Part shown: piece by piece, positions 1 to 64,000 of the stretch | Numbering within the stretch: the first letter of the stretch is position 1 | How the letters are laid out: every line of letters starts with the position of its first letter | Assembly (NCBI GenBank): GCA_902826215.1 | Contig: CADEDY010000006.1 | Span: 1-64,000 of the forward strand | DNA length: 64,000 bases | Reading direction: 5' to 3' | Source: an uncultured Bacteroidota bacterium | GTDB taxonomy: Bacteria > Bacteroidota > Bacteroidia > Flavobacteriales_F > PHOS-HE28 | The notes under the pieces: generated by a model | Told to the model about the DNA's origin: nothing | The model's input: only the letters and a program-made list of their open reading frames with translations | Database searches by the model: none | Position numbers and translations under genes: made by a program

Positions 1-778
1 ACTCCCCGCGATACACCGGCTTCCGCTTCTCCAAGAAGGCATTCACCCCTTCGTTGTAGTCATGGCTTCGCCCGGCGATGGTCTGCAGTTCGTTCTCCAC
101 GTCCAATTGGGCATCGATGGTATTCGATTGGCCGCGGTTGAGCGCCTCCTTGGTGAGGGCGATGGCCTTGGTGGGCATACCGGCCAGTTTCTTGGCCAAG
201 ACGGTCGCCTCATTCATCAGATCCGTATCGGGCAAGGCTTTCCAGATCATGCCCAAGGCTTCGGCCTCCTTTGCATTCACCTTGGGGGCGAGGATCATCT
301 GTCCGAAGGCGCGTTGCATGCCGACCAGGCGCGGAAGGGTGGAGGTGCCACCGCTGTCTGGGATCAGCCCGATGTTGATGAAGCTCTGGATGAAATTGGC
401 ACCCTCGGCAGCGAGGGTAAGGTCGCACGCGTAGGCGATGTTGGCTCCGGCCCCCGCCGCTACACCGTTCACTGCGGCTACCACAGGCTTTGGAATGCCC
501 CGGATACGACGGACGATCGGGTTGTATTGCGTAGTCAGGATGTCCTCGATCTTCGTCCCGGGCGCAATGGCTTCTGCCAGGTCTTGCCCAGCACAGAACG
601 CTCGTCCTTCACCGGTCAGCAGTACTGCACGAACGTTCGGGTCTTCCTTGGCCTTATCCAACGCGTCTATGGTCTCCAGGGCCATTTCCCGGTCGAAGCT
701 GTTCAACTTATCTGGTCGATTCAGCGTGATGCTGGCGACGCCTTCAGAAACGGAATAGAGGATCTTGGAATAGGCCAT
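1..778 (-). CDS. Enoyl-CoA hydratase/isomerase, PaaG-like (3' end cut by window edge)
   Basis: Crotonase-fold enzyme acting on acyl-CoA thioesters. On the minus strand from ATG at 778 I read MAYSKILYSVSEGVASITLN, then a central IPKPVVAAVNGVAAGAG segment (the crotonase oxyanion-hole loop) and a C-terminal FLEKRKPVYRGE that runs off the window at base 1, so perhaps only one or a few codons are missing. The IRGIPKPVVAAVNG wording and the AFCAGQDL loop resemble PaaG, the ring-opening isomerase of phenylacetyl-CoA breakdown, but the family is large and a general enoyl-CoA hydratase role is equally possible. About 259 codons are visible, a normal family length. It is followed on the same strand, upstream, by the FAD oxidoreductase ending at 860. 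Confidence 0.85.
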   Translation of the reverse strand, partial: MAYSKILYSVSEGVASITLNRPDKLNSFDREMALETIDALDKAKEDPNVRAVLLTGEGRAFCAGQDLAEAIAPGTKIEDILTTQYNPIVRRIRGIPKPVVAAVNGVAAGAGANIAYACDLTLAAEGANFIQSFINIGLIPDSGGTSTLPRLVGMQRAFGQMILAPKVNAKEAEALGMIWKALPDTDLMNEATVLAKKLAGMPTKAIALTKEALNRGQSNTIDAQLDVENELQTIAGRSHDYNEGVNAFLEKRKPVYRGE

Positions 779-859
779 GGGTGGATCGATTTCGGGGCCA
801 AGTTCGGGTTCGGTTGCGGAATGATGCTCCAAACATCCGCGTGAACGGTCCAAGACCGA

Positions 860-1981
860 TCATTCAGCAAGTGCAGCCGCCTCTCGCGCCACCCGGATTC
901 CGATGGCGACACCCATGCCGCCAAGCCTCACCGCCGCAACGATCCGCTCAGAACGGCGCTCGATGATCGGTGACCGGCTCGGACCCATGCCCATGATCCC
1001 GCTCCAGCGTTGAGCGATCGTGAAGTCCGTGTCGGGAAGGATCACCTCGCTCAGCAGTTTCTCCAGCGCTTCTTGGATCTTGGGGGTTGTTCCTTCTTCC
1101 GCTGTGGTTTCGCCTGCCACATCCAAGTTGCGGCCACCGCCCAACAATACGCCGCCACCGTGGTCCCGGAAATAGTAGAATCCTTCGTCGTAGTGGAAGG
1201 TGCCTTTCAGCCGCAGACCTGTGATAGGCGCTGTAAGTAACACTTGACCTCGTGCCGGAGTAACGGGCAGATCCGCCAGAAGCGCCGGGGTGTAGCCATT
1301 GGTACAGACCACCACGCGCCCTGCCTGGATCCGTGCTCCATCCTTCAATTGTATCGCCACATGAGCGCTGGATTCCTCCATGTGTGTGACATGGGCTCCG
1401 GAACGCACAAGGACACCCTCGGCCAGTGCTTTTCGAAGCAACGTCGCCATGAGCATCCCGGTGTCAAGGGGGCCTTCGAGGTCCGTTCTTACAAGATGTT
1501 CGATGCCTTGGAGACCGGAAAGACCGATGGCCATATCGTCCCAGTGGAACGTTTCCTGACCGGTGATGGAGCGCAGGGCCATATTCAATCTATCGAACCG
1601 ATCTGCTACCCGCGTGTACAGCGGATCATGGGCAGGGTAGATCTCATGACCACCGGTCGCCTCGAAACCGATCGCGGCATCGCCCAATTCGGCGCGCAGT
1701 TCAAGAAGCCCTTTCCAACGGTTCTCCACCCTCGCGAGCATCGCGTCCGTGCCTTCCTGATCTTCATCCGCCAGCAGCTCACTGGGGCTTCCGAAGCAGG
1801 CAAACCCCGCATTCTTCACGCTCGCACCACTCGGGAATGGCCCCCTTTCGAGCACCACAACATGGTGATGCGGGAACTTCCGCTTGTAGAAAAGTGCCGT
1901 GAAAAGACCGACGATACCCGCACCGATCACGGCCACATCCGGCGTCCGGTGGAATTGGCGTGTTTCCCAAATGCTATGCAT
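860..1981 (-). CDS. FAD-dependent amine/D-amino-acid oxidoreductase (DAO family)
   Basis: Flavoprotein of the DAO/glycine-oxidase superfamily, about 373 residues, likely cytosolic. The N-terminal Rossmann nucleotide-binding motif VAVIGAGIVGL lies near residues 17-27, followed by the ERG acidic end of beta2 and a substrate domain. A C-terminal GIMGMGPSRSPIIE and LGGMGVAIG segment matches the second FAD-contacting region of the family. I start it at the ATG at 1981, because the 14 extra residues of the longer reading frame lie ahead of the normal family start. Substrate cannot be told from sequence. It is transcribed divergently from the large repeat protein at 2077 and toward the enoyl-CoA hydratase, 81 bases ahead of it. 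Confidence 0.85.
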   Translation of the reverse strand: MHSIWETRQFHRTPDVAVIGAGIVGLFTALFYKRKFPHHHVVVLERGPFPSGASVKNAGFACFGSPSELLADEDQEGTDAMLARVENRWKGLLELRAELGDAAIGFEATGGHEIYPAHDPLYTRVADRFDRLNMALRSITGQETFHWDDMAIGLSGLQGIEHLVRTDLEGPLDTGMLMATLLRKALAEGVLVRSGAHVTHMEESSAHVAIQLKDGARIQAGRVVVCTNGYTPALLADLPVTPARGQVLLTAPITGLRLKGTFHYDEGFYYFRDHGGGVLLGGGRNLDVAGETTAEEGTTPKIQEALEKLLSEVILPDTDFTIAQRWSGIMGMGPSRSPIIERRSERIVAAVRLGGMGVAIGIRVAREAAALAE

Positions 1982-2076
1982 GATCGACCCGGGTGTCACC
2001 TCTATGTTGATACACGGACCCAAAGATGTCGTAATTTGGCGCGTTGATGAACCTCCTGCAAGGCGTTCACTTTTCT

Positions 2077-5000
2077 ATGGTACCGGATCGGATAGCTGCA
2101 CTTCGCGGGCTCTTGGCTGCATGCCTGCTCACCGTTGCCTCCGTCGCGGTTGCTCAGGTGGACAACGTGCTCATCTACGGAACTGTGAAGGACCTGACCT
2201 CTTCCAAGAAATTGGATGGTGTTACGGTAACGGTATTCAAGAACGGGGCGAAGTTGATCGACGTGCCCACCAATGCGAGTGGCAAGTACGAGGTGAACTT
2301 GGACTATGGTGCCGATTACAAGATCATTGTCGCCAAGTCCGGCTTCGTGGGAAAGAACATCACCATCGATACACGGAAGATCCCCGAGGAAGAGCGCCAA
2401 GGTGGTCATGGCATGAACATCGATTTCTCGATGCTCACGGATCTACCGGGCATCGATTATTCGATCCTGAACGAACCCTTTGGAAAAGCCGCATACGCCG
2501 ACGGGACGTTCACATGGGATATCGAGTACACCAACCGGATGAGGGATGCGCAGGCCCGTTTGATGAAGGAGTATGACGAGATGCGCAAGCGGGAAGGTGA
2601 TGCGGAAGCCAAGTATACCAAATTGATGCAGGATGGCACGGGTGCCATGACCGCCTCCGATTTCAAGAAGGCCGTTGCAAGTTTCACCGGAGCGCTTGCC
2701 TTGAAACCGAATGACCCCGTTGCAACAGCCAAGCTCAGTGATGCGAAAATGCGTTTCGACGCAGAAGAGGCGGCGAAGAAAGGGGCAGAGCAGTATGGGG
2801 CCATGATCAAGGAGGCCGATAACCTTTTCGGAAAGAAGGACTACGCAGGGGCCAAGACGAAGTACAACGCGGCCATCGACCTGAACGACAAGGAACCTTA
2901 CCCGAAGCAGAAGATCAAGGAGATCGACAGCATTCTGGCGGATCTGGAGAAGAAGGCCGAAGAGGAGAAGAAGGCCAAAGAACTCCAGGAGAAGTACCAA
3001 GCCGCCATTGCGGCTGCAGATGCCGCTTTGAAAGCAGAGAGCTGGGACCAAGCCACCGCCAAATACACCGAAGCGAGCACCTTGAAGCCGGAAGAGAAGT
3101 ACCCGAAAGATCAACTCGCATTGGTGGCCACCAAGAAGGCCGAAGCAGCCAAGAAGGCTGAGGAAGAGCGACTAGCGAAGGAACTGGAGGCCAATTACAA
3201 AGCAGCCATTGCATCGGCTGATGCGGCTTTCAAGGCAAGCAAATGGGATGAAGCAACGGCCAAATACACCGAAGCCAGCGGCTTGAAGCCTGCCGAGAAG
3301 TACCCGAAGGATCAGCTTGCAGCGATCATTGCCAAGAAGGACGAGCTTGCGAAGAAAGCAGAGGAGGAGAAGAATGCCAAGGAACTCCAGGAGCGTTACC
3401 AAGCTGCCATTACGGCGGCAGATGCCGCTTTCCGCAGTGCCGACTACGATGCTGCTGAAGCCAAGTACACCGAGGCCAGCGGGATCAAGTCCGAAGAGAA
3501 ATATCCTAAGGACCAGTTGTCCGCCATCGCCAAGAAACGGGAAGAATTGGCCAAGAAAGCGGAGGATGAGCGCAAGGCGAAAGAACTCGATGAACAGTAC
3601 AAACGGTTGCTGGCGGCTGCCGATGACGCTTTCGGAAAAGAAGACTGGGACGCTGCTACTGCCAAATACACCGAAGCAAGTGGGTTGAAGCCAGCGGAGA
3701 AGTATCCCAAGGATCAGCTCGCGGCCATTACGGCACGAAAGGCTGCTGCTGAAAAGGCTGCTGAAGCGGAGCGGAAACAGAAGGAATTGGACGAACAGTA
3801 CAATGCGGCCATCGCTGCAGCCGACGCGGCCTTCGGGAAGGAGGATTGGGATGCCGCATCGACCAAGTACGCAGCAGCCAGTGCGTTGAGATCGGCAGAG
3901 AAGTACCCGAAGGATCAACTCGCAGCCATAGTTGCAAGAAAAGCCGAAGCGGAAGCCAAGAAGAAACAAGCGGAGATCGACGCCAAGTACCAAACGGCAA
4001 TTGATGCTGCGGATAAGGCTTTTGATAAGAAGGACTACGCGACTGCGAAGTCCAGCTATGTCGAGGCTTCTGGCATCAAAGCGGCGGAGAAGTATCCCAA
4101 GGATCGCATTGCCGAAGTGGATGCGCTGATCGCGGAAGCTGCGCGTAAAGCAGAGGAAGAACGCAAGGCAGCCGAGTTGGAAGCGCGTTACGCCGAACTG
4201 ATCCGCTCAGCCGACAAGTCCTTCGACGGCAAGAAGCTATCGGAAGCGTTGAACGACTATAAAGATGCATTGAAACTGAAGCCTGCTGAGCGTCACCCGG
4301 CTGATCGCATCGCACAGATCGAACAGCAATTGGACGCCGCCGCCCAGGCCAAGGCAGAAGAGGAACGTTTGCTTCGCGAAAAGCAGGACCAGGATAAGCG
4401 TTACAATGACTTCATCGCATCGGCGGACAAAGCCTTCACTGCCAAAAAGTACGAAGAGGCTCGCACGGCGTACAGTGGTGCTGCCGGCGTAAAGCCCGCC
4501 GAACAGTTTCCGAAGGATCGCATGGCCGAGATCGAGCGTTTGCTGGGCGAAGCAGCGAACAAGGCCAGGGAGGATAGTTTGACCGCTGCACGTGATGCCG
4601 AGGAGAAAGCACGCAAAGCCGAAGCGGATCGCTTGGCTGCGGAAGCTGCGGCGGCCGAAAAAGCACGCTTGGAAGCAGAAGAGCGCCAACGCAATATGGC
4701 CGCAGCAGAGCTGGACGCGCAATACAAGGAGTACGTTGCAGCTGGGGATCTTGCATTTGGTGCAGAGGAGCTGAATAAAGCGAGAGAGAAGTACACAGCG
4801 GCGCTCGGTGTGAAGCCGAACGAACAGTACCCTAAGGATCGACTAGCCGCCATTGAAGCCAAGATCACCGAGAAGGCCAACAGACAGTCCGAGGCGGAGC
4901 GCTTGGCGGCTGAACAACGACGCTTGGATGAAGAGCGCCGAGCCAAAGAGGCGGCCGACGCGGAGGCAGCGCGATTGGCGGCGCAGTCCGAAAAGGAGCG

Positions 5001-6249
5001 TGCCGAAGCTGAACGACTCAGAAAGGAGCAAGAAGCCGCTGAAGCTCGGCGTGCTGCGGAGGAACGGGACCGTGCCTCCCGTGATGACGTCAAGGCACGT
5101 GAGGAGCAGTATCGCTCGTTGATCCTCAGCGCCGATGAAGCGCTTGCTTCCAAGGACTACCAGAATGCGCGTAGCACCTATTCACAGGCCAGTGATATGC
5201 GGCCTGAGGAAACCTATCCTTTGGCCAAGATCGATCAGATCGACAAGCTGTTGGCCGAGCAGGAACGACTGCGGTTGGAGGCTGAGGCAGCAGCACAGCG
5301 TGCGCTACAAGCTAAAGTGGATGAACGCCCGGTTCCTTCCAATTCGGGAAGTGGTCAAGAAGATGAAGCGGTGCGTTTCATGCGTGAAGCCCGCGAACGT
5401 GAAGAAGCGGAGAAATACGAGCGGATCAAGAAATTCCGGTCGACCATGGAGCAAAAGGAATTGGACAATGCGGAAGAAGCCGCTGTGCGACGTGGTACCG
5501 GCCTAGAGCAGAAGGAGCGCATCATGGAGGAAAGTGCGCAACTGTATCAGGGGAATGACCAACGACGCACCCAACGTGCCGAAGAGATCCTTGCTTACCA
5601 AGAGGCATTGGAGCGTGCAGAGGCGGAACGCCGTCAACGTGCTCAGGAGACGCGCAGTGCGAACTACCAGGACAACCTTGGCCTTGTAGAAGAAAAGGAC
5701 GAACAAGCGCGGACATGGGACGAGCGTAAAACCCAGCGCACCGAGGCATCGGAGGATCTGAAGTCGGATGTGGCGCGTGCCGAAGAACAGCGGAAGGAGG
5801 CTTCCAAGGAGCGCAGCAATGCGGAGTATGAGAAAGCGGTGACCGTGCGAGATGAGATCGCATCCATTCAACAACGTGGCAATTCTGCTGCGGATGCCCA
5901 GCGGAGGTCCGTCGAAGACGCCAAGCGTGCGCAAGGTGTGCGGGAAACCAGCTATTCAAGCAGCAGTTCGGATGCACGCATGGCGGCGAAGGAGAAGTTG
6001 AACAACACGCCGCCGGATCAACCACGTGCCTACGCCGATTACAACCGTTCGAAGCTGGCCCAGGAATATCCGGAAGGGGTGACGGAGGAAAGCTACACCG
6101 AAGGGAACAAGGTCATCATCCGCCGGGTGGTCGTTAGCGGCAACAAGGCCGATGATTACAGCAAGGTGATCGCCAAGTGGGGGACCTTCTACTTCAAGAA
6201 TGGCCAAAGCATAACAGAGGCCATCTGGCGCGCTGGTACTGAAGGCTGA
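2077..6249 (+). CDS. Large secreted repeat/coiled-coil protein with carboxypeptidase-regulatory-like N-terminus
   Basis: About 1390 residues. A signal peptide (MVPDRIAALRGLLAACLLTV, cleaved after VAQ) leads into a carboxypeptidase-regulatory-like beta-sandwich (roughly residues 28-100). Then come eleven repeats of about 67 residues with consensus Y-x3-I-x2-AD-x-AF-x4-D-x2-A-x3-Y-x-EAS-x-LKP-x-EKYPKDQL, each ending in a charged helix rich in K, E and A. A long coiled coil follows and then a short folded C-terminus around YSKVIAKWGTFYFKNGQ. The first two helices of each unit look like a TPR pair. In-frame TTG/ATG starts at 2044 and 2047 also exist; I prefer 2077 because it gives a normal signal peptide and because a promoter-like TTG-N22-TAATTTG (2007-2038) would leave no leader for 2047. 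A shorter paralogue lies at 22069. Role unknown; probably periplasmic or outer-membrane associated. Confidence 0.85.
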   Translation: MVPDRIAALRGLLAACLLTVASVAVAQVDNVLIYGTVKDLTSSKKLDGVTVTVFKNGAKLIDVPTNASGKYEVNLDYGADYKIIVAKSGFVGKNITIDTRKIPEEERQGGHGMNIDFSMLTDLPGIDYSILNEPFGKAAYADGTFTWDIEYTNRMRDAQARLMKEYDEMRKREGDAEAKYTKLMQDGTGAMTASDFKKAVASFTGALALKPNDPVATAKLSDAKMRFDAEEAAKKGAEQYGAMIKEADNLFGKKDYAGAKTKYNAAIDLNDKEPYPKQKIKEIDSILADLEKKAEEEKKAKELQEKYQAAIAAADAALKAESWDQATAKYTEASTLKPEEKYPKDQLALVATKKAEAAKKAEEERLAKELEANYKAAIASADAAFKASKWDEATAKYTEASGLKPAEKYPKDQLAAIIAKKDELAKKAEEEKNAKELQERYQAAITAADAAFRSADYDAAEAKYTEASGIKSEEKYPKDQLSAIAKKREELAKKAEDERKAKELDEQYKRLLAAADDAFGKEDWDAATAKYTEASGLKPAEKYPKDQLAAITARKAAAEKAAEAERKQKELDEQYNAAIAAADAAFGKEDWDAASTKYAAASALRSAEKYPKDQLAAIVARKAEAEAKKKQAEIDAKYQTAIDAADKAFDKKDYATAKSSYVEASGIKAAEKYPKDRIAEVDALIAEAARKAEEERKAAELEARYAELIRSADKSFDGKKLSEALNDYKDALKLKPAERHPADRIAQIEQQLDAAAQAKAEEERLLREKQDQDKRYNDFIASADKAFTAKKYEEARTAYSGAAGVKPAEQFPKDRMAEIERLLGEAANKAREDSLTAARDAEEKARKAEADRLAAEAAAAEKARLEAEERQRNMAAAELDAQYKEYVAAGDLAFGAEELNKAREKYTAALGVKPNEQYPKDRLAAIEAKITEKANRQSEAERLAAEQRRLDEERRAKEAADAEAARLAAQSEKERAEAERLRKEQEAAEARRAAEERDRASRDDVKAREEQYRSLILSADEALASKDYQNARSTYSQASDMRPEETYPLAKIDQIDKLLAEQERLRLEAEAAAQRALQAKVDERPVPSNSGSGQEDEAVRFMREAREREEAEKYERIKKFRSTMEQKELDNAEEAAVRRGTGLEQKERIMEESAQLYQGNDQRRTQRAEEILAYQEALERAEAERRQRAQETRSANYQDNLGLVEEKDEQARTWDERKTQRTEASEDLKSDVARAEEQRKEASKERSNAEYEKAVTVRDEIASIQQRGNSAADAQRRSVEDAKRAQGVRETSYSSSSSDARMAAKEKLNNTPPDQPRAYADYNRSKLAQEYPEGVTEESYTEGNKVIIRRVVVSGNKADDYSKVIAKWGTFYFKNGQSITEAIWRAGTEG
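2788..5304 (+). repeat. Eleven in-frame coding tandem repeats, mostly exactly 201 nt
   Basis: Unit starts are at 2788, 2989, 3190, 3391, 3592, 3793, 3982, 4183, 4396, 4717 and 5104. The spacings are 201,201,201,201,201,189,201,213,321 and 387 nt. Units 2-7 are the most alike at protein level (YTEASGLKPAEKYPKDQL repeated), which points to recent tandem duplication; the last units have acquired long Ala/Glu/Arg-rich helical insertions. A degenerate, TPR-like unit precedes the first. Confidence 0.9.
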
Positions 6250-6273
6250 GCCGATCCAATTGCCTGGATCGCC

Positions 6274-7767
6274 TCACTGATCCTTTGCCTTCCGCTCTTT
6301 GAGCTTCTTCACCAGATCCACGATCTGCTCAGCACTCAATTGCTTGCCCCGGATCTTGCGTTCGCCATCCACCAAGAAGATCTTCGGCGTAGAGTACACA
6401 TCCCAGGCGTCCGCGTAGTTCAGGCTCTCGATGGTCGTGTATTTGGGGATGAATTTCCGGGGATCCTTTTTGGCCTCTTCGAACACGTTCTTCGTCAAGC
6501 CAACGTTCACCCAATCCAGATCGTGTTCACGGATGAATGCCTTCCAGTCCTTCATGAGCGCATCATCCACCGCCTTCGCGACGCAGAACACCTCGATCCC
6601 CTCGGCCTTCATCTGCTCCTTGTAGATCTTGGCGATCTCTGGGAGTTCCTTCTTGCAATGGCCGCAGTGCGGGTCCCAGAAGATCACGACCACGTATTCC
6701 TGCGGGAGGTCGTAGTAGTTGATCCAGTTCTGCTCCGTGGTATCGGTGAGGCTCAAGTATGGGGCCTTCTTACCGATGACCAAAGGCGCTTGCTTCCGCG
6801 CTCGTTCACACAGCTTCTCCAACTTGTCATCCGGTATCCAATCCGCGCGGCCCGGTTTGCTGCCATCCGGGCAATAGTAGGTGAGGGCCATATGAACGAA
6901 AACAGCGTCCATGCCCATGATGTCGCTGGTCTCGTACTTGTGGGTAATGGTGTTCACCAGGTATTTGAACACGTCGTTCTTGCCATCGGTGCGCTCGATC
7001 AGTTCATCCGCCAACTTGTTGATCGTGTCCGGGTATTGTGGAACGGTCTTGCCGATGTACTCTTCGAATTTGTTGGCGAAGACCGGAACGCGAACGATGC
7101 GTTCATCCTTCAGGTCGAAATTGTCCCAGAAGTGGGCGCGGAACTGGTAATAGGCTGCGGCACTGTCCAATGAACCATCGGGTTTACGGATCTCCGGCAG
7201 TTCTACATTGGTTCCCATCTTCACCAAGGCTCCGGCCAGCGTGCCTGGATTGTTGTCGACAAGGTCTTTCTGGTAGGACTTCACTGCTTTGTCAATATCC
7301 TCCAATCGCGCCTTCACGCCGTTGCGTGCAATGGGGTCCTTGTTCGCATCCAATTGTGCCCGGAGGACATCGCTCTCTTTCTTCTGGGTGTTCAGGTACC
7401 GGATGTAGTCGAGGAAGATCTGGTTCTCCTTGGATCGCTTCACTACCAAGTTCCCCAGTAGATCGGCCGTATCCGTAAGCAGTTCGATCACAGGCTCGTT
7501 CACGACGACCTCGAAGTACTTGGGGCCCGGTATCACCACAGCATAGATCCCTGCCTTGTAGCCTTTGGGGCTCTTGTACACCACTTTTCCTTTAGCATCG
7601 GCCACAGCAGTATCGGCATAGTACAGTTTGTTGCCGTAGTAATTGGCCAAGTAGATAGTGTCCTTCGCGGCGCCGCTTACCGTAACGATGATCTCTCGTT
7701 CGGGAGCGTCCTGCGCCTGGATGGCAGCTGTCGTGAACAGAGCAAGGAGGAGTGGAACGTTCTTCAT
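6274..7767 (-). CDS. Secreted TlpA-like thiol-disulfide oxidoreductase (DUF5106/thioredoxin-like)
   Basis: About 497 residues. MKNVPLLLALFTTAAIQAQ is a clear signal peptide, so I start at the ATG at 7767, not at the upstream codon at 7842. A DUF4369-like N-terminal part is followed by a helical central region, and the C-terminal third is a thioredoxin-like domain with FWDPHCGHCKKELPEI. The redox motif CGHC is at residues 368-371. Such Bacteroidota proteins reduce or isomerise disulfides in periplasmic proteins or cytochromes. The motif differs from the usual CPHC/CGPC but CGHC is the PDI-type variant. It is transcribed alone, leftwards, with a TATTTTTG promoter-like box just upstream. The C-terminus is rich in Lys. 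Confidence 0.85.
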   Translation of the reverse strand: MKNVPLLLALFTTAAIQAQDAPEREIIVTVSGAAKDTIYLANYYGNKLYYADTAVADAKGKVVYKSPKGYKAGIYAVVIPGPKYFEVVVNEPVIELLTDTADLLGNLVVKRSKENQIFLDYIRYLNTQKKESDVLRAQLDANKDPIARNGVKARLEDIDKAVKSYQKDLVDNNPGTLAGALVKMGTNVELPEIRKPDGSLDSAAAYYQFRAHFWDNFDLKDERIVRVPVFANKFEEYIGKTVPQYPDTINKLADELIERTDGKNDVFKYLVNTITHKYETSDIMGMDAVFVHMALTYYCPDGSKPGRADWIPDDKLEKLCERARKQAPLVIGKKAPYLSLTDTTEQNWINYYDLPQEYVVVIFWDPHCGHCKKELPEIAKIYKEQMKAEGIEVFCVAKAVDDALMKDWKAFIREHDLDWVNVGLTKNVFEEAKKDPRKFIPKYTTIESLNYADAWDVYSTPKIFLVDGERKIRGKQLSAEQIVDLVKKLKERKAKDQ

Positions 7768-7778
7768 GCACATGGCGG

Positions 7779-7786
7779 CAAAAATA
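7779..7786 (-). promoter_or_regulatory. Bacteroidota -7-like box TATTTTTG ahead of the thiol oxidoreductase
   Basis: Reading the minus strand, TATTTTTG matches TAnnTTTG at every fixed position and lies 11 bases before the ATG at 7767. A TTTG lies 16 bases upstream, shorter than the usual gap of about 20, so the promoter is uncertain. Confidence 0.35.
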
Positions 7787-7919
7787 GTTTTCAATGGAAC
7801 GGCAAACCCCGTTCCACGAGTTGACGAGGGCTTGTTACGCAACGGTTGTTCCTCGGATCGTTAATGTTCCGTTAAAGGTCCATAAGCTCCGTCATGTGGA
7901 CCTCTCTGACACGTTCTTA

Positions 7920-9524
7920 TCAAGCGGAATGGTCCGCAGCGGTCTTGAATTCGCTGGTCGTATGGAAGGTGATCTCCGGGAAGTTGCGTTTCTCCAGATC
8001 CAACATGTAGGCACTCGGGGCCATGAACACCGGATTGTCGTCCTTGTCCTGAACGATCTGTTGGGCCTTCATGCGGATGAAGCGTTCCAAGGCCTCCGGG
8101 TCGGTGGAGGTCATCCAACAAGCTTTGTGCGCTGCGATCTGCTGGAAGGCGCACTTGGCGCCGTACTCATGTTCCAAGCGGTAGCTGATCACCTCGAACT
8201 GGAGTTCACCGACACAACCGACGACCTTCTTGTTCCCCGGTTGCTGTGTGAAAAGCTGGGCAACGCCCTCATCTGTCAACTGGCGTATGCCTTTGTCCAA
8301 CTGCTTGGTCTTCATCGGGTCCATGTTCACCAGCTCGCGGAACATTTCCGGAGAGAAAGCGGGGATCCCACGGAATTGGAAGTCCGCACCTTCGGTCAAT
8401 GTATCGCCGATCTTGAAACTGCCCGTGTCGAAAAGTCCGATCACGTCACCAGGCCAAGCTTCTTCAACGATGGTCTTGGCGGCAGCGAGGAAGTTCGTGG
8501 GTGTAGCGAAGCGAAGTTGCTTGTTCAGCCTCACATGATGGTAGTACGTGTTCCGCTTGAATTTGCCCGAGCAGATGCGCAGGAACGCGATCCGGTCCCG
8601 GTGATTCGGGTCGAGGTTCGCGTGGATCTTGAACACGAAACCGCTGAACTTCGGATCATCCGGCTCGACTTCTCCTTGGTCGGTTGGGCGCGGTCCTGGC
8701 GGCGGTGCAATGCCAACGAAGGCGTCGAGTACCTCCTTCACGCCGAAATTGTTGAACGCACTGCCGAAGAACACAGGGGCGATCCGACCGGCACGATAAG
8801 CCTCCGTGCTGAGCGGGTCGTACACGCCTTCGATCAGGTCGATATCGGCGCGCAGCGCGTTCGCTGGCTCTTCACCGATGCTCTTTTCCAGCTGCGGGTC
8901 CGCGAGGTCCTGGATCCGAACGCTCTTCGCTTCCACTTTCGTCTTGCCCGGATCGAACAAGCGCAATCCGGGGTTATACAGGTCATACACGCCTTGGAAG
9001 GTGGCGCCGATCCCTACCGGCCAACTCATCGGGCGCACCTTGATGGAGAGCTTCTCCTCCAATTCGTCCAAGAGGTCGAACGGGTCGCGGCCTTCGAGAT
9101 CGAGCTTGTTGATGAAGACGATAACCGGTGTATTCCGCATCCGGCATACTTCCATGAGGCGCTCGGTCTGCGCTTCCACACCTTTCACACAGTCGATCAC
9201 GAGCACGACACTGTCCACAGCGGTCAAGGTCCGGTAGGTATCCTCCGCGAAGTCCCGGTGACCGGGCGTATCCAATAGGTTGATGAGTTTCCCGCCGTAT
9301 TCGAAGGTCATCACCGAGGTGCTCACCGAGATGCCGCGCTGCCGCTCGATCTCCATGAAGTCACTTGTGGCACCCCGACGGATCTTGTTGCTCTTAACGG
9401 CACCTGCCGTTTGTATGGCACCGCCGTAAAGCAAGAACTTCTCCGTTAGCGTGGTCTTGCCCGCGTCGGGGTGGCTGATGATGGCGAAGGTGCGCCGGTG
9501 TTCGATCTCGTCGTGCAACGACAT
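7920..9524 (-). CDS. prfC: Peptide chain release factor 3
   Basis: Translational GTPase RF3, which recycles RF1/RF2 from the ribosome after peptide release. It has 534 residues, the usual length. GTPase motifs are all visible: the P-loop SHPDAGKTT (residues 17-25), [12 protein letters not shown] (switch I/G2), DTPGHRDF (G3) and NKLD (G4), followed by the RF3-specific middle and C-terminal domains that end in [15 protein letters not shown]. The start at 9524 ([20 protein letters not shown]) fits the family; 53 further upstream in-frame codons do not. It is a single-gene unit pointing left, back-to-back with the sugar dehydrogenase at 9648. RF3 is common but not universal in this phylum. Confidence 0.97.
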
Positions 9525-9570
9525 GGGATAGCGTAAGGCTTGCGGTCGGGGAGGTCCCCCGATCGGGCGG

Positions 9571-9578
9571 CAAAAGTA
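9571..9578 (-). promoter_or_regulatory. -7-like box TACTTTTG for prfC
   Basis: The minus strand shows TACTTTTG, a perfect TAnnTTTG, 46 bases upstream of the prfC start at 9524. I see no TTG at the expected distance upstream, so only half of the promoter is supported. Confidence 0.4.
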
Positions 9579-9619
9579 GGTCTTGGTCGAAAGACGGTCG
9601 GACGCCTTCGTGCTTAAGC

Positions 9620-9627
9620 TAGTTTTG
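9620..9627 (+). promoter_or_regulatory. -7-like box TAGTTTTG for the sugar dehydrogenase at 9648
   Basis: TAGTTTTG matches TAnnTTTG fully and is 20 bases before the ATG at 9648. This predicts a short leader. No convincing -33 TTG at 19-21 bases upstream. Confidence 0.4.
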
Positions 9628-9647
9628 GCGCAAACCCTGCAATACTT

Positions 9648-11273
9648 ATGATCCGAAAGTTCTTCCTTGTCTCTTCCATGCATTGCGCGGCCTTGTTCGC
9701 GCAGGATCCGATCACCATCGCGCTACAGCCCTTTGCCACAGGCCTTTCCGGACCTGTGGACATAGCCCATTGCGGTGACGAGCGCCTCTTCATTGTGGAG
9801 CAGGCCGGTCGGATCAAGATCGTTGATCCCGATGGGACCGTGCGTACCACACCATTCCTCAACATCACCACCCGTGTGAACGACAGCGGGAACGAGCAAG
9901 GCTTGTTAGGGCTCGCCTTTGATCCGGATTATGCCACTACAGGCAAGTTCTATCTGAACTACACCGGTGGCACGGGCAATGGCGAAACGCGGATCTCACG
10001 CTTCTCAGTGAGTTCGGACCCGGATGTGGCGGACCCGAACAGTGAGGAGATCCTCTACACGGTGACGCAACCTTTCTCGAACCACAACGGCGGTGATCTT
10101 GCATTCGGACCGGACGGGTTCCTCTACGTTGGATTCGGTGATGGCGGAAGTGCTGATGACCCAAGCAACGATGCACAGACGTTGACGACTACCGCTCTCG
10201 GTGATATGATCCGGATCGATGTTCGTAACAGCGTTACCTATACCGTTCCTGCCGATAACCCATGGGTGGCATTGGGCAACGACACGCTTCCGGAGATCTG
10301 GGCAAGTGGCCTGCGCAACCCTTTCCGCTTCGGTTTCGACGCACTTACCGGTGATCTGTGGATCGGTGATGTAGGACAGAATGCTTGGGAAGAAGTGGAC
10401 TTTTGGCCTGCAGGTGACAACAGTGGTCCCAATTTCGGCTGGCGTTGTCGCGAAGGTGCGGTCGTAAGCCCAAGTTCCAACACGACCGGCTGTCCTCCTG
10501 CATCGGCATTCGTTGAACCGGTCAGCGTGCATTCGCATGCTGAAGGTTGGTGTTCCGTCATGGGCGGTCGCGTTTATCGCGGATCTGTTTTCCCTGCGAT
10601 GGAAGGCCGCTATATCTACACGGACTATTGCCCGACACCCTACTACTCTTTGTTTCCTGATGGATCGGGTGGCTTCACCCGTCAACAGATCAGTTCGGGT
10701 AACGGAGGAGTCGGAACGTCATGCATCGCAGAGAATAGCGAACTCGAGCTCTTCGTGGCCAACGAAAGTACGGGCACCATCAAACGCATTGTTCTCTGCC
10801 CTTCAGAACTTCCCGTGATCACCGTGGATGGATTCAACCTCTCCACTGCAGAGGGTTATTCCTACCGTTGGTTCCGTAACGGAACAGTGATCTCTGGTGC
10901 GACCGGGCAGAGCTACACAGCGGATACAGACGGTACGTACACAGTGGAGGTCAGGTATTTCTCCGGTGTGTGCACCTTGGTCAGTGATGGGGTGGAGGTC
11001 ATCGGTACCGGGATCTCCGATCGATCAGCTGCACTCTTCGGTCTCTTCCCGATCCCGGCTCGCGACGTGGTCCAGATCTCTGGTCTCGATGCTACCTATA
11101 CCAGGTTGCAGGTGATCGATATGGGTGGCCGCATCGTGGCCTCCCAGGCGTTGAACGGCAAGGACCTACAAACGTTGAGCATTGCGGAACTTGCCCAAGG
11201 GGCTTACATGGTGCGCGTCGCTTCGAACGATGGTTCCAATGTGCAACAGCGCTTGCTGCAAGTGATCCATTGA
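9648..11273 (+). CDS. Secreted PQQ-dependent sugar dehydrogenase-like beta-propeller with T9SS type A tail
   Basis: About 541 residues. Signal peptide [19 protein letters not shown], then a GSDH/sorbosone-dehydrogenase six-bladed propeller (about 25-390) with the family segments [47 protein letters not shown] and [12 protein letters not shown] short Ig-like linker follows, and residues 465-541 form a T9SS type A sorting tail ([18 protein letters not shown] through GAYMVRV). Related enzymes oxidise aldoses with PQQ and calcium; others in the family are only structural relatives (hedgehog-interacting-protein-like), so substrate is open. It should be exported through the outer membrane by T9SS. 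A strong terminator lies right after the stop. Confidence 0.88.
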
Positions 11274-11291
11274 TCGGTCCTTTCAAGAATA

Positions 11292-11325
11292 GGAAAGCCT
11301 CCACTGCGGAGGCTTTCCCTTTTTG
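11292..11325 (+). terminator. Intrinsic terminator after the sugar dehydrogenase
   Basis: A perfect 11-bp stem, GGAAAGCCTCC (11292-11302) with GGAGGCTTTCC (11308-11318), a five-base loop, then CTTTTTG. It starts 18 bases after the stop codon. Confidence 0.9.
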
Positions 11326-11504
11326 TGGGTATTGCTAAGAAAGACGGCTTAGCCAACGCAGGATAGTTCGATCGGATCGCGCATACTGCATCGGAGGAGC
11401 GTTCTACCCAAGGATAGGATCGGACTTTCGGTAGGCTTGAGGATCTTTCGGCTGAGCTTGGGAAGTTTCGTTGTAAGCCCCGAAACCCGGATGGGCCCAA
11501 TGAA

Positions 11505-11530
11505 GAACGGCGCCCTTTCGAGCGCCGTTC
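11505..11530 (-). terminator. Hairpin downstream of the large T9SS protein
   Basis: GAACGGCGC (11505-11513) pairs with GCGCCGTTC (11522-11530) over an eight-base loop, 18 bases past the stop at 11549 on the minus strand. The T tract is weak on both strands (CTCTTT on plus, TTCATT on minus), so it may be bidirectional. Confidence 0.6.
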
Positions 11531-11548
11531 CTCTTTCAAATGGCCGGA

Positions 11549-14500
11549 TCAAGGTTGTACGACCAATCGCTCGGTGTAATTCTTGTCTCCAGCGGTGATG
11601 TTGACCATGTACAGCCCGCTGGAGAGCGAGCCGCCCAGGTCCATCGTGGTGTTCACATACCCATCCTGTACGGCGATGGTTCGAGCGATCACCCGCTTTC
11701 CGGTCAGATCATAGATGTCTACCGTAACGGTGTTCACCTCATTCGAAACTTCGCTCAAGGATATCCGGAGTTGGTCGCCCTGGTTCGGATTCGGGTAGAG
11801 CACCAAGGTTCCGTTCTGCTGAGCAGCGAGGCTGCTGCTACCGCCTTGCAGACCATTGCAGTTCGTGCTCGTTGTGATGTTCACGTTGCACAGCTTGCCC
11901 CATGCCGTGCTTTCATCTCCTGGGTCAGCACAGTTCGTGGCAGGCGAAGAACTCGCGTCGCCAACACACCAAGTAGCACCACCATCCAAGCTAACGCGCA
12001 CGTCAACGAGGTACTGGGTGTTGCATTGTAATTGGGTTCCGCTTGCAGCGCTCCAATTCAGGTACATGGTTGCACTTGTTTGCGGTGGGCGCACGATACA
12101 GCCTGCCGGATTCGGGTATTCGCCATTGCGGAAACGGAACTGGTAGCGCACGTTGGCGCTGCTCACCACGGGGATCGGCTGCGGTGGGTTCGCCGTGATC
12201 CGGTTGGCACCACTGTTGCTTCCGCCGAATACCTTGTTCACGCCACAGCTGAAATCGTTGCTCAGCGGGTTGTCCTGTAGCTTCACTAACGGGCAAGCCG
12301 CACGTGCTGCATCGATCTTGAAGAGGCACGCTGGGCCGAAGGGTAGGTTGCTTCCTGCAACGCGCCCTTTGATCCGAACGTTCAATAGCACGTCAGCTGG
12401 CAGGTGTGGGGTCGATGGTGAATCCACCCAACCATTCACCCGGAAATGGCAAGCGCGAGTAGCCCCTGTGCCATAACCATCGCTTGTAGCGTGGCTGCGG
12501 AAACGACGGTAGCTGAAGGTGCCGTTCGGGTCATAGAACCAGAACACGTAACCGCTGTTGGCGTTGCTGACTCCGTACTGAGCACTGACAGCTGCATTCT
12601 CCGATGCAACGATGAATTTGTTCGTCACCCAATCCAATTTATCGCAGCTGCTGAAGATCGTTCGATCATCTCCGATGGGTACGCAGAACGCACCGTTCTC
12701 ATACGTGTTGCTGATCGCGCTGGACGTGCCGTTCGCGAAGTTGCCCAAGTTGTCGATGATGCGACGGCCATTCGCACCGCTCTCGCGGAGTTGGTAGCCA
12801 CCAATGATATCGCCACTGGCAAAGCCATCACCGCCACTGTCGTACACACGCAAACGGAAGCAACCGATCGGCAGGCAGCAAGGTTCGGTGATGGGGGAGG
12901 TGATCCCGTCGATGTATGGAGTTCCCAACGTGCCACCGCTGCAGACCACGGTGTTGTCGTTCTGGTAAACGATCTCCCAGCCCATTTGTGAGCTGTTGTT
13001 GTCGCTGCGCAGTTCCAAGGTCACGTTCTGTGAGCACGGTGTGCCAACGCATTGGCAGAACTGGTCGTACGTCTCGTCGTTCGTGCTCGCAATGAAGTCA
13101 TTGCAAGGTGCACCGGGCACGTTCGGTCCGCCTGGAATACCCAAGCAGTCCGGTTCTACACCGAGGCAAGAGCAATCGGCTTGGTACACATCGTTGATGG
13201 TGAAGGGATCGCCATCGATACATGGGGTGCCTGGAACAGCTGGACCGTCCGGTACTCCTTCACAATCCACTGGTGTTCCAGCGCAAGTGCAATCGCCTTG
13301 GATCACGTCATCTGCGGTGGTAGCATCATTGTCGTCGCAGGCTGTTCCAGGTTCTGGTCCGCCGGGGCACTGGTCGAGGCAGTCGAAGGTGCCGTCGTTA
13401 TCTGCATCGGATTGTGTGTTGTCCAAGCCGGGCGAAGCACAAGCTCGTAAAAAGTCGAAGCCATTGTCGTCAGTATCAACACCATCGGGCACGCGAGAAA
13501 GCGAAATACCCAAGAGGGACAGATCGGTCGTAGAGGACGATCCTTCCGTGGTTGCGATCGTTGCGTTACCATAGCTCATTTGATCGATGACGGTGCCAAA
13601 GGCAGTGGCCAAACGCAAACCATCCGGACCGTTCTGTATGTTCGTGGTGGCGAAAGCGATCTGGTCCACATTCGAAACTGTTGCGCGACCGATGACATAG
13701 TAGTCACCTGCCGCCAACACTACCGGATCCAGGAATACGGTGTCGTAAGGGAGGTTGTTCGATCCATTCCAGAGTATCAGCATCAATCCGGTCAGATCAG
13801 CAGGGTCAACACCTACGTTCTTGATCTCCACGAATTCTTCTGTATCCGTGCTTGGCTGATCGTAATCCACTTCGTTGATCACCAGCAATGGTGGGGTAGG
13901 TTCCGGCTCACAGATCGGTGCATTGCCCGAAGCGACCAACGTTCCACACGGCGCTGAAAAGGTCACTGAATAGCCTATTGCCTCGTCAATACCTGTGACC
14001 ACGATCGTTCCATCGAGCACAATTGCCGGGTCATCGCCTCCAACCGTTCCAGAACCGCTGTTGTTCACAACCGTGACTCCTGCTTGTAAGCCGATATAAG
14101 GAATGCTCACCGAGTAGGTGTCTCCTGCGCCTATGGTGATCGTTTCGCAAACAGCGGTAATGGTACCGAGTGTTAGTTCACAGATCACAGCATTGCTTGT
14201 TCCTGGTGTCGGAGCTTGGGTCACATAGCTATCCGTGTTAAGCTGAGTGCCACCATCCGGGACGCGGGAGATCGATTCTACATCACTTGTTCCATTAGCG
14301 GACTCATTCACCTGCGGTTGACCAACGTTGACGAGAACGAGCAGTCCCGCGTCATCGGCGTCATTGGTATCATAAACAACCGCATCGATGATGTTACTGG
14401 TCGTAACAGGTGTGTTATTCGGGAAGTCAGCGCCGTTGCCGAAGTACAATGCCACAGCATCCTGGCCGTTCTGCAGGGTGTTCGCTGGGATCACCAGATC

Positions 14501-15958
14501 CACGTTCGCTACCGCTGCATTTCCGATGACGAAGAAGCCATTCGCATCCAAGCTGTACGTATCCAGGTCGAATGCTGCATACGAAAGGTCGTTCGACCCA
14601 TTGTAGAGGACCAGTACCATGCCATCCAAAGACTCGTTCGCAGGGCCGAAAAGTTCCACGAATTCGAGCACGTCGGAACCGGGCGTATCCGAATCCACTT
14701 CGTTGATCACGATCGTGGTGGTGGGGGCAGGCTCGCAATCGGGAGCAGCGCCGGAAACGGTGAGTACATCACATGGGGCGGAAAGTGTGACATCGTAGCC
14801 ATCGGTTTCAGCGATACCGCTGATCACGATCGTACCATCGGATATCACGGCTGGGTCATCACCACCAATGGTCCCTGAGGCTCCGTTGTTGATCACCGTA
14901 ACACCGCCTTGAGAACCGCTGTACACAATGGACACGTTGTAGGTGTCACCAGGTCCGGCCGTGATGGAGTTGCAGATCGCATCCACCGCACCCAACGTGA
15001 TCCCGCATGATGGTGGCTCGCACATAGGCGAACTTCCGGTTACCGAGAGTGCATCGCAAGGGCTCGTGAAGGATACATCGTATCCTTCACCTTCGGTGAT
15101 CCCGCTGATCACGATCGTGCCGTTGGGTACTGCAGCGGGGTCGTCTCCTGATATGGTTCCTGAGGCACCATTGTTCACAACCGTTGTGCCACCATCGGAG
15201 CCGATATAGGCGATCGAGAGGTCATAGGTATCCACCCCCGGGGTGATCGCGTTACAAGTCGCCTCAACAGTTCCGAGGGAGATGCCGCATCCACCTGCAG
15301 CATTCACGCTGCCGGAGACCACCATGCTACCCGCTAATCCACCTGTCCCACCAGAGGCCTCGGCATTGAGACCGTAAACGCGAACGGTCAATGTGGACGA
15401 CAGTCCGGTGAAAGAAGGGCCGCTGAGAGCGATGGAGTTTCCAGATATGTTCGTGCTGGCATCGGCGGTGATCGTGAACTGGCCTGTTGCAAAGGTTGCG
15501 CCCGTGCCTGCAGTACCACCTGTCAGATCAGTTGCAAAGGCATCAGCGCTCGTTCGCACTGAGAATTGCCGCGGACCGGTTGCACTGCGGCCGATCCCGA
15601 AGGTCAACCCGATCACATCCATGGTATAGCCAACGCCTGGAGTAAGTGAGAATTGAATGTACTTTCCCGGGTCTATGGATCCAGAAAACGCATTACTTCC
15701 ATTCGTGGCTCCCGTAGGCCAATTACTTGCCCTGAAATTTCCTGTGCTGCTGCCTGCGGTCACCCCGATCCGGGTCATGTCACCAGCTGTCAAATTCGCC
15801 ACGTTCGCAACCCCAACAAAGGGGTCGGTAGCATTGCCGTTCCCCGCAAAATCATAGGTGGCGATCTGACCTATACCATAGGCCGGGAGCAGTGTGGTCG
15901 CGAGAAGGAGCAAAACTGCTCGACATCGGATCAACGTTTTGGGTTTGAAAGGATCCAT
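11549..15958 (-). CDS. Giant secreted multi-domain protein with two lamin-tail domains and T9SS type A tail
   Basis: About 1469 residues from the ATG at 15958, which begins MDPFKPKTLIRCRAVLLLLA, a signal peptide; the longer frame to 16021 adds 21 residues that do not look like one. Modules in order: an N-terminal beta domain (30-220), two copies of a repeat beginning CGI(S/T)LG-x-V-x-A-x-CN (about 223-410), a lamin-tail domain (VINEVDSDTPGSDVLEFVEL, 415-585), a third copy of the repeat (589-684), a second lamin-tail domain (VINEVDYDQPSTDTEEFVEI, 690-840), a calcium-binding thrombospondin-3-like stretch (DADNDGTFDCLDQCP), several Cys-rich repeats ending CxC, a large unrecognised domain, and a T9SS tail (LVLYPNPNQGDQLRISLSE). 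Surface or extracellular; function unknown. Confidence 0.88.
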   Translation of the reverse strand: MDPFKPKTLIRCRAVLLLLATTLLPAYGIGQIATYDFAGNGNATDPFVGVANVANLTAGDMTRIGVTAGSSTGNFRASNWPTGATNGSNAFSGSIDPGKYIQFSLTPGVGYTMDVIGLTFGIGRSATGPRQFSVRTSADAFATDLTGGTAGTGATFATGQFTITADASTNISGNSIALSGPSFTGLSSTLTVRVYGLNAEASGGTGGLAGSMVVSGSVNAAGGCGISLGTVEATCNAITPGVDTYDLSIAYIGSDGGTTVVNNGASGTISGDDPAAVPNGTIVISGITEGEGYDVSFTSPCDALSVTGSSPMCEPPSCGITLGAVDAICNSITAGPGDTYNVSIVYSGSQGGVTVINNGASGTIGGDDPAVISDGTIVISGIAETDGYDVTLSAPCDVLTVSGAAPDCEPAPTTTIVINEVDSDTPGSDVLEFVELFGPANESLDGMVLVLYNGSNDLSYAAFDLDTYSLDANGFFVIGNAAVANVDLVIPANTLQNGQDAVALYFGNGADFPNNTPVTTSNIIDAVVYDTNDADDAGLLVLVNVGQPQVNESANGTSDVESISRVPDGGTQLNTDSYVTQAPTPGTSNAVICELTLGTITAVCETITIGAGDTYSVSIPYIGLQAGVTVVNNSGSGTVGGDDPAIVLDGTIVVTGIDEAIGYSVTFSAPCGTLVASGNAPICEPEPTPPLLVINEVDYDQPSTDTEEFVEIKNVGVDPADLTGLMLILWNGSNNLPYDTVFLDPVVLAAGDYYVIGRATVSNVDQIAFATTNIQNGPDGLRLATAFGTVIDQMSYGNATIATTEGSSSTTDLSLLGISLSRVPDGVDTDDNGFDFLRACASPGLDNTQSDADNDGTFDCLDQCPGGPEPGTACDDNDATTADDVIQGDCTCAGTPVDCEGVPDGPAVPGTPCIDGDPFTINDVYQADCSCLGVEPDCLGIPGGPNVPGAPCNDFIASTNDETYDQFCQCVGTPCSQNVTLELRSDNNSSQMGWEIVYQNDNTVVCSGGTLGTPYIDGITSPITEPCCLPIGCFRLRVYDSGGDGFASGDIIGGYQLRESGANGRRIIDNLGNFANGTSSAISNTYENGAFCVPIGDDRTIFSSCDKLDWVTNKFIVASENAAVSAQYGVSNANSGYVFWFYDPNGTFSYRRFRSHATSDGYGTGATRACHFRVNGWVDSPSTPHLPADVLLNVRIKGRVAGSNLPFGPACLFKIDAARAACPLVKLQDNPLSNDFSCGVNKVFGGSNSGANRITANPPQPIPVVSSANVRYQFRFRNGEYPNPAGCIVRPPQTSATMYLNWSAASGTQLQCNTQYLVDVRVSLDGGATWCVGDASSSPATNCADPGDESTAWGKLCNVNITTSTNCNGLQGGSSSLAAQQNGTLVLYPNPNQGDQLRISLSEVSNEVNTVTVDIYDLTGKRVIARTIAVQDGYVNTTMDLGGSLSSGLYMVNITAGDKNYTERLVVQP

Positions 15959-16104
15959 ATTCGTAGGGATTAGGGTTTCTAGGGACGTCGCAAAAGTGAT
16001 CAAGGTGCGTGAACCGAGCATTAAGAGAACGTACCCATTCTCTCAGTTCAGTTCGATCGGGTTTTCAGAAGGACCTCTAACTTACGACTTCATTTCCAAC
16101 TGCC

Positions 16105-18084
16105 ATGAGTCGAACGAAATTCTTGCTTTCCTTCTTGGTGCTAGCCGGGAGCGCCCCATGCCAATCGGTACTCTTCCAGGAGGATTTCGATGGATCGGTG
16201 CCCGCTTTCACACTGAATACCATGGACCAAGTCTCCGCCATCGGCGGTGCCAATACGTGGTTGGTGAATGAAGTGTATGCCGGAGGTGACGGTACGGCGG
16301 ATTGCCTGGGGTTCGAACTTCCCTTCACCATTCCAGCAACGGCCGGTCAGCCTGTTGGACTCCCGGGCGCCAATGGGAATTACTTGCATACGGCCAGCAC
16401 AGCGGCTGTGACAAGTGGGATCCTCAATTGCTCCTTCGGCGCTGCAGATGGTTTCTGCACGGATCCCGGGAACCACTTCGCCCGGATGTCCACCGACGTG
16501 AGCACCACGGGCCAATCGAACGTGTCGTTCTCCTTTTGGTGGCTTTGTCAAGGCGGTACAGCGAATTACGGTGAGGTGTACTACAGTACAGATGGTGGTA
16601 CACAATGGACACTGATCACAACGCCAATAGCACAGTATCGGAACCAACCAGCTTGGATCGAACAGACCATCAGCCTGCCCGCTTTCGGCGGACAACCCAC
16701 GTTGCGATTCGGCTTCCGCTTCGTGAACGGCACTTCGCTCTTCGGGGCCGCGGATCCGGGCTTTGGTGTTGATGCCATTCGCATTTCGAGTTCGGAGGCA
16801 GTTCCAACGACGATAACGACAGGGGCTTTGGACACGTACTTGTTCTGTGCAGGGTCGAGCTTCGAGTTGCCGTTCGCCGCTGAAGGGACTTTCACTGCCG
16901 GGAATGTCTTCTCTGCGGAACTTTCGGATCCGAGCGGGACGTTCATTGCACCCACGGTGATCGGAGCCATCACCTCAACGAGCGCAGGTATCATAAGCTG
17001 CACCCTGCCCGCGGGTACTCCAGCGGGTTCTGCCTACCGCGTGCGGGTGATCGGAAGTGCCCCGCAGATCATCGGTGCTGCGATCGGTTCGGATATCAGT
17101 ATCGTGCAGCCGACATCTGCAGGAGACGATAACGAGTACGCGTATTGTGAAGGTGGCATCGCAGTGGCATTGATCGACATCTTGGGAGGAACACCTGCGG
17201 CCTGTGGTGTTTGGATCGGCCCGAATGGCGATCAGGTCAACGGGATCTTCACGCCCGGTGTGGACCCCTCAGGTACGTATGTCTATACAACCGATTGCGC
17301 ACCACCTTGCCCAGCAGACCAAGCATCGGTCACGATGATCGGATCCAATTCACAGGGAGCTGGCTCTGATGTGGTCGCGTCCATCTGCTCGGATGGTTCC
17401 GCGTTCACGCCTTACGCATACATCGATGGAGGTATTACCACAGGTCAGTTCCTGTTTCAGGGGCAGCCCTTTCCACTGCCCGATTTCACGGTTCCGGGCA
17501 CCTATGCATTGACGTATGTGGTGCAGGGTACTACATGCGGAAATGACACGGCGCAGTTCGAATTCAATGTGGTGGCTCCACCGAATGCGGGTACGGATCT
17601 CTCGTACACGGTGTGCGTCAATGCGTCGCCGGTCGAACTCGTGACCTTGTTGGTCGGTGCGCAATCGGGTGGATCTTGGACGGGGCCATCCGGGTCCGCA
17701 TTCAATGGCACCTTGGTCCCAGGAAGCGACGTTTCAGGTCTATACACATACACCGTTGCGGGCGACGCACCTTGTCCAGAGGATCAAGCCTTCGTGGCGT
17801 TGGTGATCGACCCGTGTTCCGGGATACCTGTGGCTGAAGCACTTTCTGATCAACTGCGTTGGCTCGGCGCCCAAGGCCATGTGCATGTCTTCCGTTCATC
17901 CATACCCTTTCATGTGCGCAGTATCGAGCTTTTTGATGCGCAAGGCCGATCGGTTCCAACACGACCGATCGATCAACGCGGAGAGCGGATGGAAATGGAC
18001 CTTGGCGGTGTGGATCCAGGCATCTACCTCGCGCGTTTCATCACTTTGGAAGGAAATGCGGTTATCAGGTTGATACAGCCATGA
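16105..18084 (+). CDS. Secreted beta-rich surface protein with T9SS type A-like tail
   Basis: About 659 residues, starting MSRTKFLLSFLVLAGSAPCQ (signal peptide, possibly lipid-modified at the Cys). The first third (25-230) is a jelly-roll-like domain (LFQEDFDG, FSFWWLCQGG, YYSTDGGTQW, FGVDAIRIS) like those in other Bacteroidota surface proteins and in the protein at 56646. Two similar repeats around YVYTTDCAPPCPADQASV (about 400) and YTYTVAGDAPCPEDQAFV (about 555) follow. The last 75 residues resemble a sorting tail (VRSIELFDAQGRSV ... GIYLARF), although the usual LYPNP start is replaced. It diverges from the giant protein at 15958, so the 146-bp gap should hold both promoters. Role unknown; adhesion or polymer binding is a guess. 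Confidence 0.8.
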   Translation: MSRTKFLLSFLVLAGSAPCQSVLFQEDFDGSVPAFTLNTMDQVSAIGGANTWLVNEVYAGGDGTADCLGFELPFTIPATAGQPVGLPGANGNYLHTASTAAVTSGILNCSFGAADGFCTDPGNHFARMSTDVSTTGQSNVSFSFWWLCQGGTANYGEVYYSTDGGTQWTLITTPIAQYRNQPAWIEQTISLPAFGGQPTLRFGFRFVNGTSLFGAADPGFGVDAIRISSSEAVPTTITTGALDTYLFCAGSSFELPFAAEGTFTAGNVFSAELSDPSGTFIAPTVIGAITSTSAGIISCTLPAGTPAGSAYRVRVIGSAPQIIGAAIGSDISIVQPTSAGDDNEYAYCEGGIAVALIDILGGTPAACGVWIGPNGDQVNGIFTPGVDPSGTYVYTTDCAPPCPADQASVTMIGSNSQGAGSDVVASICSDGSAFTPYAYIDGGITTGQFLFQGQPFPLPDFTVPGTYALTYVVQGTTCGNDTAQFEFNVVAPPNAGTDLSYTVCVNASPVELVTLLVGAQSGGSWTGPSGSAFNGTLVPGSDVSGLYTYTVAGDAPCPEDQAFVALVIDPCSGIPVAEALSDQLRWLGAQGHVHVFRSSIPFHVRSIELFDAQGRSVPTRPIDQRGERMEMDLGGVDPGIYLARFITLEGNAVIRLIQP

Positions 18085-18410
18085 TACAACTGCGCAGTTG
18101 AGAAGTTGTTCAAAAGGAGAGGACCTGTAATTCGGTTCTGCTTTCCTTTCCGGATACCTTCGATCAGGTCTTCGTTCTTTATGCATTCCTTAAGGGGAGA
18201 TGGGGGAAGTTCGATCCGCACATGCTTGGCGATGCTTGATGCATTGCCGGACCTGGTAAGAGGTAAAGGTGTGTTGCGTAAGGTCGTTTGCATAGCACTC
18301 GGCCAATGCGTTCGAACCCGGAGATGCACTGGGATCGTTCACGGTCCACGTGCATGATCGTGCTAGAGAATGTTGATCGTCATCATCGACCAAGGTCGCT
18401 GGTGGACAGG

Positions 18411-18446
18411 AGCGGGGATCGCCATAACGGTGGTCCCCGCTTCGTT
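18411..18446 (+). terminator. Terminator-like hairpin in the gap before phoH
   Basis: AGCGGGGA (18411-18418) pairs perfectly with TCCCCGCT (18434-18441), followed by TCGTTTTTA. It is too far from the stop at 18084 to be an obvious partner for that gene. Confidence 0.65.
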
Positions 18447-18557
18447 TTTACACCATGCTTACAGGGTCTTTACACGGTCTTGTCGATCGGTCCAATAACA
18501 CGATCGATCGTGGATAAGTGCGACTTTGTCGATCGCTTCATCGATAGAACCTCCGGA

Positions 18558-18565
18558 TACTTTTG
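18558..18565 (+). promoter_or_regulatory. -7-like box TACTTTTG for the PhoH gene
   Basis: A perfect TAnnTTTG 22 bases before the ATG at 18588. A TTTG further up (18525-18528) is 29 bases away, longer than usual. Confidence 0.4.
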
Positions 18566-18587
18566 GTCCAACCCGTTCATTGATCGC

Positions 18588-19922
18588 ATGAAGAAGAAAG
18601 ACCGGAAGATCTTCGTACTGGACACCTCAGTCATCCTTTACGACCACTCGGCCATCGAGAATTTCGCAGAACACGACGTGGCCATCCCGATACAAGTCCT
18701 TGAAGAACTGGATACCTTCAAGAAAGGAAATGATACGATCAACTTCGAGGCGCGAGAGTTCATCCGCCACCTCGACGACATAGCCAAACTGGACGTCCTC
18801 TCGGACTGGCAACCGTTGAACGGCTCCACCCATGGCAAGTTCAAGGTGGTGGCAAAGCACGACCTCAATGGGGTGGATGCGACCAAGGTGTTCAACGATG
18901 GTAAGAACGATCACCAGATCCTGAATGCCACCTTGACCATCCAGCGGCAGAACAAGGACAAGAAGGTTATTCTGGTGTCCAAGGATATCGCCTTGCGGTT
19001 GAAGGCGAAGAGCTTGAACATCATGGCCGAGGACTATCTCACGGGCAAGGTGCGCGATGTGCGTGAAAAGCTCTATACCGGACGCACGGTAAAGGAGAAT
19101 TTCGATGAGGCGATGATCGACGACCTCTTCGCGCACGGCTCTGCGCCGATCGGAGAGCTTGGCTTGGAGAAACCGACCGGCAATCACTTCTACATCCTCA
19201 AGCACAAGAAGAAGAGCATCCTTGCCAAGTATGACCCGCGAACAGGAAACGTGGATCGTGTGGAGAAGCAGAGCATGTTCAATATCGGCCCTAAGAACGC
19301 CGAGCAGGCCTTGGCGATGAGCGCACTGATGGATCCCGAGATCAAACTCGTTACCCTGCAAGGCGCGGCGGGGACCGGGAAGACATTGCTTGCACTGGCC
19401 TGTGCACTGGAGCAACGCCGCGAATACCGGCAGATCTACGTCACTAGGCCCGTTGTGCCGTTGAGCAACAAGGACATCGGTTACCTACCTGGCGATATCC
19501 AGAGCAAACTGGATCCGTACATGCAGCCGTTGTGGGACAATCTCAAATTGATCAAAAGTCAATTCGACAAGCATGACAGCACCCCGAAGCGCATCGATGA
19601 GATGCTCGAGAACGAGAAGATCTCTATCGCTCCTCTGGCATACATCCGCGGGCGAAGTTTGAGCAACATCTTCTTCATCGTGGACGAGGCGCAGAACCTG
19701 ACCCCATTGGAGATCAAGACCGTGATCAGCCGTGCGGGTGAAGGAACCAAGATCGTTTTCACCGGTGATATCCACCAGATCGATTCGCCCTTCTTGGATT
19801 CGGAGAGCAATGGCCTGAGCTACTTGATCGACAAGGCGAAAGGAGATCCGCTCTTCGCACACATCACCTTGGAGAAAGGCGAACGTAGCCCACTTGCGAA
19901 TTTGGCGAACGAACGTCTGTAG
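18588..19922 (+). CDS. PhoH family ATPase with N-terminal PIN domain
   Basis: About 444 residues. The N-terminal PIN RNase domain (about 6-150) begins KIFVLDTSVILYDH with conserved acidic residues in VLEELDTFK. The C-terminal PhoH/RhlH-like P-loop domain (about 230-444) has Walker A GAAGTGKT (near 259-266), Walker B FFIVDEAQN (near 363-370) and a VFTGDIHQID sensor motif. PIN-PhoH proteins (PhoH2/YlaK type) unwind and cleave RNA. I start at the ATG at 18588; the 100 codons upstream in the same frame overlap the terminator and lack coding features. It is a monocistronic unit closed by a strong terminator. Confidence 0.93.
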   Translation: MKKKDRKIFVLDTSVILYDHSAIENFAEHDVAIPIQVLEELDTFKKGNDTINFEAREFIRHLDDIAKLDVLSDWQPLNGSTHGKFKVVAKHDLNGVDATKVFNDGKNDHQILNATLTIQRQNKDKKVILVSKDIALRLKAKSLNIMAEDYLTGKVRDVREKLYTGRTVKENFDEAMIDDLFAHGSAPIGELGLEKPTGNHFYILKHKKKSILAKYDPRTGNVDRVEKQSMFNIGPKNAEQALAMSALMDPEIKLVTLQGAAGTGKTLLALACALEQRREYRQIYVTRPVVPLSNKDIGYLPGDIQSKLDPYMQPLWDNLKLIKSQFDKHDSTPKRIDEMLENEKISIAPLAYIRGRSLSNIFFIVDEAQNLTPLEIKTVISRAGEGTKIVFTGDIHQIDSPFLDSESNGLSYLIDKAKGDPLFAHITLEKGERSPLANLANERL

Positions 19923-19940
19923 TCCGTTAGCGTGGCATTT

Positions 19941-19982
19941 GACCTGGGCTTCTTCCGATAGAAGCTCAGGTCTTTCTCCTTG
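19941..19982 (+). terminator. Intrinsic terminator after phoH
   Basis: GACCTGGGCTTCT (19941-19953) pairs with AGAAGCTCAGGTC (19960-19972), 13 bp with one G-T wobble and a six-base loop, then TTTCTCCTTGTT. It is 18 bases after the stop. Confidence 0.88.
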
Positions 19983-20067
19983 TTCGAGTAATACGGAAGC
20001 ACGTGTAACCGCGTTCAAACATGAACGAACGCGCAGAACATGTGGGATGGATGCAGGACCTCCGCGA

Positions 20068-20460
20068 TCAGAACAACTCCTCCACTTCGATGAAGGCGAA
20101 GTCCATCTTGAACAGGCTTTGATAATCCTTGCCGGTTTCGGCCATTTCCTCATCTCCGGTCTCGAAGTGCCAATTCACTTCAACACGGCGACCGCCTTCT
20201 GTGACGGCATCCAAGCGGCTGAAGATGTTATAGAAATGCTTGGATGAACTGGTATCCAAGTAGTCCAGTTTCATGTTCACCGTGGTCTTGTCCTTGGCAT
20301 TGGGAAGGTACTCCTCCAGCCAACCGTATACGCGAGCATAGAATTGCTCCGAGTTGTGCGGCAATGATCGACCGATGAACTCCATGATCCCGTTGTCCAC
20401 GTCCAGATCTACCTGCGGGGAGGTTTCCGTTCTGTCCAAGTGAAAATGGCGTTGGGACAT
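20068..20460 (-). CDS. SiaC-like regulatory phosphoprotein (DUF1987)
   Basis: A 130-residue cytosolic protein starting MSQRHFHLDRTETSPQVDLD, with the family hallmark LDYLDTSSSKHFYNIF. In Pseudomonas the SiaC protein is phosphorylated on the matching threonine by the kinase SiaB, dephosphorylated by the phosphatase SiaA, and in its free form activates a diguanylate cyclase. The corresponding Thr70 is present here. I start at the ATG at 20460; the longer frame to 20505 adds 15 residues without family match. No siaA, siaB or GGDEF gene is nearby, so its partners are elsewhere or differ. It converges on phoH. Confidence 0.85.
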   Translation of the reverse strand: MSQRHFHLDRTETSPQVDLDVDNGIMEFIGRSLPHNSEQFYARVYGWLEEYLPNAKDKTTVNMKLDYLDTSSSKHFYNIFSRLDAVTEGGRRVEVNWHFETGDEEMAETGKDYQSLFKMDFAFIEVEELF

Positions 20461-20552
20461 GGTTCTGAATTTGTACGTCCAAAGTTCTTCACGTATCACG
20501 GCCATCTCGCTCCAGGTTTGCGCCGTTGATCAACAAAATGCGGTGGAAAAGG

Positions 20553-20575
20553 AAAAGCCGGGCAGGCCCGGCTTT
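20553..20575 (-). terminator. Intrinsic terminator of the 22013-20595 operon
   Basis: AAAGCCGGGC (20554-20563) and GCCCGGCTTT (20566-20575) form an almost perfect palindrome. On the minus strand the hairpin is followed by TCCTTTTCC and starts 19 bases after the stop at 20595. Confidence 0.88.
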
Positions 20576-20594
20576 CTAGCGTTCGGTGGTCCCT

Positions 20595-21005
20595 CTATCG
20601 CGAGCGATACTCGGTCAGGATCTCGCGATCGCTTGGAAGAAGGATCTCGTTGTCGTTCACCTTGCGCACCCAGTACATGTATTTTCCCGTGCCCTGGCAG
20701 GCGAATGCATTCATTACCTCGTTCGGTGCAAGGGCTTTCACCGGGAAGGTGCGCCAGTTACCGTTGCGTTCCTGCATGGCCACCTTCACTTCGATCATGT
20801 CGGAGCAGATGTTCTGTAGATCGATCTGGTAGGTTCCGCTGAAATCCCGTTTGTAGTTCTCCTTATAGTTCTCGCATTTCGTGCATGGAGCTCCCCATTT
20901 GCTCGCGGTCTTGGTCAGGCAGTCGGCGTAGCTCTGGTCCTGCGCGCCAACCCATATGGCGGCCAGCAGTAGGACAATGAGCAACAGGGTCTTTTTCGGG
21001 TTCAT
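20595..21005 (-). CDS. Small secreted protein, unrecognised
   Basis: About 136 residues, starting MNPKKTLLLIVLLLAAIWVGAQ, a signal peptide. The mature part carries a CxxC pair (GAPCTKCENYKENYK) and two more cysteines (NICSD, FACQG), so disulfides or a metal site are possible. It ends with a charged EILTEYRSR. Its ATG overlaps the stop of the TPR gene (ATGA), so the two are translationally coupled. It is the last gene of a three-gene leftward operon and is followed by a strong terminator. I do not recognise the family. Confidence 0.75.
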   Translation of the reverse strand: MNPKKTLLLIVLLLAAIWVGAQDQSYADCLTKTASKWGAPCTKCENYKENYKRDFSGTYQIDLQNICSDMIEVKVAMQERNGNWRTFPVKALAPNEVMNAFACQGTGKYMYWVRKVNDNEILLPSDREILTEYRSR

Positions 21006-21538
21006 TTGCAACGGTTGTTCGTCAGGATGATCTTGGCTTCGGCGTTGCCCAAGCGCTTACTCGTGCTCCAGTCCTTGCAAGCACCAACTTGATCGCCGGT
21101 CGCTTTACGCGCCCAACCTCGATCGTTGTAGGCTTCCTCGTTCTTCGGGTCCATGGCGATCACGCTGTTGAAATCGGCGATGGCCAGTTCATTCTTGCCC
21201 AATTTCTTGTAGGCGCTTCCACGACTGATATAGGCCCAGGTGTGATCCTTCTTCAAGTGGATCACTGCGCTGAAATCCTTTACGGCTCCTTCGTAGTTCT
21301 TCAACAAGCTTTGGCAGAACCCCCTTTGCAGCATTGCATTCACGTGGTCATCTTCCTGTTCCAGCACCCGATCGAAGAAAATGATGGCTGTGGCATGATC
21401 GCCAGCTCGGTATGCTCGCTCACCGGCCTGGTAGAGTTCCTCCACTCCGTTCGGCCGTTTCACTTCGGCGAGGTATTGCGCTCTGCTGAATGTTCCGCAC
21501 AGGACAACGAAGCAGGCAAGGATCAGACGATTGGTCAT
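21002..21538 (-). CDS. Secreted TPR-repeat protein
   Basis: About 178 residues. MTNRLILACFVVLCGTFSRAQ is the signal peptide, which fixes the start at 21538. Three to four tetratricopeptide units follow, for example AGERAYRAGDHATAIIFFDR, NAMLQRGFCQSLLKNYEGAV, AYISRGSAYKKLGKNELAIA and AYNDRGWARKATGDQVGACK, ending in a DW-containing helix with a terminal Cys that is typical of Bacteroidota TPR lipoprotein-like proteins. Probably a periplasmic scaffold. Middle gene of the 22013-20595 operon; 10 bases from the upstream gene and overlapping the downstream one by four. Confidence 0.88.
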   Translation of the reverse strand: MTNRLILACFVVLCGTFSRAQYLAEVKRPNGVEELYQAGERAYRAGDHATAIIFFDRVLEQEDDHVNAMLQRGFCQSLLKNYEGAVKDFSAVIHLKKDHTWAYISRGSAYKKLGKNELAIADFNSVIAMDPKNEEAYNDRGWARKATGDQVGACKDWSTSKRLGNAEAKIILTNNRCK

Positions 21539-21548
21539 GGTAGGGCTC

Positions 21549-22013
21549 TCAGCGAGGCTTCTTACGTGTTCGATCCGGACTGGTTTCATCGGCCGTTTGC
21601 TTCAGTTCGCTCTGCGCGGTTCGTATGAGGTCCTTGAACAGCGCGATGGCATTTGCACCTTCCGGATCCTTCTCCGGGTTCGGCAGAGTCGAGCGGCTCG
21701 TCAAGCGGACCACGTCCAACTTGAAGATCTCCTTCGTGAAGCATTGTACATGTTCTTTTCCGCACTCCAGCACGATGGCCTTCTCCTCTGCGGAATAATG
21801 GACGGCTTCGGGATCGAGGTGGATGAGAGGCACGATGTCCTGACGATATCGTCCGCTTTCGTCCATGAAGTCCATCACGAAGCGGTCCTGCTTGTCGATC
21901 TTGAACACGACGGTACCGGCAAAGGCTGCATTCAGCGGGGCAAGGTCAAGTTGCTGACCGATGCACGTGACGGTCGTGAACAGCGACAAGAAAAGAGGTA
22001 GTGAACGCTTCAT
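21549..22013 (-). CDS. Small secreted protein, unrecognised
   Basis: About 154 residues starting MKRSLPLFLSLFTTVTCIGQ (signal peptide). The mature protein has a pattern LDLAPLNAAFAGTVVFKIDKQ and two Cys residues (LECGKEHVQCFTK). The C-terminus is a basic, helix-like tail (ELKQTADETSPDRTRKKPR). It heads the operon with the TPR protein and the CxxC protein, so the three probably act in the same periplasmic process. I do not recognise the family. It diverges from the repeat-protein paralogue at 22069 across 55 bases. Confidence 0.75.
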   Translation of the reverse strand: MKRSLPLFLSLFTTVTCIGQQLDLAPLNAAFAGTVVFKIDKQDRFVMDFMDESGRYRQDIVPLIHLDPEAVHYSAEEKAIVLECGKEHVQCFTKEIFKLDVVRLTSRSTLPNPEKDPEGANAIALFKDLIRTAQSELKQTADETSPDRTRKKPR

Positions 22014-22068
22014 GGGTAACCAGTTGCGGACCTGTTACGTACACCGGGACAACAAGTTCTGATCACTG

Positions 22069-23271
22069 ATGAATCCATTCTCCAGGACCACCTGGATCCG
22101 TTCCCTTCTTTGTCTCGCGATCCTGGTGCCTGCCATGCTTTCGGCACAAGGGCGCTTCACTGTGAACGGTCGATTGAAGATCGAAGGTGGTGATCTGTCC
22201 AGTTCGCGGATGGTGGTGTACAAGAACGGAGTGAAGGAACGAACCCTTTCGACCGGATTGAACAAGTTCTCGTTGGACCTTGAATTGAACGCCAACTACA
22301 TCGTCTCCTTCGAGAAGGACGGGTATGTCGCGAAGAAGGTCTCCTTCAATACCAACGCACCTGCCGAGGCGATCGCGAGCGGGTTCACCCCATTCGATTT
22401 CGCGGTCTCGCTTTTCAAGCAGTACGACGACATCAATATCGTCGTGTTCAATCAACCGGTCGGGATCATCCGATACGATGACAAGACCGGCGACTTCGAC
22501 TACGACACGGACTATACAAAGTCCATTCAGTCCCAACTGCAACAGGTGCTGACCCAGGTGGAACAGAAGCAGAAAGAGGAATCGGTGAACGAGAAGGAGA
22601 GAGCTGCCCAGGAAGCCGCAGCTGCCAAGGCTAAAGCGAAGGAGGAGGCCGACGCCGCCAAACAAGCCGCGGCGAAGGCAAAGGCCGATGCCGAAGCCCA
22701 GCGCGAGGCAGAGGCACTAGCGAAAGTGGAAGAGAAAAAGGCTGAGGAACAGAAGAAAGCGGAGGAGAAGAAGCGGCAAGAGCAACTTGCTACATCACCA
22801 CCTCCACCGGTCAAGGAAAAGGATCCAGAATCTGTTGTTGCTGAACAACGGAAACCAGAACCCAAGGTTGAGCCAGTGGTCAAGAAGCCTGAACCACAGG
22901 TCGTGAACGCGATCGGATCAAAAGCGGTGACGAACGAAGATGGGCGTCGCTCGGTCGATCCCATTGTGCAAGAGGAGGAGAACAGGGTTGCTATGGCCAA
23001 GGTCGTGGTCAAGGAAGAGAGCCCTGTGCGTCCCGCGGTAGTAGAGCTAGAGGTGTTTCGGAAGGAGGAATTGGTCGTGGAACCGTCACGGGTGACCACG
23101 GTGGTCACGATCACCACGGGTGAGCGATTTGATGAATACCGCAAAGTGACCCACAAATGGGGAGGGCTCTATTATTTCAAGAACGGTGCGGCTTGTTCAA
23201 AGGAGGTCTTCGATAGCGAAGCTCGCGACGAACAACTGGCAGGAGCCACGCCCCGCAGCAAAATGGATTGA
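22069..23271 (+). CDS. Secreted coiled-coil protein, short paralogue of the 2077 protein
   Basis: About 400 residues. Signal peptide (about 1-27), then a beta-sandwich-like N-terminus (FTVNGRLKIEGGDLSS, VVYKNGVK, VSFEKDGYVAKKVSF) that corresponds to the same region of the 2077 protein. Both continue with a similar segment (FNQPVGIIRYDDKTGDFDYD here, LNEPFGKAAYADGTFTWDIE there). A long Ala/Lys/Glu coiled coil (about 160-245) and a Pro/Val-rich linker (KEKDPESVVAEQRKPEP) follow. The C-terminus FDEYRKVTHKWGGLYYFKNG matches the other protein's YSKVIAKWGTFYFKNG. The 67-residue repeats of the large protein are absent. Envelope location is likely; function unknown. Confidence 0.85.
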   Translation: MNPFSRTTWIRSLLCLAILVPAMLSAQGRFTVNGRLKIEGGDLSSSRMVVYKNGVKERTLSTGLNKFSLDLELNANYIVSFEKDGYVAKKVSFNTNAPAEAIASGFTPFDFAVSLFKQYDDINIVVFNQPVGIIRYDDKTGDFDYDTDYTKSIQSQLQQVLTQVEQKQKEESVNEKERAAQEAAAAKAKAKEEADAAKQAAAKAKADAEAQREAEALAKVEEKKAEEQKKAEEKKRQEQLATSPPPPVKEKDPESVVAEQRKPEPKVEPVVKKPEPQVVNAIGSKAVTNEDGRRSVDPIVQEEENRVAMAKVVVKEESPVRPAVVELEVFRKEELVVEPSRVTTVVTITTGERFDEYRKVTHKWGGLYYFKNGAACSKEVFDSEARDEQLAGATPRSKMD

Positions 23272-23290
23272 TCGGGTCGTAATTTCGTCC

Positions 23291-23719
23291 ATGGCCTACT
23301 TGCGCGATGGGCGGTCGCCGGTCCCGAAGGACGAGCGCACGAGTGCGCAAATGAGCCGGATCCGTGCTACGAATACAGGTCCTGAACGTGCCCTGCGACA
23401 ATTGCTTCGCGAAGCAGGATATACCGGCTACCGATTGCACTACAAGAAGGCACCGGGACGGCCCGATATCACCTTCGTTGGACGGAGCGTAGCGGTCTTC
23501 GTGCACGGTTGTTTCTGGCACGCCTGCAGGCTTTGTCAACCGCCTCTCCCGAAGTCGAATGTTCCTTTTTGGCGCCACAAGTTGCTCGCCAACCGCGCAA
23601 GGGATACGCGGAAATCCAAGGCGCTTAGGCAAGCGGGCTGGACCGTTGTCACGATACGTGAATGTCAACTGCGCAAGCGGCCTCAACAGCAGTTGGAAAG
23701 GGTCTTGCAACACCTCTGA
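23291..23719 (+). CDS. vsr: Very short patch repair endonuclease Vsr
   Basis: About 142 residues. Vsr nicks DNA next to T:G mismatches that arise when 5-methylcytosine deaminates. The catalytic core is intact: the PGRPDI motif with the metal-binding Asp, FVHGCFWHACRLC with the catalytic His and zinc ligands, and a third Cys in TIRECQL. The N-terminal SAQMSRIRATNTGPERALRQ is also typical. I start at the ATG at 23291; the 35 upstream codons overlap the previous gene and lack family match. No cytosine methyltransferase lies in the window, which is unusual because vsr normally sits next to its Dcm-type partner. Confidence 0.93.
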   Translation: MAYLRDGRSPVPKDERTSAQMSRIRATNTGPERALRQLLREAGYTGYRLHYKKAPGRPDITFVGRSVAVFVHGCFWHACRLCQPPLPKSNVPFWRHKLLANRARDTRKSKALRQAGWTVVTIRECQLRKRPQQQLERVLQHL

Positions 23720-23724
23720 GCGAC

Positions 23725-24015
23725 CTAGTTTCTTTTGCGCTGGATCGATCGACGGAAGAAGCGCTTCTCGAATTCCCAGAAGAACTTGAATTGCCCGAAC
23801 AATGCGCCGAATACGAGCAACAGGACATTGTAGATCGGGAGGATCAGGATGTAGTACAACACAGTGAACCCCAATGGCTGCGCTCCATCACTGGTGAAGT
23901 AGGATACCACAGGCCGTTTGAGCAGAAGTACCGTAGTGCCCGTACACGCAAAAACCAGAAGGATCAACAGGACACGCCCTGGACCCACTCCCCAACGAAC
24001 CCCCAGCCTTTCCAT
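23725..24015 (-). CDS. Small integral membrane protein (DUF6787-like)
   Basis: About 96 residues from the ATG at 24015 (MERLGVRWGVGPGRVLLILL); an in-frame ATG at 24051 would add twelve residues. Two membrane segments are visible (VLLILLVFACTGTTVLLL and YYILILPIYNVLLLVFGALF), followed by FGQFKFFWEFEKRFFRR. The latter matches the conserved FGQFxFFxxxxxK end of a small membrane family common in this phylum. No function is known. It faces vsr tail-to-tail with a five-base gap and lies downstream of the PD40 lipoprotein on the same strand. Confidence 0.75.
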   Translation of the reverse strand: MERLGVRWGVGPGRVLLILLVFACTGTTVLLLKRPVVSYFTSDGAQPLGFTVLYYILILPIYNVLLLVFGALFGQFKFFWEFEKRFFRRSIQRKRN

Positions 24016-24096
24016 CCAACCATGGCGGCCGGATCCACTTTCCTCCACCATGTCAGATGCGCATGTCGGTCATGAACTCGTGCAAACCGATCATTC

Positions 24097-25197
24097 TCAA
24101 TCCACCCATTCGGCGAGGAAAAGGTTGGTCTCACGTGTGCCGCCGTTCGCGCGGTTGCTGCTGAAGACCAAGTACTTTCCATCCGGGCTGAAGACCGGGA
24201 ACGCATCGAACTGATCGCTGAAACTGACCTGCTCCAACCCGGTTCCGTCGGAATTGATGAGGTAGAGCGTGAACGGGAATCCGCGTTCTGCCGTGTGGTT
24301 GCTGGCGAAAATGATCTTCTTGCCGCTCGGGTGCCAGAACGGCGCCCAATTCGCTTGACCAAGATCGGAGATCTTCCGCGCGTCGCTGCCATCGGCGTTC
24401 GCCACGTACAGCTCCATGTTGGTGGGCATCACCAATCCCTCCTTCAGCAAGGCCTTGTATTCCATCTCTTCCTCTGGGGTCTTGGGCCTGCTTGCACGCC
24501 ATAGCAGTTGGGTGCCATCCGGGCTGAAGAAGGCACCACCGTCGTAGCCCAAAGTGTTGGTGATCCGTTTCACGTCCGTGCCATCCAGATCCATCGTATA
24601 GAGTTCCATATCACCATCGCGCATACTGGTGAACACGATACGATCACCTTTTGGTGAAACCGTTGCTTCGGCATCGTAGCCCGGTGTCGAGGTCAGTTGC
24701 TTGCGGATGGTGCCCTGAAGATCGCTGACGAAGATGTCGAAGCTCGGGTAGATCGGCCAAACGTACTTGCCGTCTGAACGCCGCTCGGGGTGTGCTGGGC
24801 ACGCGGCATCTTTTTCGTGTGTGCTGCCGAACAACACCATGCTGTCGCCCGGCAGGAAGTAGCTGCACGTGGTGCGTCCACCGTTGATGCTGATCTTCTG
24901 CGGCGCTTTGGCTGCAAGATCGTCCGTGAATGGGTTGAACACGTAGATCTGGTCACAGCTTTCACCCCAAGCCGGGTTGGTGGCTTGGAAGATCAATCGG
25001 TCTCCCGAAAAGCTCCAGTAGGCTTCGGCATTATCGCCTCCGAAAGTGAGCTTCTTCAATGTTTTGAAGTGCTTTTCGCCGTCGGCGATCAACGTGTCCT
25101 TGGGCGCTGGTTCGACTTCGGATACGGCCTGCTTCGGTGTTTCTGCAGTAGTGCATGCGAAGAGCAAAAGTGGGAGGGCGGGCAAGGCGAGTTTCAT
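24097..25197 (-). CDS. PD40/TolB-like beta-propeller lipoprotein
   Basis: About 366 residues. MKLALPALPLLLFACTTAE has a lipobox (LLFAC), so the protein should be a lipoprotein in the periplasm or outer membrane; this favours the ATG at 25197 over the codon at 25209. The mature part carries WD40-like PD40 blades, seen in the repeated motif SPKGDRIVFTSMRDGDMELY, FSPDGTQLLWRASR, HPSGKKIIFASNHTAERG and FSPDGKYLVFSSNR. TolB-like propellers bind proteins or peptidoglycan-associated partners; no enzymatic residues stand out. It starts 63 bases from the divergent radical SAM gene. Confidence 0.87.
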   Translation of the reverse strand: MKLALPALPLLLFACTTAETPKQAVSEVEPAPKDTLIADGEKHFKTLKKLTFGGDNAEAYWSFSGDRLIFQATNPAWGESCDQIYVFNPFTDDLAAKAPQKISINGGRTTCSYFLPGDSMVLFGSTHEKDAACPAHPERRSDGKYVWPIYPSFDIFVSDLQGTIRKQLTSTPGYDAEATVSPKGDRIVFTSMRDGDMELYTMDLDGTDVKRITNTLGYDGGAFFSPDGTQLLWRASRPKTPEEEMEYKALLKEGLVMPTNMELYVANADGSDARKISDLGQANWAPFWHPSGKKIIFASNHTAERGFPFTLYLINSDGTGLEQVSFSDQFDAFPVFSPDGKYLVFSSNRANGGTRETNLFLAEWVD

Positions 25198-25259
25198 GGT
25201 TCCGTTCAAGAGTGCGCGAAACTAAACATGCTTTCCGCGTTGAACGTCAGAGAACAGCC

Positions 25260-26345
25260 ATGGTGTATCTTCTGCGCATGCCGATCGACGATATGCCCGT
25301 CAAAGGCCGTGGGGCTTCCGAGCAGGTCCCTAACCGCTTTGAACAACGATCCTACCAGCGCATGCACGTTGAGGGTTTGGACGAGGTGGAATCGGAGACC
25401 CTACCAACCTCGCGTATCGAGGTGTTTCCGCGAACCATTATCAATAGGGTCGACAGCCCTGACCTGCCCTTCAGTTGGAGCATGAACCCTTATCAAGGGT
25501 GTGAACATGGCTGCAGCTATTGCTACGCTCGGCCTACGCACGAGTATTGGGGCTACAGTGCCGGGTTGGATTTCGAGCGGGTGGTCCTGGTGAAACGGAA
25601 CGCTCCGGAGCTCTTCGAACAAGCGCTTCGGCATAAGCGCTGGAAAGGAGAGCCCATCAGCCTATCGGGTGCCACCGATCCGTATCAGCCAGTGGAACGC
25701 ACCGAACGATTGACACGTCGGATCCTGGAGATCGCCCTTGCCTTCAAGCAACCCCTTATGCTGATCACCAAGAATGCCCTGATCGAGCGGGACATCGACC
25801 TCTTGACCCAGTTGGCTGAACAACGCTTGGTGCAGGTCGCCGTTAGCTTGACCACCTTGAACGAAGAACTTCGCCGCAAGCTCGAACCGCGCACCAGCAC
25901 TGGACCACAGCGCTTGGAGGTGATCGAGAACCTGAGCAAGGCGCACATTCCGGTATTGGCGATGATCGCCCCGGTGATTCCTGCGTTGAACGAGCCCGAA
26001 GTCCCGGAATTGTTGCGGCGTGCGTCCTTGTCGGGTGCTTTGGGCGCAGGATACACCGTCTTGCGTTTGAACGGACCTGTCCGGCCGGTCTTTGAACGTT
26101 GGCTGAGGCATCACTACCCGGATCGTGCAGAAAAGGTCTTGGCCCAGACCCGTGCATTGCATGGCGGCGATGCGAACGATTCCGTGCACGGTCGGCGCAT
26201 GAAAGGAGAGGGGGCTTTCGCCACGAACATCCAGCGTCTTTTTCAGGTGATGCACGCCCGCTATTTCAGCCAAAAGGTCGTGCCAGTGCTCAAAAGCAGC
26301 TTGTTCAGCCCTCCTCCAAAGGGGCAGCTCGATCTTTTCCAGTGA
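25260..26345 (+). CDS. PA0069-type radical SAM protein
   Basis: About 361 residues. The 4Fe-4S motif CxxxCxxC appears as GCEHGCSYCYARPTHEY (Cys at about 81, 85 and 88), preceded by FSWSMNPYQGC, and followed by LSGATDPYQPVERTERLTR and ITKNALIERD, all hallmarks of the family related to spore photoproduct lyase (Rv2578c/PA0069). Function is unproven; a DNA or nucleotide repair role has been suggested because of the lyase similarity. An in-frame ATG at 25278 is an equally good start. It converges with thpR and overlaps it by 41 bases at the 3' end. Confidence 0.9.
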   Translation: MVYLLRMPIDDMPVKGRGASEQVPNRFEQRSYQRMHVEGLDEVESETLPTSRIEVFPRTIINRVDSPDLPFSWSMNPYQGCEHGCSYCYARPTHEYWGYSAGLDFERVVLVKRNAPELFEQALRHKRWKGEPISLSGATDPYQPVERTERLTRRILEIALAFKQPLMLITKNALIERDIDLLTQLAEQRLVQVAVSLTTLNEELRRKLEPRTSTGPQRLEVIENLSKAHIPVLAMIAPVIPALNEPEVPELLRRASLSGALGAGYTVLRLNGPVRPVFERWLRHHYPDRAEKVLAQTRALHGGDANDSVHGRRMKGEGAFATNIQRLFQVMHARYFSQKVVPVLKSSLFSPPPKGQLDLFQ

Positions 26346-26859
26346 AGCGCCAGGATCCCACCGGGTCGTGGATACTTCCCTTCGAGGAGGGCGAGGAACG
26401 GAACAACGTGAGTTCGCCGAGCACCAGCTCAGGGATCACGATATCACCATCGATGGCGTCAACTCGGCGCTGGGCCTTGCGCGCCAACGTGATATGCGGC
26501 CAATAGGGCCGGTAAACGGAAGCTTCGCTGCCCGTAGCTGCGGCCAATGCGAGGTGTAGCGCGGTCAGATCCTCGTTAGGCTGGAACCGGATCCAAAGCA
26601 TTGTGGGGTCCACTTTCGGCATGGTCACCAAACGCCCAGCTTTCAAGGCGATCGGACCGAAGTTGCCGGCCTGCTTTACTGCGGCTTGCTCAATAATGGG
26701 AAGTGCTTCTAGCGGACGCTCACCAAGGAAAAGAGCGGTGACATGCCATTGCTCCAACGGTGTGATCCGCCAATTGGGCTGTTCCAGTACGGTCGTCAGG
26801 CGGCCCGCCAGTTCAGTGGAAATGGTGGGTGGGATGGAGGTGCCAAGGAAGACCCGCAT
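26305..26859 (-). CDS. thpR: RNA 2',3'-cyclic phosphodiesterase (2H family, ThpR)
   Basis: 184 residues, the usual family length. The two catalytic HxTx motifs are HVTA (residues 39-42, in QWHVTALFLGE) and HITL (122-125, in YWPHITLAR). The enzyme opens 2',3'-cyclic phosphates on RNA ends, and E. coli ThpR also ligates tRNA half-molecules through 2'-5' bonds. The C-terminus ELTLFRSSPSSKG is also typical. Its 3' end overlaps that of the radical SAM gene on the other strand. Confidence 0.92.
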   Translation of the reverse strand: MRVFLGTSIPPTISTELAGRLTTVLEQPNWRITPLEQWHVTALFLGERPLEALPIIEQAAVKQAGNFGPIALKAGRLVTMPKVDPTMLWIRFQPNEDLTALHLALAAATGSEASVYRPYWPHITLARKAQRRVDAIDGDIVIPELVLGELTLFRSSPSSKGSIHDPVGSWRFTGKDRAAPLEEG

Positions 26860-26963
26860 GGGTGACTAAGGACGCAGGTAAGTTCCAAACCTACAACGTC
26901 TCGGAAACACGGACGTGCGGTTGGATATCAGCCGGTCCGGCCTTTCGGGATCAACACGGGTGG

Positions 26964-26994
26964 TTGACATTCGTGTGTGATATTTTTAGTTTCG
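26964..26994 (+). promoter_or_regulatory. Bacteroidota-type promoter for the PQQ dehydrogenase at 27031
   Basis: TTG (26964-26966) is followed after exactly 20 bases by TAGTTTCG (26987-26994), seven of eight matches to the -7 region with the usual spacing. The ATG is 37 bases further on. Confidence 0.55.
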
Positions 26995-27030
26995 TTGACT
27001 TAATTACCTCGCTCGTCGAAATTTCGTGCC

Positions 27031-30000
27031 ATGCCAAGTATCACACTACCCGTTCTATTCTCGGTCTCCCAGCGTTGCCTTTCCTTCTTCCTCCTGCTGG
27101 CTCTTCTGGGTTCCGAGGTCCGCGATGCAAGGGGCCAATCCTTCCCGACCGGGTTCAGTCAGTCCACCGTTGCTGGTGGAACTTTCAACCAGCCAGTGGG
27201 TGTGACCTGGGATGCGAATGGTCGCCAATACGTCTGGGAGAAGGGTGGTAAAGTGTGGATCATCAGCAACGGCGTTCGGCTCGCACAGCCCTTGATCGAT
27301 ATCAGTGAAGAAGTCGGGAACTGGCGCGACCATGGATTCCTTGGTTTCACGCTTGACCCGGATTTCTTGACCAACGGCCGCATCTATATGCTCTATATGG
27401 TGGATCGACATCACCTGATGAATTTCGGTACCCCGAACTATAGCGCCACAACGAACGAGTACTACGCCGCGACCATCATGCGCATCAGTAGGTACACGGC
27501 GATCGGTCCGAATTTCAACACTGTGGACTACAATAGCCGGGTGGTGCTTCTAGGCGAAACACGGCAGACCGGCGTTGCCCTGCTGCACGAATCCCACAGC
27601 ACTGGTTCTTTGGCATTCGGCGCTGATGGCACCTTGATGGCCACTGTGGGGGACGCTGCGAGTTACAACAACACGGATACCGGAAATTCACCGGATACCT
27701 ACGACGGTATTGCGCTCAATGATGGCATCATCCGTGCCGCTGAGGATGTCGGTGCCATGCGTGCCCAGTTGCTCAACTGCCACAACGGAAAGATGCTACG
27801 GATCGATCCCAATACGGGAGATGGCGTACCGAGCAATCCGTTCTACGACGCGGCCGCACCGCGTTCTCCCAAGTCACGCGTTTGGGCGCTCGGCTTCCGT
27901 AACCCGTATCGGATGACGAAGAAGCCCGGCACCGGTAGCACGAACCCCGCTGACGGCAACCCCGGCGTGTTCTACGTGGGCGATGTCGGCTACGTGACCT
28001 GGGAAGAAACGAACGTGTGCTATGAAGGCGGGATGAATTTCGGTTGGCCTTTGTTCGAAGGAATGGAAGCGTGCCCTCCTTACATGGCCGCGATAACGAC
28101 GAATCTGGATGCGCCGAACCCTTTCTACAATGGTGTTTCGTGCACGCAGCAGTACCTGACCTTCCAGGATCTCTTGAAGCAGGACACCAGGCAAGTGCTC
28201 AATAACCACCCCAGCCCCTGCGATCCCAACGTGTTCCTGCCCAACACGGTGAATACCTTCCTGCATTCACGCCCCAGTGTGGATTGGAGGCACGGCAATC
28301 AATCACGGGTCGGTGGGTACGTCGGTAACACCGCCGTGACCTATGACCTCGATGCAGGCAATTCACCTGTCCCGGGTCCGCGCTTCGGTGGTAACGCCGC
28401 GATCGCCGGCCCTTTGATCAGTGGTGCGAACATGCCTGTGGGGTACCAGAACTCAGCTTTCCATGGCGATTACGTTGGTGGTTGGATCCGCCGTTTCAAG
28501 TACGATGAGAACGACAAGGTGACGAACGTGTATGACTTCGCAACCAACCTCGGGCCCATCACCTGGATCGGTTCAGGGCCTGATGGATGTGTCTGGTACA
28601 TCAAATACGATGCAGGTGAGGTGCGACGGATCTGTTACAACTTGGCCGTGAACCTCCCGCCGATCGCCGTGACCACCCAAAGTGCTCAATACGGCCCCGG
28701 CCCATTGTCAGTCACGTTCAACGCAAGTGGAAGCAGTGACCCCGAGAACGGATCGCTTACATACAACTGGAACTTCGGCAATGGAACGAGCTCCCAGCAG
28801 AACCCCACACAGGTCTTCACCTCGCCACCCGGTGTGGTGACCACCTACAACGTTGTGCTCACGGTGACCGATAATATCGGCCAGACTGCGACGCAGAACC
28901 TGATCGTGTCCGTGAACAACACCCCACCTGTGGTGGATATCACCAGTATTCCACTGAATGCCTTCTATCCCATCGGGGTGGATACAACCTATGTGTTGGA
29001 AGCTGCCGTAAGCGATGCACAGCACGGTCCTGCTCAGCTGACCTATGCCTGGAGGACGACGCTCTATCACAACGTGCACAACCATCCTGAGCCGATCGAC
29101 GCGAATGTGATCACGTCCACCGTGATCAGCGGTGCAGGCTGCAATGGCGAGACATTCTATTACAAGGTGACTTTGACCGTAACAGATGCCGGAGGGCTTT
29201 CTGGCACCTCGGAACGAATCCTGAACCCACGCTGTCAAGCCATTGCGCCGCTTGCCGTGATCTCCGCCGATGTCACCGCTGGTTGGGGGCCACTGCTGGT
29301 CCATCTCGACGGATCGGCTTCGTACGACCCGGGAACGATCGTGAGCTATCACTGGGACTTCAGTGATGGGACCTCCAGTTCAAGCCAGCTACCGACGAAG
29401 ACGTTCACTGAGATCGGAGATCACCAAGTGACGCTGACCGTAACAGATGATGATGGACTTACCGGACAGATCACCCGCGTGATCACCGTGCTTTCCCCGG
29501 CTCCCCCGCAATGTCCTGGTCCTGCTGGCTCCCTTCTACGCGAGGTGTTCAATGGCATCAGTGGGGTGACCATTGCCGATCTGGTCAACAGTCCGAATTA
29601 CCCGAACACACCTTCGTCCACAAGCTTCATGACCTCCATGGCATCGCCGATGAACGTAGGTGATAACTATGGTCAGCGGATCCGTGGGTACATCATTCCC
29701 GCTCAGACCGGCAATTACACGTTCACGCTAACAGGTGATGACAATTCGGTCGTGTATCTCGGGTTGAACGCTGACCCAACGTACAAACGCACGATCTGCA
29801 GCATACCGGGTTGGACCGGTCAAGCCGAATTCACGAAGTATCCCGAGCAGACCAGTACCAGCATCTCATTGCAAGCCGGTCAGTACTATTACGTGGAGAT
29901 CCTGAACAAGGAAGGCGGTGGTGATGATCACGTCACGCTTTGGTGGCAAACACCTTCGAACAACACAAGGACCGTGATACCCGGTTCCGCGCTGGCCCGA

Positions 30001-30753
30001 TGGCAGGACTGCTCGCCAGGCGTGCGTGTGCGAATGAATCTACAGGGGCCGTGGAACGGAACGACAGCGCTGATGAAAGATGACCTTCGGACAGCAGGTC
30101 TGATCCCTGGTTCGGAGCCCTATCAGGGGCTTGGTTTCACCTTGGTCGGGAGTGGAGGAGAGACGGTTGCTCCAGCGCTATTGGCGGTCACCGGCAAGAA
30201 CGCTGTTGTCGATTGGGTCCTGGTCGAGCTTCGGAACAAATTGGATCCATCGCAGATCGTAGCAACGAAGAGTGCTTTGCTGCAGCGTGATGGTGATGTG
30301 GTGGGTGTGGATGGCTATACCAGACTATTGTTCAATGTTGCACCGGACAATTACTATGTTGCCGTGAGGCATCGGAATCACCTTGGTGCCATGACCTTCG
30401 GTGTAAAGACCTTGAGTGCCTCGGAGACCGGCATCGACTACACGCAACCAGCAGAGGTGGTGCGCGGTACGAATGCACGACATGCATTGTCGAACGGAAA
30501 GCGTGCGTTGTACGCAGGGAACGTGATCACGGACGGGCAGGTAAAATACACCGGGGAATTCAATGATCGCGATCCGATCCTGAGCGCGATCGGTGGGACC
30601 ATTCCGACCAGTATCGCAACAGGCTATTCTACCCGCGATGTGAACATGGACGGCCAGATCATGTACACCGGTGCAGGCAATGATCGGGATCCGATCCTGC
30701 TGAACATCGGTGGTGTGGTGCCGACCAGTATCCTGCTTCAGCAGCTGCCGTAG
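27031..30753 (+). CDS. Secreted PQQ-type sugar dehydrogenase fused to PKD, PA14 and dockerin-like modules
   Basis: About 1240 residues. Signal peptide (1-36, ending DARGQ). Residues about 40-540 are a GSDH/sorbosone-dehydrogenase propeller (WRDHGFLGFTLDPDF, HESHSTGSLAFGADGTLMAT, WALGFRNPYRM, YVGDVGYVTWEETN). PKD-type domains follow at about 548-630 (NASGSSDPENGSLTYNWNFG) and 740-822 (DGSASYDPGTIVSYHWDFSD), with an Ig-like domain between them. A PA14 carbohydrate-binding domain lies at about 832-990 (TGNYTFTLTGDDNSVVYLGL). The last 245 residues include VDWVLVELR, YYVAVRHRNHLGAM and two dockerin-like calcium loops (DGQVKYTGEFNDRDPIL near 1170, DVNMDGQIMYTGAGNDRDPI near 1203). There is no T9SS type A tail. 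Likely an extracellular carbohydrate-acting enzyme. Confidence 0.88.
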   Translation: MPSITLPVLFSVSQRCLSFFLLLALLGSEVRDARGQSFPTGFSQSTVAGGTFNQPVGVTWDANGRQYVWEKGGKVWIISNGVRLAQPLIDISEEVGNWRDHGFLGFTLDPDFLTNGRIYMLYMVDRHHLMNFGTPNYSATTNEYYAATIMRISRYTAIGPNFNTVDYNSRVVLLGETRQTGVALLHESHSTGSLAFGADGTLMATVGDAASYNNTDTGNSPDTYDGIALNDGIIRAAEDVGAMRAQLLNCHNGKMLRIDPNTGDGVPSNPFYDAAAPRSPKSRVWALGFRNPYRMTKKPGTGSTNPADGNPGVFYVGDVGYVTWEETNVCYEGGMNFGWPLFEGMEACPPYMAAITTNLDAPNPFYNGVSCTQQYLTFQDLLKQDTRQVLNNHPSPCDPNVFLPNTVNTFLHSRPSVDWRHGNQSRVGGYVGNTAVTYDLDAGNSPVPGPRFGGNAAIAGPLISGANMPVGYQNSAFHGDYVGGWIRRFKYDENDKVTNVYDFATNLGPITWIGSGPDGCVWYIKYDAGEVRRICYNLAVNLPPIAVTTQSAQYGPGPLSVTFNASGSSDPENGSLTYNWNFGNGTSSQQNPTQVFTSPPGVVTTYNVVLTVTDNIGQTATQNLIVSVNNTPPVVDITSIPLNAFYPIGVDTTYVLEAAVSDAQHGPAQLTYAWRTTLYHNVHNHPEPIDANVITSTVISGAGCNGETFYYKVTLTVTDAGGLSGTSERILNPRCQAIAPLAVISADVTAGWGPLLVHLDGSASYDPGTIVSYHWDFSDGTSSSSQLPTKTFTEIGDHQVTLTVTDDDGLTGQITRVITVLSPAPPQCPGPAGSLLREVFNGISGVTIADLVNSPNYPNTPSSTSFMTSMASPMNVGDNYGQRIRGYIIPAQTGNYTFTLTGDDNSVVYLGLNADPTYKRTICSIPGWTGQAEFTKYPEQTSTSISLQAGQYYYVEILNKEGGGDDHVTLWWQTPSNNTRTVIPGSALARWQDCSPGVRVRMNLQGPWNGTTALMKDDLRTAGLIPGSEPYQGLGFTLVGSGGETVAPALLAVTGKNAVVDWVLVELRNKLDPSQIVATKSALLQRDGDVVGVDGYTRLLFNVAPDNYYVAVRHRNHLGAMTFGVKTLSASETGIDYTQPAEVVRGTNARHALSNGKRALYAGNVITDGQVKYTGEFNDRDPILSAIGGTIPTSIATGYSTRDVNMDGQIMYTGAGNDRDPILLNIGGVVPTSILLQQLP

Positions 30754-30985
30754 GGACCGTTCCTCGAAGCAATTGCGCACAATAGTTCCAAGGCCTTCCC
30801 TCTGGTCCTGCGCGGATTCAACTGTGTGGGGCATGCGTACCGCTGGGTTAGATCCATGGTTCGTGCATGTTCTGTTGCAACGGTCATGGTTCTTGATCGG
30901 CGGTACAAGTTCCATGGGACAGCAACTGCAAGGTATCCCTCGATAGGGGTCGACAAGTTGTTGAGTGAGAACCAAGGCCGTTGGA

Positions 30986-32137
30986 TCAATACCCCAAGGC
31001 GCTTCGTCGAAGGAAGAGCACCTGGCGGCCGAAGGGCCCGAAAGACCAACCCGTGCATACAACGCCGTCATCAGGTAGGGGCAGCAAATGGACAATGCGT
31101 TCCTCCTTGCCCGTGTCCACGGTTCGCTCCCAAAGCAATTCGCCCAAGGCCGTGACGCGGGCTAAATAGACATCCGAGATCGCCGAACTGAAACGTTCGC
31201 CACCGACAAGTAGGTCGCCGTTGGTCGCTTGGACCATGGCAAATACTTGATGGCCGTGCAACGTATCTCCCAAGGCCCGTGTCCAAAGCGTATCTCCGTT
31301 CAGGTCGAAGGCGGCGAGAATAGCATGCCTCGGGATCGATTGGCTTGTTTGATCGAGGGTGCCGAAAGAATCGGTCCACCCGGCAATAACACAGCCCCCG
31401 GTATTGGTCGGTATGACCGCTCGACCTTCTTCATTGAATGATCCGCCCAGCGTGGTGCTCCAATTGAACGTGCCGTCCACATCCAATTGCATCAGTAGAA
31501 TGTCGCTCTGTCCACTGAAGTTCATTTGACGACCTGTGATAAGAAGTTCAGTGCCATTTACCGTGATACCGTATGCTTCAACATCGGTCAGACTTGGATG
31601 GACGTAGGACCAGATCTCCTGTCCGCTGGGGTCGTGCCGAGCGATCAAAGCCTCATGTCGGCCATCCATGGCCCGCAGTCCACAAGCCACAACGCTGCCA
31701 TCCGGCAAGCCCACCGCGCCGAGGTATTGCACTGAACCCGGGCCAGTGAACAGCCATGTGGTGGCGATAGCACCGGTATCGTCCAATTTGACGAGCAAGG
31801 CGTCATGATCGCCATCCTCCGCGCTGAATCCACTCCCATAAAGGATACTGGTGCCGTCCTGCAAGCCCACTAAGCCCTGCAAGAAGAGTGGGTGGGATCG
31901 GGACAGCGTGCTTGTAGATTGGAGGGAGCCTGATCCCGACATGTTGAAGAGGCGTCCGAGGTGCTCGCTACCGTTGAAATCACGGACGCCGATGGTATAG
32001 CCATCACCTACGACCATGCTTCCAATGCCATCCTGCGCATTCGTGCCACCGATCGTTTGCGTGAAACTTTGACCGTAGAGCGCGAGTCCATGGAACATCA
32101 GACCTGCCCATTTCAACATTCGAAGGACACTTTCCAT
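30986..32137 (-). CDS. Secreted beta-propeller protein (delta-60/SBBP-like repeats)
   Basis: About 383 residues. The N-terminus (MESVLRMLKWAGLMFHGLALYGQ) is a signal peptide; the ATG at 32119 is an alternative start. The body consists of repeated blades that read like a transaction log: DHDALLVKLDDTGAIATTW, RHEALIARHDPSGQEIWSY, QSDILLMQLDVDGTFNWST and ISDVYLARVTALGELLWER, each preceded by a GG or AGW motif. Such repeats occur in Bacteroidota secreted proteins that usually have a T9SS tail, but this one stops right after a last blade at FLRRSALGY. A degraded or lost tail is possible. Function unknown. Confidence 0.8.
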   Translation of the reverse strand: MESVLRMLKWAGLMFHGLALYGQSFTQTIGGTNAQDGIGSMVVGDGYTIGVRDFNGSEHLGRLFNMSGSGSLQSTSTLSRSHPLFLQGLVGLQDGTSILYGSGFSAEDGDHDALLVKLDDTGAIATTWLFTGPGSVQYLGAVGLPDGSVVACGLRAMDGRHEALIARHDPSGQEIWSYVHPSLTDVEAYGITVNGTELLITGRQMNFSGQSDILLMQLDVDGTFNWSTTLGGSFNEEGRAVIPTNTGGCVIAGWTDSFGTLDQTSQSIPRHAILAAFDLNGDTLWTRALGDTLHGHQVFAMVQATNGDLLVGGERFSSAISDVYLARVTALGELLWERTVDTGKEERIVHLLPLPDDGVVCTGWSFGPFGRQVLFLRRSALGY

Positions 32138-32185
32138 GTGGCCAAGTTAATGCGCGCTTTGCTCCTTAGCCTCTAGCTTCGCCCC

Positions 32186-32842
32186 GTGCGTTCGTCCACT
32201 GGTATCCGACCTTTTCTGCTTGTCTGGCTTTGCCATTCAGCGGTGTTGCTCACGCTTGTCCTTCGTGTGGAGCGTTTCGAATTGCATCGCCTCATGCACC
32301 CGTTCCATTCCGATGGATCGGATATGTTCTTCACCTACTTCACGCACCTAGCGGACGGGCTGGTACCGCTTGCTCTATCGTTGATCCTGCTCGGTGCTGG
32401 TTCCTACCGGTCCTTTTTGATGATGGGAGCTGGATGTGGACTTGGTGCCATTGTCACCCAGTTGCTCAAACGGCTTCCATTCGCTGACGTCGATCGACCA
32501 TTCATGTTCATGAAAGAACTGGGTGATCTGCACTGGATACCGGGATTGGACCTGCACCATCATTTCAGCTTTCCTAGCGGCCACGCGACAGCGGCTTTCA
32601 ATATGTTTTTCGCGCTCGCGGTGCTGGTTCCGGGCAAATGGAAGGGTGTAGTATTCGGGATGCTTGCAGTACTTCTCGCTTATTCCAGGGTCTACCTATC
32701 ACAGCACTTCACCGTCGATATTCTTGCTGGTAGTGCCATCGGTACGGTGACCAGCATGTTGGTCCATTGGTGGCTCTATCGGAGCTCCTTTGCTCAGCGC
32801 GCGTGGCTATCGCGTGGCTTGGTGCGTCATCGGAACCAATAG
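32186..32842 (+). CDS. PAP2-type membrane phosphatase
   Basis: 218 residues with several membrane spans. The three motifs of the acid phosphatase/lipid phosphatase family are complete: KRLPFADVDRP (motif 1), FPSGHATAAF (motif 2) and SRVYLSQHFTVDIL (motif 3, catalytic His). These enzymes remove phosphate from lipids such as undecaprenyl diphosphate, phosphatidate or lipid A. The start is a GTG at 32186; no upstream ATG exists in frame and the next ATG is inside the fold. Its 3' end overlaps the convergent barrel gene by 16 bases. Confidence 0.9.
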   Translation: MRSSTGIRPFLLVWLCHSAVLLTLVLRVERFELHRLMHPFHSDGSDMFFTYFTHLADGLVPLALSLILLGAGSYRSFLMMGAGCGLGAIVTQLLKRLPFADVDRPFMFMKELGDLHWIPGLDLHHHFSFPSGHATAAFNMFFALAVLVPGKWKGVVFGMLAVLLAYSRVYLSQHFTVDILAGSAIGTVTSMLVHWWLYRSSFAQRAWLSRGLVRHRNQ

Positions 32843-33321
32843 CGGGCACCGATCCCGAAGTCGAATTCCAAGCCTGTCGCCGGCACGAGGTCAAGCGTTG
32901 GGACAACCTCCATGAAGATGTCCACGGGTGCGCCATCGAAGAGATAGGCCAGTCCCACCGGAAATCGAACGCCGATATCCACCCGACTGTTCTTTTCATC
33001 GTAATAGCGTCCACGGTGCCAATATCCGCCGTTGTTCCATGAGCGAATGCGCAGTCCGGGGCCGAAATACAAGGGAAGTTTTCCCTTGGAGACCGTGATC
33101 AATTCCATCTTGTGGAAGAGGTAGTCGCCGTGAATGTGGATGAAGCCCCCATGCCACAGTCCCCATGCTAGTCCGAAGTCCAATGCTTTGTCACCAGAGA
33201 TCCAGTATTTACCACTGATACCTGTGGGCTCTCCCAACACGAATCCGAGACCGAAGCCACTATTCTGGGCTTTGATCTGGAAGGTGATCAGCACGAGGAG
33301 GAAAGGAAGGATCCGTTTCAT
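32827..33321 (-). CDS. Small outer-membrane beta-barrel-like protein (DUF3996-like)
   Basis: 164 residues. Signal peptide MKRILPFLLVLITFQIKAQ, then alternating beta strands with aromatic ends (GLGFVLGEPTGISGKYWIS, LDFGLAWGLWHGGFIHIHGD, FGIGARYWFR at the C-terminus, ending in Phe-Arg). The GEPTGISGKYW opening resembles a small barrel family found in spirochaetes and Bacteroidota. Function unknown. It lies downstream of a 233-base intergenic region and converges with the PAP2 gene. Confidence 0.75.
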   Translation of the reverse strand: MKRILPFLLVLITFQIKAQNSGFGLGFVLGEPTGISGKYWISGDKALDFGLAWGLWHGGFIHIHGDYLFHKMELITVSKGKLPLYFGPGLRIRSWNNGGYWHRGRYYDEKNSRVDIGVRFPVGLAYLFDGAPVDIFMEVVPTLDLVPATGLEFDFGIGARYWFR

Positions 33322-33407
33322 GGGTCAAAGTTGCGACCGATCGGGGCAATGGATCAAGCAGAATAAGTGCTAGATCTCAACCATCGACTTTCATTATGAA
33401 ATGCGAA

Positions 33408-33425
33408 AGGCGCCATAGGGCGCCT
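33408..33425 (-). terminator. Hairpin downstream of the sorbosone dehydrogenase
   Basis: AGGCGCC (33408-33414) and GGCGCCT (33419-33425) with a four-base loop, followed on the minus strand by TTCGCATTTC. It is about 130 bases past the stop at 33555. The bases between have no gene; the short T tract makes this a moderate call. Confidence 0.45.
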
Positions 33426-33554
33426 CTCGGGTCAGCAACGGTCCGGACTCTCCCTTCCATTCCGCCGCTTTCCGGTTGTTTGGACGTTGATCCTGCTCGA
33501 GGTCACAGGTCGTTCGAAAATAATCTCGCCCGATGCCCATGCAGCGCAATTGGT

Positions 33555-34685
33555 TCAAGGGCTCGAATAGCTGATGCGGTAGATCCGGTCAGCGGCATCG
33601 TCACTTACAAGCAGGCTACCGTCCGGAGCGACCAGCACGTCCACCGGTCGGCCTGTTGTCCGCGCCCCCTCGAGCCATCCCTCCGCAAAGACCTCAGTGA
33701 CCGCGCTGCCGTCCGCCTGCGGAAAGGCGGCCACCAACTGATAGCCGACGGGGCTCGTTCGGTTCCAACTACCATGTTCGGCAATGAAAATGGCGTTCTT
33801 GTACTTATTCGGGAACATGTTGCCGGTATAGAAGCGCAAGCCGAGCGGCGCTACATGCGCACCCAATTTCGCAGCTGGGGGTATGAATTCAGCACAGTCA
33901 CGCTGCTTGCTGAATTCGGGGTCGGGTGTATCGCCGCCGTGACAGAACGGGTAGCCATAGTGGCCGCCGACCTTGGTTGAACGATCCAGTTCGCAGTCCG
34001 GGCTATCGTCGCCCAACCAATCCCGGCCATTGTCCGTGAACCAAAGTTCGTTCGTGCCGGGTTGCCAATCGAACCCCACACTATTCCGGACGCCGTGGGC
34101 TACGATCTCCAAATTGCTGCCATCCGGTTCCAAACGGGCTATGGTGGCGAAGATGGAGTCTTCGCTCAGGCAGATATTGCAGGGCGCGCCGACCGGGACA
34201 TAGAGCTTGCCGTCCGGGCCGAAGGCGATGAACTTCCAGCCATGGTGTGTCTCCTTCGGAAAGCGATCGGTAACCAGCTGAGGCTCGGGTGGGTCGTTCA
34301 GTCGTTGTTCGATCTTCGGAAGCTTCACGATGCTCCCAACGGCACTGACATACAGGTCGCCGGAATGGAATGCCACACCAACAGGCATGGTCAGTCCTTT
34401 GGCCACGATGTAGTGCACATCAGGGCGCCCATCTCCTGTGGTATCCTTCAAAGCATGCACAACACCTTCATCCCTCGATCCCACGAAAAGAGTTCCTTCA
34501 GCCCCCCAGCACATGGCCCTCGCATTGGAGACACCTTCCGCGAATACCTCAATGTGGAAGCCACTTGGGAGGGAGATGTTCTTCAATTCATCATCCCCCT
34601 TTTTCACCGCTGGTCGACAGACAAAGCTGCACAGGCTGAGCGCGAATACCGCCTTGTAGGTGATGGAGATCGAACGCATGCTCAT
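33555..34685 (-). CDS. PQQ-dependent sorbosone dehydrogenase-like lipoprotein or secreted protein
   Basis: About 376 residues, starting MSMRSISITYKAVFALSLCS with a hydrophobic stretch that ends in SFVCRP, either a signal peptide or a lipobox. The propeller has the sorbosone dehydrogenase hallmarks: SLPSGFHIEVFAEGVSNAR, FVGSRDEGVVHALKD, HHGWKFIAFGPDGKLYVPVG, HGVRNSVGFDWQPGTNELWF and GHYGYPFCHGG. Bound calcium and PQQ would be expected. Its ATG overlaps the stop of the universal stress gene (ATGA), so the two are co-translated. One of three PQQ-type propellers in this window. Confidence 0.88.
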   Translation of the reverse strand: MSMRSISITYKAVFALSLCSFVCRPAVKKGDDELKNISLPSGFHIEVFAEGVSNARAMCWGAEGTLFVGSRDEGVVHALKDTTGDGRPDVHYIVAKGLTMPVGVAFHSGDLYVSAVGSIVKLPKIEQRLNDPPEPQLVTDRFPKETHHGWKFIAFGPDGKLYVPVGAPCNICLSEDSIFATIARLEPDGSNLEIVAHGVRNSVGFDWQPGTNELWFTDNGRDWLGDDSPDCELDRSTKVGGHYGYPFCHGGDTPDPEFSKQRDCAEFIPPAAKLGAHVAPLGLRFYTGNMFPNKYKNAIFIAEHGSWNRTSPVGYQLVAAFPQADGSAVTEVFAEGWLEGARTTGRPVDVLVAPDGSLLVSDDAADRIYRISYSSP

Positions 34686-35125
34686 GCTTTATCCACAGAG
34701 GGCACGATCATCACGGGCACTTTACTATCGCGCAATACCTGTTCGCTCACACTGCCCACCAGAGCTTTGAAGAGGCCACTTCGCCCGTGGGAACCCATGA
34801 TGATCAGGTCCGCTTTCAAGCGTTCGACCTCGTCCAACAACGTCTCTGCGGTGGGGCCTTGAACCAATAGAGCCTCAGCAAGTAGCCCCCGGTCTGCGAG
34901 TGCTTTTGAAAGGGCTTGTAATTCCACGTGCTCCCGGCGCAGAACATCGGCGCGATGCTCTCGAATGTACTTCGGACCCGCTTCGAATCCTACGAAATCG
35001 GGGTCCGGTGCGGCTACGTGCACCAGCCAAAGCTTGGCGCCCAAAGGCTGCGCCATCGATGAAGCCACATCAAGAACTTGTGGTGTTGCATTGGATAGGT
35101 CGATCGGAACAAGAATGTTCTTCAT
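34682..35125 (-). CDS. Universal stress protein (UspA family)
   Basis: 147 residues starting MKNILVPIDLSNATPQVLDV. The ATP-binding motif G-x2-G-x9-G(S/T) appears as MGSHGRSGLFKALVGSVSEQV near residues 110-130, and the family ends with VPVMIVP. USPs bind ATP and respond to stress or growth arrest. It is translationally coupled to the sorbosone dehydrogenase, an unusual partner. There is an intergenic space of 95 bases to the AT-hook gene. Confidence 0.93.
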   Translation of the reverse strand: MKNILVPIDLSNATPQVLDVASSMAQPLGAKLWLVHVAAPDPDFVGFEAGPKYIREHRADVLRREHVELQALSKALADRGLLAEALLVQGPTAETLLDEVERLKADLIIMGSHGRSGLFKALVGSVSEQVLRDSKVPVMIVPSVDKA

Positions 35126-35177
35126 CGTTGTGGGATTTCACGCCAAGTTACGGCACGTGCTATTGGCTCCGAACAAG

Positions 35178-35200
35178 AAGAGCGGCACTGGGCCGCTCTT
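35178..35200 (-). terminator. Intrinsic terminator after the AT-hook gene
   Basis: AAGAGCGGC (35178-35186) pairs with GCCGCTCTT (35192-35200) around a five-base loop; on the minus strand the hairpin is followed by CTTGTTC. It starts 20 bases after the stop at 35221. Confidence 0.75.
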
Positions 35201-35220
35201 CGATCAGATCATTGATCGGG

Positions 35221-35787
35221 TCATTTGTTGAGTACCAATTTGCTCAGATGTTGCTTGCGCAAAGCCCCCGAACTGGCGAAGAACCATTCTTTCAGACCAT
35301 AATGGTACCCCCGACGCAGACCCGTGCGATGTGTGCCGAGTTCGCCCCTTTTTCCGCTCAGTTTCTGGAGAACCCGTGTCAGCTTCACTTCGACCTGGGC
35401 CGCTTTCATCTTCGGCTCGTTCTTCGCAGCCCAAACGCGAGCTTGCTTCAGAATTTCCTCCTTGGGAAGCAATCCGCCCTTTCGAATGGTGGCAATAACC
35501 ATTTCATCCCACGGACTCAGTTTATATCCACCGGTTTTTGCTCGACGTTTGCGTCGGCTTGGTACTGCTTGAATGGTTCCGGACAACGAAGCGTCCTTGC
35601 GCGGGCGACCTACAGGTCGTTTGATCACAGGCTCAGCATTTTCCGGCTTTTCCTTCGCACTAACCGCTTTCAGTTCGGAGATCGCCGATCGCACCTTGTC
35701 AAGTTGAAAGATGAGGCGCTTACGCTCGCCTCGGTAGTGATCCAACAATTGGTCGATGTTCTTTTGTCCTAATCTTTTGGTTGCCAT
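35221..35787 (-). CDS. AT-hook DNA-binding protein, possibly nucleoid-associated
   Basis: 188 residues, strongly basic. The N-terminal half is helical (IDQLLDHYRGERKRLIFQLD), then an AT-hook (RPVGRPRK, residues 57-64) follows, then a basic run (PSRRKRRAKTGGYKLSPWDE). The C-terminal half (VIATIRKGGLLPKEEILKQA ... VEVKLTRVLQKLSGKRGELG) looks like a winged-helix or similar DNA-binding fold. AT-hooks bind AT-rich minor groove, so a regulator or nucleoid protein is likely. Similar GRPRK proteins are common in Bacteroidota but uncharacterised. Confidence 0.75.
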   Translation of the reverse strand: MATKRLGQKNIDQLLDHYRGERKRLIFQLDKVRSAISELKAVSAKEKPENAEPVIKRPVGRPRKDASLSGTIQAVPSRRKRRAKTGGYKLSPWDEMVIATIRKGGLLPKEEILKQARVWAAKNEPKMKAAQVEVKLTRVLQKLSGKRGELGTHRTGLRRGYHYGLKEWFFASSGALRKQHLSKLVLNK

Positions 35788-35888
35788 GATGGAGCAGATG
35801 AACGATGGACGATCACTCGTCCGAATGTTTGTGAGCGAAGTGCAAAGATCGTAATTCCGAGAAGGTTCCCTTCAACAGATGGGGTCGA

Positions 35889-36929
35889 TCACACAACAGT
35901 GATGCTTTTGGCATATCCACGAGGCAACAGGGTCCCGATCGTACGATCGGGAAGCGAGGCATTCCGCAGCAGACCTGCAACCGAAGAGGCATGGTCTGCG
36001 GATACCGCGATCAACAAGCCGCCACTGGTCTGGGGGTCGGATAGCATGAACATACGCTCCATGCTTGATGCCCCTTCAACATGTTGTCCGTAGCTTTTCC
36101 AATTCCGCAGCGCGCCATCCGGATAGCAGCCTTGGCTGATCAGCGCAGCGCATGGCGGGAGCATTGGTAGATCGGCATAATCCACTCTGGCGTTCAGGTC
36201 ACTGCCGTTGCACATTTCAAGCAAGTGTCCGAGCAACCCGAAACCTGTTATATCCGTTAACGCATGCACGTGCTCCATCGCACCAAGTTCACTGCCGATG
36301 GAATTCGGTTGCGTCATTGTTTCCATCATCAATTCGGAATCAGGCCGGGAGAGGATGCCGCGTTTCATCGCTGTTCCCAGTATGCCGATACCTAGTGGCT
36401 TGGTGAGGAATAGGACGTCACCGGCCTGTGCAGTATCGTTCCGCTTGATGTGGTCGATCCGAACTTCACCGGTCACGGCAAGTCCGAAAAAGGGCTCCGG
36501 TGCGTCGATGCTGTGCCCTCCCGCAAGTGGAATGCCGGCGTCATGACAGGCCTTTCGGCCACCTTCCACCACCCGCTGAGCGAGTTCAGGCCCCAACTTC
36601 TCAATGGGCCAACCCAATACTGCAACGGCCATCAAAGGTCGACCACCCATGGCATACACATCACTGATCGCGTTGGTAGCAGCAACGCGTCCGAAATCGA
36701 AGGGGTCGTCAACGATGGGTGAAAAGAAGTCGGTCGTGCTGATCAACGCACGACCGTTTCCGATGTCGTACACAGCGGCATCGTCGCGACTTCCGTAACC
36801 CACAAGCAGTTTCTTTTCGGGCAAGGTTCCCAATTCACTCTTGAGTATGGTTTCTAGGACAGCGGGTGCGATCTTGCATCCACAACCCGCGCCATGGCTG
36901 TATTGAGTTAGTCGAACAGGCTCAGTCAT
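35889..36929 (-). CDS. selD: Selenide, water dikinase (selenophosphate synthase)
   Basis: 346 residues, the usual length. It makes selenophosphate from selenide and ATP. YSHGAGCGCKIAP near the N-terminus carries the catalytic position as Cys (codon TGT), not selenocysteine, with the essential Lys two residues later. LTDITGFGLLGHLLEM and DPQTSGGLLIAV are further hallmarks. Translation begins at the ATG at 36929, which overlaps the end of mnmH by eight bases; the longer frame to 36959 is unlikely. The product feeds MnmH directly. Confidence 0.95.
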   Translation of the reverse strand: MTEPVRLTQYSHGAGCGCKIAPAVLETILKSELGTLPEKKLLVGYGSRDDAAVYDIGNGRALISTTDFFSPIVDDPFDFGRVAATNAISDVYAMGGRPLMAVAVLGWPIEKLGPELAQRVVEGGRKACHDAGIPLAGGHSIDAPEPFFGLAVTGEVRIDHIKRNDTAQAGDVLFLTKPLGIGILGTAMKRGILSRPDSELMMETMTQPNSIGSELGAMEHVHALTDITGFGLLGHLLEMCNGSDLNARVDYADLPMLPPCAALISQGCYPDGALRNWKSYGQHVEGASSMERMFMLSDPQTSGGLLIAVSADHASSVAGLLRNASLPDRTIGTLLPRGYAKSITVV

Positions 36930-37953
36930 GTTTCCTTTTTCCATGTTCTTCGACGGCATTCTTGGCGATCGTCAGCATGTCATTGGTGCTCGCTGTGGCT
37001 CTGATCACCAGCACGGGGTCCCGTTTCTCCAGGCCATGGAGATAGGTCTTGTCGTAATATGTCAATGTGATCATGGCCACAGTGAATAGATCATCATTCT
37101 CCAAAGCTTGCAGAGCGGTCTTGCAGTGTTGCGGACCTATCCGCTTCTCGATGCGCTTTGTGGCTTCTGCCAGCAGTTCTTTCGGATACTTGCCGTAGTC
37201 AGCTACCAAACGTGCTGCACGTTCTTCCCTCGGGACATCGGCGAAATAGCACATGGCTCGGCGCATTTTCCGGAAGAGATCATCCGGGATCTTCACTCGG
37301 CCGATCATCTGGCTTTCGTCCTCAAGCCAAATGACCTTCTTCGTGTCGACCAGTTGGATAGCGCTCCATAAAAGGTTCTCGAAGTGCTCTGTGGTCGGTT
37401 GTGGTTCTTCTCCGATCGCTCCATAACTGCTTCCCTTGTGGTTCGCCAGCGCTTCAAGGTCAATGACCTGTTGGCCAAGGTCGCGCAAGTGGGAGAGGAG
37501 TTCCGTTTTACCGGTTCCGGTGTAGCCTCCTACGATGGCCAGGTCAAAAGAGCCTCCCAGATCGGCCAACACGTGGTTCCTAAAGGCCTTGTATCCGCCT
37601 TTCAGCGTCCGTACTTCGCTGAAACCCGCCTTATCCAGCAACCAAGCAACGCTTCCGCTGCGCTCACCACCACGCCAACAGTGCACGCGAATGCGACCAT
37701 CGGGTGCAAGTCTTTTGGCCTCCTCCACGATCGATGTGAGCTTCGGGCCAACGATGCGAAAGCCTTCCAGCATGGCGACGTCCCGGCCTTTTTGCTTGTA
37801 CAGGGTACCGACTACGGCGCGCTCTGCATCCGTGAATAGCGCCATGTTGAGCGCACCAGGAATATGGCCTTGTCCGAACTCGCTTGGCGAGCGAACATCG
37901 ATCACCGGATGCGCGATACCAAGGAACTCTTTGACAGGGCAGACCCGGATCAT
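36922..37953 (-). CDS. mnmH: tRNA 2-selenouridine synthase
   Basis: 343 residues. It replaces sulfur by selenium in 2-thiouridine at the wobble position of Lys, Glu and Gln tRNAs, using selenophosphate. The N-terminal rhodanese domain has VHCWRGGERSGSVAWLL with the active Cys (near residue 92), and the C-terminal domain has the P-loop GGYTGTGKTELL. The start is the ATG at 37953 (MIRVCPVKEFL). It precedes selD in a two-gene operon with overlapping ends. The pair supplies a selenium-for-tRNA trait; no selA or selB is seen here. Confidence 0.95.
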   Translation of the reverse strand: MIRVCPVKEFLGIAHPVIDVRSPSEFGQGHIPGALNMALFTDAERAVVGTLYKQKGRDVAMLEGFRIVGPKLTSIVEEAKRLAPDGRIRVHCWRGGERSGSVAWLLDKAGFSEVRTLKGGYKAFRNHVLADLGGSFDLAIVGGYTGTGKTELLSHLRDLGQQVIDLEALANHKGSSYGAIGEEPQPTTEHFENLLWSAIQLVDTKKVIWLEDESQMIGRVKIPDDLFRKMRRAMCYFADVPREERAARLVADYGKYPKELLAEATKRIEKRIGPQHCKTALQALENDDLFTVAMITLTYYDKTYLHGLEKRDPVLVIRATASTNDMLTIAKNAVEEHGKRKHD

Positions 37954-38007
37954 GCCTGCAAAGTAGATCGCCAAGGAAATTCCCTGTTCAAAAGGCTACA
38001 TTTCGAC

Positions 38008-38829
38008 ATGCGTCATGCTACCATATTTCTTTTCTGTTTTGCTTGCACCTCGTCACCAAAGCATGACCGGTTCAAGCATACCGCTGCTTGGGAGATCCGT
38101 GACGACCTGCGCTTCCTATATGATAGCGCGAAGGTGTCCGGCTCCTTCATCATGCACGATGTGGGGCGTGACCGTTGGCTGTTCATAGATAGCGCCGAAG
38201 CGGATGTGCCAACGCTTCCGGCGAGCAGTTTCAAGATCTTCAGCAGTCTATATGGGCTGGAGAGCGGGGTGGTCGCGGATGCTGATTTTGTGATCCCTTG
38301 GGACGGTACGAGCTACGGAAGGGCGGAGATCGAACAGGACCTGACGTTACGCCAGGCGATGGAACGGAGCGCTTACTGGTACCACCGCGAGATCGCACGT
38401 CGCGCTGGATCCGCCGCATTGAAACATTGGCTGGACACCGTAGGCTATGGGAATGCCGATACTTCCGGTGGATTCGATAGGGCATGGGTGGCCGGCGGGT
38501 TGCGCATCACACCACGACAGCAAGTCGACTTTCTCGAACGCTTGCAGCAGAACGACCTTCCGTTCTCGCAACGAAGCATGGACATTGTGAAGGATATCAC
38601 AATTCAAGAGGACACCCTGGGATATAAGCTCCACGGAAAGACCGGTTGGGCGATGGGTAGCGATGGCAGTATCGGTTGGTTCGTGGGCTGGGTGGAGAAG
38701 GCAGATGGTAGCGGACCGTACATCTTCGCCAACCGCCTTTGGACCGGTGATACGCTCTCCGGTACTTTCGGACCGGCCAGACGGGCCATTGCCATTGATG
38801 TAATGCAACGGGTTGGTGTGTTGCCATGA
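38008..38829 (+). CDS. Class D (OXA-type) beta-lactamase
   Basis: 273 residues with all class D motifs: PASSFKI (nucleophile Ser73 and carbamylated Lys76), S121-A-Y (the S-x-V position), YGN at 147-149 and KTG at 211-213 (HGKTGWAM). The AWVAGGLRITPRQQVDFLERL segment matches the FWLE-G-L-x-IS region of OXA enzymes. The short N-terminus (MRHATIFLFCFACTSS) has a lipobox, so it may be a periplasmic lipoprotein. It should hydrolyse beta-lactams, unless it acts on cell-wall peptides. It diverges from mnmH. Nothing around it suggests a mobile element, so it appears intrinsic to this chromosome. Confidence 0.9.
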   Translation: MRHATIFLFCFACTSSPKHDRFKHTAAWEIRDDLRFLYDSAKVSGSFIMHDVGRDRWLFIDSAEADVPTLPASSFKIFSSLYGLESGVVADADFVIPWDGTSYGRAEIEQDLTLRQAMERSAYWYHREIARRAGSAALKHWLDTVGYGNADTSGGFDRAWVAGGLRITPRQQVDFLERLQQNDLPFSQRSMDIVKDITIQEDTLGYKLHGKTGWAMGSDGSIGWFVGWVEKADGSGPYIFANRLWTGDTLSGTFGPARRAIAIDVMQRVGVLP

Positions 38830-39248
38830 TTCTGTCGGCCACCACCGCATGAAGGCGACGTTCTCGTAGCGTATCCCCTTGTAAGATCCGCCACTTGTGC
38901 TTCGTTCCGTTGTACTCAAGACCTTCCTGAGTTTCTGTGTGCAAGTCCGTTGCCTTTTGCCGGTCTGATAATTGCATTGGGCATTCAGTTCACTTGCGTA
39001 TACGGGGGCGGACATGAATTGCCGAGTTCCATGCGCCACCGGTTGGTTGATCACATGATGCGGAGGAGGATCGATGATACGACGCAGGCCTTTGGATATG
39101 TCTATTCAAACATGCTCGCGCACGTCGCGGATCCGTTGGTGCATAATTCGGCCAGAACTTATACTATTGGACCCTTGTGTATCTGTTGCAGAGCCTATCT
39201 CCCAATATTCGCTCTGTTCAATTCCGTCGTTCAACAACACTGCAAAAC
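38830..39248. other. 419-bp gap without a convincing gene
   Basis: No frame here has a good start and recognisable protein. Frames on the minus strand run through but have no family character. A TACTATTG box (7 of 8 matches to TAnnTTTG) lies at about 39162, 80 bases before the next start, and might be the promoter of the arylsulfotransferase. Nothing else stands out. Confidence 0.4.
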
Positions 39249-40928
39249 ATGTCAAGGATCCTTTCCGTTCTGACCGTTCTCTTGGTATCTACTCTTTCCC
39301 AGGCCCAGCAGACCACCGGCCTATTCCAATTCGATCCGGGAACGGACGACGGGTACATTCTTTGGGGAGCCATGTTCGGCCACGATCAATACCTGATGAA
39401 CACCTGTGGTGAAGTGGTGCACACATGGGCAGGCGATGGAGTGAGTTTGGGGAATGCCATGTATCTGTTGGAAGATGGGACCTTACTGCGATGTGCGAAA
39501 GCCGACACTGCGATCAGTTCGCCTATTGACGCAGGAGGAGGAGGGGAGCGCTTACAGAAGGTGGACTGGAGCGGGAACGTGACCTGGGACTTCATCTACT
39601 ATGATGCTGAGAAACGGTTGCATCACGATATCGAACCGATGCCGAATGGGAATATCCTCGCGATAGTCTGGGTCATCAAGGACGAAGCGAGCTGTATCCA
39701 AGCTGGTAGGGTTCCGACAGACCTACCCCAAGGCAGACTTTTTGATGAGCGGATCATAGAGATCGAACCGACCGGACCTAATACAGGGAACATCGTCTGG
39801 CAGTGGGACCTTTGGGATCATTTGGTTCAGGAGGTGGACGATACCAAGGACAACTTCGGCACGGTGGCGGAACATCCCGAGTTGTTGGACATCAATTGGC
39901 TGAATCAGGCCATTGGTATTCCCGGCCAGGCTGACTGGATCCACTTGAACGCAGTGGACTACAATGCGGAACTGGATCAGATCGTCTTGAGTTCGCAGAT
40001 CATGAGCGAAGTATGGATCATTGACCATGGCACAACTACCGAAGAGGCTGCTGGACACAGTGGCGGAACCTACGGCAAGGGAGGTGACTTTCTGTACCGC
40101 TACGGGAATCCTCAGGTCTACGACCGTGGCACCGCCACGGATCAGGTGCTCTGGCGCCAGCATAATGCCGGTTGGATCCCTACGGGCTTTCCGGATGGCG
40201 GCGGGATAATGATATTCAACAACGGACTGGACAGGCCCATCGGATTCTCGGAGATCGATGTCATCGATCCGCCCCAGAGCGCTACTGGTGTTTATGGGAC
40301 ATTGGCACCCGGAGAAGTCTTCGGACCAAATTCAAAGTCTTGGAACTACCATGCTCAGGATTCCGTGAGCTTCTACTCGTATTTCATTTCCGGCGCACAG
40401 CGGTCCGCGACGGGCAACACGCTGATCTGCGCGGGTGAGAAGGGGCGCATCTTCGAGGTGACCCACACGGGTGAGGTCGTCTGGGACTACGTGAACCCGG
40501 TTACGCACCTTGGGGTCCTCAGTTCAACCGACCCCATACCGTTCTCAGGCGGTGGCGCCTTTCAGGGAAACCTCGTTTTCCGAGCTGAAAAATACCCTGC
40601 TGATTTTCCCGGGTTCAATGGGCATGACCTGAGTTCCGGTGTCCCGTTGGAGGCGGATCCGTTCGTTGATTGCTTGGTCTTGTCGTTGGATCCTGTTGCA
40701 GATGAAGATGTGCGCGTTTATCCCAATCCAGCCCACGGTTCGGTCGTCGTCAAGGGTTTGGGTCAAGCATATATGAGCTTGTTCGATCCAACCGGTAGGT
40801 TAGTGTCCAGCCAAAGGATCCATTCGGATCAGGAACATCTCGATCTTTCCGGACTAACTCCAGGTGTGTATGTGGTGCGCTTCGAACGCGATGGGAAATT
40901 GAAGTCGGAAGTGCTGGTGGTGTACTAA
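39249..40928 (+). CDS. Secreted arylsulfotransferase-like protein with T9SS type A tail
   Basis: About 559 residues starting MSRILSVLTVLLVSTLSQAQ (signal peptide), which sets the start at 39249. The propeller-like body matches aryl-sulfate sulfotransferases: EVVHTWAG, NAMYLLEDGTLLRC, WDFIYYDAEKRLHHDIEPMPNGNIL, HLNAVDYNAELDQIVLSSQI and EVWIIDHGTTTEEA (with the His residues conserved in such enzymes). Sulfate is moved from one phenolic ester to another without PAPS. The last 75 residues form a sorting tail (VRVYPNPAHGSVVVKGLG ... GVYVVRFERDG). Exported by T9SS. Confidence 0.9.
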   Translation: MSRILSVLTVLLVSTLSQAQQTTGLFQFDPGTDDGYILWGAMFGHDQYLMNTCGEVVHTWAGDGVSLGNAMYLLEDGTLLRCAKADTAISSPIDAGGGGERLQKVDWSGNVTWDFIYYDAEKRLHHDIEPMPNGNILAIVWVIKDEASCIQAGRVPTDLPQGRLFDERIIEIEPTGPNTGNIVWQWDLWDHLVQEVDDTKDNFGTVAEHPELLDINWLNQAIGIPGQADWIHLNAVDYNAELDQIVLSSQIMSEVWIIDHGTTTEEAAGHSGGTYGKGGDFLYRYGNPQVYDRGTATDQVLWRQHNAGWIPTGFPDGGGIMIFNNGLDRPIGFSEIDVIDPPQSATGVYGTLAPGEVFGPNSKSWNYHAQDSVSFYSYFISGAQRSATGNTLICAGEKGRIFEVTHTGEVVWDYVNPVTHLGVLSSTDPIPFSGGGAFQGNLVFRAEKYPADFPGFNGHDLSSGVPLEADPFVDCLVLSLDPVADEDVRVYPNPAHGSVVVKGLGQAYMSLFDPTGRLVSSQRIHSDQEHLDLSGLTPGVYVVRFERDGKLKSEVLVVY

Positions 40929-41129
40929 GGGCCCGGGTCTATTCGGATAGATAGGAATGGGACTCCGGTCGCAGCTGGCCCAGAAGGTGTGCTTGTGGAA
41001 CTGAAGCCCGCCTGGCGGAGTCCTTCATCCATGAACTTGGGCCACGGTGACACCTGCATTTTCATGTTCCTACCGGTCTTGCGTTCGGTCACTTGAAGGT
41101 GGCTTGTGTGTTGATCTTTTGTTGCGCAC

Positions 41130-41160
41130 TTGTATTTAACCGAATGGTTTAATACGTTTG
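41130..41160 (+). promoter_or_regulatory. Promoter of the ArsR/SRPBCC operon
   Basis: TTG (41130-41132) then exactly 20 bases then TACGTTTG (41153-41160), a full match to the Bacteroidota -33/-7 pattern. The ATG of arsR is 17 bases downstream. Confidence 0.75.
41134..41153 (+). promoter_or_regulatory. Probable ArsR operator, near-palindrome
   Basis: ATTTAACC (41134-41141), GAAT (41142-41145), GGTTTAAT (41146-41153): an inverted repeat with a single mismatched position in each arm. AACC-N4-GGTT sites of this type are known from autoregulating ArsR proteins that head SRPBCC gene clusters. It fills the space between the -33 and -7 boxes, so bound repressor would block RNA polymerase. Confidence 0.75.
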
Positions 41161-41176
41161 TCCGGTCGAACTCATC

Positions 41177-41548
41177 ATGGATCACCTGAGCACAACGTTC
41201 CAAGCCCTTGCGGACCCCACACGTCGTGCTATCCTTGCGCGACTGTCCAACGGTGCAGCGACGGTGAATGAGTTGGCGGCGCCCTTCAGCATGAGCCTGC
41301 CAGCGATCAGCAAGCACTTGAAAGTGCTGGAACGCGCGCAGTTGATCAGCAGGGGCAAAGAGGCGCAATGGCGACCATGTGAGTTGAAAGCCGCTCCGTT
41401 GAAAGAGGCCAACGCATGGACGGAGCAGTATCGCCAATTCTGGGAGGCTCGTTTCGATCGCCTGGATGCCTACTTGCAGGAACTTCAGTCCAACGAGAAA
41501 GTTGTTGCACCACCAAAGAGGAAGACCAATGCCCGCAACAAGAAGTAA
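41177..41548 (+). CDS. ArsR-family winged-helix transcriptional repressor
   Basis: 123 residues. The winged-helix core is LADPTRRAILARLSNGAATV (helix 1-2), ELAAPFSMSLPAISKHLKVLERA (recognition helix region) and LISRGKEAQWRPCELKAAPL (wing). Metal-binding CxC motifs of the arsenic and cadmium sensors are absent, so the signal is probably an organic ligand or none. This is the subgroup that is commonly paired with SRPBCC genes. It heads a fifteen-gene array and its own promoter overlaps a palindromic site, so it should repress itself and everything downstream. Its last 20 bases overlap the first SRPBCC gene. Confidence 0.92.
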   Translation: MDHLSTTFQALADPTRRAILARLSNGAATVNELAAPFSMSLPAISKHLKVLERAQLISRGKEAQWRPCELKAAPLKEANAWTEQYRQFWEARFDRLDAYLQELQSNEKVVAPPKRKTNARNKK

Positions 41549-42029
41549 AGAGGATGCATCCACGGTAGACCGGGAGATCATCATATCCCGTGTGATCAGT
41601 GCGCCGCGAGAATTGGTGTGGAAGGCGTGTACTGATCGGAAGCACGTGGATGCATGGTGGGGCCCCAATGGCTTCAGGAACGAGACCTTCCACATGGAGG
41701 TGAAGCCCGGTGGCATGTGGCGCTACATCATGCATGGGCCAAGCGGAATGAAGTTCCCGAACCGCGTGAAATACGTTGAAGTGCATGCGCCGGAACGGCT
41801 TGTGTACGAGCATGGGGAGGACGTCGACAACGATCCGATGCGCTTCGATGTGACGGTGGTCTTCATCGATCGGAACGGATCCACCGAGGTCATCATGCAC
41901 AGCATCTTCCCGACGATGGTGCAGCGCAACTTGGTAGTGGAGCAGTACGGCGCGATCGAAGGGGGTAAACAAACGCTGGCGCGACTGGACGATTTCTTGA
42001 CGAACCCGCACAACCCCATAGAACTATGA
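41529..42029 (+). CDS. SRPBCC/AHSA1 domain protein, copy 1
   Basis: 166 residues, single domain with the family pattern EIIISRVISAPRELVWKACT, then AWWGPNGFRNETFHMEVKPG, then MHGPSGMKFPNRVKYVEV. The fold is a deep hydrophobic ligand cavity between a beta sheet and a long C-terminal helix (TLARLDDFL). Some members bind small hydrophobic molecules, some activate Hsp90 (AHSA1). Copies 1, 5 and 7 share WWGP(N/K)GF and MHGP and look most alike. It starts at the ATG at 41529 inside the arsR gene and overlaps the next gene by four bases. Confidence 0.88.
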   Translation: MPATRSKEDASTVDREIIISRVISAPRELVWKACTDRKHVDAWWGPNGFRNETFHMEVKPGGMWRYIMHGPSGMKFPNRVKYVEVHAPERLVYEHGEDVDNDPMRFDVTVVFIDRNGSTEVIMHSIFPTMVQRNLVVEQYGAIEGGKQTLARLDDFLTNPHNPIEL

Positions 42030-42523
42030 ACAAGGCCAATAGCTTCAACTTCATCGTTGACAAGTACGCTGCAACGATCACTTTCGAGCGCTCCTTCAAC
42101 GCCCGTCTCGCTCAGGTTTGGTCCGCTTGGACCGATCCGGAGATCCTCTGCCAATGGTGGGCCCCCAAACCTTACGAATGTGTGATCAAGTCGCTGGACT
42201 TCCGAGAGGGCGGCCGATGGCTCTACTGTATGCAGGGGCCGAAAGGAGACCGGCATTGGTGCTACTTCGACTATGAGACGATCAAGCCGAAGTCGTATTT
42301 CTCCGGAAGTGATGCATTCTGTGATGATAACGGAGTGGTGAACGACATCAAACCAAAGGTGAAATGGGAAGCGAACTTCAGGGAAGCTGTAGATCACACG
42401 ACGGTAATTGTGGTCATGCACTTCGATTCACCAGCAGATCTGGATAAGATCGTGGCGATGGGCTTCAAGGAAGGCATGACCCAAGGTCTCGGTCAGCTGG
42501 AGGAGTTGCTCAAAGCCCTTTGA
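42026..42523 (+). CDS. SRPBCC/AHSA1 domain protein, copy 2
   Basis: 165 residues. TITFERSFNARLAQVWSAWT and QWWAPKPYECVIKSLDFREG show the family, then a longer middle part GDRHWCYFDYETIKPKSYFS that is not in the other copies, and a final helix QGLGQLEELLKAL. The WWAP replaces WWGP. Its ATG overlaps the stop of copy 1 (ATGA), so they are coupled. Confidence 0.88.
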   Translation: MNKANSFNFIVDKYAATITFERSFNARLAQVWSAWTDPEILCQWWAPKPYECVIKSLDFREGGRWLYCMQGPKGDRHWCYFDYETIKPKSYFSGSDAFCDDNGVVNDIKPKVKWEANFREAVDHTTVIVVMHFDSPADLDKIVAMGFKEGMTQGLGQLEELLKAL

Positions 42524-42553
42524 CCGTAAACGTGATCAACTTTCCTGAACACC

Positions 42554-42979
42554 ATGAGCACAGCAGCACGCATCTCCGTCTCAGCGCTGGTCAACAAGCC
42601 CGTAGCTGACGTTTGGCATACCTGGACCGACCCCGAACACATCACGCAGTGGAACGCTGCCAACGATGACTGGCATTGCCCGAAGGCGAGCAACGACCTG
42701 CGCGTGGGAGGCAAGTTCAGCAGCACCATGGCCGCTCGCGACGGCAGCTTCAGCTTCGACTTCGAAGGCATCTACGACGATGTACAAGTGAACGAGCGGA
42801 TCTCGTACACCTTGGCGGATGGTCGCAGCTGCGAGGTCCTGTTCTCACCGGAAGACGGAGGCACGCGTGTGGTCGAGACCTTCGATGCGGAGACCGAGAA
42901 CAGCGAGGAGATGCAGCGTGGAGGTTGGCAGGCCATCCTTGATCGGTTCAAGGCACACGCTGAACGCATTAAGCAATGA
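42554..42979 (+). CDS. SRPBCC domain protein, copy 3
   Basis: 141 residues. The family pattern is VNKPVADVWHTWTDPEHITQ followed by WNAANDDWHCPKASNDLRVGG, where the usual WWGP is replaced by WNAANDDW; this sub-type often occurs next to AHSA1 genes. The C-terminal helix is MQRGGWQAILDRFKAHAERI. It begins 30 bases after copy 2 and overlaps copy 4 by four bases. Confidence 0.88.
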   Translation: MSTAARISVSALVNKPVADVWHTWTDPEHITQWNAANDDWHCPKASNDLRVGGKFSSTMAARDGSFSFDFEGIYDDVQVNERISYTLADGRSCEVLFSPEDGGTRVVETFDAETENSEEMQRGGWQAILDRFKAHAERIKQ

Positions 42980-43455
42980 GCAACAAAGTGACCGTCGGTC
43001 CGAAGGGCGAGCGCTCTATCCTGATCACACGTTCCTTCAATGCGCCGCCCGGGCTGGTCTTCGATGCGATGAGCATGCCGGAGATGATGAAGCAATGGTT
43101 CCATGGCCCGCCGGGCTGGACGCTTGCCGTGTGCAAGATCGATCTGCGCGTTGGTGGCACCTATCGCTGGGTGTGGCGCAACGATGCCGGTGACGAGATG
43201 GCCATGGGCGGCGAGTACAAGCAAGTTCTGCGCCCGGAACGCATCGTTAGCACAGAACTTTTCGATGATGCATGGTATCCTGGCGAAGCGCTGGTGACCA
43301 TCGAATTCACGAAGGTGAACAACACGACCGTGATGTACATGACCGTGCAATACGAATCCACCGCCGCGCGCGATGGTGTGCTTGCTGGTCCGATGGCCAG
43401 TGGTGTAGAAGCGAGCTACGCACAGTTGGACGAATTCCTACAAGCGAACCAATAG
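42976..43455 (+). CDS. SRPBCC/AHSA1 domain protein, copy 4
   Basis: 159 residues. ILITRSFNAPPGLVFDAMSM, KQWFHGPPGWTLAVCKIDLR and VGGTYRWVWRNDAGDEMAMG give the family, with WFHGPPGW in place of WWGP. The C-terminal helix is ASYAQLDEFLQANQ. It starts inside the stop of copy 3 (ATGA) and lies three bases before the DUF1801 gene. Confidence 0.88.
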   Translation: MSNKVTVGPKGERSILITRSFNAPPGLVFDAMSMPEMMKQWFHGPPGWTLAVCKIDLRVGGTYRWVWRNDAGDEMAMGGEYKQVLRPERIVSTELFDDAWYPGEALVTIEFTKVNNTTVMYMTVQYESTAARDGVLAGPMASGVEASYAQLDEFLQANQ

Positions 43456-43458
43456 ACC

Positions 43459-43848
43459 ATGTCGAACGCGCTCGACATGGCTGTCACAGCATTGCTCGAT
43501 GCCAACAAGCATCCGCTCCGAGAGGAGATCGATGCCCTGCGCATGATCATCCTCGATGCAGATGGAAGCATCGAAGAAGGCGTGAAATGGAACGCCGCAA
43601 GCTTCCGTACCACCGAGTGGTTCGCCACGCTGAACGGTCCGAAGCAGGTGAAGGAGGCGATGATCATCCTACACGCCGGTGCGAAGGTGAAGGGCGCCGA
43701 TCTGAAAGGTCGGATCACCGATCCCACAGGAATGATCAAGTGGTTGGGAGCCGATCGGGGCATGATCACTTTCCCTTCCCGGGCCGACATCAAGGTCAAA
43801 CAGGCAGACCTGAAGACACTGATCCAGGCATGGATCCAACATATCTGA
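43459..43848 (+). CDS. DUF1801 protein, copy 1
   Basis: 129 residues. The DUF1801 pattern is PLREEIDALRMIILDADGSI, EEGVKWNAASFRTTEWFATL and KEAMIILHAGAKVKG. Relatives such as the YdhG family share the same fold as iron-chaperone-like proteins, but this subgroup has no proven function. It is common in clusters with SRPBCC genes. It starts three bases after copy 4 and ends 30 bases before copy 5. Confidence 0.82.
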   Translation: MSNALDMAVTALLDANKHPLREEIDALRMIILDADGSIEEGVKWNAASFRTTEWFATLNGPKQVKEAMIILHAGAKVKGADLKGRITDPTGMIKWLGADRGMITFPSRADIKVKQADLKTLIQAWIQHI

Positions 43849-43878
43849 TCTTCACAACGCCTCACATTCGACCCTCAA

Positions 43879-44346
43879 ATGGAAACGATCGATACGACGA
43901 ACAGGGAGATGCGGATCACTCGTAGGATGAAGGCTCCGATCGAACTGGTGTGGAAGGTCTGGACCGATCCCGAACACATCGTTCACTGGTGGGGGCCGAA
44001 CGGGTTCACCTCCACGATCCACGAAATGGACTTCAAGGAAGGCGGCGAATGGAAGCTGACCATGCACGGTCCGGATGGAACGAACTATCCGAACCGTAGT
44101 GTTTACAAGGAGATCGTCCCACTCAAGAAGATCATCTTCGAGCACTTCAATCCGCATTTCTTCACCACGGTCCTCTTTGAAAGCCAAGACGGAGAGACCA
44201 TCATCGACTGGTCCATGCTCTTCGATACCGTGGAGATGCGCGATATTGTGGTCAAGGCACACAAAGCGGACAAAGGACAGAAGGAGAACGTCGAGAAGCT
44301 CGAGAAGTATCTCGCTGAACTGCCTGATCGGTCAAGGCCTGAATAG
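43879..44346 (+). CDS. SRPBCC/AHSA1 domain protein, copy 5
   Basis: 155 residues. MRITRRMKAPIELVWKVWTD, HWWGPNGFTSTIHEMDFKEG and MHGPDGTNYPNRSVYKEI make it a close relative of copies 1 and 7. The C-terminal helix is NVEKLEKYLAELPDRSRPE. It starts 30 bases after the DUF1801 gene. Confidence 0.88.
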   Translation: METIDTTNREMRITRRMKAPIELVWKVWTDPEHIVHWWGPNGFTSTIHEMDFKEGGEWKLTMHGPDGTNYPNRSVYKEIVPLKKIIFEHFNPHFFTTVLFESQDGETIIDWSMLFDTVEMRDIVVKAHKADKGQKENVEKLEKYLAELPDRSRPE

Positions 44347-44387
44347 AACAATAAGTACGCATTACCAAGACGATCCACTGCGAACCC

Positions 44388-44855
44388 ATGAACACGAAAC
44401 CTTCCATAGTCGAAACAAAAGAGCAACCCACCGCCGTGATCCACTTACTGATCCCTGGTCGCGATATGCCGAAGTACATGGACCCTGCGATCCAAGAGAT
44501 CCTGAAGACGCTTGCTGATCAAGGCATGGAACCAACCGGGCCGATGTTCTCTTACCATCATCGCCGTCCGTCGGATACGTTCGATTTCGAGATCGGATTT
44601 CCTATTGCGAAGGCGATCAAGCCATCCGGACGGGTGGTGAACGGCACATTGCCCGCGGAGAAAGTGGTTCGCTCTGTCTACCAAGGTCCCTACGAGGCGT
44701 TGGGGGAAGCATGGTTGGAATTGCAAGCCTGGGTTCGTGAGCAGAAGGTTCCGGAGAGCGGACGCTTTTGGGAGCGATACCTGACGAACCCGAATGACGT
44801 GAGGGATGACAAGGACCATCGGACCGAGTTGAATTGGGTGCTGGGCGAGAATTGA
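44388..44855 (+). CDS. GyrI-like small-molecule-binding protein
   Basis: 155 residues with one GyrI-like (AraC effector-binding) domain: AVIHLLIPGRDMPKYMDPAI, GPMFSYHHRRPSDTFDFEIG and SVYQGPYEALGEAWLELQAW. The fold is shared by multidrug-responsive regulators and by stand-alone ligand-binding proteins, and some members hydrolyse cyclic compounds. No DNA-binding part is present. It ends three bases before the AlkD gene, so they are co-transcribed. Confidence 0.87.
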   Translation: MNTKPSIVETKEQPTAVIHLLIPGRDMPKYMDPAIQEILKTLADQGMEPTGPMFSYHHRRPSDTFDFEIGFPIAKAIKPSGRVVNGTLPAEKVVRSVYQGPYEALGEAWLELQAWVREQKVPESGRFWERYLTNPNDVRDDKDHRTELNWVLGEN

Positions 44856-44858
44856 GCA

Positions 44859-45587
44859 ATGGCGAAGAAGGCTGCCCATGGTATTGTGAAGATCCCATCC
44901 CGACGCAAGGCCGGGGTTACCGAACGGATCAAGATCCGCAGTACGAAAGTGAATGCCGTGTTGGAAGAACTGCAGCGCATGAGCAACCCGAAAGTGCGAG
45001 CGGAAATGGAAAGGCGCTATGGCATCGTCACGGACAACGCGTATGGCGTGATGATGCGCGATATGCAGAAGTTAGCCAAGTCGATCGGGGTCGATCACGC
45101 CTTCGCCCAAGCACTTTGGGAGACCGGTTGGTACGAGGCTAGGATGGTGGCCTGCATGATCGCTGATCCGGGCAAGGTCACCGCGGCGCAGATGGATGCC
45201 TGGTGCAAGGACTTCGACAATTGGGGTATTTGCGATACCGTCTGTTTCAAGCTATGGGATCAGGTGCAACATGCGATTGGACGGGTCGCGGTGTGGGCGA
45301 AGAGCGAGGATGAATTCGTGAAGCGGGCGGCCTTCGCGCTACTCGCCTGTCTGGCGCTGCACAACAAGGACATTCACCGAAAGGTCTTCATCAAGCATCT
45401 TGCGTTGATCGAGCGTGCGGCGAAGGATGATCGCAACTTCGTGAAGAAGGGTGTGAGCTGGGCCTTGCGTGGGATCGGTGGTCACGATCCGGAATGCCGC
45501 GATGCAGCAATGCAGTGGCGCAACGCCTTGCTGCGTCAAAGGATCCAGGACAGCGACGGGTGGGAAAGGATGTATTGCGGGACCTGA
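44859..45587 (+). CDS. DNA alkylation repair protein (AlkD-type HEAT-repeat glycosylase)
   Basis: 242 residues, all helical as expected of HEAT-like repeats. The AlkD signature is present as DNWGICDTVCFKLW (Trp and Asp positions of the active site), KRAAFALLACLALHNKD (the Arg) and FVKKGVSWALRGIG (the second Trp). AlkD removes N3- and N7-alkyl purines without base flipping. Its presence inside an array of ligand-binding SRPBCC and GyrI proteins suggests that the inducing chemical may be, or may yield, an alkylating compound, although this is only inference. It begins three bases after the GyrI gene. Confidence 0.9.
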   Translation: MAKKAAHGIVKIPSRRKAGVTERIKIRSTKVNAVLEELQRMSNPKVRAEMERRYGIVTDNAYGVMMRDMQKLAKSIGVDHAFAQALWETGWYEARMVACMIADPGKVTAAQMDAWCKDFDNWGICDTVCFKLWDQVQHAIGRVAVWAKSEDEFVKRAAFALLACLALHNKDIHRKVFIKHLALIERAAKDDRNFVKKGVSWALRGIGGHDPECRDAAMQWRNALLRQRIQDSDGWERMYCGT

Positions 45588-45644
45588 AACGACCACTGGC
45601 GATCCGACGTTCCTCATCCAAAGCGAAGAAGAACAATTGATACC

Positions 45645-46238
45645 ATGAGCAAACGACTCACATCTCTTCCGGAAGATCACCAGCCTCTATCCTTTGAGAG
45701 TGCGCGAGCGTGGGATACTTGGCTGGCGAAGTACGGAGCATCTTCAAAGGGCGTGTTCCTCCTGATCGGGAAGAAGAACAGCGGCGAGCGCTTGATCAGC
45801 ATCGAGGATGCATTGGAAGTGGCCCTGTGCCACGGCTGGATCGATGCCATCCGCAAAGGCAATAATGCCACGACCTTCTTGCAGCGCTACACACCACGCG
45901 GTCCTAGAAGCATCTGGAGCGAGATCAACAAGAAGAAGGTGCAGCAACTGATCAGGGCCAAACTCATGCTGCCAGCCGGGCTGGCGGCCGTGGAACAGGC
46001 CAAATGGAATGGACAATGGGATAGGGCCTATGCGCCTGCAAGCACGATCACCGTGCCACCTGACCTAGAGTCAGCACTGAAGAAGAACAAGAAAGCGCGC
46101 ACTTTCTTCGAAACGTTGAAAGGCAGTAACCGTTACGCGATCCTTCATCGTTTGCACACGGCCAAGAGGGAGGAGACCCGTGCCAAGCGACTCGCGCTCT
46201 TCATCGGTATGCTGGAACGCGGGGAAACCTTCCACTGA
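45645..46238 (+). CDS. YdeI/OmdA-family protein
   Basis: 197 residues. ALCHGWIDAIRKGNNATTFL, RYTPRGPRSIWSEINKKKV and the C-terminal YAILHRLHTAKREETRAKRL match the YdeI/OmdA (bacteriocin-protection) family. Members have been linked to resistance to cell-envelope toxins, but the biochemical activity is unknown. It begins 57 bases after the AlkD gene; the gap has no terminator, so it is probably still in the operon. Confidence 0.85.
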   Translation: MSKRLTSLPEDHQPLSFESARAWDTWLAKYGASSKGVFLLIGKKNSGERLISIEDALEVALCHGWIDAIRKGNNATTFLQRYTPRGPRSIWSEINKKKVQQLIRAKLMLPAGLAAVEQAKWNGQWDRAYAPASTITVPPDLESALKKNKKARTFFETLKGSNRYAILHRLHTAKREETRAKRLALFIGMLERGETFH

Positions 46239-46269
46239 CCTTTCGCATCAATAGCCTATCCATTGGACC

Positions 46270-46707
46270 ATGAACCCCAAAGTGAAGAACACGGACGACT
46301 ACTTAAATGCACTTCCGTTGGACCAAGCCGCGGCCTTGCAGAAACTACGGAAGCAGATCATCGCGGCTGCGTCAGGATGCGAGGGGTACTTTGGATATGG
46401 CCTTCCGGGGTTCAAGTTGCACGGACATCCGTTGCTGTACATGGGCGCCGCGAAGAACCACTGTGCGCTTTACGGCATGATCCCGAAAGGCTTTGAGGAG
46501 GCTTTGGTCGATTTCAAACGAAGCAAGGGCGCAATACAATTCACACCGAAGAAGCCGATACCTGCGGCGCTTGTGAAGGCGATCGTGAAGGCGAAGGTCG
46601 TTGAGTTGGAAGCGAGGTGGGCTGCGGAGATCGTCAAAAAGGGAGACGAGAATGCGCCTTTAAAGACAGCGAAGAACGTCACGAAAACACCGGATCGAAC
46701 CAACTGA
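46270..46707 (+). CDS. DUF1801 protein, copy 2 (YdhG-like)
   Basis: 145 residues. YLNALPLDQAAALQKLRKQI, YFGYGLPGFKLHGHPLLYMG and IPKGFEEALVDFKRSKGAI fit DUF1801/YdhG proteins, which resemble the frataxin-like iron chaperones. It is only distantly like copy 1 at 43459. The C-terminus is a basic unstructured tail (KTAKNVTKTPDRTN). It begins 31 bases after the YdeI gene and ends ten before copy 6. Confidence 0.85.
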   Translation: MNPKVKNTDDYLNALPLDQAAALQKLRKQIIAAASGCEGYFGYGLPGFKLHGHPLLYMGAAKNHCALYGMIPKGFEEALVDFKRSKGAIQFTPKKPIPAALVKAIVKAKVVELEARWAAEIVKKGDENAPLKTAKNVTKTPDRTN

Positions 46708-46717
46708 ACCACCGATC

Positions 46718-47251
46718 ATGATCACTTATTTCCTCCTTGGCATCGCAGCCATTTTCGTGCTGATGCTGATCATTGCAGCAACAATGCCGAACACCGTCCG
46801 GTATGAACGTAGCGCCATCATCGCGGCACCACCTGCTAGGATCTTACCTCACATTGCCGACTTCCACAATTGGAAACCTTGGTCGCCATGGGAGAAAATG
46901 GACCCCAGCATGAAGCGTGACTACAGCGGTGCGGCGAGCGGTAAGGGCGCGAAGTACGGGTGGGCCAGTGCGGGCAAAGCGGGAAAGGGTTCCATGGAGA
47001 TCCTGGAAGCCACGGACCGCGGTGTTCATGTCGATCTGCAATTCGTGAAGCCCTTCAGGAATGCGTGTGACACATGGTTCAAGTTCGAACCCGAGGGAAG
47101 CAACACGCGCGTGGTTTGGACGATGACAGGTCCGAATCTGTTCATCGGAAAGGTGATGGGTCTCTTCATCAACATGGACAAGATGATCGGAAAGGACTTC
47201 GAGAGCGGTTTGGCAGAACTGAAGACGACGGTGGAGAAAGGAACTGTCTGA
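46718..47251 (+). CDS. SRPBCC (polyketide cyclase type) protein with N-terminal membrane anchor, copy 6
   Basis: 177 residues. A single N-terminal membrane helix (MITYFLLGIAAIFVLMLIIA) leads to a polyketide-cyclase/dehydratase type SRPBCC domain: SAIIAAPPARILPHIADFHN, WKPWSPWEKMDPSMKRDYSG and GLAELKTTVEKGTV. The anchor should place the ligand-binding domain on the periplasmic or cytosolic face of the inner membrane. It differs in type from the AHSA1-like copies. Confidence 0.87.
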   Translation: MITYFLLGIAAIFVLMLIIAATMPNTVRYERSAIIAAPPARILPHIADFHNWKPWSPWEKMDPSMKRDYSGAASGKGAKYGWASAGKAGKGSMEILEATDRGVHVDLQFVKPFRNACDTWFKFEPEGSNTRVVWTMTGPNLFIGKVMGLFINMDKMIGKDFESGLAELKTTVEKGTV

Positions 47252-47263
47252 TAGGTCATTGAT

Positions 47264-47716
47264 ATGGACGAAGCGACAATGTTCCGTGATCGTGAGATCC
47301 TCACCACCCGGTTGCTCAAGGCTCCGCGTGAAGTGATCTTCCGTGCACTCACGGATCCTGAGGTCCTTCAGCGTTGGTGGGGACCGAAAGGCTTCACGAA
47401 TACCTTCCACACCTTCGATCCGAAGCCCGAAGGCCAATGGGAATTCACCATGCACGGGCCGAAGGGACAGGATTTCCACAACACCTGCGTGTTCCGCAGG
47501 ATCGAAGCGCCGAGCTACTTGGAGTTCGACCACCTGAAGGAGATGCACTACTACAAGGCCGTTTTCACCTTGACCGAAGCGGCAGTAGGCACCCATCTCG
47601 AGTGGACGATGCGTTTCAATTCCGCAGACGAATTGGATCCGATCCGCCCGTTCATTGTGGCGGCGAACCAAGAGAACCTGGATAAGCTTGAAATTGAACT
47701 GGACCGACTTTATTGA
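47264..47716 (+). CDS. SRPBCC/AHSA1 domain protein, copy 7
   Basis: 150 residues. ILTTRLLKAPREVIFRALTD, RWWGPKGFTNTFHTFDPKPE and MHGPKGQDFHNTCVFRRIE make it a close relative of copies 1 and 5. It ends with a helix NLDKLEIELDRLY. It begins 12 bases after copy 6 and ends 17 before the DoxX gene. Confidence 0.88.
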   Translation: MDEATMFRDREILTTRLLKAPREVIFRALTDPEVLQRWWGPKGFTNTFHTFDPKPEGQWEFTMHGPKGQDFHNTCVFRRIEAPSYLEFDHLKEMHYYKAVFTLTEAAVGTHLEWTMRFNSADELDPIRPFIVAANQENLDKLEIELDRLY

Positions 47717-47733
47717 ACCAACGACCACCAACT

Positions 47734-48114
47734 ATGAAACGCATCAACATCGCCTACTGGATCATTACCGCGCTCTTCAGTGCCTTCATGATCTTCAGCA
47801 GCGTCGGCGGCATCATGCTGCATCCTGACGCTGTGACCATGCTCCACGAGCACTTGGGCTACCCCAATTACTTCATCCAATGGCTCTCGGTCATCAAGGT
47901 GATCGGTGCTATAGCCATCCTTCTTCCGTTCGTACCTGCACGGGTGAAAGAGTGGGCCTACTTCGGATTCTTCATGGACCTCGCCACGGGCATGTATTCC
48001 TTCATCGCGGTAGGTGATCCTGTGGCCGGTTGGGCGCCCATGACCTTGTTCATAGCCGTGCTGGTGGTTGCGTATGTGCTCCATCACAAGCGCTCTGGGG
48101 GTGTCGTGGCTTGA
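47734..48114 (+). CDS. DoxX-like membrane protein
   Basis: About 126 residues with four membrane helices (IAYWIITALFSAFMIFSSVG, FIQWLSVIKVIGAIAILLPF, EWAYFGFFMDLATGMYSF, MTLFIAVLVVAYVLHH). The HLGYPNYFIQWLSVIKVIGA segment is typical of DoxX/DoxD-like small quinone-linked membrane proteins, often found beside SRPBCC and ArsR genes. Start at the ATG at 47734; a TTG at 47713 is in frame but less likely. Function unclear; oxidative stress has been suggested for relatives. Confidence 0.87.
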   Translation: MKRINIAYWIITALFSAFMIFSSVGGIMLHPDAVTMLHEHLGYPNYFIQWLSVIKVIGAIAILLPFVPARVKEWAYFGFFMDLATGMYSFIAVGDPVAGWAPMTLFIAVLVVAYVLHHKRSGGVVA

Positions 48115-48170
48115 GCCGGGGCTGTTTCAGTTGTACCTCAGGTGCGAGCCGTGGATAATTTCGTCGCTCC

Positions 48171-48659
48171 ATGGCAACCAGCACGGCCCTCCGAAACCAA
48201 GTGTCCACTCCAGCAGTGGACGAGATCCGGATATCCCGCATTTTCAGCGCACCACGTGACCTCGTCTTTCAGGCTTGGACACGGCCTGAAATGTTGCTGC
48301 ACTGGTTCGGTTGTGCAGCCTTCACCACTACGCATGCCGAGGCGGATGTTCGCGTGGGTGGCTTTTGGCGCGTGATCATGCTATCGCCGGAAGGCGAGGA
48401 GTTCCCGGCCTACGGAACCTATTTGGAAGTGCGTGCTCCGGAACGCTTGAAGCTGACGCATCATTGGGAAAAGCTGGTCGCTGGGGTGAACCCTGCTGAT
48501 CATACGACCACCGTCACCGTTGACCTTTTCGAAGTGGAAGGAGGGACCCGCATGGAATTCCGTCAGACGGGATTGGCCACCGAAGCCTCGCGTGATTCAC
48601 ACATCGGCGGCTGGTGCGATTCGTTCGATAAATTGGGATCAGGCCTCGAAGGACAATGA
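48171..48659 (+). CDS. SRPBCC/AHSA1 domain protein, copy 8
   Basis: 162 residues, last gene of the array. EIRISRIFSAPRDLVFQAWT, LHWFGCAAFTTTHAEADVRV and LKLTHHWEKLVAGVNPADHT; the WWGP motif becomes WFGC. GGWCDSFDKLGSGLEGQ is the final helix. It begins 56 bases after the DoxX gene and converges with the TonB receptor gene 34 bases later. No intrinsic terminator is evident in that gap. Confidence 0.88.
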   Translation: MATSTALRNQVSTPAVDEIRISRIFSAPRDLVFQAWTRPEMLLHWFGCAAFTTTHAEADVRVGGFWRVIMLSPEGEEFPAYGTYLEVRAPERLKLTHHWEKLVAGVNPADHTTTVTVDLFEVEGGTRMEFRQTGLATEASRDSHIGGWCDSFDKLGSGLEGQ

Positions 48660-48693
48660 ACGGGTCGTACTGCTTTCCGGTTCACCCGGATCG

Positions 48694-51222
48694 CTAGAAC
48701 CAAGCGATCAACTTCAAATTATATCGTCTTGGCGTGAGGTAATCGGGGATGGAATACTCCCGCCCGTCCACACTTTGGATCCACGTATGCGTGATGGTGT
48801 TGTTGATGTTGAGGAGGTTGAAGACCTCGAAACTCACCCACATGTTGTTGATCGATCCCAGAAAGCCGTTCTTCTCCTGTCCTTTGGCACCTAGCAATTG
48901 CTTGCTGAAACCGATGTCCACGCGACGGTACAGCGTGGTCCGCAAGGTGTCGGCGTAGCGGTTCGCGCTCGGTGGTCCGAAGGGCACTCCCGTCCCGAAG
49001 TTGACGTTCAAATGGACTTTCAGCGTCGGTACGTTCGGCATTTCATCCTGGAAGAAGAGCGCTACGTTGACCCGCTGATCGGTCGGGCGCGGGATCCAAC
49101 CGGGCTGCACCACGATGCTATCGGTGGCCACTCTGTCGAACGTGAATCCCGGCACGATCAGTTCCCCGGCCGCATTGTACCGCTTGGTGTAGCTGTCGTT
49201 GTACAGGTCTTCTTGAATGCTCATCACGCTGGCGCCCACCCAGCTTTCGATCCCTTCGATGAACTCACCATTCAATTTGAAGTCTACGCCCGTGGCGAAT
49301 CCTTTGGCCAAGTTGGCCCCGTAATAACGGATGCGCACGTTGTCCAATTCGTACGGGATGATGTTCGACAGATCCTTGTAGTAGGCCTCTGTCGTGAATT
49401 TGAACGGACGTTCCCAAATGGTGAAGCGACGATCCATGCCCAAAACGAAGTGGATGCTCCGCTGCGCTTGGATGTCGGGATTCAGCGTGCCGTCAAGGCG
49501 CCTCACTTCCCGGTAGAATGGCGGCTGGTAATAGAGGCCCATCGCGAACCAGAAACTGAAATCGCGGTCAACGGTCGTTGTTGAATCACCGGACGGAACC
49601 ACGGTCTTCCATCCCGGATGATAGGTAAGCCGGGCACGCGGGCTCGTCACCGTTTGGCCGTTGTACGTCCAGTGTTGTGCGCGAACGCCAGCGATCAGCG
49701 TCCACCATCTGTCGCCGCCCCGATCCCAACGCCACGCGTTCTGCACGTAGGCACTCGCCCGAATGCTCTCGAGGTTCAATCGACTTTTCAACGCGTAGTT
49801 GAGTTCCAAGTTCTCGCCGCTGTTCAACGGAATGCTGAAATCCGCAGAATCGATCACCGTCCACTCGCTCAGTTTGTCGTTGATGACCTCGCTGCGCACA
49901 TCTGCGCCCCATTGCAGGTAGCTGTGCGGCAATTGCATGTAGCCCTTGTGGGCGAAGGTGATCACGGTGGCATCGAGGTCATTGCGTGCATGCTTTAGCG
50001 AGCGACCGATCCCGAGGTTCTGCTTCACCTCTCCGTACTGGCTGCTGGCCGGGTCGCGCTCCAATTCGTCCAGGAAGTATTCGCTCAGGACGTCGAAACG
50101 TTCGCTCTCCACGGTATTGAAGGCACTGGCGGTGAACTTCAAACGTGTGTTCTTGCTCGCTTGCACGTTCGCGCTCAACGCTCCGAACAAGGTCTCGAAA
50201 CGGGTTACTTCCTGCCCTTCGAAGAAGGCGGTGAACCGTAAGGCTTGGTTGAAGCTGCCGTATTCCGTCTCCCGATCCTCTGGAACAACTCCGTATCTGT
50301 TGCTGCTGTAAAGACCGAGGAATCCGAGTTCGATCTTGTCCGTGAGGTCGTATGTCCAGTAGGTCTGCAGGTCCGTGTATTTCGGACGGTATTGGCCTTT
50401 GGTGTCGAGTCCGTTCAGTATCAGCGTGTTCGTACGGTACCGGAATCCACTCACTTGCCTTAACCGTTTGTTGAGCATGGTGTTCTCCAAATGGATGGCC
50501 CCACCGAGCAGGCTGGCCATGGCACTGCCGGCGAATGTCTTTGGACGTTTGTACTGGATGTCCAGCACACTGCTCATCTTGTCGCCATAGCGCGCTTCGA
50601 ATCCACCCGGACTGAATTGGATCCGTTCGATCATATCGGGGTTGGGAAAGCTCAGACCTTCCTGTTGACCAGCCCGAGCGAGAAAGGGACGGTAGACCTC
50701 GATGTCGTTCACGTACACCAGGTTCTCGTCGAAATTGCCCCCGCGCACATTGTATCCCGCACTCAGCTCGTTGCGCGAGGCTACGCCAAGCTGTCCGCCG
50801 AGCAAGGCTTCTACACCACCTTGAACACTTGGATTGAAGCGGGTGTAGCGTGGGTCGATCGGTTCGAGGCCTTCTTCGCGCTGGCGACGGGTGCCTTCAA
50901 TAGTCGTGGTCCCCAACGTAATGAGCCGCAAGGCGATGTTCAGCGAACGTTCTTCTCCAGCGGCAAGCCGTATTTCCTTTTCTTGAGAGATCAGTCCCGT
51001 GTAGCTCCATCGGATCGAAACCGTGGAATCCGCTGGGATCGAGATCTCGTAACGGCCTCTATCGTCGCTGACCACACCGCGCGTTGTTCCTACGAAAACC
51101 ACATTCGCCGCAGGAAGTGTGTTGCCGAGCGAATCCCGGACCGTGCCCCGCAAGATGCCTGTGTTCTGGGCCGATGCCCACACGCTGTGCAAGAGAATGA
51201 GGAGAACGAGGACAGTCCGCAT
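48694..51222 (-). CDS. TonB-dependent outer-membrane receptor with carboxypeptidase-regulatory N-terminus
   Basis: 842 residues. Signal peptide (1-19), carboxypeptidase-regulatory-like domain (about 24-100: LRGTVRDSLGNTLPAANVVF), plug domain (about 125-230: SAGYNVRGGNFDENLVYVND) and a 22-strand-type barrel ending in YNLKLIAWF, with the aromatic end needed for outer-membrane assembly. It imports a ligand through TonB energy. No SusD partner is found next to it, so it is not a SusCD glycan system; metal chelate, vitamin or peptide uptake are all possible. It is a single gene facing the SRPBCC array. Confidence 0.92.
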   Translation of the reverse strand: MRTVLVLLILLHSVWASAQNTGILRGTVRDSLGNTLPAANVVFVGTTRGVVSDDRGRYEISIPADSTVSIRWSYTGLISQEKEIRLAAGEERSLNIALRLITLGTTTIEGTRRQREEGLEPIDPRYTRFNPSVQGGVEALLGGQLGVASRNELSAGYNVRGGNFDENLVYVNDIEVYRPFLARAGQQEGLSFPNPDMIERIQFSPGGFEARYGDKMSSVLDIQYKRPKTFAGSAMASLLGGAIHLENTMLNKRLRQVSGFRYRTNTLILNGLDTKGQYRPKYTDLQTYWTYDLTDKIELGFLGLYSSNRYGVVPEDRETEYGSFNQALRFTAFFEGQEVTRFETLFGALSANVQASKNTRLKFTASAFNTVESERFDVLSEYFLDELERDPASSQYGEVKQNLGIGRSLKHARNDLDATVITFAHKGYMQLPHSYLQWGADVRSEVINDKLSEWTVIDSADFSIPLNSGENLELNYALKSRLNLESIRASAYVQNAWRWDRGGDRWWTLIAGVRAQHWTYNGQTVTSPRARLTYHPGWKTVVPSGDSTTTVDRDFSFWFAMGLYYQPPFYREVRRLDGTLNPDIQAQRSIHFVLGMDRRFTIWERPFKFTTEAYYKDLSNIIPYELDNVRIRYYGANLAKGFATGVDFKLNGEFIEGIESWVGASVMSIQEDLYNDSYTKRYNAAGELIVPGFTFDRVATDSIVVQPGWIPRPTDQRVNVALFFQDEMPNVPTLKVHLNVNFGTGVPFGPPSANRYADTLRTTLYRRVDIGFSKQLLGAKGQEKNGFLGSINNMWVSFEVFNLLNINNTITHTWIQSVDGREYSIPDYLTPRRYNLKLIAWF

Positions 51223-51293
51223 ACAGAAGATCGGCTAAGATAACGGGGCAATGTTGCCCGAAGTATGGGCTGCCATATGGCGATGGAGAATCT

Positions 51294-51605
51294 TCAACTG
51301 AGCACGGTTCCAATGTTCTCCACCAATTGGGCCGGCCCGCCGAAGTGCTCCAGCATCAGGACGTTGTTGTCCATGCAGAATTTCCGCAGGCGCGCTCGGG
51401 GTTCCTCCTCTACGCCGCCGCCTATCACGAGCAATCGGGCTTGTCCCAGTGCTAGTTCGGTCATCAACAGTTGCTCATCCATGAAGCCTTGGGCTTTCAG
51501 GCCGGCGGCTTTCAATTGCTGGTCAACAAGAGCCATCATGGCCGCATTCCGGCCAAAAAAGAAGATCGATCGCGAAGGCATGGCGCAAGGTATTGGAGAA
51601 CTCAT
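51294..51605 (-). CDS. Small alpha/beta protein, unrecognised
   Basis: About 103 residues (ATG at 51605; the ATG at 51581 is an alternative, giving 95). SRSIFFFGRNAAMMALVDQQ, LKAAGLKAQGFMDEQLLMTE, ARLLVIGGGVEEEPRARLRK and NVLMLEHFGGPAQLVENI suggest a small Rossmann-like or receiver-like fold with a GGG turn. No catalytic signature is visible. It lies 41 bases downstream of the F420-type oxidoreductase, on the same strand, so the two may be co-transcribed. Confidence 0.6.
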   Translation of the reverse strand: MSSPIPCAMPSRSIFFFGRNAAMMALVDQQLKAAGLKAQGFMDEQLLMTELALGQARLLVIGGGVEEEPRARLRKFCMDNNVLMLEHFGGPAQLVENIGTVLS

Positions 51606-51646
51606 GATCGTTCGGGTGCGTTTTCTGTCCCGAGTACTCACCGTGA

Positions 51647-52303
51647 TCACTTCACCACCGATCGGACCAGTTTGAAGGCATGGTTCCATTGGTTCCGCGC
51701 AAACCCGGGAATGCACCAGAGCATGCACAAGGGTTCGATCGCGCGCGCCGCTTCAACGCCACCCATGTCCTCTGCATCCCAGCCGAACCGATCGAGCAGT
51801 TCAGCGGTTTCGGCTTTCGCTCCGCTATCGTTCCCACAGATGAACATCGTAGCACGCGTTCCGCCGAAGTCCGGGTTCACCATCAAGGCATTGCCAACGC
51901 TGTTGAACGCCTTCACGAAATGGGCTTTGGTGTTCACTTGTTGAAGCCTTTCCATCAAACTCTCCTCCAACGTGGTGAAGTAATGGAGCACCCCGTGATC
52001 GGGTGCCGTGTCCGCTATGGGGTTGGTGGCATCTATAACGGTCTTCCCTGCGAGGTCTTCGCTGTCGCACATGCGGATCGCCCCTTCTGCCGCGCTCCCT
52101 TTGGTCGCCAGTATGATCAGCTCGGCCCACTTGGCGGTCTCTTTTGGTGTGCCCGCTCTTCCTGCAGGGAACTCGGCCAACCACTCGGCCATCTTTCCGG
52201 CATCCCGCGTGCCGATCATCACGTCGTATCCATGTTTCAATGCCCCGGCTGCAAGCACTTTGCCCACGGCTCCGGACCCAAGAATGCCGATCTTCTTTCC
52301 CAT
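51647..52303 (-). CDS. F420-type NADP oxidoreductase
   Basis: 218 residues, an NADPH-binding protein of the NADP oxidoreductase coenzyme-F420-dependent family. The N-terminal motif is IGILGSGAVGKVLAAGAL (GxGxxG) with TRDAGKMAEWLAEF after it; DATNPIADTAPDHG and VKAFNSVGNALM follow. Although the family name mentions F420, Bacteroidota lack that cofactor, so another substrate is likely. Start at 52303. It is followed by the small protein at 51605 on the same strand. Confidence 0.87.
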   Translation of the reverse strand: MGKKIGILGSGAVGKVLAAGALKHGYDVMIGTRDAGKMAEWLAEFPAGRAGTPKETAKWAELIILATKGSAAEGAIRMCDSEDLAGKTVIDATNPIADTAPDHGVLHYFTTLEESLMERLQQVNTKAHFVKAFNSVGNALMVNPDFGGTRATMFICGNDSGAKAETAELLDRFGWDAEDMGGVEAARAIEPLCMLWCIPGFARNQWNHAFKLVRSVVK

Positions 52304-52384
52304 CTTTTCGGTTGTTGAAGGTGCAAAGTTCCATCATCCCCTCGAGACCCGGATCCTTCGTGCACCAAGTGCGACCTTTGCGCC

Positions 52385-53170
52385 ATGCCCTCCACCGACC
52401 CCCGTGCCACGGCTTTTCTGCGTTTGCTCACCATCATGGACGAATTGCGCGCTCAGTGCCCTTGGGACCGCAAGCAGACCATGGAGACCTTGCGCCCCTT
52501 GACCATCGAAGAGACCTATGAACTCGGTGATGCGATCCTCCGGAACGACATTCAAGAAGTGAAGAAGGAGTTGGGTGACCTGATCCTGCATATGGTCTTT
52601 TATGCCAAGATCGGTCAAGAGAAAGGGGCATTCGACATCACCGATGTGCTCAATGGGATCTGCGAAAAGTTGATCCACAGGCACCCACATATCTATGGTG
52701 ATGTGAAGGTGAAGGACGAAGAAGAGGTGAAAGCGAACTGGGAGAAGATCAAACTTGCCGAGAAAGGGCGAGAGGGTTCTGCGGCGAAGAGCGTGCTTGA
52801 AGGGGTTCCTCGCGGCTTACCCAGCCTTGTGAAAGCCATCCGGATCCAGGACAAGGCCCGTGGTGTAGGCTTCGATTGGGCACACCGCGACCAAGTGTGG
52901 GACAAGGTGAACGAGGAGTTGGACGAGTTGAAGCACGAGGTGGAAAGTGGCAGTGACAAGCAGGCCGAGGAATTAGGGGATGTCCTCTTCAGCTTGGTGA
53001 ACTTCGCGCGGTTCCTCGGGATCGATCCGGATGAAGCCTTGGAACGGACGAACCGTAAATTCATTCAGCGGTTCCAGTTCCTGGAGATCGAGAGTGCGAA
53101 GGACGGTAAGGTGATGGGCGAGATGACCTTGGACGAAATGGAGGCCTATTGGCAACGGGCGAAGGCTTGA
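52385..53170 (+). CDS. mazG: Nucleoside triphosphate pyrophosphohydrolase
   Basis: 261 residues, two MazG domains. The metal-binding EExxE motif is seen in TIEETYELGDAI, and ELGDLILHMVFYAKIG gives the downstream acid. The second copy has KVNEELDELKHEVESGSD and AEELGDVLFSLVNFARFLG. MazG hydrolyses (d)NTPs to monophosphates, cleans the nucleotide pool and lowers ppGpp in E. coli. WDRKQTMETL and GVGFDW are also typical. It precedes the DUF3667 gene by 26 bases. Confidence 0.95.
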   Translation: MPSTDPRATAFLRLLTIMDELRAQCPWDRKQTMETLRPLTIEETYELGDAILRNDIQEVKKELGDLILHMVFYAKIGQEKGAFDITDVLNGICEKLIHRHPHIYGDVKVKDEEEVKANWEKIKLAEKGREGSAAKSVLEGVPRGLPSLVKAIRIQDKARGVGFDWAHRDQVWDKVNEELDELKHEVESGSDKQAEELGDVLFSLVNFARFLGIDPDEALERTNRKFIQRFQFLEIESAKDGKVMGEMTLDEMEAYWQRAKA

Positions 53171-53196
53171 TCATCATCCATTCCTACTTTGTCCCC

Positions 53197-53961
53197 ATGG
53201 CCGATTGTAAGAATTGCAGTGCTGAGCTTTCTGGAAGGTTCTGCGTTTCCTGTGGCCAAAAGGCGAATACACAGCGGATCAGTTGGCACTGGTTGGTGCA
53301 CGAGGTGCTCGGTAGCGTGCTTGTGGTGGATCGTGGGCTGTTGTTCACGCTGAAGGAACTATTCACACGGCCGGGTCGTGCCATTCGGGAGTTCTTGGAA
53401 GGTAAACGGCAAGCGCACTTCAAGCCTTTGGGGATCCTCGTGCTCACGGCGACGGTCTATAGCTTGCTATCGCGATGGATCAAACCCGACCTGAGTCCCA
53501 TCATGGACGCACCCGCGCAGGTCGCCATGATGGAGCACCTGGATCGTTGGATGAGCAATTACTACGCGCTCATGGAATTGGCACTCATCCCCTTGTTCGC
53601 CTTCTGTTCTTGGGTCCTACTGCGGAAGTATGGTCACAACCTGGTTGAACACATGGTCATCCAGTCCTACCTGGCCGCACAGCGTATCACACTGAGCATT
53701 GTTTTCCTTCCGTTCCAGCTTTTCGGTTTCCAAGCTGCCATTTTGGTTTCCACCGTCCTGACCACAGGGTATATGGCAGGCTATGTGGTCACCTTGGTCC
53801 AACTTTACGAGGGACGCCCTCCAGTTCGTGTATTACTGCGTGCACTTGCATCACTGGTGCTTTCTTTCCTTTTCCTTGTGATCCTCGCGGTCGCTGGGGT
53901 CATGGTCTTGGTCCATTTCGGATTGCTTCCAAGCGCACTCACCCCGATCAAGACCGGATAA
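53197..53961 (+). CDS. DUF3667 membrane protein with zinc ribbon
   Basis: About 254 residues. The N-terminus (MADCKNCSAELSGRFCVSCG) carries two CxxC pairs, a zinc ribbon; it is followed by LLFTLKELFTRPGRAIREFL, a hallmark of DUF3667, and by five hydrophobic segments. Function is unknown. Start at the ATG at 53197; the longer frame from 53149 overlaps mazG and lacks the zinc ribbon start. It is probably co-transcribed with mazG. Confidence 0.9.
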   Translation: MADCKNCSAELSGRFCVSCGQKANTQRISWHWLVHEVLGSVLVVDRGLLFTLKELFTRPGRAIREFLEGKRQAHFKPLGILVLTATVYSLLSRWIKPDLSPIMDAPAQVAMMEHLDRWMSNYYALMELALIPLFAFCSWVLLRKYGHNLVEHMVIQSYLAAQRITLSIVFLPFQLFGFQAAILVSTVLTTGYMAGYVVTLVQLYEGRPPVRVLLRALASLVLSFLFLVILAVAGVMVLVHFGLLPSALTPIKTG

Positions 53962-54072
53962 GCATCCATTCACACCCCGGTCATGGATCGTTGACATTCT
54001 CCTGACGCGGATGGCGCTGAGGATCAGCTTGATCGAGCGACCTTTGCAGCCCGAACAACGTCACGCATCTGA

Positions 54073-56616
54073 ATGATCCGTTCTGTCCTGCCTTCCCGTT
54101 CCTTCACCAGCCTCCTCTGCGGACTTGTTCTGGTATTCTCCACAGCGGCTCAAGTGCCGACCCAATGTTTGGAGATCGAAAGCATTCTGGTGGATGCCTG
54201 TAATCCGGCTTCGGCGTGTCCGGGTAGCAGCGAGGGCCAGAACGAAATGGTGCGTTTCCGCACAGGTCCGAACCCCATTGCGTTGAGCGATCTGGAGGCC
54301 GATTGGCCCAATGGAACGTGGCGTGGTATTGTTCAGAACGCAACCACGGCTGCCATCACAGCTCAGTTGAATGCGACCATCTCGAGTTGCGGAGAACTGC
54401 TTGAACCTCCAGGTGGGATCATTCCTCCGGGTAGTACCGTGTTGCTCGTTACAAGCACCGAAATGTGCGTTGCGGGCAATTCCTTCAGCGGCCTTTCCGA
54501 TACGATCTACATCATTTTCCAGGATGCTGGGAACACCGCCGGCCATTTCGCCAACAGTCCCGCCGCTGGTCAACCGGTGAGCCCTACGCCGCCCACGGGC
54601 ACCAGTATTCGCACTCTGATACTTTTCGACAACGCCACGAATTGCAGCGATACGGTGAGCTATGTGCGGGAATTGTTGGTGAACAACCAAGGCACATACG
54701 GTGGAATGAACGGAGAAAGCGACGGCAGTACGGTCGTGTACTCGTGGCCTGGTCCGGCTGAAGCAACCTATGTGAACTACGGATGCCAAGCGCCCTTCGA
54801 CCCCTTGTTCGTGCAAACGGACGTGGACGGTGCGCTCTGCGGTGGCATTGGCACAGTGAACATCACGGGACAGGTGATCGGTGGCACCTTCACCAGTGTC
54901 CAGTGGCAAGGTGGAACAGGAACCTTCGGTGACCCAACGACCCTGAACACGACCTATACCGCCGGTGCTGGCGACCTAGCGACCGTGGTCTTGACCCTCT
55001 GTGCACAGACCGATTGTGCGGATCCCATATGCGGAACGTTGAACATACCGGCGGGCAGTGGCCCGATCATCACCATTGTTCCGGATGGTCCATTGGGTCT
55101 TTGTCCTGGTGAGGATGTGATGCTCACTGCTACAGGAGCGGACAGTTATGTATGGGGTGGAGGCGAGATCACGAATTCGATCACGGTGAACACGATCGGC
55201 ACGTATTCGGTCACGGGAACCAATGCTTGCGGATCCTTGTCCGGTTCCATCACGGTAACCACCGGCTCCGGTGTCATCGTAACCATCACCGGCAATACGC
55301 AGATCTGCCCTGGCGAAAGCACCGTGCTCACGGCTAGCGGAGCTGCACAATACATCTGGAGCACGGGTGAATTCTCTCCGAGCATTGTGGTGAGCGCACC
55401 GGGTAGTTATTCGGTCACAGGTAGTAACAGCTGCGGGTCATCCACGGAAGCGATCACGGTAACACAGGCACCTGGGCCGATCGTTAGCATCGCTGGTAAC
55501 CTATCCATTTGTGAAGGGGAAAGCACCGTGCTGACCGCCAGTGGAGCAACTTCCTACACGTGGAATACGCAGGCTACGAGCCCTTCGATCACCGTCACAA
55601 CGGCTGGCACATACACGGTTACAGGAAGCAACGGATGTGGGGCTGCGCAGGCAACTGCTACCTTGGCTGTCGGTCCTTTGCCGGTGGTTGTGATCAGTGG
55701 ATCCACCGCCATCTGTGCTGGTGCTTCAACAACGTTGACCGCTTCCGGCGCCGATTCTTATGCATGGAGCACCGGCGCTACGGATCCTTCGATCATCGTT
55801 GGTTCTGCAGGCACGATCAGCGTTACGGGTACAAATAGCTGTGGAACGGACGTGGCCGAAGTGGAGGTGTTGGAAGGTGTGGCTCCCACGGTGCAGGTCA
55901 CGGGCAACGGGGTGCTTTGTCCGGGTGGTCAAGTGGTTCTTACAGCCGTGAGCACAGCGCCTGTCTCTTGGAACACTGGAGCCACGAGCAACACGCTCAC
56001 CGTGACCACCGCTGGCTTGTACATCGCAACAGCTACCAATGGTTGCGGGTCTGATTCGGATGGTGCCACAGTTACAGCCTCCGCCTTGGATGCTGCGTTC
56101 TCGGCAACGCCAACCTCAGGCACTGCGCCTTTGGTCGTGTCTTTCAACAACACGACAACGCCTGTCGAAAGTTCTTCCGATTGGGATTTCGATGATGGAA
56201 CCACAAGCACTTCAACGTCGCCAAGCCACACCTTTGATGTGCCGGGAACATATGTCGTGGAATTGACCGCCATGTCCGACGGTTGTGCCGAGACCACGAC
56301 GGCAGTGATCACCGTTCTACCTGTTCAACCGGGTAATACGAGCAGCATCAGCATTCCCAACGTATTCACACCGAACGAGGATCGCCACAACGACCTGTTG
56401 CTCGTGAACGCGGTGAACATCTCGCAACTGGAGGTGCTTATCTACAATCGCTGGGGGCAGAAGGTGAATGAATTGAAGCGGATCGGTGAAGCTTGGGATG
56501 GTCGATCCATGGCAGGAGAGGTGGTGCCTGATGGCACGTACTTCTACACGCTCGATGCTCGGGGCATTGATGGCCAACAATTCTCGTTGTCTGGGCACAT
56601 CACCTTGGTGCGCTGA
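54073..56616 (+). CDS. Secreted T9SS type B surface protein with Ig-like repeats
   Basis: 847 residues. Signal peptide (1-26), an N-terminal domain with VPTQCLEIESILVDACN, then five Ig-like repeats (starts at about 55069, 55279, 55483, 55687 and 55891 nt) sharing CPGES-x2-LTASGA-x-SY-x-W. A PKD domain follows (SDWDFDDGTTSTSTSPSHTF). The last 90 residues are the gliding-motility-associated C-terminal domain (IPNVFTPNEDRHNDLL ... YNRWGQKV ... DGTYFYTLDARG), the type B signal for T9SS export. Likely cell-surface adhesin or motility-associated protein; function is not proven. It is next to a second type B protein. Confidence 0.9.
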   Translation: MIRSVLPSRSFTSLLCGLVLVFSTAAQVPTQCLEIESILVDACNPASACPGSSEGQNEMVRFRTGPNPIALSDLEADWPNGTWRGIVQNATTAAITAQLNATISSCGELLEPPGGIIPPGSTVLLVTSTEMCVAGNSFSGLSDTIYIIFQDAGNTAGHFANSPAAGQPVSPTPPTGTSIRTLILFDNATNCSDTVSYVRELLVNNQGTYGGMNGESDGSTVVYSWPGPAEATYVNYGCQAPFDPLFVQTDVDGALCGGIGTVNITGQVIGGTFTSVQWQGGTGTFGDPTTLNTTYTAGAGDLATVVLTLCAQTDCADPICGTLNIPAGSGPIITIVPDGPLGLCPGEDVMLTATGADSYVWGGGEITNSITVNTIGTYSVTGTNACGSLSGSITVTTGSGVIVTITGNTQICPGESTVLTASGAAQYIWSTGEFSPSIVVSAPGSYSVTGSNSCGSSTEAITVTQAPGPIVSIAGNLSICEGESTVLTASGATSYTWNTQATSPSITVTTAGTYTVTGSNGCGAAQATATLAVGPLPVVVISGSTAICAGASTTLTASGADSYAWSTGATDPSIIVGSAGTISVTGTNSCGTDVAEVEVLEGVAPTVQVTGNGVLCPGGQVVLTAVSTAPVSWNTGATSNTLTVTTAGLYIATATNGCGSDSDGATVTASALDAAFSATPTSGTAPLVVSFNNTTTPVESSSDWDFDDGTTSTSTSPSHTFDVPGTYVVELTAMSDGCAETTTAVITVLPVQPGNTSSISIPNVFTPNEDRHNDLLLVNAVNISQLEVLIYNRWGQKVNELKRIGEAWDGRSMAGEVVPDGTYFYTLDARGIDGQQFSLSGHITLVR
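55069..56094 (+). repeat. Five tandem Ig-like coding repeats, mostly 204 nt
   Basis: Repeats begin at 55069, 55279, 55483, 55687 and 55891, with spacings of 210, 204, 204 and 204 nt. The shared core is GEST-LTASGA-x-SY-W-STG and ends with GTYSVTGSN-x-CG. Exact spacing suggests fairly recent duplication. Confidence 0.85.
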
Positions 56617-56645
56617 CCCGAAGATCGAGAACCGAACGTGGTAGG

Positions 56646-59024
56646 ATGGAGAAGGACCACATACGATCATTGCGACACCTGCTGTTGGGCTTGTTCGCTG
56701 GGTCTGCGATGGTGTCCTTTGGTCAATGCTTGACCACGATCTCTGCATTCCCGTACACCGAAGGATTCGAAGCCACACAAGCGTGGACCCCTGGTGGAAC
56801 GAACAGCGATTGGACGTGGGGCACGCCTGCACATCCGACCATCAACTCGGCGGCACAAGGAACAAAGGCTTGGTGCGTTGGTTCGCTCGCAGGTAGCTTC
56901 TATTCGAACGGTCAACAGAGCTGGTTGGAGACGCCGTGCTTCGACCTTTCGGCGCTGAACTACCCGTACCTGTCATTCAGCGTTTTCTGGGAGACCGAAC
57001 CCAATTACGACGGTGCCGGCTTCCAGTATTCGCCCAATGGGGGCATTACGTGGATCAACGTTGGGGCTGTGAACGACAACAATTGCATGAACACGAATTG
57101 GTTCAATACAGCCAACATCACGGCCTTGAACCTCGCCAGCCCACGCCAAGGATGGACCGGTACGTCAACAACGGGGGGCTGCGCTTCTGGAGGTGGCCTT
57201 GGGAGCTGGGTCTTGGCAGCCCATTGTTTGGATGATCTACCGACCAATGCACCTGTGAAGTTCAGGTTCATCTTCGGTGCAGGTACCCAATGCAACAGCT
57301 TCGACGGTTTCGCGATCGATCAGTTCTTCATCGGCGAAGCACCAACACTCGATCCGGCGATCAACTTCACTTGTGCAAACAACACGGTGAACTTCACCAA
57401 TTGGGCAACACTATGCCCCGCGAACAGTACATGGAATTTCGGGGATGCTGGCTCCGGTGCGAACAACACAGGCACGGGCGCATCAACTTCCCATATCTAT
57501 CCCGGAGCGGGAACCTACACCGTATCGCTCACCATGACCGGCCCGTGTGCCGAACCGGTCACGATCACAACGGAGGTTTCCATCGCCGAACTGGCGTTCG
57601 TTACCGCAGATGTGGGTTGTGTGCCAAATAGCGGGTCAGCAACGGCCAATATCACGGGCAGCGCGGGACCATTCACCTATGATTGGTCGCCTGGGAACGG
57701 CAGTACGCAAACGATCAATGGTCTGGCGCCAGGAGATTACACGGTATTGGTGCAAGCGACAGGCATGTGTCCCGTTCAGGGCACAACCACGGTGAATACA
57801 TCGGCCGACGCTTTGGAAGTGGAGGTGACGCATACCGATGTGTCCTGCGCAGGGCTGAGCGGTGGAACCGCAACAGTTGTGGTGTCGGGTGGGTCGGGAA
57901 CCAACACATACGCATGGTCCCCCACAGGCGGAACTGATGCTGTGGCCAGTGGTCTTCAAGCGGGTGACTATTCCTGCGTGATCGCCGACGATGCAGGTTG
58001 CACGGCGACCGTGGATGTCAGTATTCTGGAGCCGGATCCGGTGGTCTTGAACGTGGGTGCCGCACCGGAGTTGTGCGTTGGACAAACTGCAACTCTTGTT
58101 GCCGATGCCGAAGGTGGGGTGCCGAACTACACCTACACATGGTCGCCGTCCGGGCCGGATATAGCGCCGGTCGTGGCGACGGATTACACGGTATTCGCGA
58201 CCGACGCGAACGGATGTGCCAGCGATGTGGCAACCTTTTCTGTTGATGTGACCACCGCGATCACACCCGAATTCATGTGGGATGTTTCCAGCGGTTGCGC
58301 TCCGCTCTGTGTCAATTTCACGGAAACCAACTTAGAGGTTGGAACGCGTGCTTGGACATTCGGTGATGGCTTCAGCGCTGGCGATGTGGACGCGATGGAA
58401 CATTGCTTCAATGATCCTGGTTCATTCGACGTCACGCTCTCGATCACGACAGCCAACGGATGCACGGGTTCCTTCACTGCTGAGGACGCGATCGCGGTGA
58501 TCGCCGGTCCGCAGGCCATTATAGCAGCCTCGCCGAGCGTTGCTTTGGTGGATGACCCCACGTTCCAGTTCAACGATATCGGTTCAGGCGCCGTGTCGCA
58601 ACTGTGGTCCTTCGGTGATCCTTTGAACACCACTTCCACCGAAGCCTTTCCAAGTTTCACGTATCCTGGAGTGGACTGCTACACGGTGCGGCTCGAAGTG
58701 GTTGGCGATGCCGGGTGCACCGATTCGGACGAAGCCGAGGTGTGCGTGGAGGATGCCTTCGGACTGTTCGCCCCGAACGCGTTCTCGCCCAATAACGACG
58801 GTATCAATGACGGTTTTATGGTACGTACGACCGTGAGCATGCCGACATACTTCCAGTTGCAGATCTTCGATCGCTGGGGATCACTTCTATTCGCGACGAC
58901 CGATCCTTATGCCTTCTGGACCGGTGACGGCGTTCCCCAAGGTGTCTTCATTTGGCAAGTTCGTTTGCGTGACGCGCAGGAGAAATTGCAGGAACGAAAA
59001 GGTCACGTTGTCCTGATCCGCTGA
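56646..59024 (+). CDS. Secreted T9SS type B surface protein with SprB-like and PKD modules
   Basis: 792 residues. A signal peptide (about 1-27) is followed by a jelly-roll-like domain (YTEGFEATQAWTPGGTNSDW, SFSVFWETEPNYDGAG, DGFAIDQFFIG) resembling the N-terminal domain of the 16105 protein. Then come a PKD domain, several SprB-like repeats (TADVGCVPNSGSATANITGS, HTDVSCAGLSGGTATVVVSG), two further PKD domains (FTETNLEVGTRAWTFGDGF, DIGSGAVSQLWSFGDP) and the type B C-terminal domain (APNAFSPNNDGINDGF ... IFDRWGSLLF ... GVFIWQVRL). It is exported by T9SS. It begins 29 bases after the other type B gene. Confidence 0.9.
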   Translation: MEKDHIRSLRHLLLGLFAGSAMVSFGQCLTTISAFPYTEGFEATQAWTPGGTNSDWTWGTPAHPTINSAAQGTKAWCVGSLAGSFYSNGQQSWLETPCFDLSALNYPYLSFSVFWETEPNYDGAGFQYSPNGGITWINVGAVNDNNCMNTNWFNTANITALNLASPRQGWTGTSTTGGCASGGGLGSWVLAAHCLDDLPTNAPVKFRFIFGAGTQCNSFDGFAIDQFFIGEAPTLDPAINFTCANNTVNFTNWATLCPANSTWNFGDAGSGANNTGTGASTSHIYPGAGTYTVSLTMTGPCAEPVTITTEVSIAELAFVTADVGCVPNSGSATANITGSAGPFTYDWSPGNGSTQTINGLAPGDYTVLVQATGMCPVQGTTTVNTSADALEVEVTHTDVSCAGLSGGTATVVVSGGSGTNTYAWSPTGGTDAVASGLQAGDYSCVIADDAGCTATVDVSILEPDPVVLNVGAAPELCVGQTATLVADAEGGVPNYTYTWSPSGPDIAPVVATDYTVFATDANGCASDVATFSVDVTTAITPEFMWDVSSGCAPLCVNFTETNLEVGTRAWTFGDGFSAGDVDAMEHCFNDPGSFDVTLSITTANGCTGSFTAEDAIAVIAGPQAIIAASPSVALVDDPTFQFNDIGSGAVSQLWSFGDPLNTTSTEAFPSFTYPGVDCYTVRLEVVGDAGCTDSDEAEVCVEDAFGLFAPNAFSPNNDGINDGFMVRTTVSMPTYFQLQIFDRWGSLLFATTDPYAFWTGDGVPQGVFIWQVRLRDAQEKLQERKGHVVLIR

Positions 59025-59043
59025 AGGGTTGACCCCTCAAGTG

Positions 59044-59793
59044 TCACCGTCGCATCGCGCGGGTCTCCACGTCCATCGGTTTCCTCTGTTCCCCGCTGCG
59101 TTCCGTTGCTCGTGCATCGAAAAGGCCGTATCCGAAGGAAATGGCGAAGATGTGTGCATTCAAACCAGCATATGGCTTCGAATTCACCCCGTTGATGGTT
59201 TCCACGAAATCAGTGTTGTGGAAATTGGTGAGGTAGTAGCGCGCGGTGATCGTGGATCCGTTCGGCCCTTGGAATCCGACGAAGACCGACTGGAAGAATG
59301 GGGCTGTCCGATCGCTGATCCAAACATTGAATTTCTCCTCCTTTCGCTCGTTCTCGAACCGTTTCTCTTTGTAGTTGAAGGGCAGTTCGAGCTCGTAGCC
59401 GACATACACGAGCGTGTTGTTCATCTTGCCGAACTTGAAGCCGACCGGGAGCCCCGCATTGTACGTCCGGAACTTGTATCGCACCGACGTGTCAGGAACT
59501 TGATAGATGAAACCTTGATTCCGAAAGGAGAGCCCCGCGAATAGACCGAAGTGTCCACCGAGATCATAGTTCAGCATTCCCGTCATGTTCAGGAAGGGGG
59601 AAAAGCGAACTACCGCGCCTCGGTCGGATCCATTCACATCGAGCTGGGGCACCGAGAAGATCATCTCGCTGCTGGTCGTGAAATACGCTTCGAAAGCGCC
59701 GGGGAGCGGCTGTGGCGGCACTTGCTCTTGACTGAACAGTGTTGAGGCTATCACTACTTGGCCAAGTGCGAATGCAAGTCGGATCGGAAACAT
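59044..59793 (-). CDS. Outer-membrane beta-barrel protein
   Basis: About 249 residues. MFPIRLAFALGQVVIASTLF is a signal peptide, so I start at the ATG at 59793. The rest alternates strands with GMLNYDLGGHFGLFAGLSFR, YNAGLPVGFKFGKM, LVYVGYELELPFNYKEKRFE and ISFGYGLFDARA, typical of a small barrel. The charged RRK-rich end after the last strand is unusual. It is the last gene of a five-gene leftward operon and converges with the type B gene across 19 bases. Confidence 0.8.
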   Translation of the reverse strand: MFPIRLAFALGQVVIASTLFSQEQVPPQPLPGAFEAYFTTSSEMIFSVPQLDVNGSDRGAVVRFSPFLNMTGMLNYDLGGHFGLFAGLSFRNQGFIYQVPDTSVRYKFRTYNAGLPVGFKFGKMNNTLVYVGYELELPFNYKEKRFENERKEEKFNVWISDRTAPFFQSVFVGFQGPNGSTITARYYLTNFHNTDFVETINGVNSKPYAGLNAHIFAISFGYGLFDARATERSGEQRKPMDVETRAMRR

Positions 59794-59813
59794 GGATGTT
59801 CGATCGGGGGCCT

Positions 59814-60398
59814 TCAAAGGTGATGAACTTCCATTTCACGCAAAGCTGCATATACCCGATGCAGGGGAAGTCCCATAACGGTGTAGAAGCTGCCGTTGAT
59901 CCGCTCAACGGCCACATAACCGATCCAATCCTGCACGCCGTATGCTCCGGCCTTGTCCAGCGGGGCATACTTCTCCACGTAATAAGCGATCTCCTGTTCG
60001 GAGAGCGATGCGAAGGTGACCTCTGCGATGTCCACGAAACTGGTGGCGCGTTGCGCACTGCGCAGGCAAACTCCCGTGTACACGTGATGGGTTCTTCCGG
60101 AAAGCAGGGCCAGCATGACCTTGGCTTCGGCCGCATCAGCCGGTTTGTTCAACAAGGTGTCGCCAACGATCACCGTGGTATCGGCAGTGACCAATACCTG
60201 GTCCGTATCGAGTGTGCCGCTCCAAGCTTCGGCTTTCTTGCGCGCAAGATGTTCCGCTACCTCGCGGATAGGCATGTCCACAGGTGGCGTCTCATCCACA
60301 TCCACGCTGGTGATCTCCACCGGCATGTCCATCCCTTGCAGCAGTTGCCGTCGGCGTGGTGAGGCTGATGCCAGGATCAATCGCCAAGGTAGTTTCAT
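59814..60398 (-). CDS. maf: Maf-family nucleotide pyrophosphatase
   Basis: 194 residues, normal length. The N-terminal LILASASPRRRQLLQGM and the central VTADTTVIVGDTLLNKPADA are the conserved substrate-binding and catalytic motifs, and AYGVQDWIGYVAVERINGSF completes the site. Maf proteins hydrolyse dTTP, UTP or modified pyrimidine nucleotides and, in some bacteria, affect cell division. The long frame to 60680 overlaps the UbiA gene and is not coding. Its ATG overlaps the stop of the UbiA gene (ATGA). Confidence 0.93.
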   Translation of the reverse strand: MKLPWRLILASASPRRRQLLQGMDMPVEITSVDVDETPPVDMPIREVAEHLARKKAEAWSGTLDTDQVLVTADTTVIVGDTLLNKPADAAEAKVMLALLSGRTHHVYTGVCLRSAQRATSFVDIAEVTFASLSEQEIAYYVEKYAPLDKAGAYGVQDWIGYVAVERINGSFYTVMGLPLHRVYAALREMEVHHL

Positions 60399-61420
60399 GG
60401 AATGAAGCGGATCAGGAGTGCATAGCCAACAGCCATCACCATGGCCACTTTCATCACGGCACCTGCCCGAACGAATTCCTCGCGGTGCTGGGCTTGGTAG
60501 GTGAAGCCAGCAGAAAGCAACAACGGACCGATGATGGCGATGCCGATGTACCAGTAGGAGAGCGGATCGCGCAACACTTGGGAGCGAATGAAGAGCAGTA
60601 GGCCGATGATGATGGCGATGTGGGTGAGAGCAATGGCCTTGCTCCATTTCATTCCCCAAACAATGGGAATGGTACGACAACCATCGGCTTCGTCGCCTTT
60701 CACGTCGGCCATGTCCTTCTGAAGCTCACGGACCAAGGTGCTCATGAAAGCGAAAAGGGAGAAGCCCAGGATCCAATACCACAGTTCGCGGAAGTAGGGC
60801 TCCATGGGATAGCGATCACCGTTCGGAAGATCCACCACCCAGCCTTCAGTAATGGCGCGTTGCAACAAAGGCAGTTCGTAGAGGCCCACCGTGAGCGTGA
60901 CGAGTGCCGTAAGTGTCGCCACCAGTCCGTTCCCGATGATCAGTTGTCGTTTGAAGTTCGTGCTGTAGGTCCACAAGGCACCGATCGCAAATGCGGGGAT
61001 CGCGGACCATTTCAGCAGGCCGCTACGCCAAGCAACATAAGCTCCCAGTACCAGCCCCAGCCCGCTCAGCACCGCATGACCCGTCATCGCCACGCGCCGT
61101 TTCACCGTGCGCCCCACGATCACATCGCCGGGTTTGTTGATCCGGTCGATCCGTGTATCGAAGTAATCGTTGATCACGTTGCCACCTGCTGCCACCAGCA
61201 CGGTGCTCAACACCAGGAGCATGAAATGGAACAGTGGCATCTGCGGCCCGTAGCCTTCCGGAAGGATCAGTTGATCGCGAGTGACATCACCGACTTCGGA
61301 CACAAGTTGATTCAGCCCGCGCTCCAGGTTCCCGCCGATCACGCCGCAGCGCATCAGCATCATCGTGCCGGCGATGATGAGCAGGTTCAGCGGACGCGTG
61401 AGTCTAAGAAAGGCGATCAT
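60395..61420 (-). CDS. UbiA-family prenyltransferase (geranylgeranylglycerol-phosphate geranylgeranyltransferase-like)
   Basis: 341 residues, eight to nine membrane helices. The first Asp-rich motif is AGGNVINDYFDTRIDRINKP and the second is ELQKDMADVKGDEADGCRTI; both bind magnesium and isoprenyl diphosphate. In Bacteroidota this subgroup is commonly annotated as geranylgeranylglycerol-phosphate geranylgeranyltransferase, the archaeal-type ether-lipid enzyme, although menaquinone or heme side-chain transfer cannot be excluded. It lies between the KdsC-like phosphatase and maf in a tightly packed leftward operon. Confidence 0.87.
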   Translation of the reverse strand: MIAFLRLTRPLNLLIIAGTMMLMRCGVIGGNLERGLNQLVSEVGDVTRDQLILPEGYGPQMPLFHFMLLVLSTVLVAAGGNVINDYFDTRIDRINKPGDVIVGRTVKRRVAMTGHAVLSGLGLVLGAYVAWRSGLLKWSAIPAFAIGALWTYSTNFKRQLIIGNGLVATLTALVTLTVGLYELPLLQRAITEGWVVDLPNGDRYPMEPYFRELWYWILGFSLFAFMSTLVRELQKDMADVKGDEADGCRTIPIVWGMKWSKAIALTHIAIIIGLLLFIRSQVLRDPLSYWYIGIAIIGPLLLSAGFTYQAQHREEFVRAGAVMKVAMVMAVGYALLIRFIP

Positions 61421-61421
61421 G

Positions 61422-61946
61422 CTACCAACTGTGTGCTTTCTCGGTCAACCATTTGCCTTGCACCTTCAGCGCTTGCTCCAACAGATCGCGTACGCAACCG
61501 TCGCCACCCTTGCGCCCACTGACGAAGGTGCTTATCGCCTTGATCTCCGGTGTTGCATCCGCCGGGCAACAAGGGAAGGCCACCTGTTGCATCACGCGCA
61601 GATCGGGGATGTCATCGCCCATGTAAGCTGTGGTCGCAGGATCCAATCCTCTCGATACCAATCTCTCGAAGAGGGCCAACTTGTTCACTGTGCCCAAATG
61701 GATCTCCGTGATCCCTTGCCTGATCAAGCTCTCTCGCACCCCTTCGGAATGACCACCGCTGATGATGATGATGCGCAGGCCTTCCTTCACGGCATGCTGC
61801 ACAGCGTATGCATCGCGGGTGTGGAAGGTCCGTACCGGATCGATGCCGGGGATCAGCAGGTTCCTGTTGTCAGTGAACACCCCGTCCACATCGAAACAGA
61901 AGGTGATCAAGCCCGCGAGGCGCTCCTTATACGTCGTGTTGGTCAT
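61422..61946 (-). CDS. KdsC-like HAD phosphatase
   Basis: 174 residues. The HAD motif I is FCFDVDGVFTDN, with ISGGHSEGVRESL (motif II), NKLALFERL and AYMGDDIPDLRVM (motif IV). The small, capless type matches KdsC, 3-deoxy-D-manno-octulosonate 8-phosphate phosphatase. KDO is needed for lipopolysaccharide, but this gene sits next to a UbiA enzyme rather than kds genes, so its substrate could differ. Starts at 61946, overlapping the DUF2520 gene by 20 bases. One base separates it from the UbiA gene. Confidence 0.88.
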   Translation of the reverse strand: MTNTTYKERLAGLITFCFDVDGVFTDNRNLLIPGIDPVRTFHTRDAYAVQHAVKEGLRIIIISGGHSEGVRESLIRQGITEIHLGTVNKLALFERLVSRGLDPATTAYMGDDIPDLRVMQQVAFPCCPADATPEIKAISTFVSGRKGGDGCVRDLLEQALKVQGKWLTEKAHSW

Positions 61947-62712
61947 GGTCCGTATGCCCATATGCCCGCAGGATCATGTTGCTCAGGAGGGCATAAGCGG
62001 CACGAAGATCGGGAACCTGTGTTAAGCGATCGAGGTGGCGGTGCACGGTGCCGATATCGCCGCGACGTGCAGGTCCGGTAAGCGCATCATGCGGACCCAA
62101 GACTCTGGCCTTTTCTGCCATGGCCGAGAAGGAAGGCACGATCAGATCCGAGGGAATGTTGTTCGCTTGGAGCAATGCTTGCGCAGCGTCCAATAAATGC
62201 AAGGGGAAGTTGGTGCTGATCGCCGCTGCGGCATGCACGAGTTCGCGATCGGCATGTGCGAGTTGCGTGACCCGCTCGCTCAATGAGTTGGCAAAGCTTA
62301 AGACCAAGCTTCGTGCACGCTCCGTGTTCGCATCCACCACCAAGGGGATACGCGCGAAGTCCATCGGTACTCCCGGACTCAAGGTCATCACTGGCCACAG
62401 CACGGCACGGTGGGCATGTGGTGCCAACCGCTCAAAGCCACTGGCACCGCTCAAGTGGACGAACACTGCATCGGAGGTCGGCAGTTCCTTGGCCACCTCT
62501 GCGATGGCATCGTCGCTCACGGCGATCAGGATCACGTCGCTGTTCGGCAACTGATCGGTAGGAGAGAGGGGTGTTGCATTCAATGCAGTTGCCAACTCTT
62601 GCGTACGATCCGCACTCCGTCCAGTAACGCTGACAATGGTGCAGTCCGCGCGTTGCAGGGCATGGCCTAAGTGAAAGGCTGCACGACCGGTCCCGATGAC
62701 GCTGATCGACAT
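61927..62712 (-). CDS. DUF2520/Rossmann-fold NAD(P)-binding protein
   Basis: 261 residues starting MSISVIGTGRAAFHLGHALQ, an NAD(P)-binding Rossmann motif, then DVILIAVSDDAIAEVAKELP and VHLSGASGFERLAPHAHRAV. The C-terminal domain (helical, VPSFSAMAEKARVLGPHDAL and TGPARRGDIGTVHRHLDRL) is the DUF2520 part. Relatives have 6-phosphogluconate-dehydrogenase-like folds; function is unknown. First gene of the leftward operon with the HAD phosphatase, UbiA, maf and the barrel protein. Confidence 0.9.
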   Translation of the reverse strand: MSISVIGTGRAAFHLGHALQRADCTIVSVTGRSADRTQELATALNATPLSPTDQLPNSDVILIAVSDDAIAEVAKELPTSDAVFVHLSGASGFERLAPHAHRAVLWPVMTLSPGVPMDFARIPLVVDANTERARSLVLSFANSLSERVTQLAHADRELVHAAAAISTNFPLHLLDAAQALLQANNIPSDLIVPSFSAMAEKARVLGPHDALTGPARRGDIGTVHRHLDRLTQVPDLRAAYALLSNMILRAYGHTDHDQHDV

Positions 62713-62861
62713 GGACCGGGTCGGGATATCTGCGAAGGGTTGCACGGTGCGAAGATCGGGCTTGTTCGAGGTGGAACGACAACGCTTCGGAACTGCCGGT
62801 CGTGAAGGCGGACAATGGATCCTTCCTCACCTTTGTACTCCCGTCCATACGGGAATAGCAC

Positions 62862-63443
62862 ATGCTCGGCCTTCAACTCCCCACCGACCCGCGCTGGGCG
62901 GAACTGATCCGCCAGGACCTCGCCGAACTGCTCACGGACCACGCTTGGTGCGAGCAGAAAGCCGCTAGCAACGCCATCAGCATGATCGTGCGCTATCCGG
63001 AACTGAGCGAGTTGGTCACCGAACTCACGCGCATCGCACAGGAGGAACTCGATCACTTCGGGCAGGTGGTGGCGCACATCCACAAGCGCGGCTGGGTGCT
63101 CGGCCCCGAGCGAAAGGACAACTACGTGAACGAACTCATGCAGTTCGTTCGCAAGGATGGTGGTCGCGATGAGCGCTTGGTGGACCGGCTGCTCTTCAGC
63201 GCCATGATCGAGGCGCGCAGCTGCGAACGCTTCAAATTGCTCACAGAGGAATGCCCCGATGAAGAACTGCGGGTCTTCTATCACGAGTTGATGGTGAGCG
63301 AAGCGGGGCACTATACCACTTTCATCGGCTTTGCCCGGAACCACGGCGGGCGCGTGGATGTGGACAAGCGCTGGGCCGAATTCCTGGCGTACGAAGCCGA
63401 GGTGGTGATGCGCTACGGCAAGGCTCCAACGATGCACGGTTGA
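62862..63443 (+). CDS. miaE: tRNA-(ms2io6A)-hydroxylase
   Basis: 193 residues, all helical. The di-iron ligands are visible in QEELDHFGQVVAHIHKRGW (Glu-x2-His) and SAMIEARSCERFKLL plus SEAGHYTTFIGFA (Glu-x2-His). MiaE hydroxylates the isopentenyl group of 2-methylthio-N6-isopentenyladenosine at position 37 of some tRNAs. The start at 62862 (MLGLQLPTDPRWAELIRQDL) fits the family. It is transcribed alone, and the M16 gene follows on the same strand after about 100 bases. Confidence 0.93.
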   Translation: MLGLQLPTDPRWAELIRQDLAELLTDHAWCEQKAASNAISMIVRYPELSELVTELTRIAQEELDHFGQVVAHIHKRGWVLGPERKDNYVNELMQFVRKDGGRDERLVDRLLFSAMIEARSCERFKLLTEECPDEELRVFYHELMVSEAGHYTTFIGFARNHGGRVDVDKRWAEFLAYEAEVVMRYGKAPTMHG

Positions 63444-63550
63444 GCGCGCTTCAGCTGTCAGGGTTTCAGAGCATCCTTCACTTCGGAACTATGGATCGGA
63501 GCGATGACTTCGCCAAAAAGCGGATCTTCGTGCCCCTTATCGTACATGCC

Positions 63551-64000
63551 ATGCGCACCCAATTGCTCCCCGTTCTGGCCATGATCACCATGGTTCCTGT
63601 ATCCGCCCAGAAGACCTACGAGTACACCTCGGTCCCGGGGGATCCCTTACAGGCTCGGATCTACAAATTGGACAACGGCCTACAGGTTTGGCTGAGCCGC
63701 AATACCGATGCGCCGCGCATCCAAACGAACATCGCCACCCGGGCGGGAAGCAAGAATGATCCAAGTGATGCCACGGGTTTGGCGCACTACCTGGAGCACA
63801 TGCTCTTCAAAGGCACCAGCCAGATCGGTACGACCAACTGGGCAGAGGAGAAAGTGATCCTCCAAGCCATCAGTGATGCCTACGAGCAGCGACGCACGGT
63901 CACTGATGATGCCGAACGCGAGCGCATCTACCACCGCATCGACAGCCTGAGCGCTGCTGCGGCTTCATTGGCGGTGCCGAACGAGTACGACAAGATGATC
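63551..64000 (+). CDS. M16 (insulinase) family peptidase, 3' end outside window
   Basis: The first 150 codons are visible. MRTQLLPVLAMITMVPVSAQ is a signal peptide, so I start at 63551; an in-frame ATG at 63491 would add 20 residues. YKLDNGLQVWLSRNTDAPR and the inverted zinc motif GLAHYLEHMLFKGT (HxxEH) mark an M16 metallopeptidase. A complete enzyme of this secreted type is usually about 900-980 residues. The reading frame is open through base 64000. Confidence 0.9.
   Translation, partial: MRTQLLPVLAMITMVPVSAQKTYEYTSVPGDPLQARIYKLDNGLQVWLSRNTDAPRIQTNIATRAGSKNDPSDATGLAHYLEHMLFKGTSQIGTTNWAEEKVILQAISDAYEQRRTVTDDAERERIYHRIDSLSAAAASLAVPNEYDKMI

Follow-up and report, generated by a model that had tools for sequence, protein, structure and literature searches.

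The window, a stretch of 64,000 nucleotides from an uncultured Bacteroidota bacterium, carries on its forward strand a gene for a 123-aa ArsR-type winged-helix protein, a putative repressor (arsR, 41177-41548). The ArsR fold is clear from the sequence: the helix-turn-helix models HTH_20 (PF12840) and HTH_5 (PF01022) both match above the gathering score, NF033788 gives 82.5 bits against a cut-off of 55, and the nearest solved structure is 3f6o (E 1.8e-25). Judged by its cysteine sites, the protein has the fold of a regulator, while a role as metalloregulator is not supported, as C68 is the sole cysteine and the paired-cysteine metal motif of the classical ArsR/SmtB sensors is absent. Exactly one cysteine is present in 117 of 121 ArsR orthologues, and the C68 column is occupied by cysteine in 98%. 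This residue (codon 41378-41380) sits in an RPC motif that almost every orthologue retains, whatever its phylum, and is a candidate for a thiol switch or for a contact between the monomers of a dimer.

The end of arsR is overlapped by the first structural gene, an AHSA1/SRPBCC gene on the same strand (41529-42029; PF08327, E 3.3e-25), so that an SRPBCC-type gene directly follows the regulator in the same direction, as in the Rv2034 operon. The forward-strand genes behind it (42026-48659) comprise six more AHSA1 genes together with Polyketide_cyc2, two DUF1801, GyrI-like, DNA alkylation repair, OmdA and DoxX-like genes; strand and spacing suggest that they are possibly co-transcribed and that the operon may reach to 48659. 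Ten AHSA1 matches exist in the genome, seven of them in 41529-48659 and an eighth after a second ArsR gene, and AHSA1 frames follow arsR in most of the loci compared. Directly upstream, also on the forward strand, lies a gene for an arylsulfotransferase-like protein that ends in a Por secretion C-terminal sorting domain (39177-40928).

What is placed in front of arsR? The first-pass annotation had described a TTG, a spacer of 20 nt and the box TACGTTTG, and the bases and coordinates of both elements are exact (41130-41132 and 41153-41160, forward strand). The near-palindrome ATTTAACC-GAAT-GGTTTAAT that it placed between them is likewise located correctly at 41134-41153, but it stays symmetric for two more bases in either direction. 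The candidate operator is thus a 24-bp palindrome, GTATTTAACC-GAAT-GGTTTAATAC, at 41132-41155 of the forward strand, with 9 of 10 arm pairs matched, and at this length it takes in the G of the TTG as well as the first bases, TAC, of the -7 box instead of lying strictly between the two elements. Arms of 8 bp or longer separated by 4 bp are therefore present at the regulator's own promoter, with 21 nt between the end of the palindrome and the arsR ATG. The symmetry is of limited weight in itself: of Markov sequences matching the 248-nt gap, 0.7% contain a palindrome with 9/10 pairs and a 4-nt spacer, or 3.6% if any spacer of 0-8 is allowed, and palindromes of equal quality with a 4-nt spacer occur six times in the 64 kb and are hence not rare. 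The strong evidence for the site is phylogenetic, and does not lie in palindrome quality alone.

The promoters of the Bacteroidota primary sigma factor combine TTTG at -33 with TAnnTTTG at -7 (PMC7366714, PMC9723704). We find both a TAnnTTTG box and a TTG about 20 nt upstream of it at this locus, each conserved in relatives, and the combination TTG-N19-21-TAnnTTTG occurs once in the window with both strands counted, appearing by chance in 0.7% of Markov copies of the 248-nt gap of the same length and composition. Within the final 60 nt of 165 upstream regions of the same genome, TAnnTTTG is found 17 times in sense and 2 times in antisense orientation, against 2 and 1 for its reversed control, and TATAAT is absent from these same 60-nt segments; TAnnTTTG is a genuine start-proximal signal in this genome. 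The description of the promoter as ‘textbook’ is consequently apt for the -7 box, but not for the two-box pattern, since TTTG-N18-21-TAnnTTTG is not enriched genome-wide over the reversed control (15 vs 12). The TTG element is for this reason weaker evidence than the -7 box, and the promoter call rests on the latter together with conservation. A sigma-70 reading of the promoter was tested and dropped.

In flavobacteria the TAnnTTTG box spans -12 to -5 (PMC9723704), which would set +1 at 41165 on the forward strand and leave a leader of 12 nt; the earlier prediction of a start near 41166 is accordingly refined to about 41165. In four loci of the comparison (L026, L032, L039 and L041) the sequence upstream of arsR reads TTTG-CGCC-ATG, and with the usual distance from box to start the message would begin at the ATG and be leaderless.

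The predicted start also bears on the alternative that the palindrome acts as RNA, either as a hairpin or terminator of the arylsulfotransferase-like gene or as an element of the arsR leader. RNA would be able to form the stem, yet its folding is no better than that of shuffled sequences (z -0.51), the palindrome is not followed by a T-run, and the sole terminator-like match lies elsewhere, at 41087-41104; the terminator and hairpin readings were dropped on these grounds. The palindrome, moreover, stands upstream of the predicted start, and loci from other phyla employ the half-site twice, 16 bp apart, an arrangement suited to dimers bound to DNA. We regard a role in RNA as extremely unlikely.

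A DNA-binding site within a promoter, by comparison, is what the conservation of the region argues for. Within a sample of 45 genomes from the order, 37, all of one genus, gave a match at the cut-off used, although two of these (G019 and G028) have only a weaker, paralogue-type match; 28 non-redundant upstream regions of genus members formed the footprint set. Conservation across these rises at 41130, is strongest through 41160 and falls thereafter. At the left edge T is found in 26/28 at 41130 and again in 26/28 at 41131; the -33 element reads TTG in 21/28 and TT[GA] in 23/28, with the remaining five sequences lacking TT[GA] at the exact position. Inside the palindrome, TA at 41133-41134, AAC and GGT are each invariant (28/28), and AACY-N4-GGTT is matched in 27/28. 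The TA and the last G of the -7 box are kept in all 28 as well, and 25/28 conform to TAnnTTTG as a whole. The conserved letters are therefore symmetric inside and asymmetric in the flanks, with TTG on the left only and TTTG on the right only, which is the pattern expected of an operator inside a promoter.

The layout is uniform among the 36 genus loci, some of which represent one genome taken from two collections: each has one site, and the spacer is 20 nt long in all but two, where it measures 21 nt. Six loci (L020, L022, L024 and L034-L036) have a leader 22-34 nt longer, and there the unit TTG-operator-TAnnTTTG is shifted as a whole. The arrangement, its conservation and its linkage to the ArsR-AHSA1 operon are matters of observation.

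Evidence that does not depend on the window comes from a matrix built on 73 sites that precede ArsR orthologues in organisms other than the genus (L045-L119), drawn from Pseudomonadota, Cyanobacteriota, Acidobacteriota, Chloroflexota and others, with one Bacteroidota record among them. The half-site it yields is TATTTAACC. The site in the window scores 29.6 bits and ranks first in the 64 kb, with the next best place at 2.6 bits, though the matrix is not wholly blind because the alignment step sought TATTTAACC-like sites. The genome scale was covered by pattern searches and by 400 kb of sampled stretches, in which the highest score, 16.8 bits, falls on the site preceding the second ArsR gene. 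Only two sites in the 4.16-Mb genome come within one mismatch of ATTNAACC-N4-GGTTNAAT, and they precede the two related ArsR genes, each of which is then followed by an AHSA1 gene; sites with two mismatches mostly appear to be coding or to lie ahead of unrelated genes. The second site, ATTCAACC-N4-GGTTGAAT (C1:431960-431979), is itself situated within the spacer of a TTA-N20-TATATTTG arrangement. On contig C10, a TetR-like reading frame begins near ATTACACCATCCGGTTTAACCAAATGGTTAATATT (L152 1500-1535; G000:C10:105850-105878), which contains two overlapping AACC/GGTT-like sites resembling the ArsR operator.

These further sites raise the question of whether the palindrome, while regulatory, might be read mainly by the second ArsR (C1:432011) or by a TetR-type regulator that recognises an AACC-N4-GGTT-like site, with the local ArsR acting elsewhere. 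The close similarity of the paralogue site and the occurrence of AACCAAATGGTTAA near the start of the TetR-like frame make cross-talk possible. Against another main reader, the same half-site accompanies orthologues of this particular ArsR across many phyla, and many site-bearing members of the genus have no paralogue match, so we consider it very unlikely. In the literature searched we found no described operator for this ArsR orthologue group, nor binding, footprint or start-site data for any of its members.

How does the same half-site come to serve in such different genomes? Of the 75 loci outside the genus, 63 carry a pair of sites, spaced 16 bp apart in 61 cases. TTGAC is found upstream in 70 of the 75, and its commonest distance to the first AACC is 28 nt; if the promoter spacer measures 17 nt, TATTTA in the left arm would serve as the -10 hexamer. 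The orthologues in other Bacteroidota also have the double site (10/11), several of them with TTG-N20-TATTTTAC, so that their -7-like box coincides with the left arm. One locus of family f91 (L130) has instead a single site within TTG-N20-TAAGTTGC, and its box fits the TAnnTTGY type described as SM5 (PMC9723704). A distant ArsR subfamily in the same class of bacteria, with 44-53% identity, has GTAACC-type palindromes within TTG-N18-22-TATATTTG/TATGTTTG; the spacer layout TTG-N18-21-TATATTTG is present in 4 of 7 loci, and two more lack a clean TTG. Considered along with L130, these layouts suggest that placement in the spacer arose more than once. In the protein tree the sequences of the genus group as a single clade (99/88), separate from the orthologues of other Bacteroidota. 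These belong to families f90 and f91, which also stand apart, f91 beside betaproteobacterial sequences; the tree is built on 108 columns, too short to prove transfer.

We lean towards the interpretation that the half-site TATTTAACC has been kept across phyla while the operator layout was rebuilt to suit the polymerase of the host. Hosts with TTGAC would then carry two operators 16 bp apart, extending from the -10 region in the direction of the start codon, and this genus one operator inside the spacer between -33 and -7, an arrangement reached separately, in similar form, by the other ArsR subfamily. If true, this would be a natural experiment on operators following promoter type, possibly after gene transfer, and a clean comparative case of one repressor site fitted to two promoter types.

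For the locus itself, the first-pass proposal of an operator within the promoter is borne out at the level of sequence by the footprint in the 28 genus relatives and by the matrix from outside the genus, and further by the same layout at the second ArsR-AHSA1 operon and by the distant subfamily with its palindrome in the spacer. We consider it highly probable that the arsR-AHSA1 operon is subject to steric autorepression through this operator. A dimer of the 123-aa ArsR would sit on 41132-41155, with one monomer on each AACC/GGTT half-site. As the palindrome takes up the whole 20-nt spacer and reaches into both the TTG and the TA of TACGTTTG, dimer and polymerase would be mutually exclusive; bound, the repressor would keep out RNA polymerase carrying the primary sigma factor and shut off the start near 41165, silencing arsR itself and the AHSA1/SRPBCC cluster of stress-type genes behind it until a signal, probably non-metal, released it. 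Dimer binding, the start site, the direction of regulation and the inducer are what we infer from the arrangement. ArsR proteins can also activate, as Rv2034 does at other promoters (PMC3338718), which counts against this scheme.

A variant of this scheme retains ArsR binding but lets the AHSA1 partner, and not a small molecule, modulate repression, so that the operon would work as a titration or toxin-antitoxin-like module. ArsR-COG3832 pairs are indeed among the candidate toxin-antitoxin-like modules of PMC2701414, where antibiotic resistance is nevertheless judged the likelier function, and the recurrence of AHSA1 frames after arsR would agree with such a partnership. That one ArsR heads seven AHSA1 genes and other enzymes is, on the other hand, unlike a two-gene module, and we think this variant unlikely. 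The consensus TATTTAACC-N4-GGTTWAATA gives a precise definition of the putative operator for a very widespread group of ArsR-AHSA1 regulators, and the sequence could serve as a tightly controlled promoter part in Bacteroidota.

The class of switch is already known; the contribution here is the sharp definition of the operator and the contrast in layout between promoter types. With the promoters of the Bacteroidota primary sigma factor the locus shares the TTG, the 20 nt and TACGTTTG, with the start predicted about 5 nt past the box, and differs from them in a spacer that is a putative operator and not merely A+T-rich. As for ArsR-COG3832 (AHSA1) pairs, Makarova et al. 2009 (PMC2701414), in the portion considered, present them as a recurrent module without metal motifs and give no operator. 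An ArsR without a metal motif beside AHSA1 genes with lineage-specific expansions is common to both, although two-gene modules are described there and a single ArsR stands before a seven-AHSA1 cluster here. Rv2034 of Mycobacterium tuberculosis is an autorepressor footprinted on CCGTAAGT-N4-ACTTACGG; its operon, Rv2034-Rv2036, includes a Polyketide_cyc2 protein, seven metals were without effect, and its sole cysteine is needed for dimer formation and repression (PMC3338718). Our locus resembles it in the SRPBCC-type neighbour, in an 8-N4-8 palindrome at the regulator's own promoter, in the single cysteine of each protein and in the lack of a metal response, for which the counterpart here, from sequence alone, is the lack of a recognisable metal site. 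The differences lie in the half-site, CCGTAAGT in Rv2034, in a footprint at about -30 to +8 in the numbering of that paper, in the absence of a Bacteroidota promoter from the mycobacterial system, and in the activation of other genes by Rv2034.
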